This document shows, piece after piece, positions 1 through 64,000 of a DNA stretch of 64,000 bases (within the stretch, counting starts at the first letter, position 1; every line of letters begins with the position of its first letter). A model generated the notes under the pieces. The model was not told the DNA's origin, did no database searches, and worked only from the letters and a program-made list of their open reading frames with translations. The stretch lies in NCBI RefSeq assembly GCF_041154675.1, contig NZ_AP031322.1:1488001-1552000 (forward strand), written 5' to 3'. The DNA is from Sulfurisphaera javensis. Lineage in GTDB: Archaea > Thermoproteota > Thermoprotei_A > Sulfolobales > Sulfolobaceae. The translations under genes were made by a program, and so were the position numbers.

Positions 1-489
1 GATAATTATGATTCTCTAGACCCTAATGTAAAAGAAGCTGTAGCAATTGCTTATGCTGTAGCGTATGGTGAAAATGGATATGATGATTTAATATACAAAT
101 ATAGAAATGAAAAATTTGATGAAGAGAAAACAAGATTACTTTATGCAATGCTTAGTTTTAGGGAGCCATACCTTGTTGTAAATACAATGAGCTTAGCTTT
201 AACAGGAGAGATAAAAAGGCAAGATGTTGCCAGAATATTACCATTTGCAAGTTATAATCCATTCTCGCGTTCTGCACTGTGGAAGTGGATAAAGACTCAT
301 ATGGAGTTCCTCAGAAGCATATATGCAGGGACTGGAATATTAGGAAGGGCAATGAGAAGTGCAATTCCGTTTCTAGGCCTAAATAATCAAGAGGTTGTAG
401 ATTTCTTCACTGTTAACTCTTTCCCAGAAATGGAAATAGAGATCAAAAGCGGTTTAGAGATGTTAGAAATATTAAGAAGAATTATCTAA
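1..489 (+). CDS. M1-family aminopeptidase, C-terminal part (5' end outside window)
   Basis: The frame is open from base 1 to a stop at 487-489, so these 162 codons are the tail of a larger gene. The product is all-helical with the character of the ERAP1-like C-terminal domain of M1 zinc aminopeptidases (tricorn-interacting-factor type), for example the stretch WKWIKTHMEFL followed by a small-residue helix and a final helix ending LEMLEILRRII. The catalytic GxMEN and HExxH motifs would lie upstream and cannot be checked. M1 enzymes trim N-terminal residues from peptides released by proteasome or tricorn. The last 18 bases overlap the end of the convergent membrane-protein gene. Family assignment is from recall of the domain. 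Confidence 0.72.
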   Translation, partial: DNYDSLDPNVKEAVAIAYAVAYGENGYDDLIYKYRNEKFDEEKTRLLYAMLSFREPYLVVNTMSLALTGEIKRQDVARILPFASYNPFSRSALWKWIKTHMEFLRSIYAGTGILGRAMRSAIPFLGLNNQEVVDFFTVNSFPEMEIEIKSGLEMLEILRRII

Positions 490-1164
490 CTTTTTGAATA
501 TTTCTTGTATTTTTTCTTCATTGAGTTCATCAAAAAATGTAATTTCTTGTATATTTTCTTTATTACATAATCTTAAGGGAGTAATAATTCCTTTTCCATC
601 AACAATGATAACTGTAAAACCTACTTTCTTATTAACTTTTACAGTAAGATTCTTTTGGATTTCCTGTCTAATGTTATCTATTTCGGTTTGTCTTTGATCT
701 ATCATAGTCTTAAGAACGCCTAATTGATTATCAAAACTTTTTATTTTTTTACTTAAAAGATAAATAGTGAGTCCAGAAATTATTATCCCAGGTAAAATTG
801 GTAACCATATCAATTTAAATGAGAAAAAAATAAATCCAATTATTAAAGTTACACCTATGAAAAGTATTGGAAGTATAATTTCTAATAACTTATATGATTG
901 TGCTTTCTCTGTATTTTCTTTAAGTTCTTTTACATAATTTTGAATTTCCTCCATACCATAAGAGTTCTTTTTACTTTCTAACCAGTCAGCCCAATTTGTA
1001 TCCTTTGTAATGACATTTACTTTAATTCCTTTTGATGCTTTCATTAATAATATTTCAGCAATTTCGTCACTTAACTCTTTAGTAATCACAGTTACAACTC
1101 TTTCAGCAGATGTTAGCATATCTTTGATCTTAGTATATAAATCTAGAGATTCTATTAACTGCAT
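472..1164 (-). CDS. Two-TM membrane protein of unknown function
   Basis: A 230-residue protein. Residues 1-60 form an alternating helix/strand region (AERVVTVITKEL, KGIKVNVITKD) that resembles the opening of a phospholipase-D-like fold, but no HKD motif is present. Residues 75-92 are charged and probably coiled coil. Two strong membrane helices lie at about 96-114 and 119-137, and a second soluble region (140-230) follows. It sits 8 bases after the LeuRS gene on the same strand, so it is probably the last gene of that transcript. The two soluble regions around a helical hairpin suggest a cytosolic sensor or scaffold, but I do not recognise the family and assign no function. Confidence 0.6.
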   Translation of the reverse strand: MQLIESLDLYTKIKDMLTSAERVVTVITKELSDEIAEILLMKASKGIKVNVITKDTNWADWLESKKNSYGMEEIQNYVKELKENTEKAQSYKLLEIILPILFIGVTLIIGFIFFSFKLIWLPILPGIIISGLTIYLLSKKIKSFDNQLGVLKTMIDQRQTEIDNIRQEIQKNLTVKVNKKVGFTVIIVDGKGIITPLRLCNKENIQEITFFDELNEEKIQEIFKKLDNSS

Positions 1165-1172
1165 AGTATCAC

Positions 1173-4010
1173 TTATAGTATTGCAATCCCAGGTTTATAT
1201 GGTAATGCTAACTCTTTCTTTCCCATGATATTAGGTACTTTCTCATCAGTAGAAGTATATACTACAATCTCACTTACATCTAACTTACTCAATAGGAATT
1301 GAATATTTTGTACTATTACTTCTTCTTCATCTATATCATTTTGTACTATTAAATCCTTCATTAGAGGTGGCAAGATATTTGCAAGTTCATAAACTTTCTT
1401 TGCAATCTTTTCATCTACGTTATTTTCAAGTATAAAGTCTCTTAATGACTTTCTACCTTTTATTGCTATTATTGCTTTTTTAAGTAAATCTTTTAATTTT
1501 TCATCATCATTAACATATATGATTACCTTTTCTGCTTCTTTTCCTAATTCATTTGACAATGTTCTAACATCATCTATTATGTTTCTTAAATATTCAACTT
1601 TTAACAAAGATTTCTCATCACATTCAATTTCGTCCGGGGACGGGAATTTTTCAGTCACAATAAAAGAGTTATTAAATTTATGCCATAACTCTTCAGCTAA
1701 ATGTGGAGTTATTGGTGCCATTAATTTTAACCATAATGAAACAGTTTTTCTTATTGTGTCTTTATTTACTTTACCGTTAGTTAATTCTATGTAGTCTCTC
1801 ATTGTTTCGTATAGTGTGTAATATACTGTTATATAAACTGAACGTAAATCTAAATTCTCGTATGCCTTATCTACTTCCTCCACGTACTTTTTAAATATTG
1901 AAAGTAACCATAAATCTGCATCTCTTTTTTCATTTACACCATCGACTTCTAAAATCCTTGATATAAAGTCATGAATCCTTTTTAATTGTTCGATTATACT
2001 CTTTGCAATATTAGCGTTAAATTCAATATCATCAGAAATAGAGGATGTTGAAGTTAAGGCTATTCTAACTGTATCAACTCCGTATTCATTTATAGCCCTA
2101 TTCAGAGGATAAATATTCCCGAAACTTTTGCTCATTTTCTTCCCCCCAACTCTGATAAAACCATTAGTGACAATTTGTTTAGGCAATAACATATCTCCAA
2201 ATATTGCAATATGATGGTAAATATAGTAGGGTAAATGATTTTGAATTAAATCTCTCCCGCTATGTCTTGAATCTACTGGATACCAATATAAAAATTCATT
2301 TCTAATTTCTTCTAGTTGATCTTTCGGTATTCCTAGAGTCTTAGATAATTCTTCTGGATTTCCTCTGCCTAACAGTATATAATCCCAGAAGTTATCATTA
2401 AGTAATGCTGCAGGATATTTAAGCTTGTGAATAATAGTGTAAAAAGCTGTGTAAATTGTCGAATCGCTTAAACTATCAATTATTTCTTTCTCGTCCCATG
2501 GTAATCTAACACCTAATCCCCTAGATCTTGTAAATGGTCTATGGTGTAAATTAAATATAACTTTTTCCATCTCTTTTCTAGCATCTGCAGGAATAAAATG
2601 AATCTTATCAAGTGACTTTAATGCTGAAGCCTTCCATAAAGGATTAGAATAATCAATAAACCATTGTCCTTTAATAACTTTAACAACAATTTCAGCTCCA
2701 CATCTACAGTAAACTGGTCCATTTGTTATTTCATAAATGGTTTCTCTTGAATTTAATTTATCAAGAAGTTCTCTAGTTCTATCCCTTGCATCTTTAACTG
2801 GTTTATTAGCAATTTTATCCTTTACGAATTCCTTCATGAAATCAGGGACTAAGTCAACTAAATCATCTCTCATTACTCCCTTATGATATTCTAAGCGATA
2901 TATAGTATCAATATAGTCTTTTAACTCTGCAGGATTTTTAGTTTGTGCCAATCCTACTGCTTCAACTCCCGGTAATTCTCCTAATTCATCAGTTTTTATT
3001 ACCGGTATTAATTCAAATTCTTCTTTCAATTCAGTTAAGGCTAAATAGTGCATTGGTTCATGGGATGGGACAGCCATTACAACTCCAGTCCCCATTTTTG
3101 GATCTACATATTTGCTAGGTAATACTTTCATGTCTTTTAGTGTGATTGGATTCTTTGCTATTAATCCAATAAACTCTTTGCCCTTCTTCTCATCTTCTTT
3201 TTTTATTTCCAACTGGAACTTTAACTTTTCAAACGCTTGTTTTGAGATAACTATTTTTCTATTTAATTTATCAATAGCTATAATGTAATCAGCTTCTGGG
3301 TTAATTAATATTGCAATAGCGCCAAATATTGTTTCTGGTCTTGGAGTAGCTGCAACAAAGAACAAATTATTCGAGGGGAAGTAAATAGCATCGACATCAC
3401 TTATTTCGGGTTCAATATCCCCTTTTGTATCATGCATTCCTACTGGAAATTCGTCTCTGGGACAATAAGGAACTGGCGAATCTTCTCTCTTTATGTAACC
3501 TAGATCCATCAGCCTTTTATATTGCCACTGGATGAATCTTTCAAAGATAGAATCAACCGTAGTGAATTCTCTTCTCCAATCGATACTTAATCCTAGTCTC
3601 CTTGCTGTATTTTTCATATCATTTTTGAAATATTCAGCAAGATAGTTAGGATCTGAGAACTTTTCGATCTCTTCTTGTGGAATTTGATAAATGTTGACAA
3701 AGGTTGAAATTATATCTTCGTCTTTTCTTTGTATTGCTTCAGAGATAGAAAGTATTGGTGTTCCGGTAAATTGAAATGCAAATGGAAATAAAACGTTATA
3801 TCCTTTCATCCTTAGGTATCTGGCGTAAATATCTGCTGTTATGTATGTTCTTCCATGACCTATATGTAATGGGCTATTAGTATAAGGAAAAGCAACTGTA
3901 ATAAATTTCTTTTCCTTTGTGGGATCCGGATTTGCTTCAAAGAGTTTATTGTTTTCCCATTCCTTTTGCCATTTGGATGCTATCTCGTTAAAGAAATTTG
4001 CCAAACTCAC
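1173..4010 (-). CDS. leuS: Leucyl-tRNA synthetase (archaeal type)
   Basis: Charges tRNA-Leu with leucine in the cytosol. The class I signatures are present: HIGH at about residues 49-52 (PLHIGHGRTY) and KMSKS at about 624-628 (GGKKMSKSFGN). Between them lies the large CP1 editing insertion (FVAATPRPETIFG, GTGVVMAVPSHEP), and an anticodon-binding helical domain and archaeal C-terminal extension follow. At about 945 residues it has the normal archaeal/eukaryotic length. I chose the GTG at 4010 rather than the TTG at 4031. A TATA-like AATATATT lies about 25 bases upstream of the GTG, and the protein then begins VSLANFFNEIASKWQ, like relatives. It follows the radical SAM gene by 26 bases. Confidence 0.97.
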   Translation of the reverse strand: MSLANFFNEIASKWQKEWENNKLFEANPDPTKEKKFITVAFPYTNSPLHIGHGRTYITADIYARYLRMKGYNVLFPFAFQFTGTPILSISEAIQRKDEDIISTFVNIYQIPQEEIEKFSDPNYLAEYFKNDMKNTARRLGLSIDWRREFTTVDSIFERFIQWQYKRLMDLGYIKREDSPVPYCPRDEFPVGMHDTKGDIEPEISDVDAIYFPSNNLFFVAATPRPETIFGAIAILINPEADYIIAIDKLNRKIVISKQAFEKLKFQLEIKKEDEKKGKEFIGLIAKNPITLKDMKVLPSKYVDPKMGTGVVMAVPSHEPMHYLALTELKEEFELIPVIKTDELGELPGVEAVGLAQTKNPAELKDYIDTIYRLEYHKGVMRDDLVDLVPDFMKEFVKDKIANKPVKDARDRTRELLDKLNSRETIYEITNGPVYCRCGAEIVVKVIKGQWFIDYSNPLWKASALKSLDKIHFIPADARKEMEKVIFNLHHRPFTRSRGLGVRLPWDEKEIIDSLSDSTIYTAFYTIIHKLKYPAALLNDNFWDYILLGRGNPEELSKTLGIPKDQLEEIRNEFLYWYPVDSRHSGRDLIQNHLPYYIYHHIAIFGDMLLPKQIVTNGFIRVGGKKMSKSFGNIYPLNRAINEYGVDTVRIALTSTSSISDDIEFNANIAKSIIEQLKRIHDFISRILEVDGVNEKRDADLWLLSIFKKYVEEVDKAYENLDLRSVYITVYYTLYETMRDYIELTNGKVNKDTIRKTVSLWLKLMAPITPHLAEELWHKFNNSFIVTEKFPSPDEIECDEKSLLKVEYLRNIIDDVRTLSNELGKEAEKVIIYVNDDEKLKDLLKKAIIAIKGRKSLRDFILENNVDEKIAKKVYELANILPPLMKDLIVQNDIDEEEVIVQNIQFLLSKLDVSEIVVYTSTDEKVPNIMGKKELALPYKPGIAIL

Positions 4011-4036
4011 ACTTATCTTTAATAAAAACAAATATA

Positions 4037-5089
4037 TTAAGGTATAACCTCAGTAGAATCCTCTGTAGGATCGTAGTACAAGTCACTTAGCTTTATAATA
4101 CCTTGTTTAACTAGTTCATTTATTTCAGGGACTATAGATAAAACGCTTTTTAAATACTCTTTTGTAACGTCATCCACGGCTTTAAATCCCTCTTCTCCCC
4201 AGTACTTTTCTTTTATAGCATAAAGACACCTACCACCACAATAATCTTTATATTCGCAACTTCTACATTCTTCTGGTAAAGGTTCATCTAAAAGTTTAAA
4301 GGAATCTAATGTGCCCAATTCAGCCCATTTTTCTCTAACAGCTATAGGGCAAGATAATATTCTTCCATCTGTAGATATTGAAACACTTTCATAACCTGCA
4401 CCACAAGCTACTCCTCTATACTTTTTAAAGAAATGAGCACTTAATACTCCTAAGAATGGAACAATCTTTACTACCTTACCTTGTTTTAGTTGAGATAAAA
4501 AGTAATCTAATAGTCTCCTTATCCCGGGTAAATAAGATTTATATGCCCATTCTTCAAAGTTCCATCTTTCGCTCCAGATAACGTTTAACTGCCAGTGAAC
4601 CTTATCAAAAACGCCGAGAGAAAGTAGATGCATGACTTCTTCATAAATATCTGAATCTTCAGTTACAGCCATTCTGGCTATAGTTTCTACTCCTAACTCT
4701 TTCAAGTATTTGGCATGTTTTACTACAACTTTATAAACTCCTTTACCTCTATGCTTGTCGGTAATTTCTTCTCTACCGTCTATGGAGAGTAAAGCCACAT
4801 TCATTCTTTTCCAGTATCTTTCTGGCAGAAGCTTTACTGCAATACCGTTAGTCTGAATTCCCCATCTTTTAACTTTAATATTATCCATGACTTGCATTAT
4901 GAATTTAGGATTCATTAAGGGCTCTCCACCGTAAAATATAACTGTAGCATTTTGGTCTTTCTCAATTGTTTGCTTTAGTTTTTGTATATCATATTTTACA
5001 TTCCATGGTACTACGTGATTAGGAAAAGAACCCCCACAATAATCGCATGATAAGTTACATTTTCCAGTAGTTAACAAGAGCCATAACAT
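4037..5089 (-). CDS. Radical SAM/SPASM protein, putative peptide-modifying enzyme (AF1577-type)
   Basis: A 350-residue radical SAM enzyme. The S-adenosylmethionine [4Fe-4S] motif CxxxCxxC is at residues 11-18 (CNLSCDYC), followed by the glycine-rich [10 protein letters not shown] strand. The C-terminal third carries a Cys-rich SPASM-like region ([17 protein letters not shown], then [14 protein letters not shown]) that would bind auxiliary iron-sulfur clusters. SPASM enzymes usually modify peptides or proteins, and this sequence resembles an archaeal family annotated only as putative peptide-modifying. Its ATG follows the stop codon of the M20 peptidase gene directly (TAA-ATG), so the two should be translationally linked. 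The substrate is unknown and no obvious precursor peptide is seen next to it. Confidence 0.85.
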
Positions 5090-6358
5090 TTAGATTACCT
5101 TTAATAACTCTTTCATCCATTGGATTCCTTTATAATAATCTTCAACAAAGATGTTTTCATTAAAGGAGTGAATATTTGAGCCATAATAATCAACTCCTAC
5201 ACCATCAGCAATTTGATTTAGCTTAAGATATCTAGCTATCATTTCCATTGGACCAGTCCCTGGACTATTAGGTAAAACTACAGGATCTTGAGAATACACA
5301 GTTTTAGCTGATTTGATTAACGCTTGTGCTATCTCACTATTTATAGAGGTTCTATACGGTTTTACTTTTCCATGAACTATTAGTTCAACATCATATGGCG
5401 AAACATATTCCTCTAAGTGTTTAAGTATTTCGTCTGGATCTTGATCTGGGACTAGTCTAAAGTCTAATTTTACAAATGCATAAGATGGAATAACTGTTTT
5501 AGATCCTTCTCCAGTATATCCAGCATATATGCCGTTAATATTACAAGTAGGTTCAGAGACCAATTTTATCATTGCGTTGTCTTCCTTAATTTGTTGACTT
5601 ATTGCATCTTCTAAGTATTTTTTGTCTACATTTAAGTACTTTTTCTCTTCTTCTGTTAACCACTTGACTTTATCGTAAAAGTGTGGGATTAGGACTTTTC
5701 CATCTTCAGTCCTTAATGATCTTAATAGATAGACAAGATCCCATGTAGGATTTTTAGCTATAGGGGCATACATTGAATGAAGATCTTTTGCTGTTCTCTT
5801 TCTCAACTCTACATACAATAAACCTTTAACTCCTAATACTATCTGAGGAGCATTATTAGGTGCTCTTCCAGAACCTTCCCAAAGAACATAATCAGCCTTC
5901 AGCCTTTCAGAATAATCTTTAAGAAAATCTTCCATATTTGGACTTCCGATTTCTTCCTCCCCTTCGTATAAGAACTTTATATTCACTTTCAGTTTCCCTT
6001 CTTTTATTATGTCAATAATTGCCTGAAGTCTTGCCATTAAAGTTCCCTTGTCATCACCAGCTCCTCTAGCAAAAATTTTCCCATCTTTAACAGTTGGGTT
6101 AAAGGGATCTGTTTGCCATTTATCTAAAGGTTCAACTGGTTGAACATCATAGTGATTATAAATAAGCAAAGTTTTGTCAGCCTTTACATTGATTTCTCCA
6201 TAAACATAAGGGTTCTTTGCTTTATGTTTGATTAATTCAGCTTGTATTCCATGATCCCTCATATAATCAACTAGAAATTTTGCTCCTTCTTCTCCTTTTC
6301 CTTTAGCAGAAGTTGTGTCTATTTTTAGGAACTCAAAGAGGTCTTGCAAATAGTCCAT
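5090..6358 (-). CDS. M20-family zinc metallopeptidase (carboxypeptidase/dipeptidase)
   Basis: A 422-residue M20/M25/M40 hydrolase with two-metal catalytic residues in place: H69 and D71 in NHYDVQPVEP, the bridging D102 in RGAGDDKG, the catalytic Glu pair at about 134-136 in YEGEEEIGSP, and a late His in GSNIHSFNE. The dimerisation domain occupies the middle. Family members remove C-terminal residues from peptides or split dipeptides in the cytosol, and a Sulfolobus carboxypeptidase belongs to this family. It heads the transcript that continues into the radical SAM and LeuRS genes. Its start is only about 30 bases from the divergent gene at 6391, so the two share a short promoter region. Exact substrate not deducible. 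Confidence 0.92.
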   Translation of the reverse strand: MDYLQDLFEFLKIDTTSAKGKGEEGAKFLVDYMRDHGIQAELIKHKAKNPYVYGEINVKADKTLLIYNHYDVQPVEPLDKWQTDPFNPTVKDGKIFARGAGDDKGTLMARLQAIIDIIKEGKLKVNIKFLYEGEEEIGSPNMEDFLKDYSERLKADYVLWEGSGRAPNNAPQIVLGVKGLLYVELRKRTAKDLHSMYAPIAKNPTWDLVYLLRSLRTEDGKVLIPHFYDKVKWLTEEEKKYLNVDKKYLEDAISQQIKEDNAMIKLVSEPTCNINGIYAGYTGEGSKTVIPSYAFVKLDFRLVPDQDPDEILKHLEEYVSPYDVELIVHGKVKPYRTSINSEIAQALIKSAKTVYSQDPVVLPNSPGTGPMEMIARYLKLNQIADGVGVDYYGSNIHSFNENIFVEDYYKGIQWMKELLKVI

Positions 6359-6360
6359 AA

Positions 6361-6371
6361 GGTTTTTAATG
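6361..6371 (+). promoter_or_regulatory. TATA-like box for the gene starting at 6391
   Basis: GGTTTTTAATG is centred about 26 bases before the ATG at 6391, the spacing expected for a leaderless archaeal transcript. It lies just outside the divergent M20 peptidase start. Confidence 0.45.
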
Positions 6372-6390
6372 AAAAGGAGTAAATTAATTT

Positions 6391-6693
6391 ATGCTTAAGT
6401 ATGTTGAATATACAAGGCATACAATGGCTGAACCATTAATGACAGTAAATATTTATAAAAAAGTGGAAGATGGCAAGGTAATTTCTACCTTTAAAATTCT
6501 CGTTTATAAAAATATGAGTATAACAGTATTTGAAACTGATAAGTTAGAAGGAGGTCAAGTAATAGAAATGACTTCTGAGAAAATTGATTCTGTGCTAAAA
6601 ATTATTTATAAGTATTACGATGAGAAAACTGATGATATAACAATATTAGGAGAAGAAAAATTAGTAGATGAGTTAGTCGAAAAATTGAAGTGA
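6391..6693 (+). CDS. Small conserved-looking protein of unknown function
   Basis: A 100-residue soluble, charged protein with alternating strands (MTVNIYKK, STFKILVYK, MSITVFET) and a helical C-terminus ending LVDELVEKLK. There is no cysteine, signal or membrane segment, and I do not recognise the family. It is divergent from the M20 peptidase gene and probably leaderless. Its stop codon TGA at 6691-6693 forms part of the C box (GTGATGA, 6690-6696) of a guide sRNA candidate that follows directly, so coding sequence and RNA gene are physically fused at this point. Confidence 0.65.
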   Translation: MLKYVEYTRHTMAEPLMTVNIYKKVEDGKVISTFKILVYKNMSITVFETDKLEGGQVIEMTSEKIDSVLKIIYKYYDEKTDDITILGEEKLVDELVEKLK

Positions 6694-6742
6694 TGAAAAA
6701 ACTGGGACATCAGATTGATGAAGAACCATTCATGCGCTGATT
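6688..6742 (+). ncRNA. C/D box guide sRNA candidate (sRNA-A), predicted 23S rRNA target
   Basis: Boxes in order: C GTGATGA 6690-6696, D' CAGA 6711-6714, C' TTGATGA 6715-6721, D CTGA 6737-6740. Guide intervals are 14 and 15 nt. The D guide (6722-6736) is the reverse complement of CGCAUGAAUGGUUCU. From memory, CGCAUGAAUGG is a conserved archaeal/eukaryotic large-subunit rRNA segment near E. coli position 1940. The N+5 rule would place 2'-O-methylation on the U of CGCAU. The D' guide target (AUGUCCCAGUU) was not recognised with confidence. These RNAs act with L7Ae, Nop5 and fibrillarin. The C box overlaps the stop codon of the upstream gene. Confidence 0.75.
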
Positions 6743-6950
6743 AACCAAATATGAATTTACCCCATTTATGTCTAAATACTGCTCCTATAGCAAGGAATAC
6801 TACGGCCATAGGAACTGCTATATAAGGTACCAATTGCCAACCTGGCACTTGTTCTAGTTGATCAGCAACCCATATTGTAATGGCTAGGAAAACTACTAAA
6901 GGACCAACAACAACAAACCATGTAGTTGCACTCCACTTTTTAGAAGTCAT
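6741..6950 (-). CDS. Small two-TM membrane protein, unknown function
   Basis: A 69-residue protein with two hydrophobic helices at about residues 11-29 (WFVVVGPLVVFLAITIWVA) and 41-60 (YIAVPMAVVFLAIGAVF). They are joined by a short polar loop containing EQVPGWQ, and a basic C-terminus (RHKWGKFIFG) should face the cytosol. It resembles small accessory subunits of transport or respiratory complexes, but no partner is evident next to it. The gene stops immediately beside the D box of the opposite-strand sRNA-A and starts 31 bases downstream of the PriX-like gene on the same strand. Function not assigned. Confidence 0.6.
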   Translation of the reverse strand: MTSKKWSATTWFVVVGPLVVFLAITIWVADQLEQVPGWQLVPYIAVPMAVVFLAIGAVFRHKWGKFIFG

Positions 6951-6981
6951 AATAAACTGTTTGATGTTTATAAATTTAAGT

Positions 6982-7425
6982 TTATTTATTTAAAACTTTA
7001 GATATGTATGAATACATTTCCTTATCTTTCTCTTCTATTCTCTTTAAAGTCCAAGGTTTTAATCCTTTTGATTTAACTCCCCTTACAACTGATTTAAGCC
7101 AAGATTCATATACTTTTCCTCCTCCTTTCTTATAGTAGAACTCTTCCAATTTTTTCACGGCTTCATCTTCTGATAAGCCTTTAATATTAATTAAATATCT
7201 ACTTCCAACGTAAAGTATAAACCTTTTTCTACAATCCTCGAGTCCTTCATTTAATACTTTTTCAATCCAATCATAATTTACTTTTCTAGGCTTGGGTGGA
7301 AAAATTCCTTCAGTTTCAAAAAGAAAATTTCCGTTCTCGTCATAAACCTTTGATGTTTTTCCGTCAAATATAACATAACCTGCTGGTGTATCGTCTGGAT
7401 AATGTAAAAATATTTTAATTTTCAT
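6982..7425 (-). CDS. priX: PriX-like primase non-catalytic subunit candidate
   Basis: A 147-residue soluble protein. The centre (residues 49-100: [40 protein letters not shown]) resembles the helical fold shared by the PriL C-terminal domain and PriX, the third subunit of the Sulfolobus primase (family length about 150). PriX has lost the iron-sulfur cluster. Only one cysteine lies in this region here, which agrees with that loss. In the complex PriX helps PriS/PriL bind the first nucleotide during primer synthesis. The gene overlaps the TtuA gene by four bases (ATGA). The assignment is from recalled sequence character, not a search; a primase-polymerase helical domain from another context is the alternative. 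Confidence 0.55.
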
Positions 7426-8378
7426 CTAACATTAACTTTTTCTCCAGTCATTTTTAACCTTACGGCACAAAAAGAGCAAATCTCCCTTCCTTTTGTTGTT
7501 GGTCTTCCACATATTTTGCACTTCCCTAATTCTTCTTCCTTAATGTACTTTTCTTTCAAAGCTGGTTGTATTTTATTTATGAAATTTTCAACTAGCATTA
7601 ACATATAACCAGGAATAGCTTCTTCCATTTCCTCTAATTTTCTCCTAATAGTGTCTTGCGTTACTCCACCAACTCTGAATGTATGAGGACAAGAATCATA
7701 AAGGAATGGAATTCCTTTGACTATTGCATACGTTAATATTTCTTTTTCGTACATGAGAAAGAGAGGTTTAACTTTCTTTACTTTATATCCTTTTTCTGGT
7801 GGTGTAATTACATCTAGTCTTGCCAGGTCTTGTACATCACCGCTGAAATATCCAGACATAATAAATTGAGCCATATCGTTCAAATTATGCCCAGTTACTA
7901 TTGTATCAGCATTTTCCTCTTCTGCTATTTCAGTTAGTGTGTATCTTTTAACTAAACCGCAAGTGCTACAGATTGGTCTTCTAATTTTATGTTTTGTCTC
8001 ATCGATTGTAAAACCATATCTTTCCTTAATTTTTACTACTCGATATTTTACTCCTAATATTTCAAAATTTTTAACAGCATACTCTGTACTCTTGGAAGAG
8101 TAAGCTTTCCCCATATCTATGCCTAGGTCAATGTTAATTCCTATTATCTCTAAACCTCTATTATCGCCAAGTTTTTTCATTAGATGAAGTAAAGTAGTAC
8201 TATCTTTTCCTCCAGAAACTGCTACAGCTATCCTTTTTGATCCTTCGAACATCTTATACTTATCAACAATTCTTTCAAATCTTCTTTCAAACCATTCTAT
8301 AAAGTGATCCTTACATAATGCTATGTTAGCATAAGGTATCTTAATAATTGCCTTATTTTCGCACTTGCTACATTTCAT
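7422..8378 (-). CDS. ttuA: tRNA 2-thiolation enzyme, TtuA/Ncs6 family
   Basis: A 318-residue PP-loop ATPase. An N-terminal zinc finger uses C3, C6, C22 and H25. The ATP pyrophosphatase motif SGGKDS is at 55-60. Central cysteines lie in RPICSTCG and DSCPHTF; in this family two of them hold the iron-sulfur cluster with a third in the same domain. A second zinc finger ends the protein (CKICGRP then CSFCAVR). The enzyme adenylates uridine in tRNA and replaces oxygen by sulfur supplied by a ubiquitin-like carrier, which stabilises tRNA in thermophiles and at U34. It is the promoter-proximal gene of a pair with the PriX-like gene. Whether the target is U54 or U34 cannot be told from sequence. Confidence 0.92.
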
Positions 8379-8412
8379 AATGCTTAATAATACTTTTATA
8401 CCTTTTAAGTTA

Positions 8413-9099
8413 ATGATGGAAATTTTAGCAGAACTACACCCAAAAAGTAAGAGGGAAAAGATAGAAAAAGAAATTAAAGAGCTTGAAAGCTTTGACGGTT
8501 TTGATATTCCAGATTCTCCGATAGGTTTGCCATCTCCTTTACCTTCAGTAATTGCTACAATTATCAGGGGAAAATATGCAGATAAAAGAATTATTGTTAA
8601 TCAACGGCTTTTAGATGTTAACGAATTGTTTTTAGCTTCTCTTTCCTTAACTTCAAAGCTGATAGATTTTGATATCGCATTTACTAGAGGAGATAAACCA
8701 AAGATAGGGAAAGAAGTAGGATATTTGACTTCGGAACAAGCAATTTTGTTATCAAAAAAATTTAACAAAGATCTTAAGGTAGGCTTGATGATAAGTCTCA
8801 GAAAGGAGAAAGAAGATATTATAAGGAGGCTAAACTTTGAGCCTGCAGATTTCTTCCTAGTTCTCCGTTTAGAAAGTGATACTCAGCTTGATGGATTACC
8901 AACTTCAAAGCTGATTCCTTATGTTATCATTAGAACTGAAAAAAATAAAGAAATAGCTAATACTTTATCTCAACCAGTTATTGATGAAAACAAAGCTTTA
9001 GATTTCATCTATAAGCTTGAAGAAAGAAAAGTTCAAGGAGTATTATTATCAGCATTAGGAGACAATGAAGCTTTAAACAGAATTATAATAAGATATTAA
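8413..9099 (+). CDS. Methylenetetrahydrofolate reductase-like TIM-barrel protein
   Basis: A 228-residue protein with the MetF-type order of elements: an early [10 protein letters not shown] strand with Glu, [15 protein letters not shown] (the D-x-x-D-S-P strand), a long barrel core with [10 protein letters not shown] corresponding to the LTGDxP loop, and a C-terminal part with [11 protein letters not shown]. Archaeal relatives are shorter than bacterial MetF and may reduce methylene-tetrahydrofolate or a pterin analogue using flavin. I chose the ATG at 8413; a TATA-like CTTAATAAT is centred about 26 bases upstream. A longer reading from 8365 would run into the divergent TtuA gene. Confidence in fold is higher than in reaction. 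Confidence 0.62.
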
Positions 9100-9100
9100 A

Positions 9101-9152
9101 GAGTGATGAGACTCCTTTTTCGGAATTATGAAGAGCGGTGTAGGGTCTGATT
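9101..9152 (+). ncRNA. C/D box guide sRNA candidate (sRNA-B)
   Basis: C box GTGATGA 9103-9109, weak D' CGGA 9121-9124, weak C' TTATGA 9126-9131, D CTGA 9147-9150. Flanking AAAGA before C and TCTTT after D could form the terminal stem. Guides are 11 nt (GACTCCTTTTT) and 15 nt (AGAGCGGTGTAGGGT). The D guide would select ACCCUACACCGCUCU; I do not recognise the target. The RNA starts just after the stop of the MTHFR-like gene and runs antisense over the end of the Sir2 gene. The internal boxes are degenerate, as is common for D'/C' in archaea, so this one is less secure than sRNA-A. Confidence 0.55.
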
Positions 9153-9878
9153 CTTTATATAATTAACAACGCATGGAAGGAACTCCTCTACTCTTTCCCT
9201 AACTACTATATCAGCAATACTATCTAATGGGGTTTCTTCAGCATTTAGAATTATTAATTTTCCTCCATTTTCTTTTACAGTTAACGGGATTAGATTAGCT
9301 GGATATACAGTTAATGAACTTCCTATAGAAAGAACTAAATCAGATTCTCTAGCTATTTGTATTGCTTCTGAAATGTTATATACTGGTTCTCCGAAAAGAA
9401 CTACATCTGGTCTAATAACTCCTCCACATTCACATTTAGGAGGTAATTCTCCTTCGTCAATTCTCTTTAAAATTTGTTGACTATCATAAGTTTTTAAACA
9501 TCTTACACAATAACATTTCCTCATTGTTCCATGAAGTTCTATTACGTTCTTAGACCCAGCTAATTGATGTAATCCATCTATATTTTGAGTTATTATAGCT
9601 TTAATTAATCCTAATTTTTCAAGCTCAGCTAATGCATAATGAGCTTTATTTGGCAAAGCTGTAAAAAGTCCTCTCATTCTTAAGGAATAAAATTCCCAAA
9701 ATCCCTTAGGATCTTTGTTAAAATAATCTATTGTTGCTAATTCTGGTGAGTATTTTTTCCATAATCCATTTGGTCCTCTAAAATCTGGAATTCCGGAAGC
9801 TGTACTTATGCCAGCTCCAGTGAAGGCTATTGCAAAAGTTGAGGTTAAAATCATATCACCAACTTTATCACATTCCAT
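9126..9878 (-). CDS. cobB: NAD-dependent protein deacylase, Sir2 family
   Basis: A 250-residue sirtuin. NAD-binding GAGIS is at residues 21-25 with SGIPDFRGPNGLW after it, TQNIDGLH at 97-104, and the catalytic base H116 in IELHGT. The zinc ribbon uses C124, C127, C149 and C151, and GSSLTVYPA lies in the Rossmann part. In Sulfolobus this enzyme removes acyl groups from proteins, including the chromatin protein Alba, and so affects DNA binding. The N-terminus aligns with what I recall of the S. solfataricus enzyme, which supports the ATG at 9878. Its 3' end is overlapped on the other strand by sRNA-B and its upstream region holds sRNA-C. Confidence 0.96.
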   Translation of the reverse strand: MECDKVGDMILTSTFAIAFTGAGISTASGIPDFRGPNGLWKKYSPELATIDYFNKDPKGFWEFYSLRMRGLFTALPNKAHYALAELEKLGLIKAIITQNIDGLHQLAGSKNVIELHGTMRKCYCVRCLKTYDSQQILKRIDEGELPPKCECGGVIRPDVVLFGEPVYNISEAIQIARESDLVLSIGSSLTVYPANLIPLTVKENGGKLIILNAEETPLDSIADIVVRERVEEFLPCVVNYIKNQTLHRSS

Positions 9879-9905
9879 GAGTGTATATTATAAGAGGAGA
9901 AATAA

Positions 9906-9957
9906 AAATGATGAATTTGCCGAGTACAGATAGGTGATGAACAAAACTCATCTGATA
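9906..9957 (+). ncRNA. C/D box guide sRNA candidate (sRNA-C)
   Basis: All four boxes are near consensus: C ATGATGA 9908-9914, D' CAGA 9927-9930, C' GTGATGA 9934-9940, D CTGA 9952-9955. Guide intervals are 12 and 11 nt, typical for archaea. The D' guide (ATTTGCCGAGTA) selects UACUCGGCAAAU. The UCGGCAA core recalls a conserved large-subunit rRNA segment (E. coli about 1670), with methylation then predicted at the second C of UACUC. The D guide (ACAAAACTCAT) target was not recognised. It lies between two minus-strand genes, and its D box is antisense to the last codons of the gene ending at 9948. Confidence 0.75.
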
Positions 9958-10541
9958 TAGCAAATAGTCGTTTCATTATATTCTATTTTATCACACTCTA
10001 TTCTGCTTAATCCCACTAATTGAGAGAGTTCTTTTCTTAATTCTGGAGTAATGTACAAAACTCTATAAGCTGTTAGCATGTACCAAGGATCTCTCTGGTT
10101 AATTAATATCAAGCTTGGATTAAGATTTTTTAGTGATTTTAATTCTTCGTCGAAATTTTTTGTTGAACCCACAACTCTATACTCCTTCATTACCACTTCT
10201 CCGTTAATCTCGCATACAGAGATCCCGTCTACGTAAACAGTTAACAATGCACTATTCTCTAAAAGAACTCTCATATCTTTATTCTCTATTTCTAAATTGT
10301 ACTTAACAATGTAATTTTTCCATCTTTCTAATTTTCTACCCCTTAGCTTCTTATTAATAATTGATTGAAAGCTAAATGATTGTAAAACATCTTGTGGAGT
10401 AATTAAAATATAATCTGGGTCTCTAAATATTAAAGATCCTTTACATTCCGTTTGTCTAATTTCCCCGTTACAAATATAAGAATATTCTGGAAGAGGAGGA
10501 ACTAATAGTTCCTCAACATTCCTTGTTTTTAATTTGACCAC
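9948..10541 (-). CDS. Protein of unknown function (197 aa)
   Basis: A soluble 197-residue protein, rich in beta strands in the first half (YSYICNGEIRQTECKGSLIF) and helical towards the end (DEELKSLKNLNPSLILINQ). Scattered cysteines (C24, C33, one at about 129, and two near the end) form no CxxC pair. Basic segments (KKLRGRKLERWKNYIVKYN) could contact nucleic acid, but no motif of a known enzyme is visible. It is a single gene with its own upstream region and follows no obvious operon partner. Its last codons overlap the D box of sRNA-C on the opposite strand. I do not recognise the family. Confidence 0.6.
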   Translation of the reverse strand: MVKLKTRNVEELLVPPLPEYSYICNGEIRQTECKGSLIFRDPDYILITPQDVLQSFSFQSIINKKLRGRKLERWKNYIVKYNLEIENKDMRVLLENSALLTVYVDGISVCEINGEVVMKEYRVVGSTKNFDEELKSLKNLNPSLILINQRDPWYMLTAYRVLYITPELRKELSQLVGLSRIECDKIEYNETTICYIR

Positions 10542-10753
10542 ATATAAATATATGACGTTAAGTATTATATTCTTATAGAATCATGAAAAGAAATAAAGTT
10601 TGCATAATATTTATATTATTTTTTTCCTTTATAAAGAAGTAGAAGATCAAATGTATATTATATTATCAAAAAGAATGAAAAAATAGATTAGTAACGGAAG
10701 ATTGGGATATAAACTTTTTAAGTAACATAAGGAGTTTTATTTTTTGATCTCAA

Positions 10754-10942
10754 ATGAAACAAAAATATTACATTGCAATATTTGTGGCTTTCCTTGTAGA
10801 TATAATCCTATACTCTCTGTTCCCAATTTATAATACAGCCACAACAAGTTTAGGAGGACTACCATTCTTCTATGTATATCAAATAATAATGTTAGCAGTG
10901 ACCACAGTAATCTATCTTATAGCAGCATTTATAAAGGGGTGA
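10754..10942 (+). CDS. Small membrane subunit, DUF3311 type, of a solute symporter
   Basis: A 62-residue protein with two membrane helices (about 6-26 and 38-58) and the short PxYNT motif between them, as in DUF3311 proteins that precede sodium/solute symporters. It lies directly upstream of such a transporter. Its TGA stop at 10940-10942 is inside the ribosome-binding sequence of the next gene, so the two are translationally coupled. Probable role: accessory or stabilising subunit of the transporter. The upstream region (10542-10753) is AT-rich, with TATA-like elements at about 10706-10722 that fit a short 5' leader. Confidence 0.75.
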
Positions 10943-10944
10943 GG
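10938..10944 (+). promoter_or_regulatory. Shine-Dalgarno site of the symporter gene
   Basis: GGTGAGG ends five bases before the ATG at 10950 and is complementary to the CCUCA-type 3' end of Sulfolobales 16S rRNA. It overlaps the stop codon of the small upstream subunit, which is consistent with coupled translation inside an operon. Confidence 0.7.
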
Positions 10945-10949
10945 GAAAG

Positions 10950-12542
10950 ATGAATCCTTATGGATTAAACATAGATGATGTTACAGTAGCTGTATTTATT
11001 GCACTATTTGCTGTTTTCACTTTCTTAGGATTTTATGGAATGAAATGGAGAAAAGGAGATCTAAGTAGACTTGATGAATGGGGATTAGGAGGAAGAAGGC
11101 TTGGGTGGCTATTAATTTGGTTCTTACTAGGGGCTGATTTATTTACAGCATACACATTCATTGCTGTTCCATCAGCATTTTATTCAACCGGGTCATTATA
11201 CTTCTTTGCTGTTCCTTATGTAGCATGGGGTTTCGGTTTAGCAATGCTTACGATGCCGAGATTATGGACAGTAGCTAGAAACAAGGGTTATATTACAGCT
11301 GCAGATTATGTTAAAGACAGATTTAATAGTAAAGCCTTAGCTGTTGCAGTAGCAATAACTGGTGCTGTTGCAGAATTGCCATACATAGCTTTACAAATAA
11401 TAGGTATGCAAGCAGTATTAACAGTTCTATTCATAGGTCTTGGAATACCGATTAAAGGTACATTAACGAGTGACTTAGCTTTACTTCTTGCCTTCATAGT
11501 TTTAGCAGCATTCACTTTTGTTAGTGGATTAAGAGGAGCTGCATTAAGCGGAGTTTTTAAGGACATCCTAGTTTGGATAACAGTCTTGACTACTATAGCT
11601 GTAGTCTTAACTCACTATGGTAACTTTCAAGCAGCACTCTTAGTGTCACATAAGGTAGAACCAAAAGTAGATTTCCTCGATCTTCCACCAAAGCTATTTA
11701 TGGCTTATTGGAGCTTAGCGTTAGGAAGTACTTTCGCATTATATTTATATCCACATGCTATTAACGGTTCATTATCTTCAGAAAATAGAGAAAGATTAAA
11801 GATAGGCACTGCATTATTACCTGTTTACGGAATAGGATTAGCGTTAATAACATTATTCGGATTACTTATTTTCATAGTACCTAATGCGTTAGAAGTAGTT
11901 ACTAAAACTGGAAATGGAGCATTGACAGTGCCAGCATTGATAGCAGCAACAACGCCAGACTGGTTTACTGGTTTAGCGTTTTTAGCTATATTTATAGGTG
12001 GTCTAGTACCAGCCGCAATAATGGCAATAGGAGTTGCAAACTTGTTAACTAGAAATGTAATAGGAGAATTTACTCAACTATCTCCTACTAACGAAGCTAG
12101 ATTAGCGAAGATATTATCTACAGTATTTAAGTTTGTAGCACTACTTTTTGTCTTTGTAGTACCAGCGACTTATGCAATTCAGTTACAGCTACTAGGTGGT
12201 ATAATTGTTTCTCAAACATTACCCGCTGTATTCTTATCACTCTTTACAAATAAATTAGAGAAGAACTCAACACTAGCAGGATGGGCTGCAGGAGTATTAA
12301 CTGGAGTAGGATTAGTATTATATGTTAACTTAGCAGTATATCATTTCGGACAACTAAAAACTTCATTATTTACAACTCCATTAGGGCCTATGTATATAGC
12401 CTTAATAGCTTTAGGAGTTAATTTACTAGTAACATTAGTGGGTTCTACAATAGCTTATAGTGTGGGATGGAGACCTTATAATACTATAACCTCAAAAGAT
12501 TTTGAATTAGAAAAGCCTGAGATTACAAAACAAGAAAAATAA
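10950..12542 (+). CDS. Sodium/solute symporter family transporter (SSS)
   Basis: A 530-residue polytopic protein with about 13 membrane helices. The early loop [29 protein letters not shown] is typical of the SSS family (acetate/monocarboxylate and proline-type carriers). The [14 protein letters not shown] and [14 protein letters not shown] segments also match this family. Members drive uptake of organic acids or amino acids with sodium or proton gradients; in an acidophile proton coupling is likely. The substrate cannot be read from the sequence. It forms a two-gene operon with the DUF3311 subunit. A T-rich stretch (TATTTTTTATT) after the stop may end the transcript. Confidence 0.88.
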
Positions 12543-12552
12543 TATTTTTTAT

Positions 12553-12945
12553 TCACATATTATTGAATATATCAAATAATAACATATCTTCTAACATCAT
12601 TGTTTCTATTAACGATAATGTCATTAATAAGGGAAGTAAGTCTACATAATCTTCTGGTATTTCTCCTTCTTCTTGAATTATTTGCTGTAATTCATTTGCT
12701 TTTTCTTTAACTTTCTCATAGGCTTTTTCAGCTTCTACTAAACCACTTGGAGTGAGTTCATAAATTGTTCTCTTCTTTATTAATCCTTTTTCGCTCTTTC
12801 TAACTAATTTTTCGTTTTCTAATACCCTAAGTGTAGCTTGAACGTAATCACTATCTTCCTTTAAATCGTTAGCAATTTCCTCAACTGTAGCACTCTTTTT
12901 GTCATAAAGATAAGCTAATACTTTATCTCTTAGGTTCACAAACAT
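12553..12945 (-). CDS. Winged-helix transcriptional regulator
   Basis: A 130-residue protein whose residues 5-75 form a winged helix: RDKVLAYLYDKKSATVEEIANDL, a recognition helix around SDYVQATLRVLENEKLVRKSEKG, and a wing with RTIYELTPSGLVEAEKAY. A coiled, acidic dimerisation helix follows, then a hydrophobic Met/Leu-rich tail (LLPLLMTLSLIETMMLEDMLLFDIF). It resembles MarR/PadR-type archaeal regulators. Target genes are unknown; candidates are the convergent symporter or the gene at 12973, which lies 27 bases upstream on the same strand. The methionine-rich tail is unusual and might bind a small molecule or membrane surface, but that is speculation. Confidence 0.75.
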   Translation of the reverse strand: MFVNLRDKVLAYLYDKKSATVEEIANDLKEDSDYVQATLRVLENEKLVRKSEKGLIKKRTIYELTPSGLVEAEKAYEKVKEKANELQQIIQEEGEIPEDYVDLLPLLMTLSLIETMMLEDMLLFDIFNNM

Positions 12946-12972
12946 ATATATGGCACAAAAGTTAAAAAATGC

Positions 12973-13908
12973 TTATCTTTCAAGGATTATGTAATTCTCT
13001 CCTTCTTTCTTTATTTTCATATCTTTAAGGATTTCCGGGACTTTTGGTTTCTTTTCTTCAACTAAAACAATCTTTTCAAAATTATTTTTCACTTTTTCAA
13101 GCAAACTGTTAACGAATTCTTGATTATAAACTGCTTGTATAGCTTCAAATTTGTAATAGTTTCCTTCTTCAAAATATTTTTTAAAATCCTCTCTCCATAC
13201 ATCAATTATTTTTCCATTTTTCTTAGCTGGTGAAGATATCAAGGGAATTACTGCAACTTTTCCTTTTAGATCATTTGTGAAGTTTAGTCCCTCGAAATAT
13301 TCATCTATAACTTCAAAGAACTTCTTCATATAGTATGTAGCAACTTCAACCACATAGACCTTATCTTTATCGTACTTGGTATGAAATTCACTATAAATCT
13401 GATTATAAGCTTCTATTATTTCATCTCTTCTATTCCTTATTAAGTCATAATACCTAGCGTGAGGCACTCTTATTCCCATACCTATTACAGTTACCTCATC
13501 TTCATTCAAGTCTAAGGTTGGTTTGAGATCCGCTAAAGGTTCTGCAGCAATTCCATAAATAACTCCTTCGCTATACTCAGTAGTTGAATAAAATACAATT
13601 CTATAATGGTCAAGGAATGTTGCGTCTGGATACCACTGTTTATATTCATTATATCCTTCATTTTTAATTTCCTCAATAGTTTCATAAATTTTTTCAAATG
13701 CTTTCTCGTAATCATCAAACTTTCCGTTTAATTCACCATAAGGTATGAATATTGGTTCACCATATCTTGGTACAAGGTATTTAAGCCCGTAATACTTAGC
13801 AACATCGTGAAGATTCACATCCATAACTGTCTTCAATGTGATTCTCATTTTCTCTGGTAAATGATCTATATGATAAATCTTTTCTTTTCCTCTCTTTAAA
13901 ATGGGCAT
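12973..13908 (-). CDS. Protein of unknown function (311 aa)
   Basis: A soluble, charged 311-residue protein. It opens with a Lys/His-rich strand (KRGKEKIYHIDHLPEKMRITLKT), has a central alpha/beta region (DEVTVIGMGIRVPHARYYDLIRNRRDEIIEAYNQIY) and a C-terminal half with KVAVIPLISSPAKKNGKIIDVW and a basic end. There is no cysteine-rich site, P-loop, nuclease motif or membrane segment that I can name. It is possibly cotranscribed with the winged-helix gene downstream. Its start is about 40 bases from the divergent antiporter gene, so they share a compact promoter region. Family not recognised. Confidence 0.6.
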   Translation of the reverse strand: MPILKRGKEKIYHIDHLPEKMRITLKTVMDVNLHDVAKYYGLKYLVPRYGEPIFIPYGELNGKFDDYEKAFEKIYETIEEIKNEGYNEYKQWYPDATFLDHYRIVFYSTTEYSEGVIYGIAAEPLADLKPTLDLNEDEVTVIGMGIRVPHARYYDLIRNRRDEIIEAYNQIYSEFHTKYDKDKVYVVEVATYYMKKFFEVIDEYFEGLNFTNDLKGKVAVIPLISSPAKKNGKIIDVWREDFKKYFEEGNYYKFEAIQAVYNQEFVNSLLEKVKNNFEKIVLVEEKKPKVPEILKDMKIKKEGENYIILER

Positions 13909-13922
13909 TACGAATATGTAAC

Positions 13923-13933
13923 AAATTATAAAA
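13923..13933 (+). promoter_or_regulatory. TATA-like box of the antiporter gene
   Basis: AATTATAAAAA is centred roughly 27-29 bases before the GTG at 13958. This spacing supports leaderless initiation at that GTG rather than at the TTG at 13949. Confidence 0.45.
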
Positions 13934-13957
13934 ATAAAATTACGCTATTTGAATCAT

Positions 13958-15157
13958 GTGAATACTAGTGATATTGTAGTTCTAACTCTTTTAGAGCTCT
14001 CAATCCTTCTAACTGCCTCACAAACTGTTAGATTATTTACTCAGAAGTATTATTTACCTTCTATTTTTGCTGAGATAATTGTCGGAATATTATTAAGCCC
14101 TTATGCTATTGGAGGAGTTATAAATAATTTATTTCACGTTCCTTTATTCGAAATAAATTCTTATTTAGATTTATTTGCTAACTTTTCAGTAATCCTTTTA
14201 GTCTTTGCGGCTGGATTGTCTCACGGTTTTAAAAACTTAAAATCATCAGGTCTATTAGGTTTCTTAGCAGCAACTTTTGGTGCTGTAATTCCCACTGTCT
14301 TGGTTTACTTTACTTTTAGTATTGTTTATCCTTCTCAAGTTTCCGCCTTAATGGGAGCAGCAAGTGCAGCAACAAGTCTTGCGGCAACTTCAACAATCAT
14401 AGAGGATTTTAAACTTTATAAGAGAAAATTTTCTAGGATAGTAATTTCTGCTGCAGCACTTGATGACGTAGTTTCTTTAATTATTCTCTCTGTTGTACTA
14501 GAAATTGAAAGTATTAAAATCCTTTCTTTTTTAAATATTTTATATAATATAACAATTACTGTAATTTCTTGGCTAATTATTCTTTTTTTAGCTGTGTTTA
14601 TAATACCAAGAGTTTTAGAATATGTTAGAGATGATCTTATTAATGATGTTTCTTTAGTAATTCTTTTTTCTGTAGTCTTTTTGATGCTTTTACTCGGGTT
14701 TGAACCTATAATTGCCTCATTTATCGTTGGTATAGCTATTGCAGAAAGCATAAAATCAAGCAAAATTTCATCCTTTACATCAGCTTTATTATCTATATTT
14801 GGACCTATATTCTTTATCTATGTAGGAATGGAAACTCCCATAAAGATTTTCATAAACGCAAATGACGTTCTTTTAGGATTATTAATGTCCTTCTTAGCAA
14901 TTATAGGGAAAATTGCTGGTATCTTTCCTTTTGCTTTTATTTATACTAAGGACTTGAAAGAATCTTTCTTAGCCTCTGTCGGTATGTTACCTAGAGGAGA
15001 AGTAGGTCTAATTGTTGCTACATTAGGTTTGTCTTCAGCTATAATAGATATAAATCAATTTTCTCAGATAATAATTATGGCTTTACTTACAACTATTATA
15101 GGAGGTACTCTATTTACCTTTCTTATAAAGAGATGGATATTAAAACAGTCAGCTTAA
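13958..15157 (+). CDS. Cation/proton antiporter (Kef/NhaP-type, CPA2 family)
   Basis: About 399 residues with some 12 membrane helices (SILLTASQTVRLF, SPYAIGGVINNLF, SVILLVFAAGL and so on). The paired aspartates in SAAALDDVVSLII at about residues 168-171 are the ion-binding DD motif of electrogenic CPA2 exchangers. There is no C-terminal RCK/TrkA nucleotide-binding domain, so it lacks the regulation typical of full KefB/C. It probably exchanges Na+ or K+ for H+ across the cell membrane, useful for pH homeostasis in acid. Starts: TTG 13949 or GTG 13958; I prefer the GTG because of TATA spacing. Its last codons overlap sRNA-D on the other strand. Confidence 0.88.
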   Translation: MNTSDIVVLTLLELSILLTASQTVRLFTQKYYLPSIFAEIIVGILLSPYAIGGVINNLFHVPLFEINSYLDLFANFSVILLVFAAGLSHGFKNLKSSGLLGFLAATFGAVIPTVLVYFTFSIVYPSQVSALMGAASAATSLAATSTIIEDFKLYKRKFSRIVISAAALDDVVSLIILSVVLEIESIKILSFLNILYNITITVISWLIILFLAVFIIPRVLEYVRDDLINDVSLVILFSVVFLMLLLGFEPIIASFIVGIAIAESIKSSKISSFTSALLSIFGPIFFIYVGMETPIKIFINANDVLLGLLMSFLAIIGKIAGIFPFAFIYTKDLKESFLASVGMLPRGEVGLIVATLGLSSAIIDINQFSQIIIMALLTTIIGGTLFTFLIKRWILKQSA

Positions 15158-15199
15158 AGGAATTTCCTCACCAATCAGATACGGTCGCTCACATCATTA
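15147..15199 (-). ncRNA. C/D box double-guide sRNA candidate (sRNA-D), predicted 16S rRNA targets
   Basis: Read on the minus strand: C ATGATGT (15197-15191, one mismatch), D' CTGA (15178-15175), C' GTGAGGA (15171-15165, one mismatch), D CTGA (15152-15149). Both guides are exactly 12 nt. The D guide AATTCCTTTAAG is the exact complement of CUUAAAGGAAUU in the universal archaeal 16S segment at E. coli 910-921; N+5 gives the second A of that run (about A914). The D' guide GAGCGACCGTAT pairs, from memory, with GUACGGUCGC about 20 nt upstream (about G894). Two guides for neighbouring sites of one rRNA strongly support a real gene. Confidence 0.82.
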
Positions 15200-15232
15200 A
15201 GTTATTTATTTTCGTTAACATATTAAAACCTA

Positions 15233-16984
15233 ATGATTGCTTGTACAAGAGACTGTTATGATACTTGTATCTTTGACTTAAATTATAAACCTTTGAATAT
15301 TTTTCCTGTAAATGGCTTTACTTGTTCTAGGGGAATAACTGATTTAAAGAGGAATAAAATGAACAGAATTGATTCTGCTTATATTGAAGGTAAACAAGTT
15401 GCAATAGAGGAGGCAATAAAATATGTTGTAAAGAAGCTTAAGGAATACAAAAAAGAAGAAATATTACACGTTGATTATGATGGAAATCAAGGTCTTTTAA
15501 CATGGTACTATCCAGCAAGGTTTTGGAATGCGATAGGTTCAGCATCAACAGATTATTCTATATGCTCTGCTGAAGGACATGAGGCAATAAAACTACATTA
15601 TGGTACCTCTTTTGGTGCTCTACCAGAAGAATTTGAAAAATATAATGCAGTAGTTTTCTGGGGATCTGAAGCAGTTTTCTCATTTATTCATGGCTGGAGA
15701 ATTTTATCGAAAAAGTATAAAATAACAATTGATGTAAGAGTGAGCGAGACTGCAAAGAGAAGTGAGAAGTTTTATATAATTAATCCAAGCTCTGATGCAT
15801 TTCTTGCAATTGGCATAATTAAAGTTCTGTTATATGAAGGTTTATACGAAGAATCCCTTTTAGATGATTTAGACTCTCTTAGGCAATATGTTAATCAATA
15901 TGATTTTTCTCTCATCGAAGATGTCACTGGTTTAAGTGAAGATCAGATAGAAGAATTAGCTGAACTTTACTATTATTATAAACCATTAACAATTATAGGT
16001 TTTGCATTAGGGAGAACATTTCAAGGAGGGTATGCAATATCTTTAATTTCTCTAATTCCAGCTCTCTTAGGATTAAAAAGAGGATTTTATTATTCAAATA
16101 GCCAAGGATGGGGAATTGATTTCTCTTACTTAAGGGGCTTTCACATTTCTAAACCTAGTAGAATAGTTGGTATGGCTGAAGTTGGAAAAGAGGTTGAAAA
16201 AGGAAATGTAAAGTTCTTATTTACGTGGAACTCTAATCCTATACATTCTTTACCTGGATCAGATAAGATTAAAGAGGCAGTTGAAGAAGGTAGGCTGTTT
16301 TTAGTATCTCATGACCCCTTTTGGAATGAAACTACAAAATTAGCTAACGTTGTTATTCCAGCCCCCACTTTTTTAGAAAAATATGACGTGGTTTATGGTT
16401 ACTGGCATGACTACCTAGTCTTTAACGAACCAATATCTCCTTCCCACGGAATAACCGAAGTTGAATTAAATAAAATGTTAGCTAAAGAGTATGGGATTTC
16501 ATCTCATCCATTAATTGAAGAGGACGAATGGACAGCAATAAACATAGCAATAAAAGGGACGGGGATTTCTCTTAAAGAATTGAAAGAAAAGAAAGTAGTA
16601 AAAATAAATAGGAAAATTGAAATTGAGAAAGTTAAAGTAAAACCATTACCAAATCTCTCACTCCCTCCAAAGGGCAAATATTTAGTATTCTCTTCTCACC
16701 CTAATTATACTAATTCACAATTTAAAGAGGTATATCCTCAGCTTCCTATAGCTTATACTAAAGATGTTGAAGGAATAGGCTACATTGAAAACTCAAATGG
16801 AAAAGTAAAAGTGATATTCAAGAAGGATGAAAGCATCCCAGACAACGTTGTCTTTATGTATAAGAGTAGTTTAATTGATTTAAATGGTAAACCCATTAAC
16901 TCTCTAATAGGAAGTGAGAAGGGAAAATATAGTGGAACTCCTTTACTTAACGGAACTATTGTTAAAATCACTCTGTTGAAATAA
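15233..16984 (+). CDS. Molybdopterin oxidoreductase (DMSO reductase superfamily)
   Basis: A 583-residue Mo/W-bis-pterin oxidoreductase. The N-terminal cysteines C4, C8, C12 and C31 form the [4Fe-4S] site. Later segments fit the superfamily: [12 protein letters not shown]-like dinucleotide-binding strands, [49 protein letters not shown], and a C-terminal pterin-binding barrel that is shorter than usual. No twin-arginine signal is present, so it should be cytoplasmic. No electron-transfer or membrane subunit lies next to it, so its partner and substrate are unknown. Archaeal homologues of this shape are often annotated only as molybdopterin oxidoreductase. A start at ATG 15233 places the first cysteine at residue 4. 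Confidence 0.85.
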
Positions 16985-17038
16985 ATGTTATACTAATGAC
17001 TAATTATTATAATGTATTACCAAAAATAAAAGGATAAT

Positions 17039-17050
17039 CTTAATAAATTA
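17039..17050 (+). promoter_or_regulatory. TATA-like box of the 7 kDa chromatin protein gene
   Basis: CTTAATAAATTA, preceded by a purine-rich GGATAA that could act as BRE, is centred about 34 bases before the ATG at 17079. It would give a short leader of roughly eight bases. Confidence 0.4.
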
Positions 17051-17078
17051 CTGTTTACACACATAATCTTGACCAGAA

Positions 17079-17273
17079 ATGGTAACAGTAAAGTTCAAGT
17101 ATAAGGGAGAGGAAAAAGAAGTAGACATTTCAAAGATAAAGAAGGTTTGGAGAGTAGGAAAAATGATATCATTCACTTATGACGACAATGGTAAAACTGG
17201 CAGAGGTGCTGTAAGCGAAAAAGATGCACCAAAAGAACTAATACAAATGTTAGAAAAATCTGGAAAGAAATAA
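17079..17273 (+). CDS. 7 kDa DNA-binding chromatin protein, Sso7d/Sac7d family
   Basis: A 64-residue basic protein almost identical in pattern to Sso7d, Sac7d and related proteins: an SH3-like barrel ([40 protein letters not shown]) and a C-terminal helix. The intercalating face is intact: W24, V26 and M29, with R43 in the GRG turn. These abundant proteins bind the minor groove, kink DNA and raise its melting temperature. The lysine-rich N-terminus carries residues methylated in relatives. The ending SGKK matches my memory of Acidianus-type members (Aho7c) better than Sso7d. It is monocistronic and probably highly expressed. The family is confined to Sulfolobales, which fixes the organism's order. 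Confidence 0.97.
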
Positions 17274-17285
17274 ATTTTAAACAAT

Positions 17286-18791
17286 TTATAAAATTTTTTG
17301 TTCTCCCTCTCCTTCTCCTTTTTCTGATTTAAATAAGCACTTAAACAATCCGCCTTCTCCTCTTAATAAAATTCTATGTCCAGGATTTTTGCCACTGCTT
17401 AATTTAATTTCCTTAAGTCTACCTTCTCTTAACACAGTAAGTACCATAGAGTCTTTAACTTCAAGAGATTTCTTTACACCATCAATAGCAACTATTTCGT
17501 CTCCAATATTAAGTCCAGCCAAGTATGCTGGTGAATCATCTTCAATAAATGTTATTATATTATTTTCTACTTTTATTCCGTAGTAAGGCTTATGTTTATC
17601 GGTAAATTTTATCTCAAGATAATGTCCTAGAAGATCAAATAGTGGTGGATTTCTTTTATAAACTACTTCATCTAAAAAGTCTATCCCAAATTTTTCTGCT
17701 ATTCTCTTTACATCACTATATGTATATCTTTTTACTTTATATAACTCTCTCATGAAATTTACTATGCTTTTTTCACATTTACTTCTTTCTCGTATTGTAA
17801 AATCCATCAAAAGGCCTATAATAAATCCTGCATCATAGTAAGAAATTCCAATATTCAAGTAGTTTTCGTCTTTTTTATATAGTTTTATCCATGTAAATTT
17901 AGATGATTCAGCTACGCTCATTTTCTTAAAACCCGGAAAGGTAAGATTTTGTAGGATATTGGCTATAGATTTTAGGGCTTCATTAGAACTAATCACTTCG
18001 CTGTCTATCAAAGAAAGAAAAGCAATATAATCTGTTAATCCTTCAGCGACCCAAAGTAAGTCCGTATAAGTTTCTGATTCGTAATTAATCTCAAGATCTT
18101 TAGGTTTCATTCTTTTTACATTCCATCTGTGAAAGTATTCATGGGCAAATAGCCATAAAAGGTCTTTCCTATCCCAATTAACTACTATGGCTGAGGAATC
18201 CTTATGCTCTATTCCTCCAAAATTTTTATCACTCCTCCTAAAAAAGAAAATATAATTTTCCACTTTATCTTCCATGTAATTATCTAATGTATTTAGTATT
18301 CTTTGTAGTTTTTCTATTTCATTAAAGTCATCTATAGTAGAAATAAAATGAGATTCATCAATTTTTATTAATTTTAAATAAGGCGATGATTGAATCGGTG
18401 CGTCAGCAAATTCATCATAATTTTCTGCACAGAACCATTCTCCTTCTCTTTTTAGGGTAGTATGTATAGGCCAATTTATATTTATCTTTACGCAATACTT
18501 CTCATTAAGGTCTTGAAATGGAAATAAAGAAACTGGATTTATAAACAGATAGTCTGATAAGGAAATTACTTCTCTTTGATCTTTTGAATTAGCGTAATAA
18601 ACGTATTTGAACTTTCCATTAATCCAAAACTTATTTTTTGATAATGGATAACCATCATAAAAAATTACATTTCTTTCTGGTTCCCTTATAAAATAAGACC
18701 CTGGTACCCACGTTGGAAAAGTTACTACTCCTTCTTTACCCTCTCCCTCTACTTCAAGATATCTGTGTCTTGGTGTTACAACAAATCTCAT
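17286..18791 (-). CDS. M61-family metallopeptidase with PDZ domain
   Basis: A 501-residue glycyl-aminopeptidase-like protein. An N-terminal beta domain (RYLEVEGEGKEGVVTFPTWVPGSYFIREPERN) is followed by a thermolysin-like catalytic domain with HEYFH at about residues 214-218 (FAHEYFHRWNVKRMKP). A downstream Glu (WVAEGLTDYIAF) is the third zinc ligand. A PDZ domain near residues 405-480 (DDSPAYLAGLNIGDEIVAIDG) may bind peptide C-termini. There is no signal peptide. The short tail is Glu/Gly-rich. It is translationally coupled by a four-base overlap to the SixA-like phosphatase upstream. Physiological substrate unknown. Confidence 0.93.
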   Translation of the reverse strand: MRFVVTPRHRYLEVEGEGKEGVVTFPTWVPGSYFIREPERNVIFYDGYPLSKNKFWINGKFKYVYYANSKDQREVISLSDYLFINPVSLFPFQDLNEKYCVKININWPIHTTLKREGEWFCAENYDEFADAPIQSSPYLKLIKIDESHFISTIDDFNEIEKLQRILNTLDNYMEDKVENYIFFFRRSDKNFGGIEHKDSSAIVVNWDRKDLLWLFAHEYFHRWNVKRMKPKDLEINYESETYTDLLWVAEGLTDYIAFLSLIDSEVISSNEALKSIANILQNLTFPGFKKMSVAESSKFTWIKLYKKDENYLNIGISYYDAGFIIGLLMDFTIRERSKCEKSIVNFMRELYKVKRYTYSDVKRIAEKFGIDFLDEVVYKRNPPLFDLLGHYLEIKFTDKHKPYYGIKVENNIITFIEDDSPAYLAGLNIGDEIVAIDGVKKSLEVKDSMVLTVLREGRLKEIKLSSGKNPGHRILLRGEGGLFKCLFKSEKGEGEGEQKIL

Positions 18792-19189
18792 GACTTAAGA
18801 TACTCTGGACAAATTAAGAGTTTTAATGTCTTTTCAATACCAGCTATACACGAATTACCTAGTTCTATTTGATAATTTAATAAACTGCTAAGGTAATTAG
18901 AAATCATAGGATTATGCCCTACTAGCATTACTCCATCATAGGAAAAAGACTTTAACATTGAAGGATCCTTCTCTGGTCTTAAGACGTCCAGAATTACTAC
19001 TTTAGCCCCAGTGTATTTGCTAAATATTTCTGCTGTTTGTTTAGCTCTAGGTAATGGAGAAGAATATATTATTGTAGGAGAGATTTTTATCTTACTGGCG
19101 ATAAGCTCGGTCTCTTTTATACCTTCTTCAGTTAAGACAGCATTCTCATCCTTGCCAGTAGCTTTTCCATGTCTTACAATATATAGCAT
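18788..19189 (-). CDS. Histidine phosphatase family protein (SixA-like)
   Basis: A 133-residue phosphatase of the phosphoglycerate-mutase superfamily, small SixA type. The catalytic RHG is at residues 6-8 (YIVRHGKA), SSPLPRAKQTAE provides the second arginine (R48), and GHNP supplies H92. Members form a phosphohistidine intermediate and remove phosphate from proteins or small metabolites. Bacterial SixA acts on a phosphorelay, but Sulfolobales lack classical His-kinase relays, so the substrate here must differ. Its stop overlaps the start of the M61 protease gene (ATGA), which suggests stoichiometric expression and possibly a shared regulatory role. Confidence 0.88.
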   Translation of the reverse strand: MLYIVRHGKATGKDENAVLTEEGIKETELIASKIKISPTIIYSSPLPRAKQTAEIFSKYTGAKVVILDVLRPEKDPSMLKSFSYDGVMLVGHNPMISNYLSSLLNYQIELGNSCIAGIEKTLKLLICPEYLKS

Positions 19190-19213
19190 GAGAAAATAGT
19201 AGAAAGGAAATTT

Positions 19214-20326
19214 TTAAGCAATTTTCCTCCTTGTCGATATAAATACGAATAAAAGGCTTATTACCCCTATTAATCCGCACAGTAGTGTGTAAATTTCAGA
19301 AAATGTTAATCCTATCTGATAAATTATCGCAAAAACAACACTTCCTAAAGCTCCTCCTAATGCTTTGCCAGTGTATAATATTCCACTATTTACAGTAGAA
19401 AATCTTGTACCGAATATTTCGCCAGCTACGTTAAAATATAGTGTAATCATTGACCCGCCAGCAAATCCTATAAGGATTGTTGAAGCTGGCAATTCGTTTA
19501 TAAGTAATAATCCTGCCCCTAATGTTATAATAACGTTAAGTAACAATGTAGTTTTAAGTATTCCAAGTCTATCAGCAATAAAACCAAAGAATGGTCTTAA
19601 ACCTCCACTTAATAAAGGTAAAATGGATATCAAAAGAATAAGTTCTTGTTGAGGTAAATTCTTTCCTAAAACTGGTAGTTCAGAAGACATTACTGTTAAG
19701 GGTACTACAGCTCCAACAAAGGATACATAAATTAACCAGAATTTAAGAGAGAGAATAACTTGCTTTGGTGCTTGGCCAGTTAACTTTGGGGGATATTGTG
19801 ATAAAGAGAGAAGTGCCGGAAGTAAAATTATTTCAGTTAATCCTATCACAAGAGTTACTATCTTATAATTTCCAGCCATAGCGATGAAAGGATTTGCTAT
19901 GGCAGAACCTAATCCAAATCCCATTGAAACTATTCCAGTAGCAAATCCCATTCTGTCTCTAAACCATTTCATAGCTAAATTAGCTGCAATACCATAAAGA
20001 ATTCCTTCTCCTATACTTCCTAATGACCATACGAAATAGAAGAAATAAATGTTAGGTGAGAAATACGTTCCTAAGAAACCTATTGCTGAAAGTATTGCTG
20101 AAATTAAACCAATTTTTCTCGGTCCTTGCTTATCTGCAAAATGTCCTCCAATTGGTTGAAATGCTGAGGAAAAGATACTAAATAAAGTAAAACCTAAAGC
20201 TATTTGAACTAAACTTACGTTAAATCCAGACTTTAGTAATGGTTCTAAGGCATTCCATGAGTACTGATATAATGAGTTAAACCCCATTACTAATAGTCCA
20301 ATGGCTAAGAACTTGTTTCTGTTCAT
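19214..20326 (-). CDS. MFS transporter (OxlT/monocarboxylate-type)
   Basis: A 370-residue, roughly 12-TM major facilitator protein. The inter-helix 2-3 motif GGHFADKQGPRKIGLI and its repeat between helices 8 and 9 (GFIADRLGILKTTLL) are clear. SLGSIGEGILYGIAANLAMKWFRDRMGFATGIVSMGFGLGSAIANP resembles the oxalate/formate and monocarboxylate branch. It probably exports or imports a small organic anion by proton coupling or exchange. It is monocistronic, ending near the SixA-like gene start on the same strand. Substrate not determinable. Confidence 0.85.
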   Translation of the reverse strand: MNRNKFLAIGLLVMGFNSLYQYSWNALEPLLKSGFNVSLVQIALGFTLFSIFSSAFQPIGGHFADKQGPRKIGLISAILSAIGFLGTYFSPNIYFFYFVWSLGSIGEGILYGIAANLAMKWFRDRMGFATGIVSMGFGLGSAIANPFIAMAGNYKIVTLVIGLTEIILLPALLSLSQYPPKLTGQAPKQVILSLKFWLIYVSFVGAVVPLTVMSSELPVLGKNLPQQELILLISILPLLSGGLRPFFGFIADRLGILKTTLLLNVIITLGAGLLLINELPASTILIGFAGGSMITLYFNVAGEIFGTRFSTVNSGILYTGKALGGALGSVVFAIIYQIGLTFSEIYTLLCGLIGVISLLFVFISTRRKIA

Positions 20327-20412
20327 ATAAGATAATATATTGGTTAGTTAAAAAACTTATTATTTATAACGCTCAAAAATAGAGAAAGAAACACCTATTT
20401 CACTTCTTGAAG

Positions 20413-20423
20413 ATTTATATAAA
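20413..20423 (+). promoter_or_regulatory. TATA box that fixes the start of the AIM24-like gene
   Basis: TTTATATAAAA is centred about 25 bases before the ATG at 20443. It falls inside the upstream reading-frame extension beginning at TTG 20407, so the extension is unlikely to be translated. Confidence 0.65.
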
Positions 20424-20442
20424 AGAAGTTAAAAGAGAGTAT

Positions 20443-21135
20443 ATGCCACAATATCAAATATTTGGGAATGATCTGCAATATCTAAAAGTTGTTTTAGCAC
20501 CAGGAGAAGGAATATATGCTGATGCTGGACATATGGTAGCTAAACAATCTACAGTTACTATGCAAACTAAACTTAGGGGTGGTCTTTTAGCTGGTATAAA
20601 AAGAGCATTAACTGGTGGATCATTTTTTGTTACAGAATTTTACGGTCCTGGAGAGCTTTATCTTTCTGGGATTTTTCCTGGGAAAATACTCCAAATACCA
20701 TTGAATGGTGGTGGAATTTTAGCTGAAGCTCACACATTTCTAGCAGCGGAAACTACAGTCAATTATGAAGCCCAGTTAGCTAGATTAACTGCTGGGTGGT
20801 TAGGTGGAGAAGGATTATTTTTAGCAAAGTTTAATGGCTTTGGTAATGTATTTTTACATTCATATGGAGACGTTATAATAAAGGACCTAGCGCCAGGTGA
20901 AATTCTTCAAGTAGAAGCTTCTCATTTAATGGCTTTTCAACAAGGGATGAATTATGATGTTCAATTAGTGGGTGGATTAAGATCCATATTCTTCTCTCAT
21001 GAAGGTTTATTCTTTGTGACAATTCAAGGCCCTGGAAGAGTATGGTTACATACGCTAACAGCTGAACAACTTGCCTCTGCTCTAATTCCTTATTTACCAC
21101 AAGGCCAGCAAGGAGGAATTCAACTACCATTTTAG
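20443..21135 (+). CDS. AIM24/TIGR00266 family protein
   Basis: A 230-residue all-beta protein with internally repeated segments (LAPGEGIYADAGHMVAKQSTVTM, LRGGLLAGIKRALTGGSFFVTEFYGPGELYL, then the same pattern later as LTAGWLGGEGLFLAKFNGFGNVFL and VGGLRSIFFSHEGLFFVTIQGPGRVWLHT). This matches the AIM24 family (TIGR00266, formerly DUF124), which folds as a trimeric beta-propeller-like barrel. Function is unknown in prokaryotes; the mitochondrial relative affects membrane organisation. The leaderless start at 20443 follows a textbook TATA box. A T-rich tract follows the stop. Confidence 0.88.
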   Translation: MPQYQIFGNDLQYLKVVLAPGEGIYADAGHMVAKQSTVTMQTKLRGGLLAGIKRALTGGSFFVTEFYGPGELYLSGIFPGKILQIPLNGGGILAEAHTFLAAETTVNYEAQLARLTAGWLGGEGLFLAKFNGFGNVFLHSYGDVIIKDLAPGEILQVEASHLMAFQQGMNYDVQLVGGLRSIFFSHEGLFFVTIQGPGRVWLHTLTAEQLASALIPYLPQGQQGGIQLPF

Positions 21136-21136
21136 C

Positions 21137-21150
21137 TTTTTATTTTTCTT
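21137..21150 (+). terminator. T-rich termination tract after the AIM24-like gene
   Basis: A run dominated by T (TTTTTATTTTTCTT) follows the stop codon directly, as in archaeal intrinsic terminators. It also supplies AT-rich sequence just upstream of the proC start. Confidence 0.4.
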
Positions 21151-21168
21151 TACTATCTTATTTGTTTA

Positions 21169-21960
21169 ATGAAAGTTGCAATTATAGGCGTAGGCAAAAT
21201 TGGTTACGCAATTCTAAAAGGTGTAAAATCACTTAATGCAGAAATAATTGGAACTGGCAGAAGCGAAATCACTATAGAGAGAATTAAAAAAGAAGGAGTG
21301 GAGGCTACTAAAGATAATGACTATGCTGTTAGAAAAAGTGAAATAGTTATATTAGCAGTGAAACCTCAACATTTTAATTCAGTGCTAAGAGAAGTTAGCA
21401 AAACAGCCTGGAATGGTAAAAAAATTGTTTCTATAATGGCTGGTATTAAAATTTCTACTTTAGTTAGACTTACTGGAGCTAAAGTATATAGGGCTATGCC
21501 AAATATTAATGCTATAGTTGGGAAAGCAACTACAGCATTAGCTGAAGAGAAAGATGAAGAAATAGAAAAGATATTCAAAACGCTAGGAAGTGTTTATTGG
21601 GTTTCTGAGGAATTACTTGATGCTTGGACTGCAATTATAGGTAGTGGTCCAGCTTTTATTGCTGAAATTATTGATGCATTTGCCTTAGGTGCAGTAGCCT
21701 GTGGAATGCCAAGAGATCTAGCATATGAAGCAATTTTGGATATGGTAGAGGGAACTGTAACAACTTTAAAAAGAGAAAAAACTCATCCAGTTCTTTTGAG
21801 AGACCAAGTTACTACACCAGCAGGTACTACAATTAGGGGGTTAATGACTATGGAAAGTGAGGGAATAAAATCTGCAATTATAAAAACCATTGAAGCTGCG
21901 TATCAACGTTCTGCTACTATAGGTAAAGAAATAGATAAAATGTTTGAAAACACTGAGTAA
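21169..21960 (+). CDS. proC: Pyrroline-5-carboxylate reductase
   Basis: A 263-residue enzyme for the last step of proline synthesis (pyrroline-5-carboxylate + NAD(P)H to proline). The N-terminal Rossmann fingerprint is MKVAIIGVGKIGYAIL. AVKPQHFNSVLREV and VSIMAGIKISTL follow, then the RAMPNINAIVGKATTAL segment. The helical dimerisation domain contains the family signature TPAGTTIRGLMTMES near the C-terminus. The length is normal. No other proline genes lie beside it. The ATG at 21169 comes 33 bases after the preceding gene, in AT-rich sequence compatible with a TATA box. Confidence 0.96.
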   Translation: MKVAIIGVGKIGYAILKGVKSLNAEIIGTGRSEITIERIKKEGVEATKDNDYAVRKSEIVILAVKPQHFNSVLREVSKTAWNGKKIVSIMAGIKISTLVRLTGAKVYRAMPNINAIVGKATTALAEEKDEEIEKIFKTLGSVYWVSEELLDAWTAIIGSGPAFIAEIIDAFALGAVACGMPRDLAYEAILDMVEGTVTTLKREKTHPVLLRDQVTTPAGTTIRGLMTMESEGIKSAIIKTIEAAYQRSATIGKEIDKMFENTE

Positions 21961-22048
21961 ATTTTCCTTTGATTAACGTTATGTAATTATTAAGGTATAA
22001 AATTAAGATAACTATATGAATATCAAACGAAAATTTATTGCTAAAAAA

Positions 22049-22068
22049 TCTATAATAAAAATTATAGA
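22049..22068. repeat. Perfect 8-bp inverted repeat in the gap after proC
   Basis: TCTATAAT-AAAA-ATTATAGA lies in the 185-base AT-rich gap between proC and the gene at 22146. It could be an operator or hairpin, but AT-rich palindromes arise easily by chance. Confidence 0.3.
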
Positions 22069-22145
22069 AATAATTTATATTAATAGCGTCACGCATACAC
22101 CCAACCAAATATAAATTTATTACTTATAAAAGTGAGTATTACCTT

Positions 22146-22484
22146 ATGATAATTATATCTTCACTATTAGATAAAAGAATGAGTGATCATGGGGTTAATG
22201 CTAAAGATGTTCTCGACGAAATTTTACCTAAACTTCTTGAATCCGTTCATTTATTCAGAAGCAAGGGTAGAATTTACTCAGCAATATTTACAAATAAATA
22301 TATATGGACTATGAGAGTCAATATCGAATTATTTTCAATTGAAATTTGTAAGTACAAATACAAGTACTGGGAGTTGCCAGACTTAAATATTGAAAAAGTC
22401 GAATGTTATAAATTAATGGGTGAAGTACTAGATTATGTGAAACAAAAAATGAGTTCAGTAATCACTCTTAGCTACATCTCTTAA
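22146..22484 (+). CDS. Small protein of unknown function (112 aa)
   Basis: A 112-residue soluble protein: an N-terminal helical part (LDKRMSDHGVNAKDVLDEILPKLLESVHLF), then strands rich in aromatics and lysine (SAIFTNKYIWTMRVNIELFSIEICKYKYKYWELP). Three cysteines are spread out without a CxxC pair. The family is not recognised. The upstream gap holds an 8-bp inverted repeat and TATA-like sequences at about 22105-22133. Its last 30 bases overlap the end of the convergent NadM gene, so the two transcripts are antisense there. Confidence 0.55.
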   Translation: MIIISSLLDKRMSDHGVNAKDVLDEILPKLLESVHLFRSKGRIYSAIFTNKYIWTMRVNIELFSIEICKYKYKYWELPDLNIEKVECYKLMGEVLDYVKQKMSSVITLSYIS

Positions 22485-22973
22485 TCTTTCATCTCCTTTT
22501 ATTTCCTTTATAAATTCATAAACGCTCTTTGGAACTAACTCACTCCACTTATTATCATTTTCTATCATTAATTTCCTTATTTTTGTTGCATTATAAAGAT
22601 CCCTATTAAACATTGGGGGTAAATCTACTATATATCCAGCTTCTTTAGCATTAGTTACGACTAAGGGATTCCCGCTAACAATTACGTCAAACTTAGGTGA
22701 ATATTGTTCTATTATTCTAATCCATAAACCACCAGTGAAGGATTCTAATATGGGAAAGAATATAACTCTTTTGAAATCCATATTATATTCCTTTAGCCCA
22801 TTTCTAATCATAACCATTCTTTCTCCAGCAGTAAACGGGTTATAAATTGAGTGACTATCTTTTCCACTTCCTATGACTACTATTATTTCATCATACTTTG
22901 TAAGTAACCATTCTATTACCGCTAAATGACCTAAATGAAATGGTTGAAATCTCCCTGGAAATAATGCCCTCAT
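22455..22973 (-). CDS. nadM: Nicotinamide-nucleotide adenylyltransferase (archaeal NadM type)
   Basis: 172 residues from the ATG at 22973. The nucleotidyltransferase motif [10 protein letters not shown] is at 7-16 with HxGH at 13-16. [20 protein letters not shown] and the C-terminal ATKIRKLM (the ISTxxR-type motif) follow. The enzyme makes NAD from NMN and ATP in the cytosol. The start overlaps the stop of the upstream FAD-oxidase gene as ATGA, so translation is coupled; a slightly longer reading from 22985 is less likely. NAD supply in an operon with flavin oxidoreductases makes sense, though the link is only by position. Confidence 0.94.
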
Positions 22974-24292
22974 TTCTTTTCCCACGTATTATAAGCTAAT
23001 TCCACATACTTATTAGGGTTCATAATTCCGTAAGGGTCTATTAAATCTTTAATTCCTTTCATTATCCTTAACACTTCTTCTCCATTGTGAGATACTATTT
23101 GCTCTGCAAGTAATTTAGCTTTTTGAAATCCAATTCCGTGTTCACCAGAAATTGATCCACCAAGCTCAATTGCTATCCTAGCAACTTCCTCAAATATTTT
23201 TTCAGCTAAGCTTATATCATCAAGCATAATGTTAGGGTGAAGATTTCCGTCACCTATATGAGCAATAACTGGCATTCTAATTCGATATTTTCTTTCAATT
23301 TCCTTGAGTTTTCTAATTGCTTCAATAAGCTTTGAGACTGGAACAACAATGTCCTCAACAAACATATACTTACTTTCCGCCCTTAACGCAATAGCTGCTT
23401 GAGCCCTAATCGAATAAATTCTTTCAGCCTCTTCTTCTTCAGTTATTATAAATTCTCTTCCTTTTAGTATTTCCTTTATTTCAGTTAAGTAATCATCCTC
23501 GATAGAAATAATAAATGCCCCTCCTTCCGATTCTTTCAAATTAGCGTTTAAATGCTTATTTAGGGCCTTAATCACATCAACGTCCATATACTCAGAGATT
23601 TCTGGTAATATCCTTTTTCTCCTTAATTCGACTATAGTTTCTGCTGTATCTTCTAAACTGTTCATGTAGGCTAATATTGTATACACTTTCCTTTTTGGTA
23701 AGGGAGTTATTCTTAACCAAATTTCAGTTATTATTCCAAGTGTTCCTTCACTTCCTACAAATAAATGTACTAAATCATAACCACCACGATTCTTTCGTAA
23801 AGGTTCTCCTACCTTTACAATCTTACCATTTGGAAGTACAACCTTAAGTGCCAGAATCCAATCTCTAAAAGTCCCATATTTAACTCCTCTCATTCCTCCA
23901 GAGGAATTAGCTGTAGCTCCTCCTACTGTGCAAAGAAAGAAACTAGCAGGATCGGGAGGAAAGAAGAAACCTTTTTCCATTAATTTCTTGTTTAAAAATT
24001 CTAGGTTTACACCTGGTTGAACTCTTGCATACCAATCAATATCGTTAATTTCTAGGATTTTGTTCATATATTTGCTGACGTCAAGTAAAATACATCCTTC
24101 ACACATCAAATGTCCAGAAAGACTTGTGCCAGCACCCCAAACCACTATTGGCGTTTTAGTTTCTCTAGCATAATTTACTACTTTTACTACATCATTCTCA
24201 TCTTTAGGATAAACTATTATCTTCGGTCTAACCTTAAACCCTACAAAATCCTCTCTTTCTGTCCCCTCTGTAAATTCAACTCCTTCTAACAC
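22970..24292 (-). CDS. FAD-linked 2-hydroxyacid oxidase/dehydrogenase (GlcD/D-LDH type)
   Basis: A 440-residue flavoprotein of the VAO/PCMH superfamily. The FAD-binding domain has [41 protein letters not shown] and [16 protein letters not shown]. The C-terminal cap domain has [14 protein letters not shown] (HxGDGNLH) and [14 protein letters not shown]. These are the signatures of glycolate oxidase subunit GlcD and D-lactate dehydrogenases, which pass electrons to a quinone or other acceptor. No GlcE/GlcF partners or iron-sulfur domain are present, so it may act alone or with an unlinked partner. The start lies two bases after the PaREP1-like gene. Confidence 0.92.
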
Positions 24293-24294
24293 AA

Positions 24295-24738
24295 CTAATT
24301 ATCATTATTGTTTATAATAATTCTTTTGATCGTTTCAATGCTCTTTTCTAATTCTTCTTTTTTAGGTTGCTTCTCGTAGAAGGAATAGACTATTGTTAAG
24401 TATTGTTTTAAACCAATTTTTTCAGCAACTTTTTCTGTTATGGTTGGAGTCCATCTCCCGTTTGCTTCGCTTTCTACAGCCTCTTTTATACCTTTTGACA
24501 ATGCTATAGATCTCACTATGAGTTCAACGGATTTACACAACTTATCAATAGCCTCATCGTAATTTCCTTGTTTTAGAAATTCACAAGATCTTTCCAGTGT
24601 TATTTTGCTTAATTCAGAATAGATCTTTGGTTTCAAAGCTTCATTAACGTTAAAAGTACTTAAAATAATTTCAGTAATATCAGCCTCATCGATATTCATC
24701 TTCATTAGCTCATTAATGAGTGTTGGCGGTAGCTTCAC
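24295..24738 (-). CDS. PaREP1/HEPN-like helical protein
   Basis: 147 residues from GTG 24738: a short [13 protein letters not shown] opening, then helices with [36 protein letters not shown], which is the pattern of the PaREP1 family (HEPN-like, common in crenarchaea). The canonical RxxxxH ribonuclease motif of active HEPN proteins is not seen. I prefer GTG 24738 to GTG 24777 because a TATA-like TTTTTATT lies about 27 bases before it and relatives begin near the LPP motif. If so, this gene and those downstream also have an internal promoter. It sits between two flavoprotein genes; its role is unknown. Confidence 0.65.
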
Positions 24739-24783
24739 AAAAAATATGAACTTAGAATGAAATAAAAAGATTTTCACAAATTA

Positions 24784-25914
24784 TTAAAATGTTAATGAGG
24801 CATGGTATGGAACATTAAATGCACTATTAACTAATAATCTGCTGTAAATTTTCTTTATCAAAACGTAAGTTCGGTTGAAGTCAAGAAGGGCTTTAATTCC
24901 TTCTTTTCCTTTATCAAATCTTAAAATTCCTCCATCATCTCCTCCTTCCATTATGCAAAGTACTCCTTGCGAATAATAATTTTTATTAAGTTTTAATAAA
25001 TGTGTGACTGCATTTTCCGCTGAAATCATTGCACTCCTAGCTGTCTTAGCTGGCATCATTCCTTTTGCTAAATCTCCTGCAGCATAAATGTTCTCGTTGT
25101 AAATAAAAAATGGTAATTTAACTGGAACAAATCCAGATTCATCTGTTAATCCAGCCTTTCTTACAACTTCTGGAGCAGATAAGGTAGGTAAAACTGATAT
25201 TATATCTGCCTCAATTTCTTGATCATTTCCTAAAATAACTTTTCCTTTTCGAATTTCCTTAACATAAGTACCTTTTATAATCTTTATTCCTCTCTTTCTC
25301 TCGAAATAATAATTAGCCTTTTCTGATATCTGGTTTACTGGTAAAATACCAAAAACCCCTTTATCACTTTGAGTAGCTAAATATACTTCTCCCCTAATTC
25401 CTTTTTTCCTTAATATGTATTCTGAAATTAATGCAACTTGATATGAAGGTCCCTCAATGGGACTGTTTCTTGCATTCCCTACAAATACTTTAACTCCATC
25501 TTCAGCTTTCTCTAACGCTTTCTTTAAGCCTAGAAAACCTTCGAGTGTGTGATGCATAAAAGCATGCTCATGTCCAGGGATCTTTTCGAAATTTTCTTCA
25601 TAAGCTCCTCCTAGAGCTATAAAAAGATAATCGTAATCGAACGTTCCCTTTGAAGTTTTTACCTCGTTAGACTGTGGACTAATTTCAATTACGTCAGCTT
25701 CAACAAACTCTATACCTTTCCTTTTTAAGGCTTCCTCAGCGTTAAATTCAGTATCTTTTACGTTTATTTCATCTGTTAGTAATAAAGGGAATATTGTGTT
25801 CTCTCGCACTATTTTACTCTTAGAAATTACTGTAATTTCAGCATTTGAGTATTCTCTAATTCTATGCACAACTGTTAGTCCAGCATAACCAGCTCCTAGG
25901 ACGAGTATTTTCAT
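24784..25914 (-). CDS. FAD/NAD(P)-dependent oxidoreductase, SQR/NDH-2-like, lacking redox cysteines
   Basis: A 376-residue flavoprotein: FAD-binding GAGYAGLTVVHRI at the N-terminus, a LFIALGGAYEENFEKIPG second motif, and IYAAGDLAKGMMPAKTARSAMISAENA near the C-terminus. This is the sulfide:quinone reductase/NDH-2 layout. In SQR, cysteines flank the flavin; here the corresponding loop reads NARNSPIEGPSYQ with no Cys, and the only visible Cys is in GVLCIMEGGDDGG. It is therefore probably not a sulfide oxidiser. An NADH:quinone or other quinone-linked oxidoreductase is more likely. It heads the minus-strand run to the PaREP1-like, FAD-oxidase and NadM genes. Confidence 0.8.
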   Translation of the reverse strand: MKILVLGAGYAGLTVVHRIREYSNAEITVISKSKIVRENTIFPLLLTDEINVKDTEFNAEEALKRKGIEFVEADVIEISPQSNEVKTSKGTFDYDYLFIALGGAYEENFEKIPGHEHAFMHHTLEGFLGLKKALEKAEDGVKVFVGNARNSPIEGPSYQVALISEYILRKKGIRGEVYLATQSDKGVFGILPVNQISEKANYYFERKRGIKIIKGTYVKEIRKGKVILGNDQEIEADIISVLPTLSAPEVVRKAGLTDESGFVPVKLPFFIYNENIYAAGDLAKGMMPAKTARSAMISAENAVTHLLKLNKNYYSQGVLCIMEGGDDGGILRFDKGKEGIKALLDFNRTYVLIKKIYSRLLVNSAFNVPYHASLTF

Positions 25915-26004
25915 AGTTTAATTACTTTTTATAATAGTTATAAATTAAACGATATAGTAAGGTCTTTGGCAAAAGTTTAAATTAGTTAGGGTGAATAACA
26001 ATTC

Positions 26005-26865
26005 ATGGATAAACGATCAATCATAATACTTTCAATTCTTGTAATAGGAATAATTGCCGGTACAATAATTTATACGATGGGAAAATTCAATGTGGCAAAA
26101 GCAAATAATTCTTCTTTTCAAATAAACTATAGTGTAATTGGCACTGTAAAAATATACAATACTTCAGCTTTAATACCCTTCTTATCATCTTACATAAACA
26201 CTACTTATGTAAAGTTAGTTAATAGTGTTGTAAAATATGGTATAATCAATTTCATTAAAATTAACAATACTAAAGGAATAATAGGTTACTTCAAAGGTGG
26301 ACCATTATCTTCATTAGCATTTTATCAAATTAACTCAACTTTAACCTCTCATGGTTTTAAATATGCTGAATATCAAACCTTACTTTACGATTATAATACT
26401 ACTACAGCAATAGGATTTGATGGTAATTACTTCTATGTTGTTCATCAAAACTCTACCAATCAGAACTTAACTATAACTTTACTTTACTATTTATATACCA
26501 GTAACAAGACATTTACAGTAACATCTCTGACAAATATAATAGTTACTGGAAGTTTTAGACATAGTAATTTCACAGCTTATTCAGAAAACTCCAACATAAT
26601 AGTAAAGGGTTATTTTAAAGGAAACTTTAATAATTTTACGAAATTCTTAAGATACTTCAACTTTACTACAACTAACTTTACTATTGCTGGAAAAGTAATT
26701 TTTAAAAATTCTACAGTAGAAATTTTCTCTTTATCCTCTATGTATGAGAACTACACTGTTTATGCAATGATTGGACTAAAGGAAATAAGCTCTAACACTA
26801 TTTATGCTGTAGGTATAGTATCGCAAAGCCAAATTAGTGAAAGTGAAGTTTTAAATCTATTATAG
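26005..26865 (+). CDS. Membrane-anchored surface protein, Asn/Thr-rich, unknown function
   Basis: A 286-residue protein. Residues 5-25 (SIIILSILVIGIIAGTIIYTM) are an uncleaved anchor or signal peptide after a basic KR start. The remainder is outside-type sequence, rich in Asn, Thr, Ser, Tyr and Phe, with many NxS/T sequons (for example NNSS, NYS, NTS, NTT, NLT, NFT). It is therefore probably an N-glycosylated pseudoperiplasmic protein. Beta-strand patterns predominate, with no recognisable domain. The gene ends 35 bases before the multi-spanning membrane protein gene and may work with it. Confidence 0.65.
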   Translation: MDKRSIIILSILVIGIIAGTIIYTMGKFNVAKANNSSFQINYSVIGTVKIYNTSALIPFLSSYINTTYVKLVNSVVKYGIINFIKINNTKGIIGYFKGGPLSSLAFYQINSTLTSHGFKYAEYQTLLYDYNTTTAIGFDGNYFYVVHQNSTNQNLTITLLYYLYTSNKTFTVTSLTNIIVTGSFRHSNFTAYSENSNIIVKGYFKGNFNNFTKFLRYFNFTTTNFTIAGKVIFKNSTVEIFSLSSMYENYTVYAMIGLKEISSNTIYAVGIVSQSQISESEVLNLL

Positions 26866-26900
26866 CATTTTATTTTAATCACTTTTTTGAATATATAATT

Positions 26901-28226
26901 GTGAAGTTCAAAGTCATTAAATATTTTATTTTATCTAGATTTACAAAGGCTTTTGTTTTAGGTACACTAGTATTTTTATTATTTATGATTCTAATTTATT
27001 TATCATTAGCTGGAAGTGTCTTTGCTCCTAGAATATTGAATGGAATAAAAATAAACTTTGCCGAATTCGTGACATTTTTTGTTATCTTTAGTGGTTTTTC
27101 TTCAACAGTTCAAAAAGCAGACTATGATTTCCTTTTAACCTCTCCACTCAGAAAGGAAGAAATATCTTTTCTTTATATGATATCTTCAATGCTCTTGGGT
27201 GGAGGCTATTTTATAATTTTAGGCATAATATTCCTCTTCCTTTATCCCTTTCCTTTAGGATTTTTAACATTGTTTTCATTTTCATTGTTCGGTGTTGCTG
27301 TAAGTAGTTTATCGTTAGTAAAGGAGAAATTTTACATCATTATATTTACCGCAATATGGGTGTGGTTTCCTTTCTTTGGGATTCCTTATTCTCCCACCTC
27401 AGTACTTTTTGGAAAACCTCTAGTAGGAATTATCTCAATTCTAATTTATTCTATTCCAGTTATTTATAGAGCATTAATGGATCCCCAAATTCAAATTACG
27501 TCAAAAAGAGAAGGAGAAGTTAAAAGTAAAGTAAAATATGGAGGAAAGAATTTCCTCATGAAATATTTTCTAACTATGTATGAGTTCGCTTGGGGTTATG
27601 GTAGTTCGTTATCTGGAAGAAGATTATTTTATTATGTTCTTTCATTTCCAAAAGTGATCTTAACTTCTACGTTTGTAGCTTTAATTTACTATATAATATT
27701 TCATTTTATAGATTTCAATTTTTATAGTATAATGGCCCCTTCAGTAGTTATTTTAGCTTTTCTAATGAGCATGGGGATATATGCAGTTTCCCAAGAAAGA
27801 CCATGGATTATTTTCGTAACGTTAGATAGAGGTTATTATCTCTCGAGAAAGATACTATTTAAATCCGTACAAAACGCTCTAATTTCATTACCTTTTTGTA
27901 TCGCGAATGTTCTCTTAGGAATGCCATCCTTAGGAGTTTCTCTATTTTTTGGTTCCTTGATAGGTTATGCTTTAACTTCCTATTTGAGTAGCAAATTAAA
28001 TCCAATACAATTCAGGGGTGAAGTATATAATTATAGAGCTGGGAGCGGAATGCTATTGATAATATTTTCAGAATACCTAATTATGGGAATAACGGCTCTT
28101 TCAGCATTATTTATAATTTCTTCTTTCATGTTCGCAATTATATCACTAATTATATTTCTGTTAATAATTAGAAAGAAAAATTGGGAAAAAATAGCGTATC
28201 AACTAGTTGAGAAAGGTTTTGTATAA
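26901..28226 (+). CDS. Polytopic membrane protein, ABC-2-permease-like, unknown function
   Basis: A 441-residue protein with about 12 hydrophobic helices in two halves, separated by a basic soluble loop (residues about 195-215, ITSKREGEVKSKVKYGGKNF). The pattern and the segment TSPLRKEEISFLY recall permease components of ABC-2-type exporters, where an SPLR/TPL loop follows the third helix. No ATPase gene is adjacent, so this is only a hint. The gene starts with GTG at 26901, 35 bases after the surface-protein gene. Substrate and partners unknown. Confidence 0.6.
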   Translation: MKFKVIKYFILSRFTKAFVLGTLVFLLFMILIYLSLAGSVFAPRILNGIKINFAEFVTFFVIFSGFSSTVQKADYDFLLTSPLRKEEISFLYMISSMLLGGGYFIILGIIFLFLYPFPLGFLTLFSFSLFGVAVSSLSLVKEKFYIIIFTAIWVWFPFFGIPYSPTSVLFGKPLVGIISILIYSIPVIYRALMDPQIQITSKREGEVKSKVKYGGKNFLMKYFLTMYEFAWGYGSSLSGRRLFYYVLSFPKVILTSTFVALIYYIIFHFIDFNFYSIMAPSVVILAFLMSMGIYAVSQERPWIIFVTLDRGYYLSRKILFKSVQNALISLPFCIANVLLGMPSLGVSLFFGSLIGYALTSYLSSKLNPIQFRGEVYNYRAGSGMLLIIFSEYLIMGITALSALFIISSFMFAIISLIIFLLIIRKKNWEKIAYQLVEKGFV

Positions 28227-28269
28227 CTATATAAACTATATATAAATATATAGTCTCTATAGTCTATTT

Positions 28270-28368
28270 ATGAAAGTCTATTTAGCTGTTAAAGAAACTT
28301 TAAAGGGAAGGTATAAAAGATTAAAGTATCAAACTATATCTTATGACAAAAGTTCTTTTTTTAACTAA
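28270..28368 (+). CDS. Possible small leaderless ORF (32 codons)
   Basis: ATG at 28270 opens a 32-codon frame (MKVYLAVKETLKGRYKRLKYQ and so on) ending with TAA at 28366-28368 inside the next gene. A strong TATA-like ATATATAAATATATAG run (about 28235-28250) lies at the right distance for a leaderless start. The peptide is basic. Equally, this may be only the promoter and leader region of the gene at 28343, whose own TATA box lies within it. Confidence 0.22.
   Translation: MKVYLAVKETLKGRYKRLKYQTISYDKSSFFN
28311..28320 (+). promoter_or_regulatory. TATA box of the gene at 28343
   Basis: GTATAAAAGA is centred about 27 bases before the ATG at 28343, the ideal leaderless spacing. This supports the reality of that gene despite its odd 3' overlap. 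Confidence 0.55.
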
Positions 28369-28897
28369 AGATAAAAAGTTCTATTATGATGACGGTAAAA
28401 TAAAAGAGGTAAAAAACATAAAAGATCTTAACGGAGTTGAAATTAGGTTTGCTAGGGCTATGTTAGTATATGATACTGATTTACCCTTATCTTATTTTGT
28501 AGAGGAATTAGGAAATGTTACAATTGGTAATTATACTCTTTCACAACTTACTCAATTACTTTACTTTAGAAATTCAATTGTTTTCGTAGATCATGAAAAG
28601 AAGAAAATACAAATTTTCTTAGAAAAGAAGGAAATAATTGAATTACCCTATTCCTCACTTGATTTTCTCAGATATTATTTTGCTAAGATAGGAAGAATAT
28701 TATTAGAGAGTGTTTCATTCGACTACTTCGAGGCTCTTTCCGACTCCGAAATCAATAAATCTATCTTTACTAACAAGACTTTTAGCCAAGTTTCCACTAC
28801 AATGAGCAGGCCCAATTTTAACAGCCTCAGAAGAAAGCTTATTAATAACATCATTAACGTGCTGAGCTTCGGAAGAAAGCAAATGAAATCCACCTAA
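28343..28897 (+). CDS. Protein of unknown function with long antisense overlap
   Basis: A 184-codon frame. The first about 125 residues look like a genuine soluble alpha/beta protein (TKVLFLTKDKKFYYDDGK, FARAMLVYDTDLPLSYFVEELG, NSIVFVDHEKKKIQIFLEKKEIIELPYSS). The last 61 codons are antisense to the conserved C-terminus of the convergent MBL hydrolase and look unlike folded protein (Ser/Asn/Lys-rich). Either homologues end near residue 125 and this lineage lost a stop codon, or the tail is an overlap extension. There is a clear leaderless promoter. Family not recognised. Confidence 0.6.
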   Translation: MTKVLFLTKDKKFYYDDGKIKEVKNIKDLNGVEIRFARAMLVYDTDLPLSYFVEELGNVTIGNYTLSQLTQLLYFRNSIVFVDHEKKKIQIFLEKKEIIELPYSSLDFLRYYFAKIGRILLESVSFDYFEALSDSEINKSIFTNKTFSQVSTTMSRPNFNSLRRKLINNIINVLSFGRKQMKST

Positions 28898-29557
28898 TAC
28901 AGCATATATCTTATTTACTCCAGTAATCTCTTTAGCATGGTTTATTATATTTAAAACGTTTGAATGTCCACAACCAGTTAGAATAACTAAACCTTTTACT
29001 GAATTTATAAAAAGTGCTGCATCATCATAAAGGTGGTCTGATTCAATACCCTCTTCTTCAGACTTAAATAATCCAGAATTATATTCCGGGTAACCATATC
29101 TTTTTACCTCACCACTAAAAATTATGCCTTTCGCAAATTCTAATGGTTTCCTTGTAAGTATAAGATTAAAGTTTCTCTCTATTTCTTCTCTAGTTAAAGG
29201 TAAACCAATATATTGTAACTTTCCGCCCCAATTAAGGAATTTCTTCTCAAATATTGATGGATGGGCTATAATAGTTTTTCCTTTTAAAATGTCTAAAAGT
29301 TCTTTATTTCCTAGACCTCCAGTATGATCTGAGTGGCCATGACTTAAAACTATGTAATCAACTTTAGATAAATCTATCCCTAAAAGTTTAGAATTATGAA
29401 GGACTGGCAAACCTGAATTTCCTACATCATATAAAATCCTCGTATCGTCAGCCTCTATATATGCAGAAAAACCCCACTCTCCAATTAATGGTGGTATTAT
29501 TGTACTAGTGAAGTTATCACTTAGGACAGTTATTTTAAGCTTTTTAACTTGTTCCAT
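28715..29557 (-). CDS. MBL-fold metallohydrolase, COG1237 type
   Basis: A 280-residue metallo-beta-lactamase fold protein. The metal site HGHSDH lies in VDYIVLSHGHSDHTGGL, followed by a later His (TGCGHSNVLNIINHA) and the family's GGFHLL and PAHCSG motifs near the C-terminus. This pattern is COG1237, whose members are annotated as 7,8-dihydropterin-6-methyl-4-(beta-D-ribofuranosyl)aminobenzene-5'-phosphate synthase-like. In methanogens such enzymes belong to methanopterin metabolism; Sulfolobales make related pterins, so that role is possible but unproven. Its conserved last 61 codons lie antisense to the gene at 28343. Complete length, single gene. Confidence 0.85.
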   Translation of the reverse strand: MEQVKKLKITVLSDNFTSTIIPPLIGEWGFSAYIEADDTRILYDVGNSGLPVLHNSKLLGIDLSKVDYIVLSHGHSDHTGGLGNKELLDILKGKTIIAHPSIFEKKFLNWGGKLQYIGLPLTREEIERNFNLILTRKPLEFAKGIIFSGEVKRYGYPEYNSGLFKSEEEGIESDHLYDDAALFINSVKGLVILTGCGHSNVLNIINHAKEITGVNKIYAVLGGFHLLSSEAQHVNDVINKLSSEAVKIGPAHCSGNLAKSLVSKDRFIDFGVGKSLEVVE

Positions 29558-29588
29558 AAGTTAGAAGATCTTTTTATAATTATAAACT

Positions 29589-29984
29589 TTAGCTTAACGA
29601 ATCGATAACTATAGAGGAAGTATCTAACTCCTTTATTTTTCTATCTAAAGTAAGGAACTTAAGAGAGTAATATTTAGCTGTGAAATAAAGTAGTAAATCG
29701 ATAAAGTCAGAATGTTTCTCTTTTAATTTGTATGCGTTAACATATGCATTGAAGGGTATCTTAACTAATTTAAATAATCTTAAACTTCTAAGTCCTTCTT
29801 TTACTCTTTTCATATCTATTTTCGTTTTCTTCTCTATTCTCTTTATTACCCAAAAACTTTCAAGAATGGAAATTTCTGTGTAATAAATCTCGTGGGAAGG
29901 AAATTTCTTTATTTCATCTTCTACTCCTTCAACTTCAATTCCTAAAATTGGTAAAATAAATGAAGTATCAATTAGTACTTTCAT
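29589..29984 (-). CDS. vapC: PIN-domain ribonuclease toxin, VapC family
   Basis: 131 residues from ATG 29984 (a seven-codon longer frame begins further upstream inside the antitoxin gene). PIN-domain acidic residues: D6 in KVLIDTSF, a Glu in TEISILESFW, the Asp pair in HSDFIDLLLYF, and a final Asp in FLTLDRKIKEL. PIN toxins cut RNA with Mg2+ or Mn2+ and are held inactive by the partner antitoxin. The start overlaps the 3' end of the antitoxin gene by 17 bases, the usual coupled arrangement. Sulfolobales carry many such pairs, some linked to heat-shock responses. Confidence 0.9.
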   Translation of the reverse strand: MKVLIDTSFILPILGIEVEGVEDEIKKFPSHEIYYTEISILESFWVIKRIEKKTKIDMKRVKEGLRSLRLFKLVKIPFNAYVNAYKLKEKHSDFIDLLLYFTAKYYSLKFLTLDRKIKELDTSSIVIDSLS

Positions 29985-30213
29985 ACTCTTTTTGTTCCTC
30001 CTCACTTATTTTCTCTATTTCATCAAGTGAAATCTTAGCAAACTTTTTACCATTAATAGCTAGCCAAATTGGATCTCTTATTACTTTAAGGATAATTTTA
30101 TCCTCTTTTGCAATTAACAGCAATCTATCTCCTTCATGAATGTTTAACTCTTCAGCAATTCCTTTAGGAATCCTTATTGTTAATTTTTTCCCTACTTTTA
30201 TTTCAGTCTTCAC
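29968..30213 (-). CDS. vapB: AbrB/MazE-type antitoxin, VapB family
   Basis: An 81-residue protein. The N-terminal 45 residues are a swapped-hairpin AbrB DNA-binding domain (KTEIKVGKKLTIRIPKGIAEELNIHEGDRLLLIAKEDKIILK). The acidic C-terminus (ISLDEIEKISEEEQKEYEST) should wrap around and neutralise the toxin. It normally autorepresses its own operon together with VapC. It is first gene of the pair, with the antitoxin-before-toxin order expected for VapBC. Confidence 0.9.
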   Translation of the reverse strand: MKTEIKVGKKLTIRIPKGIAEELNIHEGDRLLLIAKEDKIILKVIRDPIWLAINGKKFAKISLDEIEKISEEEQKEYESTN

Positions 30214-30244
30214 AATTAAATATAATTCTGACTCATATATTAAG

Positions 30245-30916
<672 letters not shown>

Positions 30917-30952
30917 TGCAACTTTTAATTATCTTTATCTTATAAAACTTCT

Positions 30953-31654
30953 GTGAGTATAAAGACAAAAATTAGAAAAGCAATAAAGGATTTTTTTCAA
31001 TACGAAAAAGAAGGAGATAAAAAATTACTGAAAAAAATCCTATCAAAGGTGAAAATTGAGGATAATTATGTAATTATTAGGGAAGAGAGAGTTAAAGTAG
31101 AAAAAGAAGATGATGCTGTTGGTGTATTCTTAGCTAATATTCCTTATATTATAATTGGAAAAGGGGAACTACATTGGGATTTACCAGAGAAAGTAGTAAA
31201 AGTACAAAGAGGTGCATTAAGACTTCTTGACTGCGGAATAAATGATGTTGCAACCTTAGAAATTTACTTAGTTATGGAAATGGCCTTACGATCTTTATAC
31301 TCAGAGTACGTTAAACAAGGAGTTATTATTCAGTATAAAGATAAGAAAGTTAAACTAAAAGATTATGACTATCGCCGTATAAAATTATATATTAGAAGAA
31401 AAGGATGGAGTCAATATAAGGTTAAGGTTAACGGTGAAACTTTTCCTTTTTCTCAAGGTTCATTATTAAGTTGGGCTGAGAAATTTATGGATAAGGAGGA
31501 GAGTTTAGCTTTTAGACTTTCTCTAAACGTTAGGAACCTTTTAGCTCATGGGGAAGTAGAATGGGATTTGTTTCCTACATTAAAAAGTCTTGAATCAGCT
31601 TCTTACATTTCATGGTTGCTCTTTCAACGAATGAAGAAATATGAAGTGTCTTAA
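30953..31654 (+). CDS. HEPN-like domain protein
   Basis: A 233-residue soluble protein starting at GTG 30953. The first 120 residues are lysine-rich and contain [21 protein letters not shown]. The C-terminal half is helical and ends with [20 protein letters not shown]194-N-L-L-A-H199 there fits the RxxxxH motif of HEPN ribonucleases, in the usual place near the end of a helical bundle. HEPN proteins often cut RNA in defence or toxin systems. No partner nucleotidyltransferase or antitoxin gene is next to it, so it may be a stand-alone protein. It is divergent from the racemase-fold gene. Confidence 0.6.
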
Positions 31655-31789
31655 GTATTTTGTAAATTATATCTTTCTAATCATATTTTAGAATCATTAT
31701 AAATAACTTTGTTTTTTACTTACTTATATTCTATTTTAAAAATCGTAGTACCATTCTCTTGTTTGTATATAACGTTAATTGATAAAAAA

Positions 31790-31806
31790 GAGTTTCTGTG
31801 AAACTC
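31790..31806. repeat. Perfect 7-bp inverted repeat upstream of the Sso10a-type gene
   Basis: GAGTTTC-TGT-GAAACTC lies about 80 bases before the ATG at 31869 and about 30-45 bases upstream of its TATA box. As it contains G and C it is less likely to be chance than AT-only palindromes. It is a candidate operator site or a short hairpin. Confidence 0.4.
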
Positions 31807-31836
31807 CTTTTGTAAGCCTACTGGTTTAGAAGTAAA

Positions 31837-31845
31837 ATTTATAAG
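31837..31845 (+). promoter_or_regulatory. TATA box of the Sso10a-type gene
   Basis: ATTTATAAG is centred 28 bases before the ATG at 31869, which favours this ATG over the TTG codon just before it. Confidence 0.5.
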
Positions 31846-31868
31846 ATTCTTTTGATTATTAGTATTTG

Positions 31869-32174
31869 ATGACAGAAGCCCAAGTTGGAAGAAAAAAGAG
31901 GACAAGGTATGAAATAATACATGATATACTATCTCAATGCGAGAATGGTGCAAAGAAAACTTGGTTAATGTATAAGGCAAATTTAAGCTATGAACTAACA
32001 AACAACTACATTAACAAGTTAGTAGAGAAAGAGCTAATAGTACAAAAAGATGGTCTATATTATTTAACTGATAAAGGAAGAAAACTACTCGATTTGTTGA
32101 AGGACTATAAGGAGAAGAAATCTGGATTAGACAAAGTAGTAGCTCAGATAAAGGAAATATACGGAGAAGACTAA
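31869..32174 (+). CDS. Sso10a-type winged-helix DNA-binding protein
   Basis: A 101-residue basic protein. A winged helix occupies residues 10-70 (GRKKRTRYEIIHDILSQCENGAKKTWLMYKANLSYELTNNYINKLVEKELIVQ, wing YYLTDKGRKLL). It is followed by a long charged helix (LLKDYKEKKSGLDKVVAQIKEIY) that forms the antiparallel coiled-coil dimer of Sso10a. These proteins bind double-stranded DNA with little sequence preference and are thought to act as chromatin or global regulatory proteins. The gene is monocistronic with a clear TATA box and an inverted repeat further upstream. A gene-specific regulator of the same fold is the alternative. Confidence 0.85.
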   Translation: MTEAQVGRKKRTRYEIIHDILSQCENGAKKTWLMYKANLSYELTNNYINKLVEKELIVQKDGLYYLTDKGRKLLDLLKDYKEKKSGLDKVVAQIKEIYGED

Positions 32175-32193
32175 AATCTTTTTAAACCAAACC

Positions 32194-32210
32194 TTTTATT
32201 TTTTCTTTCC
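32194..32210 (+). terminator. T-rich tract after the Sso10a-type gene
   Basis: A T-dominated run (TTTTATTTTTTCTTTCC) follows the stop by about 20 bases and precedes the next gene start. It is consistent with archaeal intrinsic termination. Confidence 0.35.
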
Positions 32211-32221
32211 TTCATTATTTT

Positions 32222-32800
32222 ATGAATATAGTTATATTTGCTTCAAGTAGAGAGGCAGAAATGGAAGAACCAGTTTTTTGCGATAGAGATAGTGTAAGAG
32301 TTGATATTTCTAAATGTTCTGGTAAAAGCATCTCTGTTGCACCATTTATTGCAAAATATCTTAAAGATTTGGGATTTTATGTGACTGTTGTTGATCCTTT
32401 TGCTGATGATACCTCCTATGATGCTGATAAAATAATAAAAGGTACAAGCTTTCAAGTACCTGATGAAATTGTAAAGGATTCTTATGTTATAGTAGCAACT
32501 AGACATGTTTATGATACATGGGCAATTATGAAATCAATTTTAGGAGGAGCAAAGGAAATAGCTGTTATTATGAGTATAAAAAGGGCTAAAGTGATTATGC
32601 AAAGATTATTACAAGCAGGAATATCTAAGGAACAATTGAAGAAGCTTAGAATTCCTGCTGGTTTAGATATTGGGGCAAAAAGTGAAAAAGAAATTGCGTT
32701 AAGCATTGTAGCAGAAATTTTAGCAGTAACTAGAAATGCTACTGGAAGACCTCTCTCTGAGGTAAAAGAATTTTATAAAGTGGTAGAAGATCTAAAATAA
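32222..32800 (+). CDS. XdhC/CoxF-like protein (C-terminal Rossmann domain)
   Basis: A 192-residue protein matching the C-terminal NAD-binding-like domain of XdhC/CoxF: FYVTVVDPFAD, DSYVIVATRHVYDTWAIMKSILGG, then RIPAGLDIGAKSEKEIALSIVAEILAVTRNATGRPL, which corresponds to the conserved GLDIGA...EIA.SI.AEI block. XdhC family proteins assist sulfuration or insertion of the molybdenum cofactor in xanthine/CO-dehydrogenase-type enzymes. The usual short N-terminal domain with its Cys is replaced by EEPVFCDRDSVRVD. No Mo-hydroxylase gene is adjacent, so the client enzyme is elsewhere. The last 9 bases overlap the convergent zinc-ribbon gene. Confidence 0.75.
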   Translation: MNIVIFASSREAEMEEPVFCDRDSVRVDISKCSGKSISVAPFIAKYLKDLGFYVTVVDPFADDTSYDADKIIKGTSFQVPDEIVKDSYVIVATRHVYDTWAIMKSILGGAKEIAVIMSIKRAKVIMQRLLQAGISKEQLKKLRIPAGLDIGAKSEKEIALSIVAEILAVTRNATGRPLSEVKEFYKVVEDLK

Positions 32801-33295
32801 CTTTGTTCCACAGTTTAAACAGAATTTAGCACCAGGGGGATTTAAATAGCCACACTGAGGACATTTTATTCCTTGTTGCATTTGTGGCATACTCATCTGT
32901 GGAGAAGGTGTTTGTTGTGGCATCATTTGTTGCATTGACTGTTGCATAGGCATTGGCATATCATACATTCCGTCGCTTATTTGTTTATCAATAGTTCCAA
33001 TAAGTCTATGATTAATTAGATCTCTTCCTAAGGGTCCTATATGTTCTTCCTCAACGATAATAGAGAATTCATTAGGATATCCCCTAATTCTAACTATAAC
33101 TTCTTCAACATGATGAAGGTGACCTTTTTTCATTGCCCTAATTTCATAATCATAGTATTGTGGCATTCCAGGTTGCATCATTGGTGTAGATAATTGCATT
33201 GTCTGGCTTTCCCATCCTTCACTTAAGAAGAGATTATTAATTTCTTGCGCTAAAAGTGGAATATTAACATATCTTCCAGTATATGTTTTCTGCAT
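32792..33295 (-). CDS. Zinc-ribbon protein with Met/Gln-rich linker
   Basis: A 167-residue protein in three parts. Residues 1-100 are an alpha/beta domain (YVNIPLLAQEINNLFLSEGWESQTMQL, HLHHVEEVIVRIRGYPNEFSIIVEEEHIG). Then comes a flexible linker very rich in Met, Gln and Pro (about 110-143). A C-terminal zinc ribbon follows (CPQCGYLNPPGAKFCLNCGTKLF). The layout suggests an adaptor that contacts another protein or nucleic acid through the ribbon. Similar small ribbon proteins are common in Sulfolobales without assigned roles. Function unknown. Confidence 0.7.
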   Translation of the reverse strand: MQKTYTGRYVNIPLLAQEINNLFLSEGWESQTMQLSTPMMQPGMPQYYDYEIRAMKKGHLHHVEEVIVRIRGYPNEFSIIVEEEHIGPLGRDLINHRLIGTIDKQISDGMYDMPMPMQQSMQQMMPQQTPSPQMSMPQMQQGIKCPQCGYLNPPGAKFCLNCGTKLF

Positions 33296-33502
33296 AAATA
33301 AAATTCTAACATGTTATAAATAAACCTTTCTCTTTTTTATAAGTATATATTTGCTTATACTTTACTATCAGAATATTTTTAATTATAACATTTGAAATAA
33401 AAAAAGATTAGAGTTAGCGTGCAAATTATAATTACTGATTATGAAACTGTTTCTTTTAGTTACGTTAAAAAACTAAAAAGTTTTAATGAAAATATCAAAA
33501 AT

Positions 33503-33512
33503 GCTTATAACC
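33503..33512 (+). promoter_or_regulatory. TATA-like box upstream of the Amt start at 33536
   Basis: GCTTATAACC is centred about 28 bases before ATG 33536. It lies inside the longer reading frame that begins at GTG 33419 and supports the shorter protein. Confidence 0.45.
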
Positions 33513-33535
33513 AATTTAGAGTTAAATGGTTAGCG

Positions 33536-35095
33536 ATGATAATCCAAAAAGCCTTCCCTCAAACGAACCTTAAGTTAACACTAATACTAATTAGTTTTTC
33601 CATACTACTAATCTTATCATTGCATTCATATGCACAATCCTCATCAAATATAACTGCAGAAATTCAAAGCTTAAATCAAAGTATACTAGCATTAGAAAAT
33701 CATACAGCTGATTATCCTTCTGCTGCAGTTCCTAGTTGGTTAGATACAGGAAGCAATGCATGGATGCTTACGGCAGCGACTTTTGTGGGATTACAAAGTG
33801 TTCCTGGTGTTGCTCTCTATTATGCTGGACTTTCGAAGAAAAAATACGCAGTAAATTCTGCATTAATGGTATTTTATGCTTTTGCTGCTGTTTTAATAGT
33901 TTGGATGATTGCTGGCTATAATGCTGGATTTGGCTATCCCGCTGCAATAAGTATAGGTAAGTATGGTATTTTAGGTTATCCATTGCCTGCTTGGTTAGGA
34001 CATTATGAGGCTAGTCAAACAATTTACGGTCCATCTGGTTCTCCTTTAGATATACCAACATCTACTTACATATTCTTCCAGTTTGTCTTCGCTGCAATAA
34101 CCCCAGTATTATTAGCTGGTGGTGTATTGGAAAGAATGAACTTCAAAGCATGGATGATATTTGTTCCGTTCTGGAGCTTATTAGTTTATAGCCCAGTAGC
34201 ATATTGGTTATTTGCAGGAGGTTGGTTAAATCAATTAGGTGCTGTAGACTTTAGTGGAGGTTATGTAATACATGTGGATGCTGGAGTAGGTGCATTAGCT
34301 GCTGCATTAGCTGTAGGACCAAGGTTAGCATCTGAAAGAAAATTAGAAGCTCATAGCTTACCATTAGTCTTAGCCGGTGCAGGTTTAATATGGTTGGGAT
34401 GGGATGGTTTTAATGGTGGTGACCCTGGAGGTGCTACAATTGATGCAGCAATAGCAGTGTTAAATACTAATATTGCTACTGCTGCAAGTGCAATAACTTG
34501 GATGTTAATGGATATGGCCTTCTTCAAGAAACCGACATTAGTTGGTGCTACAAGTGGTGCTATAACTGGGTTAGTAGCTATAACGCCAGCAGCAGGATAT
34601 GTGAATGGTTGGGAAGCAATATTAATAGGAATAGCTTCTGGGTCTATTCCATGGATATCTCTATATAAGTTCGAACCAAGGTTAAAGGTAGATGATACTC
34701 TAGGAGTATTCTCTACCCATGGTATTGCAGGAATAGTTGGTGGGTTATTAACTGGAGTGTTTGCAGATCCAGCAGTCACTAAATATATTGATCCAGGGTT
34801 AACTGGTGCTCTATATGGTAACTGGTATCAGTTAGGAATTCAAGCATTAGCAGCGGCTGTAGTATTTATATACGATTTTGCAATAACTTTTGGTTTGCTA
34901 AAATTAATTGGCCTATTCATACCATTACAAGCACCTCCAGATACATTAGCAATTGGTGACTATGCAATGCACGGTGAAGTGGCTTATTCTGAATTATTAG
35001 CAACTTTACCAGAATCTGTAGTAAAGAAGGAAGAAGTTACTGAAGAAACGACAGAAGAAGAAAAAGATCCTAAAGAGAAAGGTAAAAAGAGCTAA
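33536..35095 (+). CDS. amt: Ammonium transporter, Amt family
   Basis: About 519 residues. An N-terminal signal peptide ([23 protein letters not shown]) and short external segment are followed by 11 membrane helices with the Amt signatures: the [18 protein letters not shown] segment, [26 protein letters not shown] with the first pore histidine, and [21 protein letters not shown] with the second. It conducts ammonium/ammonia across the cell membrane. The cytosolic tail is long, acidic and Lys/Glu-rich (about 25 residues). A GlnK regulator, which often follows amt, is absent here. The start is chosen by TATA spacing and signal-peptide position; GTG 33419 would add 39 residues. Confidence 0.93.
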
Positions 35096-36117
35096 ATTGT
35101 AATTTTTTCTTCTTTTCTAGCTCTTTCTAAAAATAGTAATATAATCATTGTAATTAAAGTTAATATTGATATACTTTTTATGCTATTACTAAAAACTATA
35201 GGTATTATTGTTCCTCCAATAGCAGCAATATTTAATGCTATTCCCGCATTTAATGGATTTGCGCCGTATCTTTGTGCTATTGTTGGGGCAATAGCATTAA
35301 TTCCAAGCCCTAAAGCTGTAAATATGAATAATGCTTCTGAAATATTGAAATAAAAGAAAAGTATTCCTGATACTATAATACCTACAAGCAGCATACTAAG
35401 AAATCTCTCAAGTTTTGCACCCAATAAATATATGGGGATTGATAAAGAATAGCTTATTATCATGTATACTAAAACATCGTCCCCAAGTTTTTCTAATACG
35501 TAAGGAGCTAAAGTCAATGCGAATGCTGGTTCAAATGCTAGGAAATAAGTTAAAATAGCTAGTAAAGGAGGAAATTGATATCTTACATTACTTGTCTTTA
35601 TGTTACTTTTATAAGTCAACGTAAATGGTAAAGTTATAAGGCCACTTATTGCTATTAATTCCCAATAATGGAGCAAGGCATAAGCTATACTTCCACCCAT
35701 CCATCCTACAGCCCAGCCACTCATCGTTAAGCTGGTAATAAATTTACTTCTTGTTAATAATGCCTCATTTATTGCTATAGATGTAGATATACCGAAGAAC
35801 ACACCTATTAAAAATCTTGAAATTAAAAGATAAATTGCATTATGAAATATTCCGTCTGTTGCTGATAGAATACCCAAAGATGAAAATGACAAATAAATTA
35901 CTATTCTAGATCCTAGAATTTTGAGCAAGTATTGATAAATTAAAGCACCAGCAATTCTTCCACTAAAAGGTATAGACGCTATTGTAAAAGCAATCCATGT
36001 AGGTAAGTTTAGTTGGTTAATTACGAATGTTGGTAAAACAAGAATGTATGTAGGCAAAGTATAGGCTAAGAAAGATTCTATTGCATTAGATTTTTGTTCC
36101 ATCATTTTTGTTGTCAT
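35092..36117 (-). CDS. MFS transporter
   Basis: About 341 residues with 10-12 membrane helices. [28 protein letters not shown] corresponds to the MFS loop 2-3 region, and [49 protein letters not shown] to helices 4-5 of sugar/metabolite carriers. The second-half motif is degenerate. I start at ATG 36117 because the upstream extension (to 36240) is a hydrophobic, unmatched stretch and an AT-rich TATA-like TTTTAATTTAAG lies 16-27 bases upstream; ATG 36105 or 36102 is also possible. The substrate is unknown. It is convergent with amt, overlapping by four bases. Confidence 0.78.
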
Positions 36118-36270
36118 ATTTATATCTTCCAATTTTAATTTAAGCATTTTTACATAAGTATAAGAAGTATATAATGAGAATTTAAATTTCCAAACAATGT
36201 TAATGATTATAATGATAAATTCACTGGCATAATTAAACAAGTTTATTTAATCCTATAACAATTTCACTTT

Positions 36271-37656
36271 ATGGAACTTTCACAAATACTCAAGCGATTT
36301 AATGATTTTAAATATGTTGAAACTAGGAAGCATTCTATATCAAGAACGGAGTTTTACATTATAAACGGAGAGCCTGCTGGTATTGAAAATTTAGAGATTT
36401 CTGGTTATAGTGTTAGAGCTTATAAAGAGAATGAAATGTACTTCACTTCAGCATCTAATCCAGAGGAACTTTCACCCTTATCATTTTCTGCAAAGGAGTG
36501 GGAAAAGGGGTATTCATCAGATTCAAGAACTAATGGAGAATATTCAGCTTACGAAGTGGAAAAAATAGAAAACTTATCGATACAAGATAAGCTAAATTTA
36601 CTAGCAGAAATCTCTAAAAATCTTCTTTCGCTTAAAATTAACTCTAAAATTATATCCCTTAATGCTTTTTATTCTGAGTCTGTAGAAGAGAAAGAGATAT
36701 TATTTGAAGATGGAACTGAGGTTAAAGGTAGAGTGCCTAGAATATATGTCTCTTTTTCAGTAACTTTGAAAGGCGAAAAAGCTAGTTCCACTTTTTATGA
36801 AGAGTTTGGTGGAGGTGGTGGGTTAGAATTACTTAAGTTATGGAACTTAGAGAAAACTCTTGAAGAAAAGATAAGGTCAGTTGATGAAGTATTAAATAAA
36901 GGTAAATCTCCAACCCAAGGCAAAAAAGATGTTATAATGAGTAATTTGCTTTCTGGAATCATGGCCCATGAATCTGTAGGGCATCCTTTTGAGGCAGATA
37001 GAATTTTAGGAAGAGAATCTGCACAAGCTGGTTTAAGTTATTTAGTTGGTAGAAAAATTGGAGAAAAAATTGGATCTGATGTTGTAAATTTAGTAGACGA
37101 TCCTACATTAGAAAACAGTGCAGGGTTTTACTTGATAGATGATGAAGGGATTAAAGCTAGAGAAAAATTCCTTATAAAGAATGGAGTTATAAATGAACTT
37201 TTGCAAGACCGTTTTTCAGCTTACAAATTCGGAACTTTAAGTAACGGTTCGGCAAGAGCTTCTAGGTTTGATAGGGAGCCGTTAGTTAGAATGTCAAATA
37301 CTTTCTTCTTACCTGGAAATTATACATTTGATGAACTTTTGGAAGATGTTAAAGACGGAGTTTACTTAAAATCTTATATGGAATGGAATATTGACGATTT
37401 AAGGATTGGACAAAGATATGTAGGTCTAGAGGCGTATGAGATTAAAAATGGTGAAATTGGTGAACCACTTCTTTTCCCAATAATTGAAGGAACAACTTTT
37501 GATTTTCTATCCTCAATAGATGCTGTTGACAATACTTTGAAATTCTATTATGGAACTTGTGGTAAAGGTGACCCAGATCAAGGTATTCCAGTTTGGATGG
37601 GAGGACCAAATATGAGGATAAGAAATGTATCAATAAAGGTGAGAGGAAATGAATGA
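36271..37656 (+). CDS. tldD: TldD-type metalloprotease subunit
   Basis: A 461-residue TldD family protein. The metal motif HExxxH is H233-E234 to H238 in IMAHESVGHPFEADRI, followed by the family block GFYLIDDEGIKAREKFLIKNGVINELLQDRFSAYKFG and a late YGTCGKGDPDQG strand with the third ligand region. TldD/TldE form a heterodimer in which TldD alone is catalytic and degrades unfolded or modified peptides. The bacterial pair matures microcin B17 and destroys CcdA. The next gene encodes TldE, overlapping by eight bases with its own ribosome-binding site. Upstream gap AT-rich. Confidence 0.95.
   Translation: MELSQILKRFNDFKYVETRKHSISRTEFYIINGEPAGIENLEISGYSVRAYKENEMYFTSASNPEELSPLSFSAKEWEKGYSSDSRTNGEYSAYEVEKIENLSIQDKLNLLAEISKNLLSLKINSKIISLNAFYSESVEEKEILFEDGTEVKGRVPRIYVSFSVTLKGEKASSTFYEEFGGGGGLELLKLWNLEKTLEEKIRSVDEVLNKGKSPTQGKKDVIMSNLLSGIMAHESVGHPFEADRILGRESAQAGLSYLVGRKIGEKIGSDVVNLVDDPTLENSAGFYLIDDEGIKAREKFLIKNGVINELLQDRFSAYKFGTLSNGSARASRFDREPLVRMSNTFFLPGNYTFDELLEDVKDGVYLKSYMEWNIDDLRIGQRYVGLEAYEIKNGEIGEPLLFPIIEGTTFDFLSSIDAVDNTLKFYYGTCGKGDPDQGIPVWMGGPNMRIRNVSIKVRGNE
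37638..37643 (+). promoter_or_regulatory. Shine-Dalgarno site of the TldE gene
   Basis: GGTGAG inside the end of the TldD gene precedes the ATG at 37649 by five bases, consistent with internal reinitiation in an operon. Confidence 0.65.
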
Positions 37657-38905
37657 AGATCTTCAAAAGATATTAGATAATTTAAAAGAACATGAAGAAG
37701 TCGCTGTAGGAAAATTTAGAGTAAGAAGATTGTTAATAAAATTCGTATATAGTGAGATCGTTGAAGTGCAAAGATTGATCGAAGAGAACATAGGAATATT
37801 AGTAAGGAAAGGAAGCAAGTTTGTTGTCTTATTCTTTACTGGAAAAGTCGATGTAAATAAAATTAAGGAAACTTTTAATGTTGTTAAGGAATCATCAATT
37901 TATCCCATTATTAGCGATAACGATAGGGAGATAAAATCAATTTCTTCCTCTCCATTGAAAGATGTCATAGAGAAAGGAGAAATATCTACAGTAACAAATG
38001 AGATTTATTCTTCAGAATATCCTATCTCTGGGATAATCAGCGTAAATGAGAACACTATCTCTTTAGTTACCTCTAAAGGCTTTAATGGACTAACCGTAAC
38101 TTATTCTGCTGATGGTTATGTAAGAGCATTTAACAAAAATTATAGTGGGCAATGGGCATTTTATTCTGACTCTTTATCTCCATTAAAAGAAAGTATAAAG
38201 CAAGCTAATATTTTAGCTTCTATAGATGGTGAGGTAAAAATAAGTGATGGAAAGTATAACGTTGTATTATCTCCTTTGGTTGTAGGTAATTTAATGAGTG
38301 ATTTCGCTTACTTTTCTTCAGCATTTAGTGTTTTTACTGGTTCATCCTTTTTATATAATGTAAAAGTTGGTGATAAAGTTGCTAATGAAAAAGTCAGCAT
38401 TTATGATGTCCCAAGAAAGTTAAATGCTAGGGAATTTGATGACGAGGCAACCTTTACATATGATAAGCCAATTGTAGAAAATGGAGAGTTTAAGACATTA
38501 CTTTACAATAACGAAATGGCTAAAATGATGAATGCTAAAACTACTGGCAATGCTGGAATTATAAATCCAGTATCTTTTGGAATTGAAGTTAAGAACGGCG
38601 ATATATCTTTTGAATCATTACTATCTGGTAATGTTATCTTCATAAATAACAATTGGTATACTAGGTACCAGAATTACTTAGAGGGAGCATTTTCTACAGT
38701 ATGTAGGGATGCTGTTATTGTATATAAAGATGGTAAACCAATAGGAAACGCTGGCAGAATAAGAATTTCCGATTATTTACCTAGGATTCTGAAAAATGTG
38801 GAAGAGGTATCTAAAGAGAGCTTTTCAGTAAAATGGTGGGATTCTCCTTTACCAACAATTGCTCCCTATATCTTTGTTAAAGATGTTAATATAACTAAGG
38901 CATGA
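37649..38905 (+). CDS. pmbA: TldE/PmbA-type partner subunit
   Basis: A 418-residue protein homologous in fold to TldD but lacking the HExxxH motif, as is normal for TldE/PmbA. Recognisable family segments are the SPLVVGNLMSDFAYFSSAFSVFTGSSF region, KLNAREFDDEATFTYDKPIVENGEFKTLLYNNEMAKMMNAKTTGNAG, and the end WWDSPLPTIAPYIFVKDVNI. It forms the inactive half of the TldD/E protease chamber and shapes substrate entry. The eight-base overlap with tldD ensures matched expression. Confidence 0.94.
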   Translation: MNEDLQKILDNLKEHEEVAVGKFRVRRLLIKFVYSEIVEVQRLIEENIGILVRKGSKFVVLFFTGKVDVNKIKETFNVVKESSIYPIISDNDREIKSISSSPLKDVIEKGEISTVTNEIYSSEYPISGIISVNENTISLVTSKGFNGLTVTYSADGYVRAFNKNYSGQWAFYSDSLSPLKESIKQANILASIDGEVKISDGKYNVVLSPLVVGNLMSDFAYFSSAFSVFTGSSFLYNVKVGDKVANEKVSIYDVPRKLNAREFDDEATFTYDKPIVENGEFKTLLYNNEMAKMMNAKTTGNAGIINPVSFGIEVKNGDISFESLLSGNVIFINNNWYTRYQNYLEGAFSTVCRDAVIVYKDGKPIGNAGRIRISDYLPRILKNVEEVSKESFSVKWWDSPLPTIAPYIFVKDVNITKA

Positions 38906-38942
38906 GTTATATTGTATTTTTTTAATTATTCATATCCGAAAT

Positions 38943-38954
38943 ACTTATTAAATT
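38943..38954 (+). promoter_or_regulatory. TATA-like box of the DHA2-type transporter gene
   Basis: ACTTATTAAATT is centred about 25 bases before ATG 38973, favouring this start over TTG 38955. Confidence 0.5.
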
Positions 38955-38972
38955 TTGCTGAGAGACTATTTT

Positions 38973-40382
38973 ATGGATAAAAGGAATCTAGTTCTATCAA
39001 TTGTAGTCCTTGGAACTATGATGGCTGCTGTCGATAGCACAATAGTTATATTAGCTTTGCCAGTTATTGTGCAAGATTTACACACTGATTTCTTTACAGC
39101 TATCTGGATAATAATTCTTTACATCTTCGTTGTTCTTGTGTTAACTACTCAATTAGGTAGACTAGGAGATAGAGTTGGGAGAGATAAAGTGTATAACTGG
39201 GGATTTGTTGTTTTCACAATTGGTTCGGCATTATGTGGTGCTTCTCCTTCAATAGGATCATTAATAGCATTTAGAGGTTTACAGTCTTTAGGAGGAGCCA
39301 TGATGCAGTCTACTGGTGGAGCAGTAATTGCAGATACTTTTCCACCAAATCAAAGGGGTAAAGCTTATGGTTATACTTCAATTGGTTGGAATGTTGGTGC
39401 AATATTGGGAATAATTTTGGGAGGTATAATAACAACGTTCATCGGCTGGAGATATATATTTTACATTAATGTACCTATCGGAATTATAGCATCAATACTT
39501 AGTTTTAGATACATAAAATCCACACAAACCATAAAGCAACAGTTTGATATAGTAGGTACAATATTACTAACAATATCGCTTTCTCTTATAAGTTATGGTG
39601 CAGCGGATATAGCTGGAGAAGGATTAGTACTGAAGAACGAGATATTAATAATTTTAGGTCTAATAGTATTTGTTAGTTTTATATTTAGTGAGAGAAAAGC
39701 CAAAAATCCAATTATTGACTTTACAATATTTCAAAATAGAGTTTTAACATATTCGTTATTTGCATCATTCTTTCAAAGTCTAGGTTATTTGTCAGTTGCA
39801 TTTATTATAATAATGTATCTTCAAGGAGTTAGAGGATTAAGTCCATTTGAAGCATCATTATTGTTAGTTCCAGGTTATGTAATAGCTAGTATGATAGCCC
39901 CTTTTACTGGAAGACTTTCAGATAAAATAGGTGCAAGAATACCAGCTACTTTAGGAATGGCTTTTATGCTTTTAGCAATCTTTGTTTACATAACTATTGC
40001 TACTGGAGTAAACACACCATTAGTTAATATAATAATAGCAAGTGTAATAGGAGGAATCGGTTCATCTTTATTTTATCCAGCTAACAATAGTGCAATTATG
40101 GCAAATGCAAGAAAAGGAATTTATGGGGGAGTTTCTGGGTTACAAAGGACATTAGCTAATATGGGCTTACTTTTAAGTTATGTTATAGCTATAGCTATAT
40201 CTTCCTTAACTGTTCCAAGATATGTAGCATTTGAAGTCTTTTTAGGTACTTATAATGGTAAAATACCCGCTCAGTTTATTTCTGGTATCCATTCTGCTCT
40301 TTTACTGGGATCATTTATATTAGCAATAGGTTTAGTGCTTTCAGCGTTAAGAGGAAAAGAAGTAAGGAGTGAAGTTAGCTAA
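38973..40382 (+). CDS. MFS drug exporter, DHA2 (14-TM, EmrB/QacA) family
   Basis: About 469 residues and 14 membrane helices. Helix 1 has [16 protein letters not shown] (the D-x-TIVNVALP-like DHA2 signature). Loop 2-3 is [16 protein letters not shown], and motif C in helix 5 is [33 protein letters not shown], typical of 14-TM drug:H+ antiporters. It probably exports toxic organic compounds in exchange for protons. It is monocistronic, following the TldE gene with a separate promoter. No regulator gene lies beside it. Specific substrate unknown. Confidence 0.9.
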
Positions 40383-40387
40383 TCTTC

Positions 40388-41365
40388 TTACCCATTTCTA
40401 AACATATAAGTCTTTACCTTATCTCCCTCAAGAACTAGATAAAGAGAGTGAAGAATACCTTCACTATATTCACTTCCAGGGTTAAATACCATTGTTCTTC
40501 CTATCTTATCAAATCCTCTCGATTCATGGATATGGCCATGAAGACCTACTAAAGGTTGAAACTCCTCAATTATTTTTCTCACACTAACTGATCCTACATG
40601 AGTAAATACTATTTCTCCTCCTTTTACAACTGGTTTAAGGTTTTCATCCAATAACGGTGCATTATCTAAATGGGTATTGTATGGAGGTGCATGAAGGTTA
40701 TAAATAGCCTTACTTTGATCTTGAACCTTACTGGCTATTTCTCTTAAATTCTTATATAAGGTATCTTCGTCTTGTTCTCTAGGAGTATGCCATGGTGTTG
40801 GATTAACATAACCATAAGATATCATTTCATGATCACCTATTATAATAATTTCTCCTTCTGCCTTATGCATAATATTGCTTTCAGCAATAACGTCAAATAA
40901 AAATTCTGGGTCATCGTTTCCTAAATTTACATATATTGGTACTTTATAATCTTTCAATTTCTCTTCAGCTATTTTTATCCATCCTCTAACTACATCACTC
41001 ATAGCTTGCCTAAACTTCTCATCAACTTTCTTTTTATCGTTTTGCATTTCTTCAAATTCTTTAGGGTCAACAATCACATAGTAATTTCCGTGATTTCTAA
41101 TATCTTCAATAACCTTTTGTAATCCTTCTCGTCCAAACTCCTGATTTTCCAGCCTATATCTTCCATTTCCTAAGTCAACTATTGCATAAAGTGCTTTTCC
41201 AGCTAAATCTCCTCCTATTATGAAAGCGTCTACCTTAAATTGTAATCCAGCGTTTAAGAATTTCCTAAAAACTATATCAGAACCGTGTAAGTCACTCGTG
41301 TATAGTATTTTTATCATTTGTTTCTTATCAACTTGAGGTTCTGATTTTCTTCTAAATAGCCCCAC
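40388..41365 (-). CDS. Calcineurin-like metallophosphoesterase
   Basis: A 325-residue protein with the metallophosphoesterase ladder: D-x-H in [17 protein letters not shown], a GNDD variant of GNHD in [10 protein letters not shown], a histidine in [12 protein letters not shown], and GHIH in [11 protein letters not shown]. The two-metal site can hydrolyse phosphomonoesters or diesters. Substitution of the usual His after GN by Asp is shared by some archaeal members. It follows the GDPD gene by 22 bases on the same strand, which suggests that both act on phosphodiester metabolism, perhaps lipid-derived. An N-terminal tail with KRKSEP-like basic sequence precedes the domain. Confidence 0.87.
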
Positions 41366-41387
41366 TGGTTAAACTTTATTTCTGTGT

Positions 41388-42077
41388 TTAAATAGTTAAT
41401 CCCTTCTTATTCACCATCTTCAGTTGTCTCATAATATCTGGTTTGTCAGTCGCAACTGCATCTACGTTATAGTAAACCATTTTTTCTAAGATACTAACAT
41501 CATTTACCACCCAAGGTATCACGAAGAATTTATTTCTCTTTAATTCATTAGCATGAACTCTATTTAATAAGTTGTATCTAGGTAACATAGCGTAAGCTTT
41601 CAAACTTTTTGCTAACTGAATTGGATAAGGCGATGAAGAGTAAATTAAACCTATCTTTTTACCTCCATATTCTAGGACTTTCTTTAAAGAATCGTAATTG
41701 AAAGAAATGAAAATAACTGAATCAAGAAGATTAAAACTTTTCACCTCATTTACTATTTGGTCCTCATATCCAGCCTCTTTTATCTCTAATAAGAAAAGTT
41801 TTGCCTTAATCTCACTTAAAACTTCTGAGAGTAATGGTATTTTTTCTCCTTGGGAATCTAACTTTTTTAACTCCTCAAGTGTCATTTCACTAACTTTTCC
41901 TTTACCATTTGTTGTCCTATCTACTGTTTCATCATGAATAACTACAATCTTTCCATCTTTACTTCTTCTTAGGTCCATTTCTACTCCTTCACATCCCATT
42001 TCTATTGCTTTTTTGAATGCTTTTATTGTATTTTCTGGTTCATACGCTGAGGCTCCTCTATGACCAATACAAATCAT
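41388..42077 (-). CDS. Glycerophosphodiester phosphodiesterase
   Basis: A 229-residue GDPD enzyme: a barrel start with IGHRGASAYEPENTIKAFKKAIEMGCEGVEMDLRRSKDGKIVVIHDETVDRTTNGKG. It includes the catalytic HR, the EN pair, the ExD metal site and the second catalytic His of VIHDETVDRT. It hydrolyses glycerophosphodiesters (phospholipid head-group products) to glycerol phosphate and an alcohol. There is no signal peptide, so it is intracellular. It is first of a two-gene run with the metallophosphoesterase, and divergent from the gene at 42125 with only about 47 bases between. Confidence 0.95.
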   Translation of the reverse strand: MICIGHRGASAYEPENTIKAFKKAIEMGCEGVEMDLRRSKDGKIVVIHDETVDRTTNGKGKVSEMTLEELKKLDSQGEKIPLLSEVLSEIKAKLFLLEIKEAGYEDQIVNEVKSFNLLDSVIFISFNYDSLKKVLEYGGKKIGLIYSSSPYPIQLAKSLKAYAMLPRYNLLNRVHANELKRNKFFVIPWVVNDVSILEKMVYYNVDAVATDKPDIMRQLKMVNKKGLTI

Positions 42078-42124
42078 AATGAAAAGTAATAAAGTTAAAA
42101 TTTAATCTCTTCTCCCATTATTCT

Positions 42125-43012
42125 ATGGACAAAAAGTTACTGAAATTTCTTTCCACTACTGAGGGAACTTTGAGTATAATAAAGAAAGCACCTCCTTCAG
42201 ATGATAAATTTCGAAAATTAATAAAGAAAGTAATTCTTGATGAAGCTAAGTTGCTAAAGAATGTTCTTTTAGGGGAAGATATGATAAAAGCCATGAAATT
42301 TGGATATAAAAATGCGGTTCTAGGCTTTCTCCATTCAGCTGAAGAAAATAATAGATTTTTAATAGAGAGGGCCTCTCTTTCAACCTTCATAACTCATACT
42401 ACTGATGCTTATTATAATGCATTAAAAAACATGGATTGGCATAAACTAGTTGATGAAGGTTTTATTATAAGATCTGGCGGTGAAGCTTTAACGAAAATTA
42501 GGAAATATTCTGGATTGAGAGAAGTAAATGGCATTACTATATTTTTAGCTGGAAGACCAGTGTGTGAAAAACACTTAAAATGGGAAGATTATTCAATGTC
42601 AATTCATGAAATCTTTTCAGAGTTAGGAATGAAGAAAGTAAAAAAGGATATAAAATGCAAATATTGTAAAAATGATGCAAAATATTTTACTTTAGCAATG
42701 CCTAAAGCTAGTGCATTAATAGCTTTAGCTTGCGAAACAGTTAACAAAAAATCAAACAGATTGTTAAAAATTTACGCAAATCTTTCGAGGATTCTTCATC
42801 CTTACGGTTTTACAGATATCGAAAAAGACGTTGTTTTCACCATATGGGCTAGAGACTTATTAATGATCCTTTCAGAAATCAATGAGCTTCTTTTCCCTTG
42901 CAACTTCAAAAAGGGAAGAGGAAGCAGTAACAACAGGAAGTCTGCCCTCCAATTCCTTAAGGATTGGAAGAGTAGAAAGAATAGTACAGGCAATATAGAT
43001 AGCATCAGCTGA
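42125..43012 (+). CDS. Protein of unknown function with CxxC site and long antisense overlap
   Basis: A 295-residue, mostly helical soluble protein. A possible zinc site combines RPVCEKHL (about 148-153) with IKCKYCKND (about 177-183). Other notable stretches are [40 protein letters not shown] and [17 protein letters not shown]. The last about 45 codons lie antisense to the conserved C-terminus of the racemase-fold gene and are basic and low-complexity ([12 protein letters not shown]), so the natural protein may end near residue 250. Family unrecognised. Divergent from the GDPD gene. Confidence 0.6.
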
Positions 43013-43504
43013 GGATTGATGAGCTATTTTACTTGCCTCAATTAATAATTCGTGGGGAGTTGAAGCAATAGCCTCTCCCCCAGTTCTTCCTAAACTTATA
43101 GAACCAACAATATCAAATCCCCAATCCCTTAACCATTTAATTTCATATTCATGTCTTCTTTGATTATAAGGTGTTATTACATAAAGTTTCTTTGCATTTA
43201 ACTCTCTAAGTCTAGTTATTATAGTTTCTGTTGCAATTAAAACAGGTTTTGAAAAGAACTTCTTCATTCTCTCCATTCCAGGCCTATAAAATACTCCATA
43301 GGACCTAGCGTAAAATATAACATCTCCTTGTTCTATTTGTTTCTTTATTTTTTCAAGCTCTTTAAACATCCTATCAAGTTCATCCTTTCTTATCCCATGC
43401 CCTGGGTAATATTTCATTGTAAAAACTCTGAATTTCCCTGGGTAAAGCTCATTAACGTCCCTTGGAAGAGTAGGATTCTCCTCTGATACTATTAAGGAAA
43501 TCAT
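42872..43504 (-). CDS. Asp/Glu racemase-fold protein (second paralogue)
   Basis: A 210-residue paralogue of the protein at 30245-30916: [17 protein letters not shown] corresponds to motif one, with R67 in place of the catalytic cysteine. [28 protein letters not shown] corresponds to the central strand and linker, and C173 in YIACTILST is the second-motif cysteine. Single-cysteine chemistry (decarboxylase- or hydratase-like) is more likely than racemisation. It is the last gene of a minus-strand run behind a FlK-type thioesterase and an alpha/beta hydrolase, which points to CoA-thioester or small-acid metabolism. Confidence 0.78.
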
Positions 43505-43520
43505 AAAAGGAAAAAGAAAT

Positions 43521-44099
43521 CTAACTCTTTAATCTCTTTCTTATCCAATTTTCAATAATTTCCCATATTTTTGAGTACTGCTGGCCTAAGGGAGTGTGCT
43601 TCATTCCAGGAATTATATGAAGCTCACAATTTCCACCGTGCTTTTTTATTTCCTCACACATTACAATAGAATGCTCTTTTAAGACAATTTCATCATTTTC
43701 TCCATGAATTAAAAGAACGTCCTTAAGTTTATCAGCATATTTTAATGGAGCATAATCAAACTCATATTCTGGTAGTTTACTAATGTCTTGATATATTCTA
43801 TTTTGTACAGTCCCTGGAGGAAATTTAGATAAATATTCTCTTTGTTTTCTTCTATCAGAAGGTGCAGATACAGCAATTACACAAGTACCTTTTAATGCAC
43901 CAGCTATTAATGCAATAGTGCCTCCTCTTGAATGACCAGCTATGCAATCAAAATCGTATTGCAAAGCCTTTTCTATTCCTTCCTTAACTTCAATTTCAAA
44001 TTCTGGTACAATAACTTCTCCAAATGATCTTAAAGGCTTAGCTAACCATTCTACTTTTTCTGGTGAAGATCCTTTACCATGAAGAACTAAGCTTTTCAT
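43521..44099 (-). CDS. Alpha/beta hydrolase (dienelactone/YdeN-like)
   Basis: A 192-residue serine hydrolase. It begins [15 protein letters not shown] (oxyanion-hole HG), has the nucleophile elbow [11 protein letters not shown] at about residues 57-67, an acid in [12 protein letters not shown], and a histidine in [11 protein letters not shown]. The small size fits serine hydrolases such as YdeN or RBBP9-like enzymes. It probably hydrolyses an ester or thioester of a small metabolite. Its start codon shares one base with the thioesterase stop (TAATG), and the racemase-fold gene follows after 16 bases, so the three genes form one transcript. Confidence 0.85.
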
Positions 44100-44470
44100 T
44101 ATTCAACCCTCTTCATGAATTCAGACTCATCAACAATAACTCTTTCATGTATTCCTTCTCCAATCTTTTTATCTTTATAATAAGCCTCGACCTTGAACTT
44201 AAGTCTCTTTCCGTTAACTTCTATTAATGTTGACTTCACTTTAACTTCTGAACCTATTGGAGCTGGGGCTAAATGTTTAACGTCTACATGATAACCTACA
44301 GTAGTTTTTCCTTTTTCTAAATATCTTTGAACTAAAGTAAATGACACATCTTCCATGAAGGCAATCATCATTGGAGTTGATAAAACGTTTACAGCACCAC
44401 TGGAAACTGCTGAAGCAGAATGTTCTGGCTTTACTATGAAAGTTTTTTCTAAGGATTCTCCGACTTTCAC
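44099..44470 (-). CDS. Hotdog-fold thioesterase, FlK type
   Basis: A 123-residue hotdog protein. T32, E40 and H66 ([11 protein letters not shown] and VKHLAPAP) have exactly the spacing of the T42/E50/H76 triad that I recall for fluoroacetyl-CoA thioesterase FlK. The rest ([56 protein letters not shown]) fits the family. It presumably cleaves a small acyl-CoA. Real fluoroacetate resistance is unlikely; most FlK-like archaeal members have unknown acyl substrates. It heads the run with the alpha/beta hydrolase and racemase-fold genes. Confidence 0.88.
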
Positions 44471-44535
44471 AGTAGATATTAAAAATTAAAGTATAATGAG
44501 TTTTACTAAAACGTTTGGCATTCTTTAAGCAAATT

Positions 44536-44545
44536 GTATTTAAAT
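44536..44545 (+). promoter_or_regulatory. TATA box of the DUF3834-like gene
   Basis: TATTTAAATA is centred 26 bases before ATG 44566, pointing to that leaderless start rather than ATG 44551. Confidence 0.55.
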
Positions 44546-44565
44546 AGTTAATGAGAATATATTTT

Positions 44566-45261
44566 ATGCTTGTAACAGCACCCTTTGCTGGACCAGTATC
44601 TTTTCCTCTTTTAGTTGCAAAAGTATTCGGAAAGACTGATTTTGAGTTAAAGAATAGTTGTGAGACAAATGAAATAGGAGACGTTGTTTTAGATTCAGTA
44701 ACTAACGTTGCAAAGTTAAGGTTAAAAGGTTACAAAATTGTTGCTGGAGTTTATGTTAGAATGTATTCTCTATTAGGAAATAAAAACTCTGAAGTAATTT
44801 ATACAATAAGGCAAGGAACTTTAGCTGATTATAATTCTAGGCTTTATGCGAAACTCACTAACAAAAAAGAAGTTGTAAATACTTCTCCAGAAGAAGCTGT
44901 AAGAAAAGCAAAAAACGAAGGAAAATTAGCTTTGGTTGGAATAGAAGTAGAATTAGGTGAAATTTTTGAAGATGAAATGAAAAAGATGAATTATCTAGTT
45001 CCACAGTGTGTAATTTACTCTAAAGTTAACGCAAGTAATGTTCTTAAAGCATATGAAGAAGGAATAAAAATTATGAGAGATAAACCAGAGGAATCAGCAA
45101 TGATAATATCTTCAGCAAGTAAATATTATTCTTTAGAAGTTATGAGAAGAATAATAAATATTTACAATCATCAATTAACTACTAATAAAGATGATTTAAA
45201 GAGAAGTCTAGAACTATACAGCCTAGTCAAACCGGAAGTGAAAGAGCTTGAAATTAACTAA
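44566..45261 (+). CDS. Solute-binding-like protein, DUF3834 type
   Basis: About 231 residues with the alpha/beta layout of type-2 periplasmic binding proteins (LVTAPFAGPVSFPLLVAKVFGKTDFELK, later EEAVRKAKNEGKLALVGIEVEL and KAYEEGIKIMRDKPEESAMIISSASKYYSLEVMRRI). It has no signal peptide, so it is intracellular. I recall this Sulfolobales family as DUF3834, suggested to resemble solute-binding proteins; NMT1-like intracellular sensors are another comparison. The gene overlaps the MBL hydrolase gene by 14 bases, so the two are cotranscribed and probably functionally linked. Ligand unknown. Confidence 0.6.
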   Translation: MLVTAPFAGPVSFPLLVAKVFGKTDFELKNSCETNEIGDVVLDSVTNVAKLRLKGYKIVAGVYVRMYSLLGNKNSEVIYTIRQGTLADYNSRLYAKLTNKKEVVNTSPEEAVRKAKNEGKLALVGIEVELGEIFEDEMKKMNYLVPQCVIYSKVNASNVLKAYEEGIKIMRDKPEESAMIISSASKYYSLEVMRRIINIYNHQLTTNKDDLKRSLELYSLVKPEVKELEIN

Positions 45262-46033
45262 AACAGTTGAAGTCATCCCCGGAAGTCCTAATACTCTAAT
45301 TTATGATAATAGGGTTGTAATTGATTTAGGTGGTAAAAATTCAAATTTAGATATAAATGCTGAAGTACAACTTGCTACTCATGGGCACAGTGATCACATA
45401 GCTGGATTATTAAAGAAAGCTAAAGTAAAATATTTACCTAAGGAAGACTATTGGGCTTTAACTTTAATGGGAAGAAGATCAATGATTTATGGTTTCAGTT
45501 CTAGAGATAATCAATATTTTACGTTTGATTTCATTAAAGAGGATTTAAAAGATGATTTTACAGATACTGAAGTTGAAAAAATTAAATTACCGGGTCATAC
45601 TCCTGGTCATACAATTTATATAATTGATAACGTTTTGTATGCAGGAGATGCATTTTTTGGACAAAAAGTTTTAGAAAATTTTGGAATTCCATTTTATACA
45701 GACTTTTGGGAATCTCTTAATTCTCTTTATAAACTCAAAGAATTAATAAAGGGAGTTGATTACGTTGTAATTGCTCATGGTCCCATTTATACAAACAAGA
45801 AAAAAATGGAAGAATTACTTGATTTTAACATATCATTCAATGAGAAATTAATTCAAAAAGTTAAGGATATGATAACTGGAAACGAAATGACTGCAGAGGA
45901 AGTTACGTATAAACTATCTGGTAATAAGGATGTTGCAAATATACTATTAAACTCTATAACTATTAAATCAATATTATTTCAAGTTGCTAAAAACATAAGG
46001 GTTACTGAAAAAGGGATAACTTTCTCTTTGTGA
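45248..46033 (+). CDS. MBL-fold metallohydrolase
   Basis: A 261-residue protein starting at TTG 45248 within the end of the previous gene. The metallo-beta-lactamase motif is THGHSDH in EVQLATHGHSDHIAGLL. Further ligands follow in LPGHTPGHTIY, AGDAFFG and IAHGPIYT. The C-terminal 60 residues (IQKVKDMITGNEMTAEEVTYKLSGNKDVANILLNSITIKSILFQVAKN) form a winged-helix-like tail. The glyoxalase II/LACTB2-like pattern suggests hydrolysis of a thioester or phosphodiester. The exact substrate is unknown. It is coupled to the DUF3834-like gene. Confidence 0.85.
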   Translation: MKLTKTVEVIPGSPNTLIYDNRVVIDLGGKNSNLDINAEVQLATHGHSDHIAGLLKKAKVKYLPKEDYWALTLMGRRSMIYGFSSRDNQYFTFDFIKEDLKDDFTDTEVEKIKLPGHTPGHTIYIIDNVLYAGDAFFGQKVLENFGIPFYTDFWESLNSLYKLKELIKGVDYVVIAHGPIYTNKKKMEELLDFNISFNEKLIQKVKDMITGNEMTAEEVTYKLSGNKDVANILLNSITIKSILFQVAKNIRVTEKGITFSL

Positions 46034-46109
46034 TTTTTGAAAAAATATTCATTTCATAAATTTTGAAAATACGTAAAATGAATAATTTCGCCAAAAACTT
46101 CATAATTCA

Positions 46110-46120
46110 AATTTTTAAAA
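46110..46120 (+). promoter_or_regulatory. TATA-like box of the DoxB-like gene
   Basis: ATTTTTAAAAG is centred about 27 bases before ATG 46142, favouring this leaderless start over TTG 46127. Confidence 0.5.
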
Positions 46121-46141
46121 GAGCAATTGAACCATGTTCAT

Positions 46142-47713
46142 ATGAATGGATTAACTAAATTTATCGTTTCGATATTCCAATTAGACAAAGACTGGGTAAC
46201 TAGAATAGTAATGGCAATGATTGTAATGAGCCTAATATGGGGTATGCTGGGCGTTATTGACGCTCTAATGGTAAGGATTCAAGAGGCCTCATGGGGATTA
46301 ATGCAGGCATTACCATTTACTCCACAAGAGTACTATGCGTCAATAACCTTACATGGAATGAGAGACTTATTTGGATTTGCACAGCAATTAGAATTTGCTA
46401 TATTTACATACTTTACTTTTAAGATGTTAAACTTACAACCAAGAGCAAAATGGATTTACAACTTAGCTTTCGTTTTATTTAACATTGCCTTCATGCTAAT
46501 AGAAGGACCAATATTGATTACAGCATCACAAGGCTTCGATAACTATTTTCCATCAGAGGGATGGTACTATTTATCACCACTAGGTGTTCCTGGATATTCA
46601 CTTTATGTAGTTTCCCCATTATGGTTCTATGGTTGGATGCTAATTGATATTGCAACCTACATGCAGACTATATGGTTAATTTACCATTATTATTTAGCCA
46701 GTAAGACTATGAAAGAGAAACTTCCAATATTTTTAGTATTTACATTAATGGATATACTCTTATATGCCATTGGTTATTCTGGTGAAACTGTTGCTAATGT
46801 CTGGGATATTCTTGCTATATTTAAAGTTGTAGGACTTAATGTTATTGCGAATCAAATAGCTTTCGGAATATTATGGCACGCTGTAGTATATATGGCATGG
46901 ATTCCTGCAGTTTCAGCAATGTATTTACTAATACCCATGTTGGCTAATAAACCATTATATAGTGATAAAATGGGTAGAGTTGCTGCTGTATTATACTTAG
47001 TTTTCTCTAATAATGTACCAATCCATCACCTATATATGGTTGATTTACCAATTGCAATAAAAGTATTGACTGAAATATTAACATATGGCGTAGTTTTACC
47101 TTCATTAATGACTTTCATGAATTTATGGGCAACAGCTAAGGGGGCTAATGTATCATGGAATATCTTAACAGCATTTACCGTGATGTCATTTACTGGTTCA
47201 ATCTTTTCTGGTGTAACTGGAATCGCTAATGCTACTATAACGTTTGATGCTATAGTACATGAGACTATGTGGGTTGTTGGTCATTTTCACGGATTTATTC
47301 TCCTTTCCATAGTTCCAGCTGGTTTTGCTGTTCTATATTTGATGTTACCTATGATGACTGGAAGAGCATGGTATTCCACTAAGTTGATGTGGATTCATTT
47401 CTGGGGATATCTTATTGGTGCTTCAATGGTAGTGATAGGATTTGATGAATTAGGTTTAACTGGACTAATAAGAAAAGCTGAAATTTATCCATTAACTTCT
47501 ACTTATCTTACTGGGGAACTAATGTCAGCTATAGGTGCAATAATTGCTGATTTAGCAACAGTAGCCTGGCTATTTAATGTTATACTTACATTAGTAAGAG
47601 GCAAAACTGAGGTAGTAACTAGTATAGAGGATTCTGCTCATATAATTATGGCTCAAACTGCAGTATCCAGATTTGAATTGGAAAGCAAATTAAAGAAGTT
47701 CATGAAAATCTGA
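46142..47713 (+). CDS. doxB: Heme-copper quinol oxidase subunit I, DoxB-like
   Basis: About 523 residues, 12-14 membrane helices. All six metal-binding histidines are visible: H71 and H383 (low-spin heme), H381 (high-spin heme), and H246, H295 and H296 (CuB). The Tyr four residues after H246 (WHAVVY) corresponds to the cross-linked tyrosine. The sequence resembles DoxB of the Acidianus aa3-type terminal quinol oxidase (B-type heme-copper oxidases). It reduces oxygen to water and pumps protons. The doxC/E/F-type subunits expected downstream in Acidianus are not here, so it stands alone, followed by a T-rich tract and sRNA-E. Confidence 0.9.
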
Positions 47714-47727
47714 AATTTAAGGAAAAG

Positions 47728-47758
47728 TTTTTATTTTTTATCTTTATTTTCTCTTTTT
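47728..47758 (+). terminator. T-rich termination region after the DoxB-like gene
   Basis: About thirty bases consisting mostly of T with scattered A and C lie directly between the oxidase gene and sRNA-E, in line with archaeal intrinsic termination. Confidence 0.5.
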
Positions 47759-47810
47759 GTGCTGAAGTGCCGCGGATCTGATTTATGATGAAGGCTTGAT
47801 TTTTCTGAGA
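47757..47810 (+). ncRNA. C/D box guide sRNA candidate (sRNA-E)
   Basis: C GTGCTGA 47759-47765 (one mismatch), D' CTGA 47778-47781, C' ATGATGA 47785-47791, D CTGA 47805-47808. Guide intervals are 12 nt (AGTGCCGCGGAT) and 13 nt (AGGCTTGATTTTT). The D' guide is GC-rich and stands out in this AT-rich gap; its target would be AUCCGCGGCACU. The D guide target would be AAAAAUCAAGCCU. I did not recognise either target. It stands alone in the gap between the oxidase gene and the gene at 47845. Confidence 0.62.
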
Positions 47811-47814
47811 AGTA

Positions 47815-47825
47815 CTTTTTAAGTA
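47815..47825 (+). promoter_or_regulatory. TATA box of the gene at 47845
   Basis: CTTTTTAAGTA is centred 25 bases before ATG 47845, immediately after sRNA-E, so the sRNA and the gene have separate transcription starts. Confidence 0.5.
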
Positions 47826-47844
47826 TTATTTCTAATATTTACAT

Positions 47845-48687
47845 ATGGCTGATATATACTTTGAAAAAAGTGATAACAAAGCAATAATCTTTACTGGCAA
47901 TTATTATGCTATCTTTGAAGGAAATAAGGTTGTAGGTAAAATTGAGTTACAAGGCTTAAAAGTAGAGTTTGAAGGGAAAATAGATAAGATTCCAGATAAT
48001 AAAGATGAGGCTAATGAAATAATAAAGTCATTATTTTATGATCAACCAAAGCAAGTTAAATATGGAGCAATAATTGAAGCTGAAAACGACAATGTTAAAA
48101 TAAAGGCATGGGGAATAGCAATAAATGACGTTAGTTCTTTGTTTAACAAATTGTCTGAGTTAAAGCCCTTACCAATCGATACAACAAGACTTTCATTGCA
48201 ATATGATATGCCTTTACATAAGGTAAGGAAAATATTAAAGGAAAATCCTTTGAATCTAGATAAAGAGGCTTACAAATTTACTATATCTAATTACGGAAAT
48301 AAATTACCAAAAGTTGAAGAACAAGGAAATATAAAAGTGTTGCTTGACGTCACAGAGGAGGGAGGAATATTAATCTTGGTTTATAACGGAAAACAAATCT
48401 ATAAAGCAAAAGTCAGTTTCTCAACCTTGTATAAATATATAGAAATGGATCCAAAAGATTTGATAGAAGAAGCAATTAATTTGCTGGAAGGCTTTGTAAA
48501 CCTATTAGGCAAAGCTGGTGATAGTTATGTTTTACCGGGAATAGTGGAAGGAGTAAAGCAAGATGGTAAAATAATTATAAGAAGTCAGAATGAAGAAGCA
48601 GAGTTACCTGGAAAAAACTATGATGAATTAAAAGAGTTTATTCTTTCTCTTAGAAGAGAAGTGCAATCTATCATAAAAAATTATTAA
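47845..48687 (+). CDS. Protein of unknown function (280 aa), leaderless
   Basis: A soluble acidic/lysine-rich protein with alternating strands and helices. Two halves each begin with strand-rich segments (KAIIFTGNYYAIFEGNKVVGKIEL and GGILILVYNGKQIYKAKVSF) and end with a helical stretch (LFNKLSEL, LIEEAINLLEGFVNLLG). That loosely suggests an internal repeat but is too divergent to prove by eye. The centre has a HTH-like piece (MPLHKVRKILKENPLNLDKEAY). There are no cysteines or membrane segments. The small gene at 48715 follows closely and may be cotranscribed. Not recognised. Confidence 0.6.
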   Translation: MADIYFEKSDNKAIIFTGNYYAIFEGNKVVGKIELQGLKVEFEGKIDKIPDNKDEANEIIKSLFYDQPKQVKYGAIIEAENDNVKIKAWGIAINDVSSLFNKLSELKPLPIDTTRLSLQYDMPLHKVRKILKENPLNLDKEAYKFTISNYGNKLPKVEEQGNIKVLLDVTEEGGILILVYNGKQIYKAKVSFSTLYKYIEMDPKDLIEEAINLLEGFVNLLGKAGDSYVLPGIVEGVKQDGKIIIRSQNEEAELPGKNYDELKEFILSLRREVQSIIKNY

Positions 48688-48714
48688 TAGCACGCTTTTA
48701 TACTTTAACATAGT

Positions 48715-49017
48715 ATGGATGTAAAAGTAATTCACGAGAAGATTAGATCATTGGTTGATAGTGTGGAAGAGGAGAAGCATGAACTTAGAGGAAAAACTAG
48801 AGATATTTATGTTATTCAAAGATACACCAGAGACAATAACGGGGAATTAGAAGAGATTTATATCTCATCTCCTCAAGTAAACATAAGTTTAGTTATTAAT
48901 TCTAAAGGCCTTTCATCAGTCACTTATGTTAAAGACGGCAAAATTGAAGGAAAGAATTTGAACAATGAAGAAATAGAAAAAATTGTTGAAGAAATAGTTA
49001 AGCTTCTTTCTTCTTAA
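48715..49017 (+). CDS. Small charged protein of unknown function (100 aa)
   Basis: A 100-residue soluble protein: a helical, acidic/basic N-terminus (HEKIRSLVDSVEEEKHELRGKTR), two central strands (EIYISSPQVNISLVINSKGLSSVTYVKDGK) and a C-terminal helix (NNEEIEKIVEEIVKLL). No cysteine, signal or membrane helix. It lies 27 bases after the gene at 47845 and overlaps the convergent carbonic-anhydrase-like gene by four bases. Function not assigned. Confidence 0.58.
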   Translation: MDVKVIHEKIRSLVDSVEEEKHELRGKTRDIYVIQRYTRDNNGELEEIYISSPQVNISLVINSKGLSSVTYVKDGKIEGKNLNNEEIEKIVEEIVKLLSS

Positions 49018-49577
49018 ATTTGTTTACATGTATCTGATGAACAATCATAAACTTCTTTGAACCCTAGTTTCTCTTTTGCAATATAAATGTCAGCATTAAC
49101 GTCATTAATGGAGTTTGATTGCAAAATATAAGCTCCTATTTCTTTTGGCCTAGCATTTGGAGGATAAAAGTAAACTTTTGCTATTTTATTCGGCCATTGT
49201 ATCTTTTTTACGTCAATCAATTCTGTTTTAATATTCGGAGTTATTTGCTTTAACATTTCTTCATTTATCTTTGCATTTAATCTTTCCAATTCCTCCAAAG
49301 ACTCAAATTTCTTATCCTTAAATTGGCTAATTAACTTTTCATCTACTTCTTGATTTACCTTATCACATTGCTTTATAACGTTATAAACTAATTTCATTGC
49401 TGCACAGTCAGTATGGGGTAAATAAATAATCTCATCTGGTTTAATTTCTTTTAATCTCTCTAAAAACTCCTTTACGTTAGCTCCCGCATTTCTGAAAATA
49501 AGTGTATCCTCATTAGCTCTCTTGTGTATTTCTTCAGTTAGTCTGTAGTCCATACAAGATATTATTACTTTTACCAT
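49014..49577 (-). CDS. Beta-carbonic-anhydrase-like protein
   Basis: A 187-residue protein that keeps the active-site elements of beta-carbonic anhydrases in order: C8-x-D10-x-R12 (ISCMDYRL), LIFRNAGANV (the RNAG strand) and H55-x-x-C58 (LPHTDCAAM). The zinc ligands would be C8, H55 and C58, with the D10/R12 dyad. The remainder diverges and carries an inserted helical stretch. Genuine enzymes interconvert CO2 and bicarbonate, but divergent members can be CS2 hydrolases or non-catalytic. CS2 hydrolase is of interest because Acidianus has one in this superfamily, though I cannot tell. Cysteines cluster at the end (YDCSSDTC). Confidence 0.68.
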   Translation of the reverse strand: MVKVIISCMDYRLTEEIHKRANEDTLIFRNAGANVKEFLERLKEIKPDEIIYLPHTDCAAMKLVYNVIKQCDKVNQEVDEKLISQFKDKKFESLEELERLNAKINEEMLKQITPNIKTELIDVKKIQWPNKIAKVYFYPPNARPKEIGAYILQSNSINDVNADIYIAKEKLGFKEVYDCSSDTCKQI

Positions 49578-49766
49578 GGGTAATCAGTTCATTTTATTAC
49601 TAAAATTTTTTTGTTTTATTAAAATGTAATTAGTATATAAAAAGATGTTAGCGCATTGAATTATCAATTATCTTTTATTTTTTTGAAAATACAAATGTTT
49701 AAATAAATACACCTAATGTTTAGATTTTAATCTTGAATTAAATGAAAGACATATGGTGTTTTACTT

Positions 49767-50054
49767 TTAGCAAAAACATACTACGCAGGTGTTTTCATTT
49801 AATTGTGATGATAATAGTACATGAACTGTCTTGCCTTTCCTAGAAGCTAAATCCTTTAAAAGGTTAACAAGATATCCTCTTTGAGGAGAAATTATGACAA
49901 CTATCTTATCGTTTTTCTTAAATAGATAATCAAAGAACTTTTCCTCATCCTTAATGACTATAAAATTCACAAACCTACAATCTTTACAATTGTAAAATTT
50001 TAGCAAATCATTGAGTGATGAATCTAAACTGTCAATGTAAACCATGACTTTCAC
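49767..50054 (-). CDS. Small CxxC protein of unknown function, twin A
   Basis: A 95-residue alpha/beta protein with C23-x-x-C26 (YNCKDCRF), a strand/helix core (KIVVIISPQRGYLVNLLKDLASRKGKTVHVLLS) and a cysteine-rich end (NENTCVVCFC). It aligns along its length with the protein encoded at 50205-50501: the CxxC site, the EKFFDYLF/SKFFEFII helix, the (V)VISPQRG/VISSGRS loop, and HVLLSSQLNENTCVVCF/HIFLSDRIDENSFIICY. The pair arose by tandem duplication. The compact single domain suggests a redox or metal-sensing role, but no family is recognised. Confidence 0.6.
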   Translation of the reverse strand: MKVMVYIDSLDSSLNDLLKFYNCKDCRFVNFIVIKDEEKFFDYLFKKNDKIVVIISPQRGYLVNLLKDLASRKGKTVHVLLSSQLNENTCVVCFC

Positions 50055-50204
50055 TATAACTACTTAGATAGAAGTAATTTATAAAGATTTCCTTTCAATA
50101 AGAGAATTTTATATTAAATTATCAAATTAAATAACCTATATTTAGATAAAAACGTTTTAGTCAAACTAATTAAAGAAGATAAAATTTCAAATAACAAGAT
50201 AATA

Positions 50205-50501
50205 TTAACTTTTTCTGTAACAAATTATAAAGCTATTTTCATCTATTCTATCACTCAAGAAAATATGAAGAGGCACGTTTTTGCTTTTCGCTATTTTATT
50301 TGAATTTTCCATAATTACTTCTCTATCACTTCTTCCGGAAGAAATTACTAAAGTTACAATTTTCTTAGAAGATATAATAAATTCAAAAAATTTTGAGTAA
50401 TCACTAACTAAGTTAAATTTATAGAGATAACACTCACTACATCCAAGAGTCTTAACCATATCTTTTATGTTCTCTTCTACATAATCAGCTAAGTTTATCA
50501 T
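50205..50501 (-). CDS. Small CxxC protein of unknown function, twin B
   Basis: A 98-residue paralogue of the preceding small protein with C21-x-x-C24 (LGCSECYL), a FEFIISSKKIVTLVISSGRSDREV core and the ending FIICYRKS. It keeps the N-terminal CxxC and one C-terminal Cys but lacks the extra cysteines of twin A. The 150-base AT-rich gap between the twins indicates separate transcription starts. It is divergent from the RNA methyltransferase gene at 50571. Possible role in redox or metal response by inference only. Confidence 0.6.
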   Translation of the reverse strand: MINLADYVEENIKDMVKTLGCSECYLYKFNLVSDYSKFFEFIISSKKIVTLVISSGRSDREVIMENSNKIAKSKNVPLHIFLSDRIDENSFIICYRKS

Positions 50502-50570
50502 TACTCCACATAAGAATATTCGAAATTTACTTTTAAAAAGCCTTTAACGTAATAAAACGTGGTTTAATCA

Positions 50571-51680
50571 ATGTCACACAACGAGAAAGTAAAAGTATTT
50601 ACTTTAGCTATCAAACTGATAATCAAAAACAAAATACAGCCAGAGAAAGCCTTTGATATTTCCATGAAAAAACTAAAAATTAAAGATAACAGAGAAAAGC
50701 TTTTCACAGATTTTTTAAAAACATTAAAGAATTTCTATTATTATTCTGAAGTATACAATGATGAAGGATTAGAAGAAATTGTGAGTAAATCTTTAATTGA
50801 TTCAGAAATTACTTTACCTACTTGGGTAAAGGAAAGATTATCATATCTCAAATTAAATGATTATTCAGCTCTATTTAATAGAACTGTTTGGATTAGAATA
50901 AATACGTTAAAAGCTGATGTGGAGGAGGTAATCAAATCAATGCATAAAAAAGGATTTAAATTAGAAAGAGATGAGTTTAATTTTCTTTATAGAGTTATCG
51001 AGGCACCTTTTAAAATTTCGAAGACAGAAGAATTTGAAGAAGGAAAAATTGTAATTCAAGATAAGGCCAGTGTTAAAGTAGTTCAAATCTTAGATCCTAA
51101 ACCTTATGAGAAAATCCTTGAAGTCGGTAGTGCACCAGGGATGAAGACATCTCTCATTCAGCAACTAACTAGGAATAAAGCTTATGTTATAGCACTTGAT
51201 GTCTCAGAGAAGAGGATTTCAATACAAAAAGAATTAATGAAAAAATTAGAAGTTGATAACGTTGATTTAGTATTAGCAGATGGAGAACATTTGCCAGTTA
51301 AAGAGGTGGACAAAATTCTAATAGATGCTCCTTGTAGCAATTCTGGTACTTTAAACGCAGATCCTAGTGTGTTTTTAAGATTAACAAAAAATGATATTAT
51401 AAAACTTTCAAGAATCCAAAGGAAAATTTTGGAAGAAGCATCAAAGCTTAAGAAGCCAGTAGTTTACTCTACTTGTTCATTATTCCCAGAGGAAGGGGAA
51501 AAAGTGGTTGAGAAATACTCTCCCTATTTAGTGAAATTGACTGATGATTCTTCTCACTATGGTTATATAAGAAGTAAGGTTTGGCTAAGAGTGATGAGAT
51601 TTTATCCTCATATTCATGGAACTGAAGGATTTTTCATTGCGAAGCTTGATTTTAGTAAAGATAATAAATCCTCTCTTTAA
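50571..51680 (+). CDS. RNA m5C methyltransferase, NOL1/NOP2/Sun family
   Basis: A 369-residue enzyme. An N-terminal helical NusB-like region (about 1-95) is followed by a PUA-like/RRM-like linker and the SAM-binding domain with EVGSAPGMKTSLIQQL. The two family cysteines are C255 (DAPCSNSG, releasing role) and C302 (STCSLFPEEGE, catalytic). It methylates cytosine at C5 in tRNA or rRNA. Whether it acts on tRNA (Trm4-like) or 16S/23S (RsmB-like, as the N-terminal helical domain suggests) is uncertain. TenA follows after nine bases, probably on the same transcript. Confidence 0.92.
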   Translation: MSHNEKVKVFTLAIKLIIKNKIQPEKAFDISMKKLKIKDNREKLFTDFLKTLKNFYYYSEVYNDEGLEEIVSKSLIDSEITLPTWVKERLSYLKLNDYSALFNRTVWIRINTLKADVEEVIKSMHKKGFKLERDEFNFLYRVIEAPFKISKTEEFEEGKIVIQDKASVKVVQILDPKPYEKILEVGSAPGMKTSLIQQLTRNKAYVIALDVSEKRISIQKELMKKLEVDNVDLVLADGEHLPVKEVDKILIDAPCSNSGTLNADPSVFLRLTKNDIIKLSRIQRKILEEASKLKKPVVYSTCSLFPEEGEKVVEKYSPYLVKLTDDSSHYGYIRSKVWLRVMRFYPHIHGTEGFFIAKLDFSKDNKSSL

Positions 51681-51689
51681 ACTATTTTT

Positions 51690-52304
51690 ATGCTTTCAGA
51701 TTTCTTAAAAGAAAACTCCTCTTGGGAGGAATATGTTAATCATAAGTTTGTTAGAATGATGATTGATGGTACTTTGCCTCATGAGAATTTTAGATATTAT
51801 CTTATACAAGATGCTAAGTATGTTGAGGAAATGTTAAGGGCATTATTTAGAGCTTCAGCTTTAGCCCCAATAGATAAGGCTATAAAGTTACTAAGCGTAA
51901 TACTGACTACAAGAGACAAGGGACTAGAAACTAACAATTATCTTTATTCTAAACTTAACATAAATCAAGAGGAAATAAAGTCTGCAAAAATGAATGATAT
52001 AAATTATTCATATACAAGGCATTTAAATTATTGGGCTGAAAGGAGTTGGGAATTATTTCTTGTAGCATGGACACCATGCATGTGGGGGTATTATGAAATT
52101 GGTAAAAAAGTAGTTCAAAGTAATGACGACCTATATAAGGCATGGGCCTCATTCTATTCTTCTGATGATTATAAACGAAGAGTTGATATTATTCTAGAGA
52201 ATCTAAACTCAATAAGCGTAGATAAAGACTTGGCTTTAGAGATATTTAACAGAAGTGTCAAATACGAAATAGGATTTTGGGATTATGCTTTAAGTATGAA
52301 ATAA
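51690..52304 (+). CDS. tenA: TenA-family protein (thiaminase II-like)
   Basis: A 204-residue all-helical protein of the TenA/heme-oxygenase-like fold: HENFRYYLIQDAKYVEEMLRALFRASALAP near the N-terminus with the substrate-binding Asp, C130 in AWTPCMWGYYEIGKK at the position of the nucleophilic cysteine, and a final SVKYEIGFWDYAL with the late Glu. TenA proteins salvage thiamine pyrimidine by hydrolysing degraded thiamine. It follows the RNA methyltransferase gene closely; no thiamine biosynthesis genes are adjacent. The 628 bases downstream contain no intact gene. Confidence 0.88.
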   Translation: MLSDFLKENSSWEEYVNHKFVRMMIDGTLPHENFRYYLIQDAKYVEEMLRALFRASALAPIDKAIKLLSVILTTRDKGLETNNYLYSKLNINQEEIKSAKMNDINYSYTRHLNYWAERSWELFLVAWTPCMWGYYEIGKKVVQSNDDLYKAWASFYSSDDYKRRVDIILENLNSISVDKDLALEIFNRSVKYEIGFWDYALSMK

Positions 52305-52344
52305 TAAGCTCATGATAACTCTTAAGAAATTCATGCTCTAATGG

Positions 52345-52491
52345 TTGTATGAAAATAAAACAACGGAATTGAGTGAAGTACATAAAGGAGTATACAGTAT
52401 TCTTAGAGAGAAGTTCCAACTACCGTTCAGAGTAGGAGGAAGTCAGATATATGTCAGAAACAATAATCATCTCAAAGGAAGTGAAAAATGA
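52345..52491 (+). pseudogene. Remnant resembling the N-terminal part of a TnpB-type (IS200/IS605) protein
   Basis: A 48-codon open stretch reads LYENKTTELSEVHKGVYSIL followed by REKFQLPFRVGGSQIYV and then a stop. The LSEVHxxVYxxLREKFxLP pattern recalls TnpB proteins of the IS200/IS605 group. There is no intact start or downstream catalytic region, so it is a decayed fragment if the resemblance is real. It lies in the gap 52305-52932, which holds no intact gene. Confidence 0.35.
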
Positions 52492-52653
52492 ACTTATCAA
52501 TAAGACTCGAGCAAAAAGTTAGGGAGAGAAGTAGATTTTAACTACGTTATTGAACAATTAATTATAACATACTTGTTAAATGGAGAATTCATAGAAAAGA
52601 AAGAGGAAAAATTTAAGTGCTTGATCAGTTGTTCAGAAAAACGCCACAGATAA
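52451..52653 (+). pseudogene. Frameshifted remnant of a small antitoxin-like (VapB/CopG) gene
   Basis: ATG 52451 opens MSETIIISKEVKNELINKTR but stops at 52520-52522. In another frame from 52510 the text continues as SKKLGREVDFNYVIEQLIIT plus YLLNGEFIEKKEEKFKCLI up to TAA at 52651. Joined, the pieces resemble a small ribbon-helix-helix antitoxin with a VISKEVKxEL start. A frameshift near 52510 would explain the break. No intact partner toxin follows. The remaining bases to 52932 show no gene. Confidence 0.4.
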
Positions 52654-52932
52654 AGCATCGAAGACTTAAAAGAGAAATTGGGTTGAAAAAAGGAAGTATG
52701 TTCTCTGATAATTAAGTTGTTAATATGAAATGAAGAAGTAAAGAAAATTAAGTAATTTTTGAAGAAAATTGATATGACTTTTTTTTTAAATGAATCAAAT
52801 ATTATATTTACTTGACGAATTATAGCGTAGTTAATAAGAAGAGCTCGTATGAGTTTTTTATTGTAGTAAATTAACTATTTCCCTTAATCTTTTAGCTATC
52901 TTATTTTTATCTTTCCTAACAAAGAATTACAT

Positions 52933-53277
52933 ATGATAAAAGTAAAAAGAGTCTATGATAAACTAGAAAAGGATGACGGAATACGAATTCTGGTGGATAG
53001 ATTATGGCCTAGAGGAGCAAAAAAAGATAATATTGATGTATGGTTAAAGGACATAGCTCCTAGTGATGAATTAAGAAAATGGTTTTCTCACGATCTTGCA
53101 AAATGGGAAGAATTTAAAAAGAAATATTTTGAAGAGTTGGATAAAAACCCTAAAGTAAAAATTTTAATTGAATTAATTTCAAGAAATCAATCTGTAACTT
53201 TACTTTATTCCTCTAAGGCTCCTTATAATAGCGCTGTGGCACTAAGGGAATATCTACAAAAGAAGTTAGGAATTTAA
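52933..53277 (+). CDS. DUF488 family protein (YeaO-like)
   Basis: A 114-residue protein with the DUF488 signatures [25 protein letters not shown] near the start, [33 protein letters not shown] in the middle, and [21 protein letters not shown] at the end. The family fold is small alpha/beta. The function is unknown, with proposed links to nucleotide or stress metabolism. The DUF929 gene begins two bases after its stop, so these two and probably the bat-type regulator form an operon. Confidence 0.88.
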
Positions 53278-53278
53278 G

Positions 53279-53998
53279 TTGGTCTATCAAACTTCTATTG
53301 TGAATATAAAAAATCTCGCTATAGGAGTGGGAGTAATTGTGTTCATTTTAATGCTAGTTTTACCTTATGCTCTTCAACCTTTTGAAGTGCCTTTAAATGC
53401 TTTTTTCAAGGTTAGTAACATAGATTATGCTAATAGCAATATTACATGTGTTATTTTTATTAGTTGGTACGGTTGTCCTTATGGTGCAACAGACAGCTGG
53501 ATTTTGTATGCTTTTCTTTCGCATTATGGAAAGATAACTTATAACATTTCATACTCAGATCCTAACGATATATATCCTAATACCCCAGCATTAATATTTA
53601 CTAATTTTCAACCAAACTCTTCCATTCATTTTCGTTTTGTGTACTTATACAATAGATTTTTGAACGCTACTGCGAACGGTAGTGTAGTAATTAACTACGT
53701 AAAATACGGCCTACAAGTTATTGAAAAAGACTTCCCGCAATATTATCCATTTGTAAAGGAATATGTTACACAAAGATGGGCATCTGGAAGTTTCTTTCAA
53801 CCAGTAGCTTATATGGGAAACCCTCCTCATATTCCTACATTGATTATTATAAGTAGTGATAAAGGAACTTATATGTTAATTGGCCATATAGTAAGTCCTT
53901 CACTCCTAGATAACTATAATGCTACTTATCTACTTTCACATTTATCTCAATTATCTTTTATACAACAAGGTGTAGCTGAGTTAGAAAAGTACACGTGA
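53279..53998 (+). CDS. DUF929 membrane protein with thioredoxin-like motif
   Basis: A 239-residue protein with an N-terminal membrane anchor (about residues 11-32) and an external domain. [25 protein letters not shown] resembles a thioredoxin-fold active-site helix, with one Cys of the usual pair replaced (WYGCPYG). Glycosylation sequons (NIT, NIS, NSS, NAT, NGS) support an extracytoplasmic position. DUF929 is a thermoacidophile-enriched family of unknown function. It starts at TTG 53279 after the DUF488 gene (GTG 53300 is an alternative) and is followed by the regulator gene. Confidence 0.75.
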
Positions 53999-53999
53999 A

Positions 54000-54004
54000 G
54001 GTGA
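54000..54004 (+). promoter_or_regulatory. Shine-Dalgarno site that decides the TTG start of the regulator
   Basis: GGTGA directly after the DUF929 stop and four bases before TTG 54009 explains initiation at this non-ATG codon. Confidence 0.55.
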
Positions 54005-54008
54005 AATA

Positions 54009-54617
54009 TTGAAGGGTCCATTTGAAGTAAGCCTACTCATAGAAAATCATCCTTGTGAAATAATGAAATTAATTTCTCTTTTCAATATAAAGGCTAACGT
54101 AGAGAATGTAAAACTGAGAGAAAGTGTTACTGACCATATTGTTAATTTAGAAGGGAAAATGGATGAAGAAGAATTTTTTAAATTAAAGAACAGTAGCCTA
54201 AAAGTTTTACGTTTAAGTGATAATAAGCTTTGGATAAGGACTAATGGTTGTTCTGTTTGTAAATTGCTTTATTCATCTGACGTAATAGTCGAAAAAGTAA
54301 AAGTTGTTAGAGAAAAGACTTTGCTTTATACTCTTCTTGTTCCGAATAATAGTTCGTTAAAGGATTTTCTTAACAGGTTAGCTAATGAAGGTGTTAAAGT
54401 TACAGTATTAAATATTAATGAAATTAATGAGGATCAACTGACTGAAAGACAAATGGAAATCCTTCAATTAGCTTATAAACTAGGATATTTTGATGACGAT
54501 AGAAAAATCACTTTAAGTGAATTGGCAGAGAAACTGGGTATTAGTGTGCCTACCTTAGATGAAATATTAAGAAGAGCACTAAAGAAAGTCGTAAAGTATT
54601 ACATTAATAAAAAATGA
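54009..54617 (+). CDS. Bat-type helix-turn-helix transcriptional regulator
   Basis: A 202-residue protein. The C-terminal 60 residues ([51 protein letters not shown]) are the HTH domain of bacterio-opsin-activator-like regulators. The N-terminal 130 residues form a sensor domain with an ACT-like alternating pattern and a CxxC site ([10 protein letters not shown]) that could sense redox or metal. It follows DUF488 and DUF929 genes in the same direction and precedes the kinase gene by 56 bases. It may regulate this cluster. Start TTG with a ribosome-binding site. Confidence 0.85.
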
Positions 54618-54673
54618 AGAAGCATTCACAAAAACTTCAACAAACTTAAATAACTATCCTTAGAGTTTTAAAT

Positions 54674-56581
54674 ATGAATAGGGAACTTCTCGCAACCTCA
54701 ATAATTGCATCTGGTGGAGTAGTTTTAGTATTTATATTTAATCAATCATTCTTAATTTCCAATTTCTTACTAATACTTGGTTTGGTTTTCTCTTATTTTG
54801 CTTCTATAAACAGATATATTACACCAGTAGGGTTTATCCTTTCTTTGGTCCCTTTGGTGTTCACAAAAATTAGCTTAATTTATTTAATTTCCGGTCTTTC
54901 TTTAGGGCTTATCTCTCTTGTCATCCCTTGGATATGGGAACTCATAATTATAATAATTTATGGAGTCTCGTTACTTTTTCCTTCCGTAATTTTTATTTCA
55001 TCTCAAGTGTTTCAAATTGCTATTTTCTCCTCATTAGGATTTGCTAACATAAGGGCATCCACTGGTAAAGGATACCCAGCAATTGTCAAGGTTATAGGAC
55101 TGCCAAACATGCCTTGGTACACTGAAGTAAATGGTGTACTTAGACAAATAAACTCTAACATACTAAGGGACAAAAGCAAAATAGAATTAAGATTATGCCC
55201 TCAATTTCTTTCTGGTTATTATTATATCCCAGAAAGTGTTACAGTAACAGCTAAGCAAGGAGAGAAGAAAATTGTCAAGTTTTCACAGTCAAACACAGTT
55301 TCTCCAGATAAATTTCCTCATTGTTTTGGCTACTTTTACGCTAAAGGATTACCATCAAATATCTCATGGTCAGTTATTGTAAATAATGTTGAATATTCCT
55401 CACAAACTAACTCAGTTATAATTGTACCTATGTTTAACATATTAGAAGCCATTTGGAATGTAAAAGATATAGTTGTTGGTAATGTTATATTTAAGCCAAT
55501 AACTTATACTGGAATAATAAAAAGAGGTAATAGTGTAACGATCGAATATACAAGTTATGTCACTCAAGTTGTTCAACAGACGAAGCCTATACTTCCACCA
55601 TTAAACAAATGGGATCCTAATTTGTGGGTAGGAAAAGATCTTTATGGTTATAAAATAGTCTCAGTTATTGGAATTGGAGGAAATGGTTATGTACTTAAGG
55701 CTGAGAAAGATAACGTTTATTATGCAATAAAGGTCTTCTCTCTATTTTCTAGTAATAATGCCCAAATAACATTATCTACTGTGACAAATTTTGATCAGAT
55801 GTTTAAGGAGTCTGAAACATTAAAGAGCTTATCCCAGAATCCTAAGTTTGTAAGAATTTACGGATTTTATATAGATTCAAATAACATTAAGTCAATACTA
55901 AAGGGAAACGTAGAGGCGTATTATAATTATCCACCAACGATAGTTATGGAATACATGGAGGGTGGAACTGCTGACCAGTTAATGACAAACCAAAATGTGA
56001 TTTATTCTAATTATTGGCCCTTAATAGTTAAAGAGATAGTTAAAGAAATTGCTTATGCGTTGGAATCCCTTCACTCTAATGGTTTCGTTCACCTAGATGT
56101 AAAACCAGAGAATATTTTCTTTTCAAGAAACTTAGGTAAATATCCAGAAGAGGTATATAGGAATATTATGGGATCTGTAAAACTTGGAGACTTAGGTTCC
56201 TCAGTGAGAAAAGGAGAAAGATTCTCCCAAGCTACTCCATCTTACTGCCCACCAGAACAAATAGAAGCAGTAATTGTAGGTAAAGGAGCTGATCCAAAAA
56301 TGGATATATTTGCTCTAGGGATGACAGCCTACACTTTACTTTCGTTAAGGAAAAATAATCCAATTGCTGACCATTTAAATAAGGCTATAGACTTTTATCT
56401 ATCTGGAAATGTTGGAGAAGCGTATAAATTAATTCAAACATCAAAACAAATTCTAGCTTCTTGGAGACCTACTTTACCTCCTAATACGCCTAATGAGTTA
56501 GCTAACGTAGTTTTTAGAAGTCTTAGTGTTAATCCAGATAATAGACCATCTGCATCAGAAATAGCTAATATGTTAAAGTAA
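54674..56581 (+). CDS. Membrane-bound Ser/Thr protein kinase
   Basis: A 635-residue kinase. The first about 140 residues contain five or six hydrophobic helices, then an Ig-like or beta region (about 150-300), then a eukaryotic-type kinase domain from about 325: the glycine-rich GIGGNGYVLKAE, the AIKVF lysine at about 352, HLDVKPENIFF (HxD...N) at about 473, the DLG variant of DFG at about 505, and SPSYCPPEQ for the APE motif. It phosphorylates proteins; related archaeal kinases target FHA-domain and motility regulators. The cytosolic kinase with N-terminal membrane anchoring suggests signalling from outside. It lies at the end of the DUF488-DUF929-bat run. Confidence 0.9.
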   Translation: MNRELLATSIIASGGVVLVFIFNQSFLISNFLLILGLVFSYFASINRYITPVGFILSLVPLVFTKISLIYLISGLSLGLISLVIPWIWELIIIIIYGVSLLFPSVIFISSQVFQIAIFSSLGFANIRASTGKGYPAIVKVIGLPNMPWYTEVNGVLRQINSNILRDKSKIELRLCPQFLSGYYYIPESVTVTAKQGEKKIVKFSQSNTVSPDKFPHCFGYFYAKGLPSNISWSVIVNNVEYSSQTNSVIIVPMFNILEAIWNVKDIVVGNVIFKPITYTGIIKRGNSVTIEYTSYVTQVVQQTKPILPPLNKWDPNLWVGKDLYGYKIVSVIGIGGNGYVLKAEKDNVYYAIKVFSLFSSNNAQITLSTVTNFDQMFKESETLKSLSQNPKFVRIYGFYIDSNNIKSILKGNVEAYYNYPPTIVMEYMEGGTADQLMTNQNVIYSNYWPLIVKEIVKEIAYALESLHSNGFVHLDVKPENIFFSRNLGKYPEEVYRNIMGSVKLGDLGSSVRKGERFSQATPSYCPPEQIEAVIVGKGADPKMDIFALGMTAYTLLSLRKNNPIADHLNKAIDFYLSGNVGEAYKLIQTSKQILASWRPTLPPNTPNELANVVFRSLSVNPDNRPSASEIANMLK

Positions 56582-56626
56582 TTCTTTAACACAAACTTTA
56601 TAGATAAAGTAAAGAATATTTGTTTT

Positions 56627-57994
<1,368 letters not shown>

Positions 57995-59427
57995 CATTAT
58001 CTAATTCTTTTCCTTTAGTTTCTGGTACTAAGAATAGTGTAATTAAAGCTGATACTAAAGCTATTAAAGCGTAAACCCCTACCATTCCGCCTAAACCTAT
58101 TACATTTACTAATGAAGGGAATAGAGAAATAACTGTTGCCGAAGCGAATCTATCAACTGCAACGCTTACAGCTTGTCCAGTTCCTCTCACTTTAGTAAAT
58201 GCTAACTCTGGAGTAACCATTGCAGAACCAATAATTGATGCTGGTCCAATTGCTGAAAAGAAATAGTTTAACATGTAAAATGAGAAACCTAAAAGGGCAG
58301 CTTCGCCAGTTAACACTTTCATTGGTTTAAATCCAAATAAGTAAGGATCTATTAAAAGAAGGGAATACATAATTAGCCAAACAGCAACTCCAGCGTAACC
58401 TATTGTTATTAGAATCTTTCTTCCCACCTTATCTATGAGGAAAATGCAAATTAATTGACCAGGTATACCAGCAAGGAACTGTGCAACATAAGTGAACATT
58501 ATCGGCGTTAAACCTAAGTTCTCGGCAATAGTTATTGGTCCATAAATTGCGAAAGTTGAAGAGTAAATGTCATAAAGTAACCACAATATTGAAGCAATTA
58601 TTATGAAAGGTAAAGAGGCCTTTAATCTATTTATAAACTTCTCTTTATCAACATTTACTCCAATCAAAACTCCAAAATTTGTTTTGATTTTCTGCAATTC
58701 TTCTTCATTAGGTTTGATTTTTGATAAGTAAATTAAAGTCTCTGTTAGTCTTCTTCGTGCTATTATTACCGATAATGCTGGTATTGCTCCTATTCCCAGC
58801 ACAACTCTCCAGACAACGTTTAAAGGAAGGAACATTGAAGAAATCTGATCAACAAAAGCTGCAAATACAGCACCTAATCCCCATAATACAGCAAAAGTTA
58901 TAACCATCATTTTTCCTCTGTTTTTTGCTTCAGCGTTCTCAGCAACTATTATTGGTGAAAGAACATAATCAGCTCCTATACCCATTCCCAATAAAAATCT
59001 CGAAGCGAATAATTCTGCATAATTTTGTGAAAAAGCTTGAGCTATGGCTCCAATACTCATCAGTGTAACATCAATTCCGTACATTCTTTTTCTTCCTTTA
59101 AAATCAGAAAGAATTCCGAAGATTAATGCCGAAATTGCAGCACCAAAATATGAGCCGGCAACTAATAACCCTTCAGTAACTCTGGTAAGTGATATGTAAT
59201 GTTGAATTATGTAAATTGTGAGGGAAAGGGAATAAAGATTATAACCATCAGTAAATACTCCCATTCCAGAAACTAAGACTGAGTTCCAGCTTAATTTCAT
59301 AAGCAATAAGTAACTACTCAAATATAAAAACTTAATTAGTAAACTATCTTAGAGTTAAATGAGATCAGAGTATGAAAACTTAAAGTGAGTTAACTAAACT
59401 TATTACCTTAATTAGTAAGTATATCAT

Positions 59428-60843
59428 GTGTTAATAAGAAAGCCAGTAAGAATGTTATCTGGAGTTACAATTGTCTCTGTTATGACTCATCCTCATAGAT
59501 GTCCTCATGGAAAATGTATCTTTTGTCCCGGTGGAATAGAATATAATACTCCTCAAAGTTATTATGGTAATGAACCAACTCTAATGAGAGCTATAGAGAA
59601 CAATTATGATCCTTTTTTTCAAGTACAATCTAGGTTAAAGCAGTATGAGGCTAATGGTCACATTCCTAATAAGGTTGAATTAATTATTATGGGCGGTACA
59701 TTTTTATCTACACCCATTGACTATCAAGAATGGTTTGTTACTCAAGCATTAGAAGGAATGAATAGATATCCTTCTTCAGAAAAGCCTAAATTTGTTTACC
59801 TTGAAGAAGCTCAGTTAAGGAACGAAACAGCTAATGTAAGATGTGTTGGAATGACTGTAGAAACTAAACCAGATTGGGGTAAAGAATGGCATGCCGATCA
59901 AATGCTTAGGTTAGGAGTAACAAAAGTAGAGCTAGGAGTTCAAACAGTTTATGATGAAATTTTAATAAAAACAAATAGAGGTCATACTGTTAAAGATTCT
60001 ATTGAATCAACCAGAATACTTAAAGATTCTGGCTTTAAAATAGTTTATCATTTTATGCTTGGCCTTCCTGGATCAGATCCAGATAAGGATTTAGAGGCAT
60101 TTAAGACTATTTTTGAAGACCCAAACTTTAGACCAGATATGTTGAAGATTTATCCTACTCTAGTAGTTGAAACAGCACCTTTGGCTGAGTTGTGGAAAAG
60201 AGGACTTTATAAACCTTACGATACTGAAACTTTAGTTGAATTAATTTCAGAAATGTATAGATATATTCCTCCATGGGTTAGAGTAATGAGAATTCAAAGA
60301 GACATTCCAGCTAATATTATTCTTGCTGGTAACAAGAAAGGGAATTTAAGAGAATTAGTTGAGAAAAGAGTGAAAGAGAAAGGGATAAAGAATAACGAAA
60401 TTAGATATAGGGAAGTAGGGATAAGATGGTTACACGATGGTATTTTACCCAAAGAGCCTAAGTTAAAGAAAATTGAATACGAGGCAAGTGAAGGAACAGA
60501 AGTGTTCTTATCATTTGAAGATGATGATGGAATATTAATTGGATATTTAAGATTAAGATACCCTTCAAGTAAGGCCCATAGAAAAGAAATTGATAGTAAA
60601 ACAACAATTGTAAGAGAATTGCATGTTTATGGCCCAGAAGTTCCAATAGATATGTTAGATGATTTCTCATTTCAACATAAAGGTTTCGGTGGAAAATTAT
60701 TAGCTGAGGCTGAAAGGATTTCAGTGGAAGAATTTGATGCAAAAAGAATACTAGTCTTGTCTGGCATTGGTGCTAGGGAATACTATAGGAAAAAGGGATA
60801 TTACAAACTAGGTCCTTACATGGCTAAGGATTTAATGAGTTAA
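59428..60843 (+). CDS. elp3: tRNA uridine-34 modifying enzyme Elp3 (radical SAM + acetyltransferase)
   Basis: A 471-residue archaeal Elp3. The radical SAM cluster motif is C25-x4-C30-x2-C33 in HRCPHGKCIFCPGG, followed by IIMGGTFLSTP and VGMTVETKPDWG blocks. The C-terminal GNAT domain carries FQHKGFGGKLLAEAERIS (acetyl-CoA loop) and YYRKKGYYKLGPYMAK. The enzyme attaches a carboxymethyl-type group to U34 of tRNA using acetyl-CoA; archaea use Elp3 without the other Elongator subunits. It starts at GTG 59428. The end overlaps the convergent HEPN gene by 20 bases. Together with TtuA it reports on wobble modification in this organism. Confidence 0.96.
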   Translation: MLIRKPVRMLSGVTIVSVMTHPHRCPHGKCIFCPGGIEYNTPQSYYGNEPTLMRAIENNYDPFFQVQSRLKQYEANGHIPNKVELIIMGGTFLSTPIDYQEWFVTQALEGMNRYPSSEKPKFVYLEEAQLRNETANVRCVGMTVETKPDWGKEWHADQMLRLGVTKVELGVQTVYDEILIKTNRGHTVKDSIESTRILKDSGFKIVYHFMLGLPGSDPDKDLEAFKTIFEDPNFRPDMLKIYPTLVVETAPLAELWKRGLYKPYDTETLVELISEMYRYIPPWVRVMRIQRDIPANIILAGNKKGNLRELVEKRVKEKGIKNNEIRYREVGIRWLHDGILPKEPKLKKIEYEASEGTEVFLSFEDDDGILIGYLRLRYPSSKAHRKEIDSKTTIVRELHVYGPEVPIDMLDDFSFQHKGFGGKLLAEAERISVEEFDAKRILVLSGIGAREYYRKKGYYKLGPYMAKDLMS

Positions 60844-61183
60844 TGACTTCTTCAACAAAGGACAGAATCTTTTCAGCCTCTTCCTTTTTAATTTCATGTG
60901 GAACAGAATACCTAAACATTATCCTTATTTGGTCTAATGCTCTGATCATTACTTTATTTTCTCTAAACTTACTTATGTTTTTGTTGTATTTTTCTAAAAT
61001 TCTAAATAAACCATCAAAATCCAAATACCATGGTATTTTTACATCATAGCTTAAAAGATTACTAACAAGAAAAATATAGAGAGCTTCTTCTGCCAAAATT
61101 ACAGATATATCGTAAAAACCGTTTTCATAATTTAACTTTGAAGCTTTTAAATATTCAATAGCTTTTCTTTTATGCTCTTCCAT
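60824..61183 (-). CDS. HEPN-domain protein
   Basis: A 119-residue helical protein with the standard HEPN pattern: KAIEYLKASKLNYENGFYDISVILAEEALYIFLVSNLL, then R91-x4-H96 (RYSVPHEI) in the third helix, the putative ribonuclease motif. HEPN proteins commonly pair with a minimal nucleotidyltransferase as toxin-antitoxin systems. No MNT partner gene is adjacent, although a 2-hydroxyacid dehydrogenase gene ends seven bases upstream. The last 20 bases overlap Elp3. Stand-alone RNase or adaptor are both possible. Confidence 0.82.
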   Translation of the reverse strand: MEEHKRKAIEYLKASKLNYENGFYDISVILAEEALYIFLVSNLLSYDVKIPWYLDFDGLFRILEKYNKNISKFRENKVMIRALDQIRIMFRYSVPHEIKKEEAEKILSFVEEVINSLNP

Positions 61184-61189
61184 TTAACA

Positions 61190-62086
61190 TCACATATAAT
61201 CCTCAATTTTTACTTTATTTTCTCCTTCTCCTTCATTTATAATTTTATAAACGTTCTTACACGCTTGAATTAAAGCATTAGTAAGAACTCTCTCATTAGC
61301 TGTAGCTCCAGCAATATGAGGTGTTCCAGTAAAGTTTTCTAATTCCCATAGTTTAGTCGTTGCAAAATTTTCTTTACCATTTACCCTCCAAAATACGTCC
61401 GTGCCAAACCTAACTCCAGGCTTCTCTTTTAAAACTCTATACATATCGTCCTCAACTATTGTTTCAGCCCTTCCAACGTTAACAATAATACACTTGTCTT
61501 TAACTTTCGATAAAACTGAATAATTTAGAATTCCTCTAGTTTCTTTGTTTAATGGTAAAGTGTCAACAATCACATCAGCTTTTCCAATAACATTGCTTAA
61601 CTCTTGTAAGGAGTGTTTTTCGTCAAAATATGTTCCCTTAAATGATCTTGAAACACCAATAACATACATATTAAATCCTAACTTTGCAATCTTTGCTACT
61701 TCAGATCCTATTCCACCAGCACCTAATATTAAGATCGTTGAGTTAGAAAGCATGTAAGTTTCTACTTTCCTCTTAAGTCCGACCCCTTTAGCTAAACTTA
61801 AAATTAGACCGAAAGCATGTTCAGCAACAGAAACTGAATAAGCACCAGCATTAGAATATACAACTTGATCTTTTTTAAGTAAATTAAAGGGAAAATCATC
61901 TACCCCAGCTGAAAAAGTCTGAATTATTTTAGCCTTTTCTGCCCTAGGCAAAAGGTCTTTAGCTTGGGATGGCCATAACATTAATATTTCAGCATTTTTT
62001 ATATCCTCTTCAGTTACCCCTTCGTCTTTTACTGGAATTAATCTTTTACATTCCTCCGGAAGCTTAACTGTTGAAATTATCATCAT
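61190..62086 (-). CDS. D-isomer-specific 2-hydroxyacid dehydrogenase family protein
   Basis: A 298-residue NAD(P)-dependent dehydrogenase. The catalytic domain begins with MMIISTVKLPEECKRL. The Rossmann domain holds ILGAGGIGSEVAKIAKLGFNMYVIG, VDTLPLNKETRGILN, VNVGRAETIVEDDMYRVL (the Arg of the active site), and a final His in TPHIAGATANE. Family members reduce glyoxylate, hydroxypyruvate or other 2-ketoacids. The substrate cannot be fixed; the FGTDVFWRVNGKENF segment differs from classical SerA. It lies immediately upstream of the HEPN gene on the same strand. Confidence 0.9.
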   Translation of the reverse strand: MMIISTVKLPEECKRLIPVKDEGVTEEDIKNAEILMLWPSQAKDLLPRAEKAKIIQTFSAGVDDFPFNLLKKDQVVYSNAGAYSVSVAEHAFGLILSLAKGVGLKRKVETYMLSNSTILILGAGGIGSEVAKIAKLGFNMYVIGVSRSFKGTYFDEKHSLQELSNVIGKADVIVDTLPLNKETRGILNYSVLSKVKDKCIIVNVGRAETIVEDDMYRVLKEKPGVRFGTDVFWRVNGKENFATTKLWELENFTGTPHIAGATANERVLTNALIQACKNVYKIINEGEGENKVKIEDYM

Positions 62087-62117
62087 TATAAAAATAGTTT
62101 AGATAGTATATTTAATT

Positions 62118-62540
62118 ATGGACGTTATAACTCTCCTAAAAATCGAGCACGGAATTTTAAGGGTAAGATTTCAAATAATAAAAGAACTCTTAGATCAATG
62201 CGAATCTAAAGCTTTTTTATTACTTGAGGAAACTCACAATTTTGTTGTAAAATGGCATGCCATGATTGAGGACAAATATGTTTTTCCTCTTTATGGAGAA
62301 AAAGCTAAACCTTTTTCACATGATCATTTACTAATTGAAAAATATGGTAATTCTGTACTAAAGGAGAGAAGAAAAGATTGGGTAGAGAGATACATAAAGA
62401 TAGTTTTAGATCATAATCTTAATGAAGAGAATCAATTATTTGACCATAACGTTAATATACCGTTAAGTAAAATTCTTGGGGAACTTGAAAATTTCAAGGA
62501 TTATAATAAAATAACGGGTTTGGATTTAACTAAATTATAG
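62118..62540 (+). CDS. Hemerythrin-like (HHE) domain protein
   Basis: A 140-residue four-helix protein with histidines in the HHE arrangement: H11 (KIEHGILR), H40 (EETHNFV), H47 with E51 (WHAMIEDKYVFP), H68/H70 (FSHDHLL) and H99 (VLDHNLNEENQLFDH). These can hold a di-iron centre that binds oxygen or reacts with NO. Small archaeal hemerythrin-like proteins are thought to sense or scavenge oxygen or NO. It is divergent from the dehydrogenase gene with 31 bases between. No adjacent partner other than the downstream permease. Confidence 0.82.
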   Translation: MDVITLLKIEHGILRVRFQIIKELLDQCESKAFLLLEETHNFVVKWHAMIEDKYVFPLYGEKAKPFSHDHLLIEKYGNSVLKERRKDWVERYIKIVLDHNLNEENQLFDHNVNIPLSKILGELENFKDYNKITGLDLTKL

Positions 62541-62597
62541 ACAAAATACGTCGAACATAAGTTCGTGTTTTTAATCTCTGTGTCATTTTATATCTTA

Positions 62598-64000
62598 ATG
62601 GCACAAAGGAAACTTTTCTTAAGGGAAAGTTCTGGTTTAGTAAAAAATGCAACTTTGAAAGACTTAGTAATGTTAAATGTAGCAAATATGGGTGCTGGAT
62701 TGGCTGTATTTGAAGGAATTTCTCCTTATGTAGTGCCCGGAGCACTTCTGTGGTTGGCATCACTTATAACGTTTGTCATTACTTTACCATTAGTATTCAC
62801 TTACACTTATCTACTATTAAAAATGCCAAGAACTGGCGGAGATTATGTCTGGATATCAAGGAAATTAAACGGTACGTTAGGTGCAATAATGGGTGTGGCT
62901 TTTGCTTTCAATATGCCTCCTTATTTTGCATTATCAGCATTCTTCTCTGTAGCAGCAATTAATCTAGTGTTTCTTGAGATCGGAACACTTCAACATATTC
63001 CAAGTTTAGTTTATTTGGCTAACAACGTATTTGTTAATCCTTACGGAACTTTAACGCTATTTCAAGAATTACTATTTTACTTCTTAGCTGCAATCTCTTT
63101 CGTTATAATCATACTAATTAACATATTTAGGCCAAAATGGGGTTTCACGTTAACCACAGTCTTAGGAATAATCTCTTCATTAACTCTAGTTTTAGCAATG
63201 ATTATCGTGGCCTTAAACATTCCAGATTTTCACACCAAAATACAGCCATTCCTTACAGACTTTAATATTACCGGAACAATATCTCCTTTCAAATTCAGTC
63301 TCTCCTCAACACTTTACATGGTACCATTTTTTATGTCTTATGCATACATTTGGCTTTATGCAGGTCCAGCAGTTGCTTCTGAAGCTAAAGAAGGATCTTT
63401 AAAGTTAAATTTGATCTTAGGGAGCATTATGACATTTGTGATGATCACATTTCCATTTCTAGTAATGGACTTAGCTGCAGGCCCTGCATTTAACTTAGCA
63501 TATTATCCTTCATTTACCTATAACTTTTGGAGCGTTGCAATATACTTGTCTAATCCAATACTCCAATGGATTTTAGGAATTGGGTTAATTGCATGGAACT
63601 ACTTTATAATGGCTTTCGGAGTAGTTGTTTTTGCTAGGTACATTTTTGCTTTCTCTTTCGATAGATTGTTTCCATCAATTTTTGCCAAATTAAATAAGTA
63701 CTCTTCACCAGTTTATGCGCACATACTTGATCTAATAACAACTTTAGTGTTCTTAACAATACCATTAATTTCAATCTCCGGAGCTACAGCACTTTACTCT
63801 TACACTCCTTTAGCTGTTGCTTACCTATTTATTGTATCCTTGGCTGGTATAAGAGTAGGTTATAAGGAAAATCAAAAACCTTTGTTAATATCAAGTATCC
63901 TTTCTGCAATACTTATGTTAGCTACTGAGGTAGAAATCCTAATACCCTCAAATAATTACGCCTTTAGCGTTATAGGGACTTCTGGAGTTAATTGGATAGC
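62598..64000 (+). CDS. APC-superfamily amino acid permease (3' end outside window)
   Basis: An ATG at 62598 opens a frame that runs to the window end without a stop, giving at least 467 residues. It has about 11-12 membrane helices visible. The opening ([28 protein letters not shown] with the unwound-helix GA pattern) and [20 protein letters not shown] are hallmarks of amino-acid/polyamine/organocation permeases, as is [30 protein letters not shown]. It probably imports an amino acid by proton symport. The start follows an AT-rich TTTTATATC element. Substrate unknown; the C-terminus is missing. Confidence 0.9.

Follow-up and report, generated by a model that had tools for sequence, protein, structure and literature searches.

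The locus and its sRNA anatomy

The window analysed here is a 64,000-nucleotide stretch of the Sulfurisphaera javensis genome. On its plus strand a Na+/H+ exchanger (antiporter) gene runs from 13949 to 15157 (Pfam PF00999, E = 3.3e-46). Convergent with it, on the minus strand, lies a candidate double-guide C/D box sRNA whose core, from C box to D box, spans 15149 to 15197. This assignment is based on the sequence, on Rfam alignments below the gathering threshold and on orthologues in 18 of 31 Sulfolobaceae genomes. The mature sRNA probably ends a few nucleotides outside the core.

Read along the minus strand from 15197 to 15149, the core has the order ATGATGT - GAGCGACCGTAT - CTGA - TTG - GTGAGGA - AATTCCTTTAAG - CTGA. 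The C box, ATGATGT (15191 to 15197), and the C' box, GTGAGGA (15165 to 15171), each have one mismatch to RTGATGA and were placed using the sequence together with the orthologue alignment. The D' box (15175 to 15178) and the D box (15149 to 15152) are both perfect CTGA. Between the C and D' boxes is the D' guide, GAGCGACCGTAT (12 nt, 15179 to 15190), and between the C' and D boxes is the D guide, AATTCCTTTAAG (12 nt, 15153 to 15164). A spacer of 3 nt, TTG, separates D' from C'. The first-pass annotation had described four C/D boxes framing two 12-nt guides on the minus strand, and all of them were found where it had put them: C and C' boxes near RUGAUGA and D and D' boxes reading CUGA, in the correct order and with canonical spacing.

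Pairing with 16S rRNA

The genome is a single contig of 2.57 Mb in which a single 16S gene was detected (G000:C1:1969625-1971120), and both guides were aligned to this 16S. The D guide pairs with it exactly, 12 of 12, at positions 873 to 884, confirming the full complementarity that had been claimed. The D' guide had also been said to pair over 12 nt with a site upstream; the pairing is real, but it covers 10 nt (853 to 862), made of nine contiguous Watson-Crick pairs and one G-U. Its target reads TACGGTCGC with a G just before, which wobbles with the guide's last T, and the two guide bases most distant from the D' box are unpaired. The guides beside the D and D' boxes are thus complementary to the organism's own rRNA, with at least nine contiguous pairs at both sites (12 and 9).

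Target sites were assigned by the D+5 rule: the site is the nucleotide opposite the guide base that stands fifth before the D or D' box. The predicted sites in the organism's own 16S are A877 for the D guide and G857 for the D' guide, 20 nt apart. In our numbering of this region these are E. coli A914 and G894, which agrees with the earlier prediction of two sites about 20 nt apart at about those residues. G857 (G894) lies in helix 27, and the footprint of the D guide falls on the 3' strand of the central pseudoknot. That footprint, 873 to 884, includes AGGA 878-881, whose complement, UCCU 12-15, stands close to the 5' end of 16S; in general ribosome structure this pairing is the central pseudoknot.

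The second-best 16S match of the D guide, at 16S 190, has 11 pairs including one G-U and is weaker than 873 to 884. For the D' guide, position 1880 of this genome's 23S was considered as an alternative and rejected: its 9 pairs, one of them G-U, are poorer than those with 16S and leave the guide unpaired beside the D' box.

Chance controls

Both strands were scanned for the order C-guide-D'-spacer-C'-guide-D, allowing up to three mismatches in total. The real window gave six hits at five distinct loci, and every locus can be read with two mismatches or fewer. The same scan of 150 dinucleotide-shuffled windows gave 19 hits with at most three mismatches and two with at most two, a chance frequency for the architecture of 0.01 to 0.13 per shuffled window. 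Four chance elements from 15 shuffles were also scored for their guides, and none of them had guides with at least eight rRNA pairs. Among the five loci of the real window, 15149-15197 alone has both guides on 16S, and 3 of the window's 127,976 12-mers are exactly antisense to 16S.

The argument that two neighbouring rRNA targets in one RNA would be unlikely by chance is borne out by the rarity of the architecture in shuffles and by the one scan locus in five with both guides on 16S. It could still be proposed that the locus is an accidental resemblance rather than a gene, given that its expression is predicted. This is scarcely credible, being contradicted by the shuffle controls, by the adjacent 16S targets and by conservation in five genera despite diverged flanks.

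Conservation across the Sulfolobaceae

BLAST with 61 nt found matches in 16 genomes out of 60, a count that includes the window's genome. A sequence-only model made from 15 orthologues was used to find further ones, and with it orthologues were found in the 18 of 31 Sulfolobaceae genomes, with E-values from 4e-12 to 2e-18. They span five genera (g1, g3, g5, g7 and g9); in the other 13 of the 31 genomes the model detected none. An exact-pattern scan of genome contigs gave one match, in Sulfolobus sp. UBA167, and the sRNA region of another genome of the family (G021) reads identical to it. A pattern with the guide order reversed was set aside, as it matched only 16S-like stretches, all of one sequence.

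The orthologue alignment is gap-free from C to D. Averaged over pairs of orthologues, identity reaches 0.98 for the D guide (ATTCCTTTAAG). It is 0.97 for the D box and 0.90 along the D' guide segment but 0.30 to 0.42 in flanking blocks of 40 nt, so that constraint on the guides and D box stands above that on the flanks. The D' and C' boxes are less conserved than the D guide and D box. The D box is CTGA in every aligned orthologue except L017, which has CAGA, and the D' box is degenerate (ATGA, AGGA, CGGA) in genera g3 and g9. The core of the D' guide, GCGACCGT, is identical in all orthologues seen.

Outside the family the model gave matches at 1e-4 or weaker, which look like other sRNAs or chance. 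Five of these weak matches in other families (L063, L064 and L066-L068) were rejected as orthologues: they have a helix-27-like D'-side guide but different D guides, which marks them as separate sRNAs. Together with L065 (in G033), all in other families of the order, they look like C/D sRNAs whose guides resemble one or the other of the present pair but are combined differently, which suggests repeated targeting of one 16S region.

The D' half in genus g3

Guides were compared with the species' own 16S wherever the assemblies contained one; none was found in those of genus g9 or of the remaining g1 species. In the species so compared the D guide pairs over 10 to 12 nt, and the D' guide pairs over at least 10 nt in the window's species and in G007 and G009. 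In G005 and G014, of genus g3 (which includes Sulfolobus sp. UBA167), the 16S target is TACGGCCGC with an A before it, a U having changed to C under the D' guide. The D' guide of both genomes retains GCGACCGTA. Counted from the box, its pairing is therefore broken at the first position and, by an A-C mismatch, at the seventh; the D' box itself is either ATGA or AGGA. Because of the target mismatches and the degenerate D' box, the D' half may be inactive on 16S in g3.

At the g3 loci L016 and L020 (16S L028 and L029; 23S L074 and L075) the D' core is thus kept despite a changed 16S target and a degenerate D' box. The 23S sense strand of G014 has TACGGTCGC, which offers 9 contiguous pairs to the retained D' core and is a possible replacement target for it; the chance of a 9-nt match in 3 kb is about 1 in 100. 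The equivalent in G005, TACGATCGC, has one mismatch to the core, and this alternative target is absent from the window's own 23S.

These comparisons bear on whether only the D half methylates 16S (at A914), with the D' half serving as an annealing arm, decaying, or redirected, at least in some lineages. Such a division would fit the concentration of conservation in the D guide and D box, the degenerate D' boxes of g3 and g9, the g3 change from U to C beneath an unchanged guide and the 9-pair alternative in G014 23S. The window's genome, however, has a perfect D' box CTGA and 10 bp with 16S; the D' core is constant in all orthologues seen, unlike neutral decay; and the 23S alternative is mismatched in G005 and missing from the window's own 23S. 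We consider this reading unlikely, though worth keeping in view, and prefer the one in which both guides would act on 16S. The sRNA is a natural test of whether a D' guide works after its target and D' box have drifted.

Genomic context and promoter

The antiporter gene and the sRNA overlap by 9 nt (15149-15157), in which the last two codons, Ser-Ala, and the stop codon cover the D box together with part of the D guide. The gene that ends within the D guide is a Na+/H+ exchanger in g1; in g3 and g5 one of a different family, a Na/Ca exchanger (PF01699), ends at the same place, and g9 has no gene overlapping the sRNA. A divergent molybdopterin oxidoreductase gene is common to g1 and g5. Across L005-L020 the sequence opposite the D box and guide, TCAGCTTAA, encodes the Ser-Ala-stop C-terminus for two transporter families in different genera. 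The constant element is the sRNA, not the opposing gene.

The first-pass annotation had noted that the RNA is antisense to the last antiporter codons. The overlap does exist, but at 9 nt it is incidental, the opposing gene not being conserved. The sRNA might be taken from this overlap with the antiporter 3' end for a cis-antisense regulator of the antiporter gene, yet the shared stretch is merely Ser-Ala-stop, and the guides stay fixed throughout while another gene family lies opposite in g3 and g5 and nothing overlaps in g9. Cis-antisense regulation was rejected, as very improbable, because the opposing gene is not conserved.

Upstream of the sRNA, on the minus strand, a TATA-like element, TTTTAATA (15221 to 15228), begins 31 nt from the C box and is probably the sRNA's own promoter. 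All 16 orthologues tested have a TATA-like 8-mer at a nearly constant distance, 27 to 36 nt, ahead of the C box. Their mean score is 7.56 of 8 by a simple consensus of our own, against 6.08 (s.d. 0.20) in shuffled upstream DNA, with none of 2000 shuffles as good; each flank was shuffled separately, which controls for A+T richness. According to PMC7994747, a TATA-like motif accompanies roughly one in five archaeal C/D genes, and one in four overlaps the 3' end of a gene and carries the stop codon of that upstream gene. The overlapping gene here differs from those in being convergent.

Proposed mechanism

The same genome has genes for the partner proteins of a C/D RNP, namely fibrillarin (PF01269), Nop5 (PF01798) and an L7Ae-family protein (PF01248), all over the Pfam cut-off. 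The interpretation given in the first-pass annotation is thus supported in its architecture, 16S pairing, site prediction and conservation, and by the TATA-like element and the partner proteins. We put the probability that the locus is a gene for a double-guide C/D box sRNA guiding 16S 2'-O-methylation at about 0.93.

The sRNA would be a stand-alone gene in the space that separates the antiporter gene, convergent with it, from the divergent molybdopterin oxidoreductase gene. As a minus-strand transcript, it would probably start from a TATA-type promoter of its own. It would fold into a C/D k-turn and a C'/D' k-loop (with the 3-nt spacer), and bind L7Ae, Nop5 and fibrillarin. The resulting RNP would anneal to 16S at the two sites 20 nt apart, where fibrillarin would 2'-O-methylate A877 (E. 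coli A914) through the D guide and G857 (E. coli G894, in helix 27) through the D' guide. Annealing would also keep both helix 27 and the central pseudoknot's 3' strand from closing while the subunit assembles. Transcription, RNP assembly, methylation and chaperoning are all steps that we infer.

Eukaryotic U3 snoRNA also base-pairs to the small-subunit rRNA around the central pseudoknot. It is much larger and is not a methylation guide, and its likeness to the sRNA is a functional analogy at most. It is distinctly doubtful that the sRNA acts above all as a folding chaperone, in loose analogy to U3, with both arms opening helix 27 and the 3' strand of the pseudoknot; if true, such a role would explain the fixed D' core of g3 despite its degenerate D' box and changed 16S target.

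That the main role is to chaperone 16S folding by masking helix 27 and the pseudoknot's 3' strand, methylation coming second, we hold to be rather improbable. The D-guide footprint does cover the pseudoknot strand (AGGA 878-881 with UCCU 12-15), and the guide core is retained even with a degenerate D' box. Chaperoning is also proposed for double-guide sRNAs in PMC4644070. Masking is compatible with methylation, however, not exclusive of it, and the pseudoknot would be masked by any guide directed at this segment. The sRNA most likely works by standard C/D RNP guiding; a contribution as a chaperone is plausible.

Relation to known C/D sRNAs

At the gathering threshold Rfam had no family for the locus. 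Below it, sR28 (RF01136), sR5 (RF01304), sR11 (RF01150) and snoPyro_CD (RF00095) align end to end, with their boxes in register but with different guides. The best alignment has E = 0.0027, and the best score is 21.1 bits against a gathering cut-off of 39. The locus was placed outside these four families because all scores are below the gathering cut-offs. The sRNA belongs to a long-known class of RNA. It adds to the Sulfolobaceae a well-supported guide RNA family for which Rfam has no entry, aimed at two 16S residues beside helix 27 and the central pseudoknot. It is otherwise as expected, a thermophilic archaeon typically having dozens of such RNAs.

A literature search for the guide sequences returned no relevant paper. 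Archaeal C/D sRNAs are mostly double guides with targets often within 100 nt, and helices 3, 18 and 27 are the hotspots in 16S, as described in PMC4644070 and PMC7994747. Their main texts do not name the guide pair A914 and G894. The first of them (Dennis et al. 2015, PMC4644070) gives 61 C/D sRNAs for S. acidocaldarius; the pair may be among these and thus already catalogued. For S. solfataricus, a cryo-EM study of the 30S subunit (PMC11698992) gives 25 modifications in 16S. The sRNA shares with the S. acidocaldarius sR series the four boxes, two guides, a core of about 50 nt, two nearby rRNA targets and fibrillarin guiding to the nucleotide that the D+5 rule picks out. Nanoarchaeum equitans sR17, in PMC4644070, has one guide in the same general part of 16S, at A915 in that paper's numbering, which differs from ours, so that identity with the A914 site is not implied. 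It differs in its second guide, which is at the distant U1370/1371, on the other strand of helix 28.

Other candidates in the window and genome

Four other C/D-like candidates are on the plus strand of the window. At 47759-47808 the boxes are good, a BLAST match was found in only one other genome of the genus, and neither guide has a clear rRNA target; the target is perhaps a tRNA, or there is none. The candidate at 9908-9955 has near-perfect boxes and a D' guide pairing 11 nt with the 23S 1837 region (site 1840), its D guide having no clear rRNA target. At 9103-9150, directly after an ORF (8365-9099) and overlapping the 3' end of an opposite-strand ORF (9126-9878), a D guide has 10 nt of pairing around position 2186 of 23S (site 2189).

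The candidate at 6690-6740 again has two neighbouring sites: its D guide pairs 11 nt with the 23S 2104 region (site 2108) and its D' guide 8 nt with the 23S 2132 region (site 2135). Its start overlaps the 3' end of an ORF at 6391-6693, and BLAST found matches in 8 of the 31 family genomes. Elsewhere in the genome, a probable C/D sRNA at G000:C1:600452-600490 (L072) has a D guide, CATCCACCGGGA, with 11 nt of pairing close to where 23S begins and a site at about 24.
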